This document shows, in pieces, positions 1 to 20,283 of a stretch of 20,283 nt of DNA (positions within the stretch are counted from its first letter, which is position 1; each line of letters opens with the position of its first letter). This DNA comes from a virus. The position numbers were made by a program, and so were the translations under genes. The DNA is taken from positions 1 through 20,283 of IMG/VR virus record IMGVR_UViG_3300047557_000291; one strand, written 5' to 3'. The notes beneath the pieces are model-generated. The model was given only the letters and a program-made list of their open reading frames with translations. It did not search any database and was not told where the DNA came from.

Positions 1-513
1 AGGCATAGGGTTCCCACGCATCAGGTTAGGATTTGCTTGAGGACGAGGAGGCGCTTGCAAGGCATTTTGAGCGCCCATCAGCGTCATTTGCGTAAGAACA
101 GGGTTCTCGCCAGTAAACGATTGAAATGCTTTAGGAATCTCAGAAATAGTCTGAGAAAAAGTAGGAGCAGCCATAGCCGGAGAGGCAACAGTCGAATAAC
201 CTAGTGGCATAGCTGCATTACCAGCCATAGGAGCAGCAGAAACCGCTGGCATATATGCAGAACTACCGGCAGCACCAGCAGGGATAGTTCCAGCGGTAAA
301 CATACCAGAACCACCAGCACCAGCCATACCAGCGCCACCACTAGGAGCAGCAGCAGCCAATTTAGACCCCGCCAATCCCTGAGCGCCACCTAGTACACTC
401 CCGCCAATGCCACCTAAAGCACCGCCAAGCAAAGCACCTTGCAGCGGATTGCGCTTATTCATCATACCGCCAATAGCAGAGCCAATAAGTATCGGAGCAG
501 CAGCAGCACCCAT
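1..513 (-). CDS. Internal-virion/DNA-ejection-like Gly/Ala-rich protein (3' end outside window)
   Basis: The frame opens at an ATG (513-511) and stays open for 171 codons to the left edge, so the C-terminus is missing. The first base of the ATG is also the last base of the upstream TAA (TAATG), implying coupled translation. The N-terminus is hydrophobic (residues 1-20) and is followed by a glycine-zipper-like stretch, GALLGGALGGIGG, around residues 26-38. After that come Ala/Met/Pro/Gly-rich low-complexity segments. I do not recognise a named family. Composition, and its place as the last gene after the tail genes, resemble internal virion or ejection proteins of short-tailed phages, which cross the host envelope at infection. 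That role is inferred. A structural tail protein is an alternative. Confidence 0.75.
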   Translation of the reverse strand, partial: MGAAAAPILIGSAIGGMMNKRNPLQGALLGGALGGIGGSVLGGAQGLAGSKLAAAAPSGGAGMAGAGGSGMFTAGTIPAGAAGSSAYMPAVSAAPMAGNAAMPLGYSTVASPAMAAPTFSQTISEIPKAFQSFTGENPVLTQMTLMGAQNALQAPPRPQANPNLMRGNPMP

Positions 514-1217
514 TATTTACCCCCTTGTGGAGTAGCAGTAGTCTTAGTCTCCAGAGGAGCGCCATAAAAGACATTAGCAGCCTGTTGCAGACGTTGCATC
601 GGCAGTTCTTGTGCAGCCAATTGGCCTTGGATTGCCTGTTGACCGTAAGCCTCTTGAGCCTGACCTGCTTGCAGGAGTCGCTGAATATCAGCATAGTCAG
701 CAGCCGCCATCTGTGGAGCAGCGCCAGCCGCAGCCATTTGACGGGCACGTTCAGCCTCAGCCGATTGGAAAGCTAGTTGACCACCCTGTTCAGCCATAGC
801 ACGAGCAAATACGTCTTGAGCGCGTCCCTCTTGTTCTGCCATAGCTCCAGAACCATAACGGCCCATCGAGGAAGCACGAGACTGTAAGCCCTGTACGCCT
901 TCTGTGAACTGCTCACGAGCCAGACGGTTAGACTGCTCCAAAGCACCCGCTAGGAATGGATTAACGCCTCGTCCTTGGATCGTAGCTAGTTGCTCTGCCT
1001 GTGCAGCACCCATCAGCGGAGAACCCATCTGAGCGCGTTGTGCAGCCGATTCAATGGCCTGTCGAGAAAATGCCGACTGTTCTGGAGCCAAGGTAGAAGG
1101 AGCCTCTGGCATCCCTTGATAAAGCCGTTTAGCCTCACCCAGAGAATAAGTAATGTACGGCTTAAACTCCGGGCTTATCTCTGTCTTTGTTTCTTCGCGT
1201 CCGCCGCCACCACTCAT
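513..1217 (-). CDS. Ala/Gln-rich internal-virion-like protein, 234 aa
   Basis: The reading frame extends upstream to 1298 through a non-ATG codon. I place the start at the ATG at 1217, where GAGGT (1223-1227) lies 5 nt upstream and the preceding gene ends at 1219. The protein starts MSGGGG, then a conserved-looking region with EFKPYITYSLGEAKRLY near residues 17-31. The rest is long, Ala/Gln/Glu-rich and mostly helical (residues about 45-220), with many AQ, AAE and QEG runs and no Cys. I have seen this layout (Gly-rich start, EFKPYI, Ala-rich helices) in proteins encoded at the end of podovirus tail modules, where they are taken to be internal core or ejection proteins. The function is inferred from composition and position. 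Confidence 0.85.
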   Translation of the reverse strand: MSGGGGREETKTEISPEFKPYITYSLGEAKRLYQGMPEAPSTLAPEQSAFSRQAIESAAQRAQMGSPLMGAAQAEQLATIQGRGVNPFLAGALEQSNRLAREQFTEGVQGLQSRASSMGRYGSGAMAEQEGRAQDVFARAMAEQGGQLAFQSAEAERARQMAAAGAAPQMAAADYADIQRLLQAGQAQEAYGQQAIQGQLAAQELPMQRLQQAANVFYGAPLETKTTATPQGGK

Positions 1218-1218
1218 A

Positions 1219-1620
1219 TCACACCTCGCATATCCATTTTCGAGGCCGGAATCCATAAGCCTTAGCCCTACGATTCCAACCCGGTCTATGACTAGCAAAT
1301 GTCAAATATTTAACGTTTGCTTCCCTAGCCATATTTTTTATAAATTGTAAACCTTTTTGCACCACTTGATAATCATTTTCTAACGTCCATGCCGCCCAAA
1401 CGTGCAATTCCTCGCCCATTGGCTGCAAGATAAAGAAGCCATAAAAATGGTTATTCTCTAGTACCACCCACAGCATCGCCTTTTGGTTCCAGCAATCCGT
1501 GTATACGTCTTCAGGTATCCAGTTTTCAGGGCTTCTGCCCTTGATTTTGTCCAAACCAGCCCGGATACTAGGCCACCATTTGCGGAGATCATCCACAGGA
1601 ATATGTTTAAATTCTGTCAT
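1219..1620 (-). CDS. GNAT-fold protein, T7 gp13-like
   Basis: 133 aa. Seen: WIPEDVY (34-40), a hydrophobic strand AMLWVVLE (48-55), GFFILQ (61-66), LHVWAAW (72-78), a helix of about 25 residues, then the strand YLTFAS and the loop HRPGWNRRAKAYGF (111-124). This strand-helix order and the final R-x-G-W-x-R-x-A-x-x-x-GF are typical of small phage GNAT-like proteins, including those annotated as internal virion protein A of T7-like phages. The classical acetyl-CoA loop (Q/RxxGxG/A) is not obvious, so it may be structural rather than catalytic. It starts in an ATGA overlap with the upstream gene (1620-1617). Its position between tail and internal-virion-like genes favours a virion role (inference). 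Confidence 0.8.
   Translation of the reverse strand: MTEFKHIPVDDLRKWWPSIRAGLDKIKGRSPENWIPEDVYTDCWNQKAMLWVVLENNHFYGFFILQPMGEELHVWAAWTLENDYQVVQKGLQFIKNMAREANVKYLTFASHRPGWNRRAKAYGFRPRKWICEV
1223..1227 (-). promoter_or_regulatory. Shine-Dalgarno that sets the 1217 start
   Basis: GAGGT on the minus strand, 5 nt before the ATG at 1217-1215. It overlaps the last codons of the GNAT-fold gene (stop TGA 1221-1219). No comparable site precedes the upstream alternative start near 1298, so the longer frame is probably not used. Confidence 0.7.
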
Positions 1621-2405
1621 CCCACAATTATATAACCGTAGGTCTTATTCGCAGTGTCATTCGCCCAGTGAGATATAGTTGCTTGCCCTTGTTGCTGGCT
1701 TGAAACATACAAGTTTGTTGTTGCAGCAGGAGCCACATAGCTCATCGTTACAATGGCAGACGGAATTGATGGTCTTGTCGGGCTTGTACTTGTTCCAAAA
1801 TGCTCAAGCGAAACACCAATGTCAGTCGTTCTCCACATGATCTGAACATAGTCATTAGCGTTCATTTCCATAAAGAAATTCATCGCGGCAATTAAGTGAG
1901 AAGGATCGCCAGTACTTTTCCTAGCTGGCATGTGAAACCGGCTATTAGATCCGGCAACATCAGTACCGTTCTTGCGGAACCAGATGTCTATATCCTGACC
2001 ATCATTGGTGGTGTTTTTAAATTGAAAACTAAACTGTATGTTATATATCCCGTAGTTTCTGACATTTAGCCTAGAACTGTTGGATACATATATTCCGTTA
2101 CTGTAATCTGTTGTGTTATAGGTAACAGCATAAGCTGTTGTCGTATTGGCAGCAGTTTGGTCTGTAGTGTCCTGAAACGCTCCATAAGGCGCTGAATCTT
2201 CTTCTGCCTCATCAGATACCGGAACAAAGAAAATCAGGCTGTCGTAGCCTATACGCTCATCAAATAGGGTAGTTGTGGTGGCATTGCCGGTTGCTAGGGT
2301 AATCTCGCCAGAATTATTGGTCTTACCGTCCATAATCCCACGGACTACCTCAGCAACGGCTCGCTGATCCCCTCCAAATGGCGGTAATGTGCGGAATTGC
2401 CTCAT
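1617..2405 (-). CDS. Tail-associated protein with jelly-roll-like C-terminal region
   Basis: 262 aa. The N-terminus begins MRQFRTLPPFGGDQRAVAEV and looks like a virion-attachment segment. Residues about 35-60 (LATGNATTTTLFDERIGYDS) read as beta structure. Residues about 115-205 contain alternating strands (YNIQFSFQFKN, DIDIWFRKNG, MNFFMEMNANDYVQIMWR) spaced as in C1q/TNF-like trimeric jelly rolls often found in phage fibres and spikes. The ATG overlaps the stop of the upstream hub gene (ATGA, 2405-2402). Position and fold suggest a receptor-facing or tail-tip protein. The exact part is not assignable from sequence alone. Confidence 0.78.
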   Translation of the reverse strand: MRQFRTLPPFGGDQRAVAEVVRGIMDGKTNNSGEITLATGNATTTTLFDERIGYDSLIFFVPVSDEAEEDSAPYGAFQDTTDQTAANTTTAYAVTYNTTDYSNGIYVSNSSRLNVRNYGIYNIQFSFQFKNTTNDGQDIDIWFRKNGTDVAGSNSRFHMPARKSTGDPSHLIAAMNFFMEMNANDYVQIMWRTTDIGVSLEHFGTSTSPTRPSIPSAIVTMSYVAPAATTNLYVSSQQQGQATISHWANDTANKTYGYIIVG

Positions 2406-3820
2406 CGATCACCCTGTTTCACAACACTAAGCTCTAAACCAAAGGCTGTTTCCCAGTTAGCACCAGTAGGAGTCAGTCTTAGACGATGATATTCGCCATT
2501 ACTCCGCAAGCTCACACGGTTTTCAGCGTCTGGCGCAACATCTGCGCTAAATTCCACCTGTTCAGCAAGACTATCCCGGCTAGAAATAGCGATTAGACCG
2601 CTACCTTTGTCCACAATCGGCCTTGCCAGCGTCACAGTAGACCGTCCTACGTCAATATCACCCGTTGTTATGTTGGCAGTCTTGGGCTGACCAGAGAAAG
2701 AAATGATCTTTTGACCAGAAACACCCGCAAATAGCAGTTGTCCACCAGCAAACACACGAGAGTCGAGTGGAATATCCAAGGCATCAATGCTTGTATTGTA
2801 GTTATCTACCTGTTCTAACGTAGCAGAAGGTGTTAGCACATAAGCAATAGATGTAGCAGTTGTCTCTGCATACGACCACTTATCTAAATCAATGGAATAC
2901 ATCAGCAGATTCTTACCGCCAAACGTATTGTTAAACTTCCATATTACTAATTTGTTAACAGGATCGACCGTAGCGCTCATTCCTGTAAATATCTCATTGG
3001 GAATAGCGTTTTCAAAAAACCAGCGGTTTACTTTCTCAGTACCTATATTTTTTGTAGATTGACCATCACAGACATAAAAACCATCGTCAGCAAGGAAATA
3101 GGTCAAGTTACCGTATTGAGCAATAGAGCCGTTAGAAATACAGCCCAAAGACCTAGAAATAGCGTCAAACTGGAAAAAGAAAGGAGAGCCAGCATAGCTC
3201 ATCCGGTAGATAGCACGCTCTAGGAAGATCAAGCCGTACTCACCACCAGCAATGCCAGTAATATCACCGCCATCAGGCAGAATCTGGCTATCAGACTGAG
3301 AAGCAGCAGCAGGTGTCCAGTCTGTCTCATCATTAATATCAGACCAGTAAACCTTGCTCGTATCCGTCCCGTCATTCGCAGCCACCACAAAGTCACGAAC
3401 AACCGTTACGTACTTGGCAATAGGGGCATCAGCAGACAAGTTGGCAAAATTAGTAGACGAGTTTAGCGTCCATGCTTGCAGCTTATTCTGACCATTAGCC
3501 AGAATCATCTTAGGGCCAAACTGCGTTACATCCCAACCCTCTACAGCCGTATATCCTGTAGTCGTAGCTGCATCAAGACTGGCATCATTGCTGTCAAACT
3601 TGTAAATCTGAGTAGCACTAGCAGCAAATAAGGTACTAGCCCCACCGAACTTACCAGCAAAGGTAATCAGCAGGTTTGCCCCGGCAGCATCAGAATAATC
3701 AGCTTCACTCTTAATCGGCGCATAACCGTTAGCAACTGGATAACAGTTTTTAGCGTCTGTTACAGCACCTGTAACCCCCGGCTGATCTGGTAACCATTCA
3801 CCAAATGCTATTTTTTGCAT
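2402..3820 (-). CDS. Tail hub/nozzle (packaged-DNA stabilisation-like) protein
   Basis: 472 aa. Begins MQKIAFGEWLPDQPGVTGAV, followed by DAKNCYPVANGYAPIKS; this opening is shared by a widespread podovirus tail family that I associate with P22 gp10-like hubs and SU10-type nozzles. The middle of the protein is repeated short beta strands with aromatic turns (VYWSDINDETDW, LIFLERAIYRMSY, YFLADDGFYVCDG, DKWSYAETT), fitting a beta-propeller-like hub. The C-terminal ~80 residues look like a separate beta domain (VEFSADVAPDAENRVSLRS). The role would be to close the tail channel below the adaptor and carry fibres. Length and position fit. The hub-versus-nozzle distinction is uncertain. Confidence 0.82.
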   Translation of the reverse strand: MQKIAFGEWLPDQPGVTGAVTDAKNCYPVANGYAPIKSEADYSDAAGANLLITFAGKFGGASTLFAASATQIYKFDSNDASLDAATTTGYTAVEGWDVTQFGPKMILANGQNKLQAWTLNSSTNFANLSADAPIAKYVTVVRDFVVAANDGTDTSKVYWSDINDETDWTPAAASQSDSQILPDGGDITGIAGGEYGLIFLERAIYRMSYAGSPFFFQFDAISRSLGCISNGSIAQYGNLTYFLADDGFYVCDGQSTKNIGTEKVNRWFFENAIPNEIFTGMSATVDPVNKLVIWKFNNTFGGKNLLMYSIDLDKWSYAETTATSIAYVLTPSATLEQVDNYNTSIDALDIPLDSRVFAGGQLLFAGVSGQKIISFSGQPKTANITTGDIDVGRSTVTLARPIVDKGSGLIAISSRDSLAEQVEFSADVAPDAENRVSLRSNGEYHRLRLTPTGANWETAFGLELSVVKQGDR

Positions 3821-3823
3821 TAT

Positions 3824-4057
3824 TTAAATCCCCAAAGCGGCTTTAATCTCGTCAGGTGTTGCTGCTGCATCAATCTGTGTTTGGATAGCTGCGTACTTCT
3901 CACGGATAGCCTGACGAGCAGTCTCAGCACCTTCTACTGCGCCCGGAATCTGCTTTGCTATAGCTTCGTCGTAAGGCTTGAATTCCTCAGCCCTAGCAGC
4001 ACGACGCATATCGTGACCAATGTTCTTAGCTTTAGTTAAGTCGATTACGAGACCCAT
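3824..4057 (-). CDS. Small helical tail-module protein, 77 aa
   Basis: Two in-frame ATGs exist. The first (4063) lies only 1 nt after GGAGC. The second (4057) has GGAG (4065-4068) at 7 nt spacing, so I prefer MGLVIDLTK as the start. The protein is mostly charged helix (KNIGHDMRRAARAEEFKPYD, then ETARQAIREKYAAIQTQIDAA) and ends TPDEIKAALGI. It resembles small proteins found next to fibre genes whose ends read DLTKAK...TPEELKA, but I cannot name the family. It overlaps the upstream 63-aa gene and is followed 3 nt later by the hub gene. Chaperone for the fibre or an adaptor-like role is speculation. Confidence 0.75.
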   Translation of the reverse strand: MGLVIDLTKAKNIGHDMRRAARAEEFKPYDEAIAKQIPGAVEGAETARQAIREKYAAIQTQIDAAATPDEIKAALGI

Positions 4058-4236
4058 GACCATGCTCCACGAAATGTACGATCTGAAGGAATATCTGCTA
4101 CGTCTACGATCTCGTAAGGCTTACCCTCTGGAACATCCTTAGCAGCGATTTCCTCAATGGTTAAGCCACACTCAGCGGCAGGAATAATCACTGCGACACC
4201 GCCATTATCTGTTGGGTAAATGATTCGTTGGTTCAT
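4045..4236 (-). CDS. Small conserved tail-module protein, 63 aa
   Basis: Starts at ATG 4236 with AGGA 6 nt upstream, in the 9-nt gap after the fibre gene. Sequence features: MNQRIIYPTDNGGVAVIIPA, then GLTIEEIAAKDVP, YEIVDVADIPSDRTFRGAW. I recognise this pattern (IIYP..GGVAVI, E.IAAKDVP, DIP.DRTFR.AW) from many phages, where it sits right after tail fibre genes and is left as hypothetical. A tail-fibre accessory or assembly role would fit the position but is not shown. It overlaps the next gene by 13-19 nt depending on which start that gene uses. Confidence 0.8.
   Translation of the reverse strand: MNQRIIYPTDNGGVAVIIPAAECGLTIEEIAAKDVPEGKPYEIVDVADIPSDRTFRGAWSWVS
4065..4068 (-). promoter_or_regulatory. 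Shine-Dalgarno favouring the 4057 start
   Basis: GGAG on the minus strand, inside the end of the 63-aa gene. Spacing to the ATG at 4057 is 7 nt, against 1 nt to the ATG at 4063. Confidence 0.55.
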
Positions 4237-4245
4237 GGTTAGTCC

Positions 4246-5475
4246 TTAGCGGAAAACGGCAATATTCACTTGGGCTGGGTCTAATTGCGAAAAAGTGCTT
4301 GAATTTGCTGTTGCCATTCTAAAAGCAGATGATGTTCTGGCAGTTAAATCGCTGTAGTCTCTAATTCCATAAGCAGAACTAGTACCGCCAAGTAATCCAG
4401 TTACAGAATAATTCGCATCCGGCATAGCTGTCGTAAAGTTCACGGTATAGTCACCAGTACCGTTATCCGTGATGCTTGATACGTTACCGCTGGCTCTAAT
4501 AGCGACTGTACCTGTTCCGTTGAAATTCACCCATGCGCGGCAGCCGTATGCTGTGGCTACTGAGCCGTAACCAGAGTTAAATCCAAATGTACTTCCTGTT
4601 GCGTTTCCTGTAACTGTTGCAGCACTTCCTGTTGTATTCTGGTTAAGTGTAGGGACATCACCAGCCTGAATTGCGGACATCACAACGTTAGTGCCATTGC
4701 CACGCAAATACTGACCTGAAGTAACAGCGCCAGCAAATGAATTCATCGCCGCTTGTGCAGTTGTTTGACCTGTACCACCATTTCCTAAAGGTAAAGTTCC
4801 TGTCACTGCATTAGTAGAAGCCAAATTAACGGCGCCAAAACCAAGAGCAGTACCAGAACGTCTTAATACTTGATTGTCACTCGCAGCAGCAATGCTTGCT
4901 ACATCACCGGTTGCGTTTCCTGTAACACCAAGAACAGAAAGCGCAGAACCTTGAGTAAGGTTTGCAAATGGTAAATCACCTGTAACGCCATTAGACAAAT
5001 CTATCTGAGACCATGCTGGATTGTTACTTGTTCCAGTATTTGCTAAATAGCGTGTGGCAGTAGTATTTTTGGCAAGCCTTGAGAATGTGTCAGTGCCAGA
5101 TGCATAAAGAATATCGCCCTGAGTTGCTCCCATGCTAGCAGTATCTATTGTTGCACCATCAACATATACAGAGCGACCAGCAGGATATGTCACAAATACA
5201 TCTTTAGTTCCAGCAGAAAAAGTAGTTTTAGTCGGAGCGCCAGCACTAGAAGCTAATACTGTGTCACGAGAAAGAGTCGTTCCAGACGATGTGTATGTGC
5301 CAATACCTATTTCCCACTCAGACGTTCCTTGACCGGCAATAACGTAATAAGTTGTATTGCCATTTCCAACAACGGAAAATGACTGGAAACCAGATGCAGC
5401 ACCAGCAAGTGTAATAGTACCTGTACCAGTGGTAGTCGTTGTTTCTTTTACTCTATCAGCTAAAACAAGAGCCAT
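4246..5475 (-). CDS. Tail fibre protein
   Basis: 409 aa. N-terminus [19 protein letters not shown], then a beta-rich attachment domain to about residue 105 ([34 protein letters not shown]). Residues about 130-300 are a low-complexity shaft rich in Thr, Gly, Asn and Ala with fibre motifs such as [18 protein letters not shown] and two copies of VTGNAT. The C-terminal ~110 residues (from [19 protein letters not shown] to NIAVFR) form a distinct compact domain, likely the receptor-binding tip. Thr/Ser/Asn-rich composition and the shaft motif are typical of phage fibres. Its ATG shares one base with the upstream stop (TAATG). Next to it are other probable receptor-facing proteins. Confidence 0.88.
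4598..4614. repeat. 17-nt direct repeat, copy 1 (fibre shaft)
   Basis: GTTGCGTTTCCTGTAAC on the plus strand, identical to 4910-4926, 312 bp apart (an exact multiple of 3). On the coding strand both encode the VTGNAT motif. Recombination between them would remove 104 residues of shaft and keep the frame. Confidence 0.8.
4910..4926. repeat. 17-nt direct repeat, copy 2 (fibre shaft)
   Basis: Identical to 4598-4614 and in the same reading frame within the fibre gene. Probably reflects shaft motif repetition rather than a mobile sequence. Confidence 0.8.
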
Positions 5476-6128
5476 TATTGCCTCATCCAGTTATCTGACC
5501 CAGCATTTACATTTGTCCAGCTATCAATACCAACTGCGCTGGTTGTCCAAACATTAGTAGTAGGAATTACATCAGACCATTCCTCGCCAATAATTTGACC
5601 ATTTGCATTTATATTTGCTAATACATTAATGTAACCAGCAGCAGAGAATATTGCATTAGCGTTACAATTTACCGTTGCAATTGCATTTACACTGGCATTT
5701 CCTTCGTAGATAACGCCGCCTAACGCAGTAACTATCGCTTCTCCAGTGATAGAACCAGATGCCATTCGGAATCTTATTCCGTCAGCAGTAACTGTTGCAT
5801 TACCTGTTATAGAAGCATCAGAAAATACTTCTCGTATCCCGTTAGCCGTAACAGTCGCAGTAACATTTATTGCGCCACTTGCGCCATAAATCGCTACGCC
5901 ATCCGCAGTTACGGTTGCAACTCCAATTACATTAGCATCAGCAAGATTTAGTTTTCCACCATTTGCCGTTACTGTAGCAAAACAACTTATGTCACCAGAA
6001 AAAAATTGAATTCTTGTACCTGATGCAGTAACTGTAGCAGTAGCATTAACACTTGCTTCACCAAATAGAACTAATCCACCACTTAACGAAGAAAATGGCG
6101 TTTCAGCAAATGAGCTAAATCCAAACAT
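5475..6128 (-). CDS. Repeat-containing tail protein (eight 20-residue repeats)
   Basis: 217 aa, ATG directly after the stop of the Gp80-like gene, with no strong Shine-Dalgarno. N-terminus [18 protein letters not shown] is a motif I know from phage tail-region proteins. Residues about 23-182 are eight tandem 20-residue units with consensus A-S-[IV]-x-x-x-A-T-V-T-A-[ND]-G followed by a variable hydrophobic segment. The C-terminal ~35 residues carry spaced tryptophans (EEWSDV, NVWTTS, DSWTNV, DNWMRQ). The regular beta-like repeat suggests a beta-helix or solenoid rod. With the fibre gene right after it (TAATG), I infer a fibre, spike or baseplate-linked part. No catalytic motif is visible. Confidence 0.8.
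5590..6070. repeat. Tandem 60-nt coding repeat, eight units
   Basis: The plus-strand word GC[AC]GT[TA]AC starts at 5725, 5785, 5845, 5905, 5965 and 6025, exactly 60 nt apart. Two weaker units are in register at 5665 and 5605. Units differ at many third positions, so the array is old or selected for protein period, not a fresh duplication. Outer limits are approximate. Confidence 0.85.
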
Positions 6129-6515
6129 TTAAGCCAAAGTCACCGACAAGCTGCCAATCGCAATCTTAAAGATGTCACCGTTATCAATGGTTTTGGACGT
6201 ATCCAGAGCAGTGTGATACAGCAGGTTGCCGCCAGTTAAAGCATCCTCAATGCCAATCCATCCCACGGTTCCCCATGAAGCGGTAGCTTGCGGAAACTCA
6301 ACCGCAGTGCTATTGGTAGATACTCCGTTACTAGGCGCACCAAAAGTAACAGCCTGACGAGCATAAGATCCACCAGAAACCTCAGTCCCTGTATCAGCAT
6401 CAGTCGGATCAGACGTATACAGGCCGACATAAACCGTTGCAGGACTCGTGTAGCTCGTATTACGCAAGGTAGCGTTAATCAGAGCCTGCTCTAGGTAATT
6501 TGACATCTCTGCCAT
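6129..6515 (-). CDS. Gp80-like tail fibre/virion protein
   Basis: 128 aa. Start ATG 6515 has GAGGAG 6 nt upstream, contained in the end of the inserted HNH gene. Motifs: MSNYLEQALINATLRNT (4-20), VYVGLYTSDPTDADTGTEV (28-46), GGSYARQAVTFG (48-59), then a Trp-containing strand ATASWGTVGWIGIEDA and a closing GDIFKIAIGSLSVTL. This pattern (LRNT..TSPATVYV.LYTSDPT) is a widespread phage virion family that I know as Gp80-like, often annotated tail fibre. It is a small beta-rich protein placed between the adaptor and the fibre genes. The specific virion location is not known to me. Confidence 0.82.
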   Translation of the reverse strand: MAEMSNYLEQALINATLRNTSYTSPATVYVGLYTSDPTDADTGTEVSGGSYARQAVTFGAPSNGVSTNSTAVEFPQATASWGTVGWIGIEDALTGGNLLYHTALDTSKTIDNGDIFKIAIGSLSVTLA

Positions 6516-6518
6516 GAT

Positions 6519-7067
6519 TTACTCCTCAAATGAATTCTGTTTACTACGGTTTTCAAACTGGGTTATAACTCTTAAATTCCAAGGAACATGAAGCCCACAT
6601 ACAGTTTTTCCCATCAATGGAACTATATGATCTACTTCATATTTAGTTCCTGTTTCCCTAGTCTTTAACCTTGCCTCAACGTAAAACTTTTGTATCTCTT
6701 GTTTTAATTCTTCATTAATCCATTTTGGAACCGCATTTCTCTTTGCAGCCCTTGCTAATGCTTGCCAAGCAAACTTTTTATGCTTTGTATTTTCGTAACA
6801 TCTTTTGCTTTTAATTGCATATTTTTCTTTATTATTTCTTTGCCATTCTATTGTTCTTTTTATTATTCTATCTTTGTTCTTTTCATAATTTTCATAATGA
6901 TATTGCATTGCTTTAGCTTTTTCTGCCTCAGCGTTTTTTTCGTACCATTCTTTTTTAGCCGCTTTAGAGCATTCTTTACACCAACGGTGTAGCCCGTCTT
7001 TATTTGCAGCACACTTAGAAAATACATTAAGCTGCTTATCAACATTGCATTTTGAGCAACGCTCCAC
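6519..7067 (-). CDS. HNH endonuclease with N-terminal zinc motif, inserted gene
   Basis: 182 aa, GTG start at 7067 with GAGGT 7 nt upstream (that site includes the adaptor's last codons). Zinc motif C4-x2-C7 and C30-x2-C33. A Lys/Glu-rich helical linker covers 35-110. The HNH core is at about 143-176: EVDHIVPL with D146-H147, then H160, N164 and N173 in LHVPWNLRVITQFENRSKQN. This is the usual HNH layout of DH, H/N and N-x8-N. The gene is visibly AT-richer than its neighbours, with Lys/Asn-rich codons. It sits between adaptor and tail gene without disrupting either, so a free-standing homing-type endonuclease is the best reading. Its target is unknown. Confidence 0.9.
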   Translation of the reverse strand: MERCSKCNVDKQLNVFSKCAANKDGLHRWCKECSKAAKKEWYEKNAEAEKAKAMQYHYENYEKNKDRIIKRTIEWQRNNKEKYAIKSKRCYENTKHKKFAWQALARAAKRNAVPKWINEELKQEIQKFYVEARLKTRETGTKYEVDHIVPLMGKTVCGLHVPWNLRVITQFENRSKQNSFEE

Positions 7068-7072
7068 TGATT

Positions 7073-7693
7073 TTACCTCACGTTATAAGACATTGCCATA
7101 GGCTGACCACTGTACTCACTAGACTGGTCAGCACTAGAAATAGACGCTATCGCCCGGTCATACAGAGAAGCCCAGACCTGCAATCTTGCATCGTTCATCA
7201 AGTACGGCTCAGCCTCAGCCAAAGACGCATACAGCAGGGCATCCGGGCAGTTAGCCAAGAAGACATTGCTTGTATTGGAGTCACTCAGCAGAGGAGGCTT
7301 GGCGTAATACAGCATCTGAGCCGTGTACGCAGTATCAGGAATAGGAGCAAACTGAAGCTCTGAGGCCAGAACCGTATAAGTCCGTGGGATACCAGACTCG
7401 GTAGCCCGTGTGCTTTGGTAGAAGCTATTAGGAGCCTCGTAGGAGACAGAGCTGATCGGGGTAGTCTTGAAGTGAATATCCCGCATCTCTAAGAAGTCTG
7501 TAGGAAGTCCCACAGTGGGATCACCGCCTGTCGTGTTAGCTGTAGCCACGACCAGCATCTGACGGATTCTCAGGTCTCGACGCAGACGCTCCTCAGCCAG
7601 CCGGATAAAATCAGGGATAACTGAGTTCAGGTCACTACGAGCTAGGTAGTTCGCTATCGTAGTCTTTAGGTCACTGTAGCTCGTAAATGCCAT
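7073..7693 (-). CDS. Head-tail adaptor protein (SU10-adaptor/gp11-like)
   Basis: 206 aa. The N-terminal helical segment MAFTSYSDLKTTIANYLARS is followed by VIPDFIRLAEERLRRDLRIRQM and a Gly/Thr loop. Then come LPTDFLEMRDIHF and the strand region ELQFAPIPDTAYTAQMLYY, and a C-terminal helical part (NCPDALLYASLAEAEPYLMND, WASLYDRAIASI). I recognise this as the adaptor family that forms the ring between portal and tail hub in short-tailed phages, related to T7 gp11 and P22 gp4. Length is typical. Its placement after capsid and before tail genes agrees. Confidence 0.9.
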   Translation of the reverse strand: MAFTSYSDLKTTIANYLARSDLNSVIPDFIRLAEERLRRDLRIRQMLVVATANTTGGDPTVGLPTDFLEMRDIHFKTTPISSVSYEAPNSFYQSTRATESGIPRTYTVLASELQFAPIPDTAYTAQMLYYAKPPLLSDSNTSNVFLANCPDALLYASLAEAEPYLMNDARLQVWASLYDRAIASISSADQSSEYSGQPMAMSYNVR

Positions 7694-7695
7694 GT

Positions 7696-8376
7696 TTATT
7701 TCCCGTTATTGTGCGCCTCTATAGCGCCTTCCTCTACATCTTCCCATCGATACTCGTAAGTCCCAATGTGCCCAATATGCTTGGATAGGCTGTGATCTAC
7801 ATAGGTCTGAAAGCCCGCATCCAAGGCCTTGATGCAAAAATGCACATCCTCGCCAATAATGCCCTTAGACCCCCAACCCACATCAAACCAAGGCTTAGGA
7901 ACCTTCTCAAACACTTCCTTGCGAATCATCACCACACCAAAACCAACCGCTGTGACAGGCTCTATACCCTCCCTGCCCATCGAATCTACCTTGTGCCAAG
8001 CGTGACGAATAATCTTACCCTCGTCATCCTTCTCAATCTCAAGGTTTAACGCAGTCGGTAGCGTAGGCTTACGTCTAGTTACCGCATTGACACCAACAAT
8101 CGGAACCTCACGGCTTAGCAAAATGTCAATCGTGTCAGCCGGAAACCTCATGTCTGAGTCAATAAACAGAATCGCATCACATCCTTCAGCCAGAGCAGCA
8201 TCTACTAGCTTCTCTCTCTGATCGAATATCAGCGTTCCTGCCATCGTATAGAGCTTTAGACCATTACCTTCTTTAGAGCATCTGTTCCTTGAGTCTCTGC
8301 CAACCATCTTGGCGAAATCAAAAGCAAACGATGTATGAACTTCATCCCTAGCTGGTACGCAAGCACCTACGATCAT
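7696..8376 (-). CDS. GT-A type glycosyltransferase-like protein
   Basis: 226 aa, starting in an ATGA overlap (8376-8373). N-terminus MIVGACVPARDEVHTSFAFD is the first GT-A strand. REKLVDAALAEGCDAILFIDSDM places a D-x-D motif at D73-D75, the metal and sugar-nucleotide site. Later come GEDVHFCIKALDAGF (175-189), with the acidic residues usual for the acceptor-side motif, and H200/H203. The whole GT-A layout is present and intact. It lies between a capsid-proximal gene and the adaptor, so it may decorate virion proteins or act on host surface sugars. The substrate cannot be read from sequence. Confidence 0.82.
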   Translation of the reverse strand: MIVGACVPARDEVHTSFAFDFAKMVGRDSRNRCSKEGNGLKLYTMAGTLIFDQREKLVDAALAEGCDAILFIDSDMRFPADTIDILLSREVPIVGVNAVTRRKPTLPTALNLEIEKDDEGKIIRHAWHKVDSMGREGIEPVTAVGFGVVMIRKEVFEKVPKPWFDVGWGSKGIIGEDVHFCIKALDAGFQTYVDHSLSKHIGHIGTYEYRWEDVEEGAIEAHNNGK

Positions 8377-8669
8377 ACTGTTCCCCTATAGACTTTCCAT
8401 TGTGCATTATCGGAACTATTAAGCCAACTCGCAAAAGCCACGTCATCTATGATATTAAAGCCCTTCATTATTCCCTTTTTATTCAAGTCATCAATGACCG
8501 TGAAAGGAATACGAGCTATATGGTGCAATTCATTAAGATTTCCGGTTCTTTGCTTGTCTGCCTCCAGAATTTGTTTGTTACTTTCAAGTATTTCAGTAAC
8601 ATCCTGTTTAGTCTCGATGATAATACCGCCATCACCGTCCGCATGTACAATTTGTTGTCTATAGTCCAT
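8373..8669 (-). CDS. Conserved head-module protein, 98 aa
   Basis: Start ATG 8669 with GAGGA 3-4 nt upstream, just after the capsid terminator. Contains QDVTEILESNKQIL (22-35), then HHIARIPFTVIDDLNKKGI (49-67) and WLNSSDNAQWKVYRGTV at the C-terminus. I recognise this arrangement (QDV..ILE.NK, ARIP..V...L...GI, WLN..DN...R.G.V) from small proteins encoded just after the capsid gene in several podovirus groups. No function is known to me. Mostly soluble and helical, no Cys. A head completion or decoration role would fit the context only. Confidence 0.8.
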   Translation of the reverse strand: MDYRQQIVHADGDGGIIIETKQDVTEILESNKQILEADKQRTGNLNELHHIARIPFTVIDDLNKKGIMKGFNIIDDVAFASWLNSSDNAQWKVYRGTV

Positions 8670-8680
8670 AAATCCTCATA

Positions 8681-8710
8681 GAAAAGCCCCCAACCATAAG
8701 GTCAGGGGCT
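8681..8710 (-). terminator. Intrinsic terminator after the capsid gene
   Basis: Read on the minus strand: AGCCCC-TG-ACC-TTAT-GGT-TG-GGGGCT followed by TTTTC. Arms 8705-8710 and 8685-8690 pair over 6 bp. The inner ACC/GGT adds 3 bp around a TTAT loop, with a TG/TG internal mismatch. It begins 7 bp past the capsid stop and ends before the next gene's Shine-Dalgarno. The short T tract suggests partial termination, which would set capsid mRNA above the downstream tail genes. Confidence 0.85.
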
Positions 8711-8717
8711 AATTCAA

Positions 8718-9671
8718 TTACAGCGACATATTCAAGTCAGCAACGATGCCATGAGCAGCTTCGTTCTTAACTTCCAGCGTAACTTCAACCAGAATCTGAG
8801 TCTTGTCAGAGTCACCAGCTTTTGCAAGCTCGTTTGTCTGGAAAGGACGCAGATAGGCCAGAGCAGCGTACTCAGGATCAAGGATCAGAGCATCGCGACT
8901 ACGCATAAATCTATTAGGGACTACGGAAATTGAGCCGAAATCACTTAAATAGACATCAGCAGCGGCGGCTATAGTAGCCTGAGCGCCACCACCACCAGCA
9001 TTAACGTTGTAACGGTAAGCAGACAGACCTGTGAAGCTAGATACCTTCTGTTTACCAGTAGCACCAACCATCAGAACTTTAGGTACGCCACCCGAAGTAA
9101 ACACTTCAGCCACAACTTCTTTCAGCAGGGCTTCAGTAAAGGTACGGGTGTTACCGTCAGTACGAGTCGAAACACCGATAGTTGTAGGATCGCTACCGTT
9201 AGTCTGAACCGACGAGTTGGTCTTGATCCAAGACAACAGCGAACCCATACGGCGAGCAGTAGAACCGTCACCAGCCGAACGACCTTGGTTTGACAGCAGG
9301 ATGGTTTCCAGATCGCGCTTGATCTCTTGCGAAGCCTTAGCTAGCTGATAAGCCTTTTCAGACTTACGACCAGCCTTGTTCACTGTGTCCAGAGTGCCAG
9401 AAACCTTGATGGTCTTTTGCAGAATCTGGGTGTAGTTACCAAGACGAACTGTAGGATCAAGAGTAGCGTCCGAAGCATCAGCACCTTCAACAGCAGCGTT
9501 AGCAGTAGTAGCGGCTGCCAAGCGGTCAGTCTGCCACTCATGGAAAACGGCAGTAGCTTTCGTCTTGCCAATCGAAGACATGAAAGGAGTCTCGGTTGGG
9601 CTGATGTCATAGATAACATCGGTAAGGTCTTCACGCTGACCAATAGCGGTATGTGCGGTATATGTAGGCAT
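8718..9671 (-). CDS. Major capsid protein (DUF5309/SU10-type)
   Basis: 317 aa, ATG with AGGA about 7 nt upstream. Begins MPTYTAHTAIGQREDLTDVI, then YDISPTETPFMSSIGKTKA, FHEWQTDRL, the long helix AYQLAKASQEIKRDLETILL, and late strands SVVPNRFMRSRDALILDP. It closes with KTQILVEVTLEVKNEAAHGI. These are hallmarks of the DUF5309 capsid family with an HK97 fold, found in Escherichia phage SU10 and many environmental podoviruses. Length is normal and no fusion is seen. Preceded 8 nt upstream by the scaffold gene and followed by a terminator, as expected for the most abundant virion protein. Confidence 0.93.
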   Translation of the reverse strand: MPTYTAHTAIGQREDLTDVIYDISPTETPFMSSIGKTKATAVFHEWQTDRLAAATTANAAVEGADASDATLDPTVRLGNYTQILQKTIKVSGTLDTVNKAGRKSEKAYQLAKASQEIKRDLETILLSNQGRSAGDGSTARRMGSLLSWIKTNSSVQTNGSDPTTIGVSTRTDGNTRTFTEALLKEVVAEVFTSGGVPKVLMVGATGKQKVSSFTGLSAYRYNVNAGGGGAQATIAAAADVYLSDFGSISVVPNRFMRSRDALILDPEYAALAYLRPFQTNELAKAGDSDKTQILVEVTLEVKNEAAHGIVADLNMSL

Positions 9672-9679
9672 GATAATTC

Positions 9680-10651
9680 CTATAAAAAACGTTCAAATAC
9701 ACTTGCGGCATCAGCCACCCTTCCGGACGACTTAGCTCGCGCTTTAAGTTTCCTCAGTTCCTCGCTATTACTGTCTCTTGGCTTTGATACTCCGGGCTTA
9801 ATCGCCTTGGGAGCCTCAGAAACCTTCTTATTAACAGCAGGTTTGCTCGACTGTAACTTGTCGTATTGCATAGCCTTATACAGCGTCAGAACTGCACGGG
9901 AATCAAACACATTCGTCAATTCCTCGTCAGAGAACCCCATCTGCCTACCAAAATTGCGAATATCCTTGCGAATAGTCTCGCCCTTTTCTGGATCAGCAAA
10001 AGCGGGAATCGCAGCAACCAGCTTCTCGGACTCAGCAGAAATTACCTGCCTCATCTGTTGTTGCCGGTCATATTCCTGCTGTTGAGCTATACGCTCACGT
10101 TCAGCACGAACCTGCGCTAACTGTTTCTCCTTCTGAGACATCTCGGCTACCTTTACAGCGTAACCAATAGGATCAGTCTCTTTCAGATAATCCAGATTCT
10201 CCGTTTCCTGCGGCTGGTTCAACATCTGCTCGATGATCTCCAACCTTTGCGCGTATTGATCGCGCACAGCCTTAGCCTCTTGAATCGCTTGGCGCTCGGC
10301 CTCAACCGCCTTGCGTTCTTCAGCTACAGCTTGCGATTTCTTGGTGTAATCAGTGCCAAGTTGATAAGACTTGATGAGATCATCTAGGGTTACCTCCCGT
10401 TCTTCACCAGCGGCTTTGACACGGAATTTCTGAGGCTCCTCTGACTCATCCTCGCTATCTTCTTGTTCTACCTCTGATTCCTCGTAAGATTCCTCAGATT
10501 CGGCATCGCTATCGTTGGCCTCTGCTTGGAGTTCTGGTTGTTCCTGTTCGGAGCCTTCATCCCCACCCATCAGACCCAAGATAGCGTTTGCTGCACCATC
10601 TACCGTTAACTCACCACTACCCTCAGGTGTCGTGTTTTGAGTATCGCTCAT
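9680..10651 (-). CDS. Capsid assembly scaffolding protein
   Basis: 323 aa. Start ATG with AGGA upstream. Residues 1-30 are small and polar. Residues about 32-73 are very acidic (runs of E, D and S). Residues 74-95 contain FRVKAAGEEREVTLDDLIKS, a segment typical of these scaffolds. A long charged coiled coil follows (about 105-215, KKSQAVAEERKAVEAERQAI and similar). The C-terminus is basic (RKLKARAKSSGRVADAASVF), as expected for capsid binding. It lies directly upstream of the capsid gene. No protease domain is seen. Sequence similarity among scaffolds is weak, so the call rests on architecture and position. Confidence 0.9.
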   Translation of the reverse strand: MSDTQNTTPEGSGELTVDGAANAILGLMGGDEGSEQEQPELQAEANDSDAESEESYEESEVEQEDSEDESEEPQKFRVKAAGEEREVTLDDLIKSYQLGTDYTKKSQAVAEERKAVEAERQAIQEAKAVRDQYAQRLEIIEQMLNQPQETENLDYLKETDPIGYAVKVAEMSQKEKQLAQVRAERERIAQQQEYDRQQQMRQVISAESEKLVAAIPAFADPEKGETIRKDIRNFGRQMGFSDEELTNVFDSRAVLTLYKAMQYDKLQSSKPAVNKKVSEAPKAIKPGVSKPRDSNSEELRKLKARAKSSGRVADAASVFERFL

Positions 10652-10689
10652 AAGTTTCCTAAATTATATCGGGAACCGCCCGACTCGGG

Positions 10690-10920
10690 TTACAAAATCT
10701 TTATCCTTCTCTCGTCAATCATCTTCTGAGCAGCAATGCTTTCGAGATAGGACTCTATCGATTCCAAGACCCGGAGGCGCATATACGCTTGTTCCCTGAT
10801 CTCAGTATCACCATAATCACTTGTTGTAAACTTGTTAAGCTCTGTGCCTCGGAGGTCTTCCATCATCTCCTGAAACATAGGCTCTCGTAGCAGGTTAATA
10901 GCCCACTGTGCTTTATCCAC
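10690..10920 (-). CDS. Small portal-linked protein, 76 aa
   Basis: GTG start at 10920, overlapping the portal's last codons by 8 nt. Sequence MDKAQWAINLLREPMFQEMM then REQAYMRLRVLESIESYLESI. I recognise the pattern (A.WA..LL..P.FQEM, REQAY.RLR.L..IE.YL) from small helical proteins that directly follow P22-like portal genes in podoviruses. The conserved part begins at the first residues, which supports GTG over the next ATG, 14 codons later. Role unknown; a portal or scaffold cofactor is possible. The short gap to the scaffold gene (38 bp) holds only its Shine-Dalgarno. Confidence 0.8.
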   Translation of the reverse strand: MDKAQWAINLLREPMFQEMMEDLRGTELNKFTTSDYGDTEIREQAYMRLRVLESIESYLESIAAQKMIDERRIKIL

Positions 10921-13015
10921 CAGTTAGGCTCCCTAGCTCTTTAATTGTCTTCAGAACAATCTCAGCCTGTTTGTTACGGGTTTGCTCGTCAGCCAAGTCC
11001 ATAGCCAGAATCGCTTGTAATTCCTTGACAGCCAACTCAGCCTCTTTAATCCGAATATCAGCCTGATCCTTCTGGCTCTTCATCTGCATCTCAATGCCCT
11101 TGCGGGTAAACTCAGCCTCTAAGGTCTGACGCTCCAAATCCAACTTGGCAGCATCAATCTGGGCCTTGGCCTGTATCTTCTCACGCTCAACCTCAGCCAG
11201 CATCTGAGCTACCTCAGCCTGTGCATCAGGGCTAGGTGGCTGTGGCTGCGACAACATAGCGTCCTGCTCAGGCGTAATCTCATTCATAAAGGCATCAGCA
11301 TCCTTGAACCCTGCCGCCTCAATAAACCGTGCCAATGTATTGCGATACTGACCAACCGTCACTAGCGGATTAGATGGGCCATACGTCTGGATAATCTGTT
11401 CCTGCTTGGCAAGGATCATCTGGAGCATAGCCAACTTCTGATCCCGGTCACCTGCACCCAAGCCAACATTAATCGAAACATCGTACTCGTTAGCCCATGT
11501 GCGAGGATCAAACTGCACATACTTGCCACGCATACGGACGATCTTGGGCTTGTCCTGATACTTGCCCAACAGCCGTAATATTCCTTTGAATAGGCTTTTA
11601 ACGCCAGTTTCTGCAAATATTCTGGCAATCAACTCCAATTTGCCAGAGTTCGACTTCATCATCGCAGCAACAGCCGCAGCCGTTACATTCGACAAGACAT
11701 CTGGATCAAGACCTTGTTGCGAGTCATTAATACCTGTACGTTTGGCCTGAATCTGATCCATGTACTCCAGCATCGGCATAGCCTGACCAAAGGTAGACTG
11801 AACCTCAAGCGGAACCAGAGCGTTAGGGCTTTTCAGACGGACAATGCCACCCGGCGTAGCGTTCAGCAGGTCATCTAGATTCACCTGACCATCAACAGCG
11901 CCAACCCGGTTATTGTTCGTCAGATACAGGTTATCCAGAGACTGACGAGTAATAGTGGACTTGATAAGCTGGATGTCCATAGTCCGATCTGCCAGAGACT
12001 GACCGAAGAACTTATGGGGAATAGGGATAGGACAAATGCTGTGGAACGGTACGTAATCACACTCGTCATCCTCTAAGATTTCTGAACCGCAATAGACGAT
12101 GCGGCGCAACTCAGCCAGACCATCGCCATCCTCATCGATACGGATATAGCACTCGTATACCTCAACCGTCTGCATAGCAGGATCAAGGCTTTGTGCTTCG
12201 TCTGGCTGTTCCCCTTGGTCAAAACGAGCTACTCGCTCAGGGCTAAACGTCAGATCATCATAAGAAGGCAGCTCATCTACGATGTCTTTGTCGTAGCCCA
12301 GTGCAATCAATTCTGACCGCTGCATGAGCTTACGATGAGCTACAAAGGGAGCATCCTCAATAGTTCTAGCCGCCTTGGAAATCAAGAACTCCTCTGGCGG
12401 GACGTTCTCAATCTTTACGCAGCCATACTTCTTAACACGCTTTACCTCAATCTCGTACACAGGAGCCATAATCGGCTGGCCCATCATATCCATGCCAGCT
12501 TCAATGAACTCGACTTCCTGCTCGACAACTTCCAGAGACTCATCCGACAGAAGCAAAGCCAACTCATCCTCTGTCAGGTTCTCGTATTCCTCTTTGGTAA
12601 CTTCCTCGCGCTCGTCCCAATAAGACTTAACTACTCCTACCTTCTGAAGCAGGGCATCCTTGAACCAGTTGTGCAGGATCAACAGGCCATCGTTCTCACG
12701 ATAGAACACCCAGTTACAGTAGTCGGTAGCTTGTTTGGCAGACTCCTCGTCATTGGCTGACTGAGGCTCAAAGTAGACAATATCCTCTGTTGTCGTAAAG
12801 ACACGGATAAGTTGTGGCAGCGCAGCATCGATGGCCTCGGCAACCTCACCAGTAACAATCTGGCTACGGCCTTCTACCTCGTTCCCATAAGGATTACGCA
12901 GGTAATAGTCCAGCGCTCTACGACGATCTTCTGTAGTTTCTGTCTCAATGTAGCCGATTGAGTTATCTATCTCGGCTTCAAGGATGCCTTTAATCTGGCC
13001 TTCATCCATCTTCAT
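10913..13015 (-). CDS. Portal protein (P22-like)
   Basis: 700 aa, ATG with AAGGG 7 nt upstream. N-terminal region DNSIGYIETETTEDRRRALD then YYLRNPYGNEVEGRSQIVTG and AIDAALPQLIRVFTTTEDIV is diagnostic of the P22-type portal family. Mid region: VPPEEFLISKAARTIEDAPF and FFGQSLADRTMDIQLIKST, then RTGINDSQQGLDPDVLSNVT near the crown side of the clip and stem. The C-terminal ~100 residues (about 590-690) form a long charged helix rich in E, K, Q and A, equivalent to the P22 barrel. It forms the dodecameric DNA channel and docks the terminase. It is followed by the 76-aa gene in overlap. Length is typical of this family. Confidence 0.95.
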   Translation of the reverse strand: MKMDEGQIKGILEAEIDNSIGYIETETTEDRRRALDYYLRNPYGNEVEGRSQIVTGEVAEAIDAALPQLIRVFTTTEDIVYFEPQSANDEESAKQATDYCNWVFYRENDGLLILHNWFKDALLQKVGVVKSYWDEREEVTKEEYENLTEDELALLLSDESLEVVEQEVEFIEAGMDMMGQPIMAPVYEIEVKRVKKYGCVKIENVPPEEFLISKAARTIEDAPFVAHRKLMQRSELIALGYDKDIVDELPSYDDLTFSPERVARFDQGEQPDEAQSLDPAMQTVEVYECYIRIDEDGDGLAELRRIVYCGSEILEDDECDYVPFHSICPIPIPHKFFGQSLADRTMDIQLIKSTITRQSLDNLYLTNNNRVGAVDGQVNLDDLLNATPGGIVRLKSPNALVPLEVQSTFGQAMPMLEYMDQIQAKRTGINDSQQGLDPDVLSNVTAAAVAAMMKSNSGKLELIARIFAETGVKSLFKGILRLLGKYQDKPKIVRMRGKYVQFDPRTWANEYDVSINVGLGAGDRDQKLAMLQMILAKQEQIIQTYGPSNPLVTVGQYRNTLARFIEAAGFKDADAFMNEITPEQDAMLSQPQPPSPDAQAEVAQMLAEVEREKIQAKAQIDAAKLDLERQTLEAEFTRKGIEMQMKSQKDQADIRIKEAELAVKELQAILAMDLADEQTRNKQAEIVLKTIKELGSLTGG

Positions 13016-13034
13016 AGCAAGCCCTTACAGGAAT

Positions 13035-13073
13035 TTTGCCTATTATACAACCCATTTGGCATTGATAGGCAAA
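13035..13073. repeat. 9-bp inverted repeat spanning the large-terminase stop
   Basis: Perfect arms TTTGCCTAT (13035-13043) and ATAGGCAAA (13065-13073) around a 21-nt loop. The large-terminase stop codon lies at the arm/loop border. There is no T tract, so it is not a standard terminator. It could be an mRNA hairpin or processing site between terminase and portal, or chance. Confidence 0.4.
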
Positions 13074-14299
13074 TCTGACGACCATGAATCATCGCTCTCG
13101 TCAAGCCCGATTGCTAGGTATCTAAACGCATCTGAGTAGTGGCTAGACCAGTCATGCAGTGGCTTGTCGTAGAACACCTGTTGCTTCTCGTTATATTCAC
13201 GACGATAGTTCCGCAAAGCATCTAGTCCCGTCTTAGTCTTGTGGTCAAACCAGCAACGTGGCAGCAAGCGCCTGACAGCCTGTATGCCATCAGCAACCGA
13301 TAGCCTTGGCGCTACCGTGATGTCTAGCCCCGCCTCCTGCAAGACTTCCTTACGGCTACGGCCTGTGCCTAGCTCCCTGACTTCAACGTCATGCGGGAGG
13401 ATTTGCGCGAAACCCTCAAACCTATTCTCTCGCAGCCAAGATACATACCAGTCCAGACCGACTCCGTGGTTTTCCGTGCAGTCAATAAGCCGAACTTCCT
13501 TGCCAGCCAACTGAGCAACCCACAGACAAGTAGAGTCACCCATGCCAAGATCCCAAGCAACAAAAGACCGACAAAGGTCATCCCGGTCAATAGTCGTGAT
13601 CCTAGACTTGGTTTCGAGATCGTTAATAATCTGACCATAATAACTACCCTCAACCGCTGCGTTAAAGGAACACTCAAACTCCTGCTGGTACTTGTCCTCG
13701 CCCATCTCCTTACGGGCAGCCCATAGTTCTTTGTCAGGGATAATATGAGTTTGGGAAGCCTTGAACTCAACCAGCGCCCAGTCTTCAGTTTTTTCTGCCC
13801 TGTCACGCAAATCCTTAAAATGGTTATTGCCTTTGGGAGTGCCAATAAACAATGCCCATCCAAGACGGTCAGCCAAAGCAGGGCGCAACACCTCGTTCCA
13901 TACTTTAGGGTTCATATCGCCAACCTCGTCCAGTACTACCCCATCGTAATAAGCACCACGTAAGGAATCTGGATTATCAGCGCCATGCAAGGATATTCTG
14001 CGGCCCCAAAAGTCCACTCGAAGCTCGGCAATGTTAGCAACCGCGCCTAGCGGCCTTGTGTACTTGACGAGATAGTCGAACGCAATCCGCTTGGCTTGGG
14101 TATAGGTAGGAGCTACGTAGGCGTATCTAGGAGCCTCTAGCTGGCACTCAATAGCCTGTTTGACGATCTGGTTAATAGCTGCAACAGTTTTCCCAAATCT
14201 TCTATGCATGACTCCTACGACAAAGCGATTCTTGTCTAGAGCCTCATGCAGGGTTAGCTGATGTTCCCGTGGCTTGTAGGGAATGACTATTTCATTCAT
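13043..14299 (-). CDS. terL: Terminase large subunit
   Basis: 418 aa. ATPase: Walker A MHRRFGKT (31-38), Walker B VVLDE (121-125), coupling motif GTPKG (153-157). Nuclease (RNase H fold): D250 and D255 in AWDLGMGDST, D273 in RLIDC, and a late acidic residue D390 in HYSDAFRYLA. All essential motifs are present, so it should be active. It packages concatemeric DNA into the prohead and cuts it. Starts in an ATGA overlap with the inserted HNH gene rather than the small terminase, implying translation now depends on that insert's ribosomes or on its own site. The C-terminus ends shortly after the nuclease domain. Confidence 0.96.
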   Translation of the reverse strand: MNEIVIPYKPREHQLTLHEALDKNRFVVGVMHRRFGKTVAAINQIVKQAIECQLEAPRYAYVAPTYTQAKRIAFDYLVKYTRPLGAVANIAELRVDFWGRRISLHGADNPDSLRGAYYDGVVLDEVGDMNPKVWNEVLRPALADRLGWALFIGTPKGNNHFKDLRDRAEKTEDWALVEFKASQTHIIPDKELWAARKEMGEDKYQQEFECSFNAAVEGSYYGQIINDLETKSRITTIDRDDLCRSFVAWDLGMGDSTCLWVAQLAGKEVRLIDCTENHGVGLDWYVSWLRENRFEGFAQILPHDVEVRELGTGRSRKEVLQEAGLDITVAPRLSVADGIQAVRRLLPRCWFDHKTKTGLDALRNYRREYNEKQQVFYDKPLHDWSSHYSDAFRYLAIGLDESDDSWSSDLPINAKWVV

Positions 14300-14811
14300 G
14301 CAGAGCCTTTGCTGTTGCGGATATATGCAGCAATGGCCTCAAATACCTCGGGATCATCGCAATTAGATTTCAACCTATTGGCTTTCCAAGATATAACATT
14401 GACGTTTCCTTTTACATAACCCTTAAGCGGATTAACTTTGTCTAATGTCGGCGTAGAGTCTTGGTGAGTTCCCTTGCCCTTTGGGGATAATTTAATCTTA
14501 AGGACGGGACAAAACTCAGGTATTTTGCAATCCTCCGGCTCTATATTAAATGGCATCTGAAATTTGTTTGCCCTTGACCTAGCTTCAATCCAAATAGTTC
14601 TTTCTGGATTTCTATAATAGCGCTCCTTGCGCCAAGCAACCCAATCTTCACCAGATGCGTATTCTTTAACGCAAATCTTGCAATAAGACTGCCTACCAGT
14701 TAAAGACTTAATATTTTTATAAAATTCTTCTGGCAGCTTATATTCTTTGCATTTACCGCAATGATGATGCTCAACACCATCAATTGTTTTTAGTCTAATC
14801 TTTCTGTCCAT
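14296..14811 (-). CDS. HNH-type endonuclease with zinc module, inserted between terminase genes
   Basis: 171 aa from the ATG at 14811, which has a near-perfect GGAGGT 4 nt upstream; the longer frame starts with TTG at 14829. Zinc motif C18-x2-C21 and C44-x2-C47. The core at 95-150 has CKIPEFCPVLKIKL, then SPTLDKVNPLKGYVKGNV and ISWKANRLK. This CPVL...SPTLD...GYV.GNV.VIS..AN pattern is a common phage nuclease family usually labelled HNH. Low GC and Lys/Asn-rich. It shares the zinc module, but not the core, with the gene at 6519-7067. Probable homing-type endonuclease. It ends in an ATGA overlap with the large terminase. Confidence 0.88.
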   Translation of the reverse strand: MDRKIRLKTIDGVEHHHCGKCKEYKLPEEFYKNIKSLTGRQSYCKICVKEYASGEDWVAWRKERYYRNPERTIWIEARSRANKFQMPFNIEPEDCKIPEFCPVLKIKLSPKGKGTHQDSTPTLDKVNPLKGYVKGNVNVISWKANRLKSNCDDPEVFEAIAAYIRNSKGSA

Positions 14812-14815
14812 TGAT

Positions 14816-14821
14816 ACCTCC
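14816..14821 (-). promoter_or_regulatory. Strong Shine-Dalgarno fixing the 14811 start
   Basis: GGAGGT, 4 nt before ATG 14811-14809. It would lie inside the coding sequence if the TTG at 14829 were used, which makes the TTG start unlikely. Confidence 0.8.
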
Positions 14822-14830
14822 AATGGCAAT

Positions 14831-14859
14831 ATTATAATATTAATTCAATAAATATTCAA
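14831..14859 (-). promoter_or_regulatory. Candidate sigma70 promoter upstream of the HNH-terL-portal genes
   Basis: On the minus strand: -35 TTGAAT (14859-14854), 17-bp spacer, -10 TATAAT (14836-14831), with a predicted start near 14824. The -10 is perfect, the -35 is 4 of 6, the spacing is ideal. It sits in the 52-bp gap after the small terminase, one of the few real gaps in the window. The gap is very AT-rich, which raises the chance of an accidental match. Confidence 0.5.
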
Positions 14860-14863
14860 AGTA

Positions 14864-15175
14864 TTACTTCTGCCATGTAACCACGTGTTCTTGAGGCGCA
14901 CCATCAAGTCCTGTCACCTCTGTCCTAGCCAGCTTAGGGATATGGTACTCACTGAGCTTGTTCATTAGGTCTAAGGCTTTGTAAGGGTCTTCTGCCGCTA
15001 CCTGATTAAGCCACTTGTCCATGTTTGGCGCATTACGCTCTAGTAGGTTAGCAATAGCCTCCCTAACGATAGCAGTAGACTTATTAGGCACTCCTTTAGG
15101 TCTACCCTTACCCATATTAGTAAGGTTAGCAACTCCTCCACTTGCCTCTACTTTACTGGTTTCATTAGTTTCCAT
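14864..15175 (-). CDS. terS: Terminase small subunit-like DNA-packaging protein
   Basis: 103 aa. Basic DNA-binding motif MGKGRPKGVPNKSTAIVREA (21-40), similar to an AT-hook (GRPKG), then helices NLLERNAPNMDKWLNQVA and DPYKALDLMNKLSEYHIPKL, and the ending ARTEVTGLDGAPQEHVV. I know this set (GRPKGV.NK, P.M..WL..VA..DP.KAL, EY.IPKL.RTEV.G..G) from small terminase-like proteins of podoviruses. It would recognise phage DNA and load the large subunit. The gene encoding that subunit lies downstream, separated by the HNH insert. The start has only a weak, distant Shine-Dalgarno (GAGGA, about 12 nt). Confidence 0.82.
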   Translation of the reverse strand: METNETSKVEASGGVANLTNMGKGRPKGVPNKSTAIVREAIANLLERNAPNMDKWLNQVAAEDPYKALDLMNKLSEYHIPKLARTEVTGLDGAPQEHVVTWQK

Positions 15176-15202
15176 TTTTGCATTATCCTCTGGATGTCAT
15201 GC

Positions 15203-15877
15203 TTACTTCTTTGGCAATTTCTGTAAATTTATCTTTGATAGCTGTTCTGGAGACAAGATGAACTGGTTGTCTACTTCTTGGAATGGAATTCCCATGTTCG
15301 TTAGTCTCTGATACATCTTTTTAGTTGCATCACTTGTAATTGTGTCTGATTTCCAGCCCATATTGTTCTGTTTAGCTACATCTAATGCCTGTAAGTACAA
15401 CCTTGTAGCCGTTCCTTTTCCACCAACCTTTTCAGGCTTATCTAAAACCTCTAAATAAGCGTTCATGTATTTCGGGTCAAACTCATCACGAGATGTTGTC
15501 AATATGATATCTGGATTCTTATTTTCTTTGAAGACAAATCGATTCATCCGATCAACTGTCATATCTATAGAAGGAGCAACCGCTTTTCCAATGCTTAAAG
15601 CCATTGGCGCAGCCAGCAGGCCAGTTTTAGCCATTGAAGCCGGATTGATCGCACTTGCTACTAGCTCTGTCGTTTCTCCTAGCAATCCCTTTTGTGGAGG
15701 AGGCAATAAACCCTTTGACGTTAGGTAAGCCGTTGATCCTACTGCTTGCTCTGGCTTCATCACCCCAGTCATCGTAAATGGCAAAGCAGCCAAATCTACG
15801 AAACCTGTAGCTAACTGCGGAACTCCCCTAGCAGCCGCTAAACCGAGTTTCCTGAGAGTTTCCGTCATGTCAGCCAT
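15203..15877 (-). CDS. Phage protein with membrane-like N-terminus and GNAT-like C-terminus
   Basis: 224 aa, ATG with GAGG 6 nt upstream and an 8-nt overlap with the glycosyltransferase. Residues 15-100 are Ala/Gly/Leu-rich with segments like GVPQLATGFVDLAALPFTMT and GLLGETTELVASAINPAS, which recall N-terminal parts of large phage virion polyproteins. From about 125 a separate domain begins, with VGGKGTATRLYLQALDVAKQ (151-170), WKSDTITSDATKKMYQRLTN (175-194) and MGIPF. That is a GNAT-like pattern: a G-x-G-x-A/T loop, a helix, then SD...S...MY.RL..MG. It may be a shortened relative of those polyproteins. Function unknown; virion or packaging-linked is inferred from the next gene. Confidence 0.78.
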   Translation of the reverse strand: MADMTETLRKLGLAAARGVPQLATGFVDLAALPFTMTGVMKPEQAVGSTAYLTSKGLLPPPQKGLLGETTELVASAINPASMAKTGLLAAPMALSIGKAVAPSIDMTVDRMNRFVFKENKNPDIILTTSRDEFDPKYMNAYLEVLDKPEKVGGKGTATRLYLQALDVAKQNNMGWKSDTITSDATKKMYQRLTNMGIPFQEVDNQFILSPEQLSKINLQKLPKK

Positions 15878-16577
15878 AGATAGCCTCGTACATATCGGCG
15901 CGATTCTCTAGTATCCACGCCCTCGGTTCTTCATGGCATTTCTTGTAGTCAATCCCTACTGTCTGGCTTCCTGCATGATGCACATAAGCCCTCGATACGA
16001 AATGCCTAAATCCTGCCTCTTGCAGGTCATGGCATATTATATTATCGGAATACCAATTAGTGCTAGGAAACTTGGCTGTCTCCCATGCCTTCCTGCTTAT
16101 GCTGGCAAATATCGGAGCAATTACGCCAGTTTCCTTAATCTTTGACTCACTAGCCCACCTCAGCCCTACCTGCTGATCTTGCTCTACAGGGAATCTAATG
16201 TTTTGGTCATGCAGCACATAGTCAGATCTAGCTCCCAAGAAACCTACCTCAATGTTGTTCTCTTGGATAAGTTTATAGTCTGTCCCCAATAACTTTATAG
16301 TGCTTGGATTCAGCACAACATCGTCATTACTCAGGATTACCGAGTCAAACTTCCCATGCTCGAAAGCGTAACTTGTAGCTACATTGTAAGCATCGCCAAA
16401 GTTATCAGCCTGATTCGGCCTCCAGACCAAGTTAGGCAGGATGCTCTTAGCCCTATGCCAAAGCTCTAGACTATTCCCAGATAGGTATACAGGCATCGTT
16501 GGGGCATAGACCCTGATACTCTCCAGCAATACAGTTACACCCGGATTCTTAATCGTACAGATGACTATTGCTTGCAC
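15870..16577 (-). CDS. Glycosyltransferase family 2-like protein
   Basis: 235 aa, GTG start at 16577 with AAGGT 7 nt upstream. First strand MQAIVICTIKNPGVTVLLES, then NQADNFGDAYNVATSYAFEH and SVILSNDDVVLNP with an N-D-D metal motif (84-86). Later VGFLGARSDYVLHD, a possible acceptor segment SRKAWETAKFPSTNWYSDN, and ICHDLQEAGFRHFVSRAYVH with the terminal HH. This is a complete small GT-A enzyme. It overlaps the methyltransferase by 13 nt and the GNAT-like gene by 8 nt, so the three are likely expressed together. It is not closely similar to the second glycosyltransferase at 7696-8376. Substrate unknown. Confidence 0.82.
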   Translation of the reverse strand: MQAIVICTIKNPGVTVLLESIRVYAPTMPVYLSGNSLELWHRAKSILPNLVWRPNQADNFGDAYNVATSYAFEHGKFDSVILSNDDVVLNPSTIKLLGTDYKLIQENNIEVGFLGARSDYVLHDQNIRFPVEQDQQVGLRWASESKIKETGVIAPIFASISRKAWETAKFPSTNWYSDNIICHDLQEAGFRHFVSRAYVHHAGSQTVGIDYKKCHEEPRAWILENRADMYEAIYG

Positions 16578-17086
16578 AGTGTTACCTTCATGGAATCTAC
16601 AGCCCTCGGAGTTCTCAATATTTCCTGATCGGGAAGCCCTGTTTCTGACATTTCTGAGCCTAGTTGCGACAGCTTGAACTGGAGTTCTTCTAGCTTAAAG
16701 CCTGACTCCCACCCCAAATACCAGCACCAATCAGTGTAATACAGCCAACTGTTCTCATTAAATGCCCGTACATGAGTCGGATCTTGCCAAGCACCCAGAC
16801 TTAATTCATACGGAACAGAAATAATAAATTTCCCGTTCGGGATTAACAAGTCCCGACAGTTCCGCATGGCACTAATTAAATCCGGAATATGCTCTAAAAC
16901 GTCATTTGCGACAATTTTTTCAAACATCTCCGGCGTAATCTTGATCTGTCCGAATCGGGTTTCTATGACCTCACCCCATCGAACCTTAGATATGTCGCAA
17001 CACCAGTCAGGTTTGACCCTTGCCTGTATGTCGGAGTTTAAGCAATCTTCTCTCCAGTCCTTGCCGGAGCCTAGATTTAAGATCAT
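16565..17086 (-). CDS. Class I SAM-dependent methyltransferase
   Basis: 173 aa, ATGA overlap with the upstream gene (17086-17083). SAM motif I LNLGSGKD (3-10), acidic residue D19 at the end of beta 2, motif CDIS (30-33), and the post-motif NDVLEHIPDL (61-70). Then NCRDLLIPNGKFIISVPYE, as in type-11 methyltransferases, and a Trp-rich substrate part WLYYTDWCWYLGWESGFKLE. There is no (N/D)PPY or PC motif, so it is not a usual DNA methyltransferase. A small-molecule or sugar substrate is more likely given the glycosyltransferase right after it. Methylated sugar decoration is a hypothesis. Confidence 0.88.
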   Translation of the reverse strand: MILNLGSGKDWREDCLNSDIQARVKPDWCCDISKVRWGEVIETRFGQIKITPEMFEKIVANDVLEHIPDLISAMRNCRDLLIPNGKFIISVPYELSLGAWQDPTHVRAFNENSWLYYTDWCWYLGWESGFKLEELQFKLSQLGSEMSETGLPDQEILRTPRAVDSMKVTLCKQ

Positions 17087-17364
17087 TTTTTCTTGTTTCT
17101 AGCGGATATGGCTGCGGCCTTCTGCTTGGCATCAGCCTTTGAGGAGGCTCCCCATGCTCGTAAAGACAGTAACAAACGAGTAGGCTCACCATCTTTGTAC
17201 TCCGGGCCGGGCATGTTGCCCATACGTGCTAAAAAGCTGGCTCTACGACCAGAATCTCCAGACTTCAATGGAGGCTTAAGATCTGCTCCCTCAGTACGCT
17301 TAAAGTATTCTCTGCCAGCCTTGTTTAATCCGCCCTTTGGATTTTGATACTTTTTAGCAACCAT
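17083..17364 (-). CDS. DUF6321-like small basic protein
   Basis: 93 aa. Motifs GGLNKAGREYFKRTEGADLK (11-30), GDSGRRASFLARMGNMPGP (36-54), then PTRLLLSLRAWGASSKADAK and a Lys-rich tail. I recognise this as the phage family with G.N..GR.YF, SGR..SFLARM and RAWG..S..DA, which I believe is DUF6321; the label is from memory. Very basic, no Cys, no membrane segment. The start overlaps the last 11 nt of the AP2/HNH-like gene upstream. Role unknown. Confidence 0.78.
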   Translation of the reverse strand: MVAKKYQNPKGGLNKAGREYFKRTEGADLKPPLKSGDSGRRASFLARMGNMPGPEYKDGEPTRLLLSLRAWGASSKADAKQKAAAISARNKKK

Positions 17365-17953
17365 GATTTGCCTTGTAAGTTTTAACTCCTGCTCTTAATG
17401 GCGCAGAAACAGCAATATCTAAAGGAACACCAGTACGGATTCTACGCATTAAAGTAGCTGGCTTTATTCCATGTAATCTAGCCAAATCACTTATTGTTTG
17501 TTGTTTTGGCTTTAACAATATTTCAATAGATTTTTCTGGTGGAATTTTTTTAACAACAACCAATTTCCACAAAGATTGATATCTAACCCCATAATTTCTT
17601 GCTAATTTTGCAAGGTTTATTGTTTCTCCATTAAATGAAACAAAAATCCCATTTCTTTTATTCTGAGCCTGAGTCTTTGCATCTGCCCATCTCACATTTT
17701 CTTTTGTGTATCCTTTGTTTACATCAATTCTATCTAAAGAATATTTTTTACTTGGTCTTAACCCAATGTCATTAATGAAGTTCCAAAAACCATCATCTCC
17801 ATGCCAAGAGTCACAAACTAATATTCCTCTTCCGCCATAATTTTTAAAATCATTATTGTTTTCATTATAGCAACGACCAAATAAATTCCTCCATACAACA
17901 TGGGAAATTATTATTTTTTCAATTTCATCTTTATTGCAAGAAGGAAAATTCAT
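17354..17953 (-). CDS. AP2/HNH-like endonuclease with helix-turn-helix repeats
   Basis: 199 aa. N-terminal module about 17-100: SHVVWRNLFGRCYNENNN, YGGRGILVCDSW (39-50), FINDIGLRPS, then YSLDRIDVNKGYTKENVRWA (71-90) and QAQNKR. This H..W..RCYN, YGGRGI.VC..W, LDRID...GY...N.RW set is a common phage nuclease-like family, sometimes labelled AP2 or HNH. The C-terminal half holds two similar helix-turn-helix units: INLAKLARNYGVRYQSLWK (112-130) and ISDLARLHGIKPATLMRRI (154-172). Strikingly AT-rich with long A/T runs, no clear Shine-Dalgarno. A mobile homing-type gene is likely. Confidence 0.85.
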   Translation of the reverse strand: MNFPSCNKDEIEKIIISHVVWRNLFGRCYNENNNDFKNYGGRGILVCDSWHGDDGFWNFINDIGLRPSKKYSLDRIDVNKGYTKENVRWADAKTQAQNKRNGIFVSFNGETINLAKLARNYGVRYQSLWKLVVVKKIPPEKSIEILLKPKQQTISDLARLHGIKPATLMRRIRTGVPLDIAVSAPLRAGVKTYKANHGC

Positions 17954-17963
17954 TTTTAATTAT

Positions 17964-18125
17964 TTAGTCCATGCTGCTGCCATTCTTGCCCCGTTTCTTC
18001 TTGCCCATAGGAATCTTAATTTCGATCTCTATTTCGTTAACGCCATTCTTTTTCTTCTCTTTCTCGTCCTCAAGATATTGTTTTAGCAATTCCTTGTCAG
18101 ACATCTTCTTACCGTTCTTCATCAT
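17964..18125 (-). CDS. Small Lys-rich charged protein, 53 aa
   Basis: Starts MMKNGKKMSDKELLKQYLED, followed by an acidic/basic helix and EIEIEIKIPM, then a Lys/Arg-rich tail ending SSMD. The ATG (18125) overlaps the stop of the preceding tiny gene (ATGA). Two methionines in tandem leave the exact start open by one codon. I do not recognise a family. The coupling to two neighbours of the same kind argues that it is real. Confidence 0.7.
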   Translation of the reverse strand: MMKNGKKMSDKELLKQYLEDEKEKKKNGVNEIEIEIKIPMGKKKRGKNGSSMD

Positions 18126-18274
18126 TTTTTCTTCCCCTTGGCGGTCTTAGCTGCTTCTTTAAAGTCAGCCTTTGTGGGCGCTCCCTTCGTTCCCGGCTTA
18201 CGCATCTTCTCGCCAGAACCCTCGGCAATCCTTTTACGCTTGGCTGCGATATTGGCATAGAGACCGGGCTTCAT
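18122..18274 (-). CDS. Small basic conserved phage protein, 50 aa
   Basis: Starts MKPGLYANIAAKRKRIAEGS, then GEKMRKPGTKGAPTKADFKE and a Lys-rich end. The pattern GLYANI.AKR.RI..GSGE.MRKPG.KGAP is one I know from many phages as a short hypothetical protein, so it is almost surely a real gene. ATGA overlaps on both sides (18274-18271 and 18125-18122). Strongly basic, so nucleic-acid or nucleoid contact is possible, but no function is established. Confidence 0.85.
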   Translation of the reverse strand: MKPGLYANIAAKRKRIAEGSGEKMRKPGTKGAPTKADFKEAAKTAKGKKK

Positions 18275-18432
18275 TTCTTCCCCTTAGCGGCTTTACGGCC
18301 TTCTGATAGCATGATTGCAGTGGCTTGTTTCTTAGACTTAACAACAGGCCCACCTTTACCGCTGTGCAGAGTTCCAGCCTTGAACTCGTTATAGACCTTG
18401 CTCATCTTCTTCTCTGCCTTGGTCTTCTTCAT
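18271..18432 (-). CDS. DUF6496-like small basic protein, 53 aa
   Basis: Start ATG 18432 has AGGAG 8 nt upstream and lies inside the end of the Ref-like gene (43-nt overlap). Motif KVYNEFKAGTLHSGKGGPVV (12-31), then KKQATAIMLSEGRKA, matches the phage family with V..EFK.G.L.SG.GG.V...KQA.AI.LSE (DUF6496, from memory). Internal ATG at 18405 is an alternative but has a weaker site. Function unknown. First of three ATGA-linked tiny basic genes. Confidence 0.85.
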   Translation of the reverse strand: MKKTKAEKKMSKVYNEFKAGTLHSGKGGPVVKSKKQATAIMLSEGRKAAKGKK

Positions 18433-18709
18433 TAAGAATCTCCTGTACCTGCTGCGCTAACTGCAATTCGGTAACCTCGTACCGACGCTCAAAGGCTTTC
18501 CTGCCTAGGCCATGATAGCCATCGTTCCCCCTGTGATGGCGAGGGCAGAGAGGCAAAGTTGCATAATTAGAATTCCTGACACCCATCCCCAAACCGATAC
18601 CTCGGATATGGTGAATCTCAGCAGGAGTCCCAATATAGCCAAGCCTATAACAAATTATACAGCCTATATCAGCTATTTTTGACAGATATTGCGCCTCTTT
18701 TTTACGCAT
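18389..18709 (-). CDS. Ref-like (RecA-dependent nuclease) HNH protein
   Basis: I use ATG 18709 (106 aa). A longer frame begins with TTG at 18745, but family members begin about 15-20 residues before the first Cys pair, as here. Zinc/HNH motifs: C17-I-I-C20, IHHIRG (32-37) with H33-H34, GMGVRN (41-46), then PLCPRHH (53-59) and GLGRKAFERRYE. This matches the phage P1 Ref family, an HNH nuclease acting on RecA-DNA filaments, implying a role in recombination. Ends in an acidic tail. It overlaps the preceding gene by 8 nt and the next by 43 nt. Only GGGA lies upstream of the chosen start. Confidence 0.85.
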   Translation of the reverse strand: MRKKEAQYLSKIADIGCIICYRLGYIGTPAEIHHIRGIGLGMGVRNSNYATLPLCPRHHRGNDGYHGLGRKAFERRYEVTELQLAQQVQEILNEEDQGREEDEQGL

Positions 18710-19055
18710 TCTTTTCCCGTAGCTTGGCTTCAATGGCTCGTACAAAACTGCCGGCGTTGTGCGTATTACGAATTAACTCTGATATTTCCTCATCCGTCAG
18801 CCCCTGCCAGTTGCGTTGTTGTGGCGCGGTGACGGTTAAAACGCCATCCTGCTTTGCACCGCATTTTGTGCATTCAACTTCCATCAGGTACTTGTCTGCC
18901 ACCGGCTCCGGTTCAGGCTGCGCGAGTCGGGCGCGGAGGAATTCAACTGCTTTCTCCCAATCCTCCACTATCTTTGCGCTGAATGTCGGCGGGGTAGCGC
19001 ATTGCAACGCATCCAGCACTTGCTGCGCTTCCTCGCGTGTTAGTGTGATGGTCAT
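18702..19055 (-). CDS. Small modular phage protein with a Cys pair, 117 aa
   Basis: ATGA overlap at the start (19055-19052). N-terminal module MTITLTREEAQQVLDALQCA and FLRARLAQPEPEPVA (39-53), then ECTKCGAKQDG with one C-x2-C (62-65), and the end NWQGLTDEEISELIRNTHNA followed by RAIEAKLREKN. I have seen both the LTREEAQQVLDAL start and the GLTDEEI...IEAKLREKN end as interchangeable modules in Burkholderiales phage and prophage proteins. One Cys pair is not enough for a zinc site alone. Function unknown. Confidence 0.82.
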   Translation of the reverse strand: MTITLTREEAQQVLDALQCATPPTFSAKIVEDWEKAVEFLRARLAQPEPEPVADKYLMEVECTKCGAKQDGVLTVTAPQQRNWQGLTDEEISELIRNTHNAGSFVRAIEAKLREKNA

Positions 19056-19216
19056 TGGAACCTCTGCGGCAAGTTTTCTCTTGTTATCCGTAACGCTTCT
19101 TCTAACGCATACGCAATTGCTTCTCGATCTTCATCTGCGGTATCTGGGTCAAGGTCTTTAACTACCACTGATATACCGTCCTCGTCGTGATTCACTTCGA
19201 TTGTGTAGGTTGTCAT
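19052..19216 (-). CDS. Small acidic protein, 54 aa
   Basis: Start ATG 19216 with AGGAG 6 nt upstream, both inside the end of the upstream gene; ATGA overlaps at both ends. Sequence MTTYTIEVNHDEDGISVVVK, then DLDPDTADEDREAIAYALEE and ALRITRENLPQRFQ. Acidic, likely a small alpha/beta fold, no known motif. I do not recognise the family. The double coupling and good ribosome site support it. Confidence 0.78.
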   Translation of the reverse strand: MTTYTIEVNHDEDGISVVVKDLDPDTADEDREAIAYALEEALRITRENLPQRFQ

Positions 19217-19455
19217 TGTTGTTCTCCTGAAGATTTGGTGATTGCGGTTTCAATCAATTCCCATGTCGCATCTTCAATACCGCATTCGCAAGCAAACCCT
19301 TGCTCAAACCGTATGCGCTTGAATATTTCCACCAACTCAGCATTCACCTCATGCAAGCGGCGTAGTTCGGCGGCGGCTCTATTTGCACATTCCCATTCAC
19401 TTAACCCTTTGAGAGATTCTGCTATTAGTAATGCTTCGGGTTGTTTGTTAGTCAT
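19213..19455 (-). CDS. Small helical protein of a phage/Burkholderiales type, 80 aa
   Basis: Starts MTNKQPEALLIAESLKGLSE, then ANRAAAELRRLHEVNAELVE, and ends with EDATWELIETAITKSSGEQQ. The opening QPEAL..A..L...S..E.A..AAAELRRLHEVN is very common in small proteins of Comamonadaceae/Burkholderiales phages and prophages, which is my main host clue. A C-x-C (ACECG) is present. ATGA overlaps with genes on both sides. No biochemical role known to me. Confidence 0.82.
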   Translation of the reverse strand: MTNKQPEALLIAESLKGLSEWECANRAAAELRRLHEVNAELVEIFKRIRFEQGFACECGIEDATWELIETAITKSSGEQQ

Positions 19456-19631
19456 TTATTCTTCCCTTGGAGTTTCTTTTGGACATCCAAAACCAGAGCT
19501 TTAATCTGGTCTGGATAGTAGTAATAGAGATTACCGAAGTGCTTGATGCCCAGCGCCTCAATTTCCCAATCAGCCAACTTTCGCAAGGTTAGCGGCAATT
19601 CGCTGTTGTCGAGCAATGTTCGCTGGATCAT
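19452..19631 (-). CDS. Small protein of 59 aa, translationally coupled
   Basis: Runs from ATG 19631 inside the zinc-ribbon gene (about 62-nt overlap) to a TGA that overlaps the next ATG (19455). Sequence MIQRTLLDNSELPLTLRKLA, then DWEIEALGIKHFGNLYYYYP and DQIKALVLDVQKKLQGKNK. The frame is closed by a stop just before the ATG, so the start is near certain if the gene is real. No strong Shine-Dalgarno. It fills the otherwise empty 115 bp between neighbours, with a sensible amphipathic composition. Family unknown. Confidence 0.65.
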   Translation of the reverse strand: MIQRTLLDNSELPLTLRKLADWEIEALGIKHFGNLYYYYPDQIKALVLDVQKKLQGKNK

Positions 19632-19791
19632 AGTCGGCGAATCCGTCTACGTCACCGCACTCTGGACACTCGGTAAGAGTATCCTCTGTAAACTGGCATT
19701 TACCTCTAGGTATCTCATCCCAATCGTCGATAAATCCACAAAAGCAACATTGAGCCAGATTGCTATCGTCAACTATATATTTGTCGTTCAT
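19570..19791 (-). CDS. Small zinc-ribbon protein, 73 aa
   Basis: ATG 19791 with AGGAG 6 nt upstream; that site includes part of the PAPS-reductase-like gene's TAG stop. Four Cys in two knuckles: CCFCG (15-19) and CPECGD (42-47), typical of a zinc ribbon, with DIDDWDEIPRGKCQF-like acidic residues in between. It ends QQRIAANLAKVG. Zinc ribbons of this size bind DNA, RNA or protein; which one is not shown. Its position right after the reductase-like gene suggests co-expression. Confidence 0.8.
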   Translation of the reverse strand: MNDKYIVDDSNLAQCCFCGFIDDWDEIPRGKCQFTEDTLTECPECGDVDGFADYDPANIARQQRIAANLAKVG

Positions 19792-19800
19792 ATTATTCTC

Positions 19801-20283
19801 CTAATCGCCACAAAAGCAAGCTATTGACTCGTCATCCATGCCAAAAAAGTCCGTTTGTTGCTTGGCATAATTCATCATTTCTTTATAGCTTGGACGGTCT
19901 TTCCTAAACCTATCCCCATCCCCAAAAGTCTTATCGCTTGTCTGAACTAATGTTTCCATCCTAGCCCACCAAATAGCCCGATCCGGCTTTTCTGCAATTA
20001 GGCTCAATGTCTGACCAGCACCTTTTAGGAAACACAAGTCACAGTTACCGTGAAGTGTTTTGCCATTTACGTTAGGCAACCCTAGGTCAAATGACTGTTC
20101 AGACCAGAACTTTCCTACATCTTTAGCCGTTACTCCAGCAGTTACTAATGGTGTTCTTTCCCTAGCTATTTTTGCTGCCCGTCTAGGCTCATCAGCCCTA
20201 ATCCCTACCCAATCCATGTTCTCGTTGTGCTTCCAATTTTTACTTTTTAGAAACTTATGGATTGCTCTAATTTTCATTTCAAT
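19801..20283 (-). CDS. PAPS reductase-family protein (5' end outside window)
   Basis: The frame is open to the right edge (residues I-E before the first visible Met at 20277), so that Met is probably internal. Visible motifs, numbered from it: KIRAIHKFLKS (2-12), which matches the segment after the Cys-Thr motif in this family, GIRADEPRRAAKI (25-37), GNCDLCFLKGAG (77-88; C79, C82) and the end CFCGD (C154, C156). The four Cys could bind a cluster or metal. Phage homologues end this way and carry the N-terminal SGGKDS ATP-pyrophosphatase loop, which would lie outside. Reduction or activation of a sulfur nucleotide, or nucleic-acid modification, are possible. I cannot tell which. Confidence 0.85.
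   Translation of the reverse strand: MEMKIRAIHKFLKSKNWKHNENMDWVGIRADEPRRAAKIARERTPLVTAGVTAKDVGKFWSEQSFDLGLPNVNGKTLHGNCDLCFLKGAGQTLSLIAEKPDRAIWWARMETLVQTSDKTFGDGDRFRKDRPSYKEMMNYAKQQTDFFGMDDESIACFCGD

Follow-up and report, generated by a model that had tools for sequence, protein, structure and literature searches.

A candidate modular tail rod built of 20-residue units and a tryptophan decapeptide array, encoded in a phage tail cassette

The window (the whole 20,283-nt stretch of DNA that was analysed, IMG/VR record IMGVR_UViG_3300047557_000291) encodes a protein with a short N-terminal module, eight 20-residue units and a second, tryptophan-based array. The favoured reading, with a probability of about 0.58, is that this protein is a modular beta-helix tail rod or adhesin of adjustable length and a structural protein of a short tail. 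The features on which the analysis rests are as follows.

2402-3820, minus strand: nozzle or stabilisation protein (phrog_3287, E-value: 2.3e-60; 8zkk_O, "nozzle gp16", E-value: 5.7e-9)
4246-5475, minus strand: downstream neighbour, tail fibre gene (phrog_11355 over the C-terminus, E-value: 1.4e-19)
5475-6128, minus strand: repeat protein ORF, 217 aa, ATG start and TAA stop (ORF translation; purifying selection)
5478-5579, minus strand: Trp decapeptide array, with Trp at residues 184, 194, 204 and 214, then MRQ
5508-5519, minus strand: TGGACAAATGTA, the point at which relatives L001, L002 and L004 have 60 nt (two Trp decapeptides) that are missing from the window
5577-6056, minus strand: eight 20-residue units of 60 nt each, residues 25-184 (autocorrelation and unit profile; models)
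6057-6128, minus strand: N-terminal module, residues 1-24, a putative docking peptide whose start is common to proteins with different shafts
6129-6515, minus strand: upstream neighbour, GP4 fibre-I (gp80) family (PF23140, E-value: 1e-51; 8jou_a, E-value: 2.6e-12)
7073-7693, minus strand: SU10-type head-tail adaptor (PF24175, E-value: 1.1e-36; 7z47_A, E-value: 8.2e-11)

The eight units are consecutive and contain no indels. At lags 20, 40 and 60 the residue autocorrelation of the protein is 0.33, 0.41 and 0.33 (background mean 0.10), and in 10,000 shuffles of the protein no period between 5 and 60 gave a value as high as that at lag 20. A unit profile finds eight units in this protein and none in 15 other proteins of the window; on 500 shuffles of the protein it scores at most two weak units, none above 12 bits. 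The unit consensus (A/G, S, I/V, ... A7 T8 V9 T10 A11, N/D12, G13) bears out the AS[IV]xxxATVTA[ND]G proposed in an initial annotation of this DNA, which had also described 5475-6128 as a repeat protein made of eight exact 20-residue repeats. The ORF is there, although the array begins only at residue 25, after the start codon. There are likewise eight units at a spacing of exactly 20, but at the DNA level they are only about 46-51% identical (autocorrelation 0.48-0.51 at lags 60, 120 and 180 in the array; neighbour mean 0.46 over the whole gene). Because the units have diverged and Tandem Repeats Finder did not report the array in the window DNA, "exact" is right for the period and wrong for identity. 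With so low a neighbour-unit mean, the window's shaft is unlikely to have arisen by recent duplication. Ala and Gly alternate at unit position 1 in the window (AGAGAGAG), and a two-rung repeat was considered; among 25 thinned proteins, this position differs between neighbouring units in 87 cases and is the same in 84, which makes the alternation no family rule.

Relatives were collected in two scans of viral contigs (50 loci, then 80 kept of at least 221 matching). The family is common in IMG/VR, with at least 221 loci that have a match; family sizes from these scans are lower bounds. Megablast of the window against phage records gave no close match, and of 30 stretches in bacterial and archaeal genomes that fit a peptide pattern, none is a relative of the repeat protein. 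Unit and Trp counts were taken from 91 distinct proteins, excluding eight loci with other shafts (L042, L044-L050) and four cut-off loci (L025, L026, L041 and L112). These proteins have 9 (39 proteins), 8 (32), 5 (10), 6 (4), 12 (2), 17 (2), 4 (1) or 11 (1) units, and of the 663 gaps between units, 646 measure 20 residues, 16 measure 21 and one measures 41. Length thus changes by whole units, between 4 and 17, as expected of the rungs of a parallel beta-helix. A tree of 98 rows, from which the Trp array was left out, requires no fewer than 15 changes in unit number and no fewer than 11 in Trp number; the rows are related and hence non-independent, many branches are weak, and these counts take in odd cases (L235, L217, L038 and L040). 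The 98-row set, which was also used for phase counts, further omits L037 and L043 and any protein with fewer than four units, a mean unit score below 14 or fewer than two tail Trp. The earlier proposal that rod length varies by unit number applies to the family as a whole, but not to the window's closest relatives. L001-L005 all have a constant eight units, and the difference among them lies in the Trp array. Relatives with a constant unit number and unrelated sequence were not seen. In the shafts of L079, L082 and L103, the best 120-nt self-match is at a lag of 240 nt (0.65, 0.69 and 0.72, respectively), a pattern that suggests growth by blocks of four units.

The initial annotation noted a "Trp-rich end" to the protein. 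This end is present but was undersold, since it forms a second regular array, in which a Trp recurs at intervals of 10 residues. Tail Trp spacing is 10 in 376 of 379 gaps among the 91 distinct proteins, of which 52 have six Trp, 37 have four and two have five. The five-Trp tails are those of L038 and L040, both of which carry an insert. This insert, a YVxxxYWxxGYxxxD-like stretch inside the Trp array, recurs at the N-terminus of L109, L116, L118 and L124 and, from its distribution, appears to be a small mobile module. In a wider set of 179 proteins, runs with a spacing of 10 contain six (59 proteins), four (43), two (2) or three (2) Trp, and runs with a spacing of 11 contain four (31), two (15), three (11) or six (9); three-Trp runs thus occur in 11 of the 66 proteins with spacing 11. 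No Trp run was found in seven of the 179.

The two arrays share one register. Counted from the last unit, the last Trp has phase 9 in 85 of the 98 rows (which, as related sequences, are not independent) and in 21 of 25 proteins of the thinned set. The remaining rows have phases 6 (four rows), 7 (six), 11 (one), 1 (one) and 3 (one), and in none of the 98 is the last Trp half a turn off (phase 19). A 20-residue sequence repeat within the Trp array was tried and rejected. In the 10-spaced tails, decapeptide identity is 0.322 at lag 2 versus 0.325 at lag 1, and per tail (n = 35) the lag-2 value is higher in 15, lower in 18 and equal in two. Since lag-2 identity does not exceed lag-1 identity, sequence alone gives no 20-residue Trp unit, and such a repeat does not account for the even number of Trp. 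An even number would follow from a continuous 20-residue coil.

The window itself differs from its nearest relatives in this array. L001 and L002, which are 97 and 98% identical to the window, have eight units and six Trp. The alignment places a gap of exactly 60 nt in the window, flanked by TGGACAAATGTA and TGGACGAATGTA, which are imperfect 12-nt repeats. As L004 (72%) also has the 60 nt, the simple reading is a loss in the window's own lineage. Assembly collapse is an unlikely source of the difference because the shared stretch is only 12 nt long, with one mismatch. The dN/dS ratio of the repeat gene is 0.13-0.26 in five of six pairs; the remaining pair, window and L002, gives 0.54 on just eight nucleotide differences. 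These ratios point to selection on the encoded protein, purifying in five of the six pairs.

The repeat gene lies between the adaptor and nozzle genes, as expected of a component of a short tail. The TAA of the gp80-family gene abuts its ATG, and its stop overlaps the start codon of the fibre gene by one base (TAATG). The repeat protein has no homology with this downstream fibre. Most of the contexts listed, in which short loci show one side only, have the gene in the same place, between adaptor or gp80 and nozzle and next to fibre genes. Among these contexts the partners change: MALVLADRV-, MPMTLSGDG- or MAKTKISEYS-type fibre genes, or the nozzle gene directly. The protein is a candidate tail protein, in line with the earlier designation, on the strength of this position and of how a single distant homologue, MEP401 gp59, is annotated. 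The distance from the adaptor match to the repeat gene is 394 nt in L002, L004 and L009, 946 nt in L001 and 945 nt in the window, so that about 550 nt between the two genes looks mobile. An ORF between the adaptor and gp80 genes (6519-7067, minus strand) is presumably HNH-endonuclease-like. ORFs 7696-8376, 15870-16577 and 16565-17086 (minus strand), in or near the structural cassette, are taken to be glycosyltransferase-like and methyltransferase-like.

A start of the window type was found in at least 117 distinct proteins by a degenerate DNA pattern scan that included the other-shaft loci noted above. Among the proteins listed, the same start precedes other periodic shafts (for example, a VTGVEATGxVGTV type with a period of 20 to 22), and the tail of these other-shaft proteins usually has Trp every 11 residues. 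In L109, L116, L118, L124 and P0004, conversely, units and a Trp array of the window type follow different N-termini. Because the same start occurs on other shafts and the same shaft behind other starts, the N-terminus, shaft and Trp array can be classed, by sequence comparison, as three exchangeable parts.

No family in Pfam or PHROG matches the repeat protein above threshold; the best PHROG E-value for the window protein is 0.033, and the 74 family members give three matches in all at 0.001. Comparison with the PDB by sequence gave no match to the window protein better than 0.22, and comparison by profile gave best E-values of 0.084 (60 kDa protein) and 0.12 (putative adhesin 3ljy), neither of which is significant. 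AlphaFold2 models of the window protein (74 sequences; mean pLDDT 47, pTM 0.39) and of the 17-unit L103 protein (27 sequences; mean pLDDT 57, pTM 0.54) both have three short strands per unit, and the strands are regular in every unit of the window protein. The L103 model is a regular solenoid that is confident in the centre only, with central ten-residue blocks at pLDDT 65-82 and the last three units and Trp tail below 50. A Foldseek search of this model against the PDB gave nothing significant (best E-value 0.3). Among viral structure models there were three matches at an E-value of 0.001, two carrying the label "uncharacterised" and the third unnamed. VIA alignment, which covered Foldseek's 22 top chains only, so that absence from its list is no verdict on other folds, superposes L103 on EtpA (Z 22.8; rmsd 2.8, 335 residues), Vag8 (Z 21.0; 3.5, 332) and HMW1 (Z 19.0; 3.1, 259). 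All three are taken to be right-handed parallel beta-helices. The shaft is thus predicted to be a beta-helix. Repeats readily yield solenoid predictions. The beta-solenoid rod suggested in the initial annotation is favoured by the L103 solenoid and its superposition, but the window model, which has the same strands, reaches a pLDDT of only 47; a structure with no repeat fold was not predicted, as the monomer models contain repeated strands. In such a helix, T8 and T10 would give two Thr ladders on one outward face, reminiscent of the TxT faces of ice-binding beta-helices. The family-wide frequency of T8 is 0.74, and position 10, also within ATVTA, is 0.56 T and 0.31 S.

The model favoured here is as follows. 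A small rod-like fibre or adhesin is the likeliest identity of the protein, which would be present in the virion as part of the short tail. Residues 1-15 to 1-24 may dock the rod to the tail. The eight units would stack as rungs of a parallel beta-helix; such a helix rises by about 4.8 Å per rung, and from the predicted fold the rod would be about 4 nm long in the window and about 2 to 8 nm for the family's 4 to 17 units. The Trp decapeptides, which probably continue the same coil as the shaft, would form a distal tip that contacts the cell envelope or a partner fibre. The rod would grow or shrink by complete units only, and the tip would mostly change in pairs of Trp decapeptides (20 residues); with both kinds of step the 20-residue register is kept, in the sequences compared, to the C-terminus. 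A bolder extension, put forward tentatively, is that these form a widespread and as yet undescribed class of phage tail rods with three exchangeable modules, in which shaft and tip make one continuous 20-residue coil. If selection admitted only whole-turn changes, reach would be tuned in 0.5-nm steps with the rotational phase of the Trp tip kept.

The same role could instead be filled by an obligate trimer of three intertwined chains, with a triple beta-helix or beta-spiral shaft. Phage fibres are mostly trimers. Those of SU10 are described as such in part of PMC9509320. The low-confidence monomer model of the window protein is what trimers of this kind often give, and a passage of PMC10584680 provides a precedent in trimeric VgrG, for which monomer prediction failed in the same way. 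However, the single-chain L103 solenoid, with its confident centre, overlays single-chain beta-helices, and a 20-residue unit of three strands suits a single-chain coil. The trimer is accordingly regarded as possible but rather unlikely.

Another possibility is that the protein serves in assembly or as a connector and does not bind the host, for example as an adaptor that joins a host-specific fibre to the collar. It adjoins fibre genes whose N-termini are lineage-specific (the three types named above), directly follows the gp80 family in the window and is well conserved, as the low dN/dS values attest. A range of 4 to 17 units and an exchanged N-terminus, however, are easier to reconcile with an exposed rod than with a fixed joint, and in L070-L107-type loci the next gene encodes the nozzle and no fibre. 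This role is therefore thought somewhat improbable.

A disordered low-complexity protein, with a periodicity that is merely the trace of past duplication, would agree with the low pLDDT of the window protein. It is very improbable given that the register is indel-free although units have only about 40% of their residues in common, that the gene is under purifying selection and that small and hydrophobic residues alternate at unit positions 3, 7, 9, 11 and 16. Least probable of all is a closed beta-flower (Tubby-like) domain of Pfam family PF21786 (Bflower_3): this is the best Pfam match (E-value 0.0015 for the window; 0.01 or lower in 15 of 74 members, best 3.3e-6), but it scores 18.8 bits against a gathering cut-off of 34, in the models, at low to moderate confidence, three-strand units follow one another in an open row, and such a row of 4 to 17 units does not make the closed four- to sixfold rings of 8, 10 or 12 strands described for beta-flowers in a section of PMC10584680.

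The idea of a repeat shaft with adjustable length is not new, and the present repeat family is one that lacks a Pfam or PHROG profile; searches of the open-access PMC literature listed no paper that describes this 20-residue repeat in its title or the opening of its abstract. With two arrays in one register and swapped N-termini and shafts, the modular rod family offers a natural series (4 to 17 units; 2, 4 or 6 Trp) for asking how host range relates to the length of the rod and the multivalency of its tip.

The tail cassette resembles those of podophage GP4 and SU10-type tails in its neighbouring genes (GP4 fibre-I family, SU10 adaptor family and nozzle), whereas for the repeat protein no solved chain gave a significant match. 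The adhesins EtpA (8vbb), HMW1 (2odl) and Vag8 (7akv), on which the predicted L103 fold superposes with Z 19-23, are bacterial secreted proteins with 10-15% identity and are fold analogies only. Two proteins in phage records are like that of the window in N-terminus, 20-residue units and Trp decapeptides over 100% of the query: Venkman gp51 (38% identity; eight scored units with one 41-residue gap, four Trp) and a "serine-rich adhesin" of the uncultured phage MW202481 (33% identity; nine units, six Trp). The names in both records are automatic labels. MEP401 gp59 (annotated as "tail protein") and MEP402 gp62 have a period-20 shaft (autocorrelation 0.26-0.27) and directly follow a gp80 homologue. 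They differ from the window protein in their N-terminus (MADGFR...RITE) and in a Trp C-terminus with a spacing of 13, and the unit profile scores just one to three weak units in them. These nearest cultured phages (Venkman, MEP401 and MEP402) infect Methylophilales; the window's own host may differ. Their particles are consistent with a short-tail role for the repeat protein: in a portion of PMC8163748, TEM of Venkman suggested a short tail, though the phage is filed as a siphovirus, and a portion of PMC10580990 describes MEP401 and MEP402 particles with an obscure short tail.
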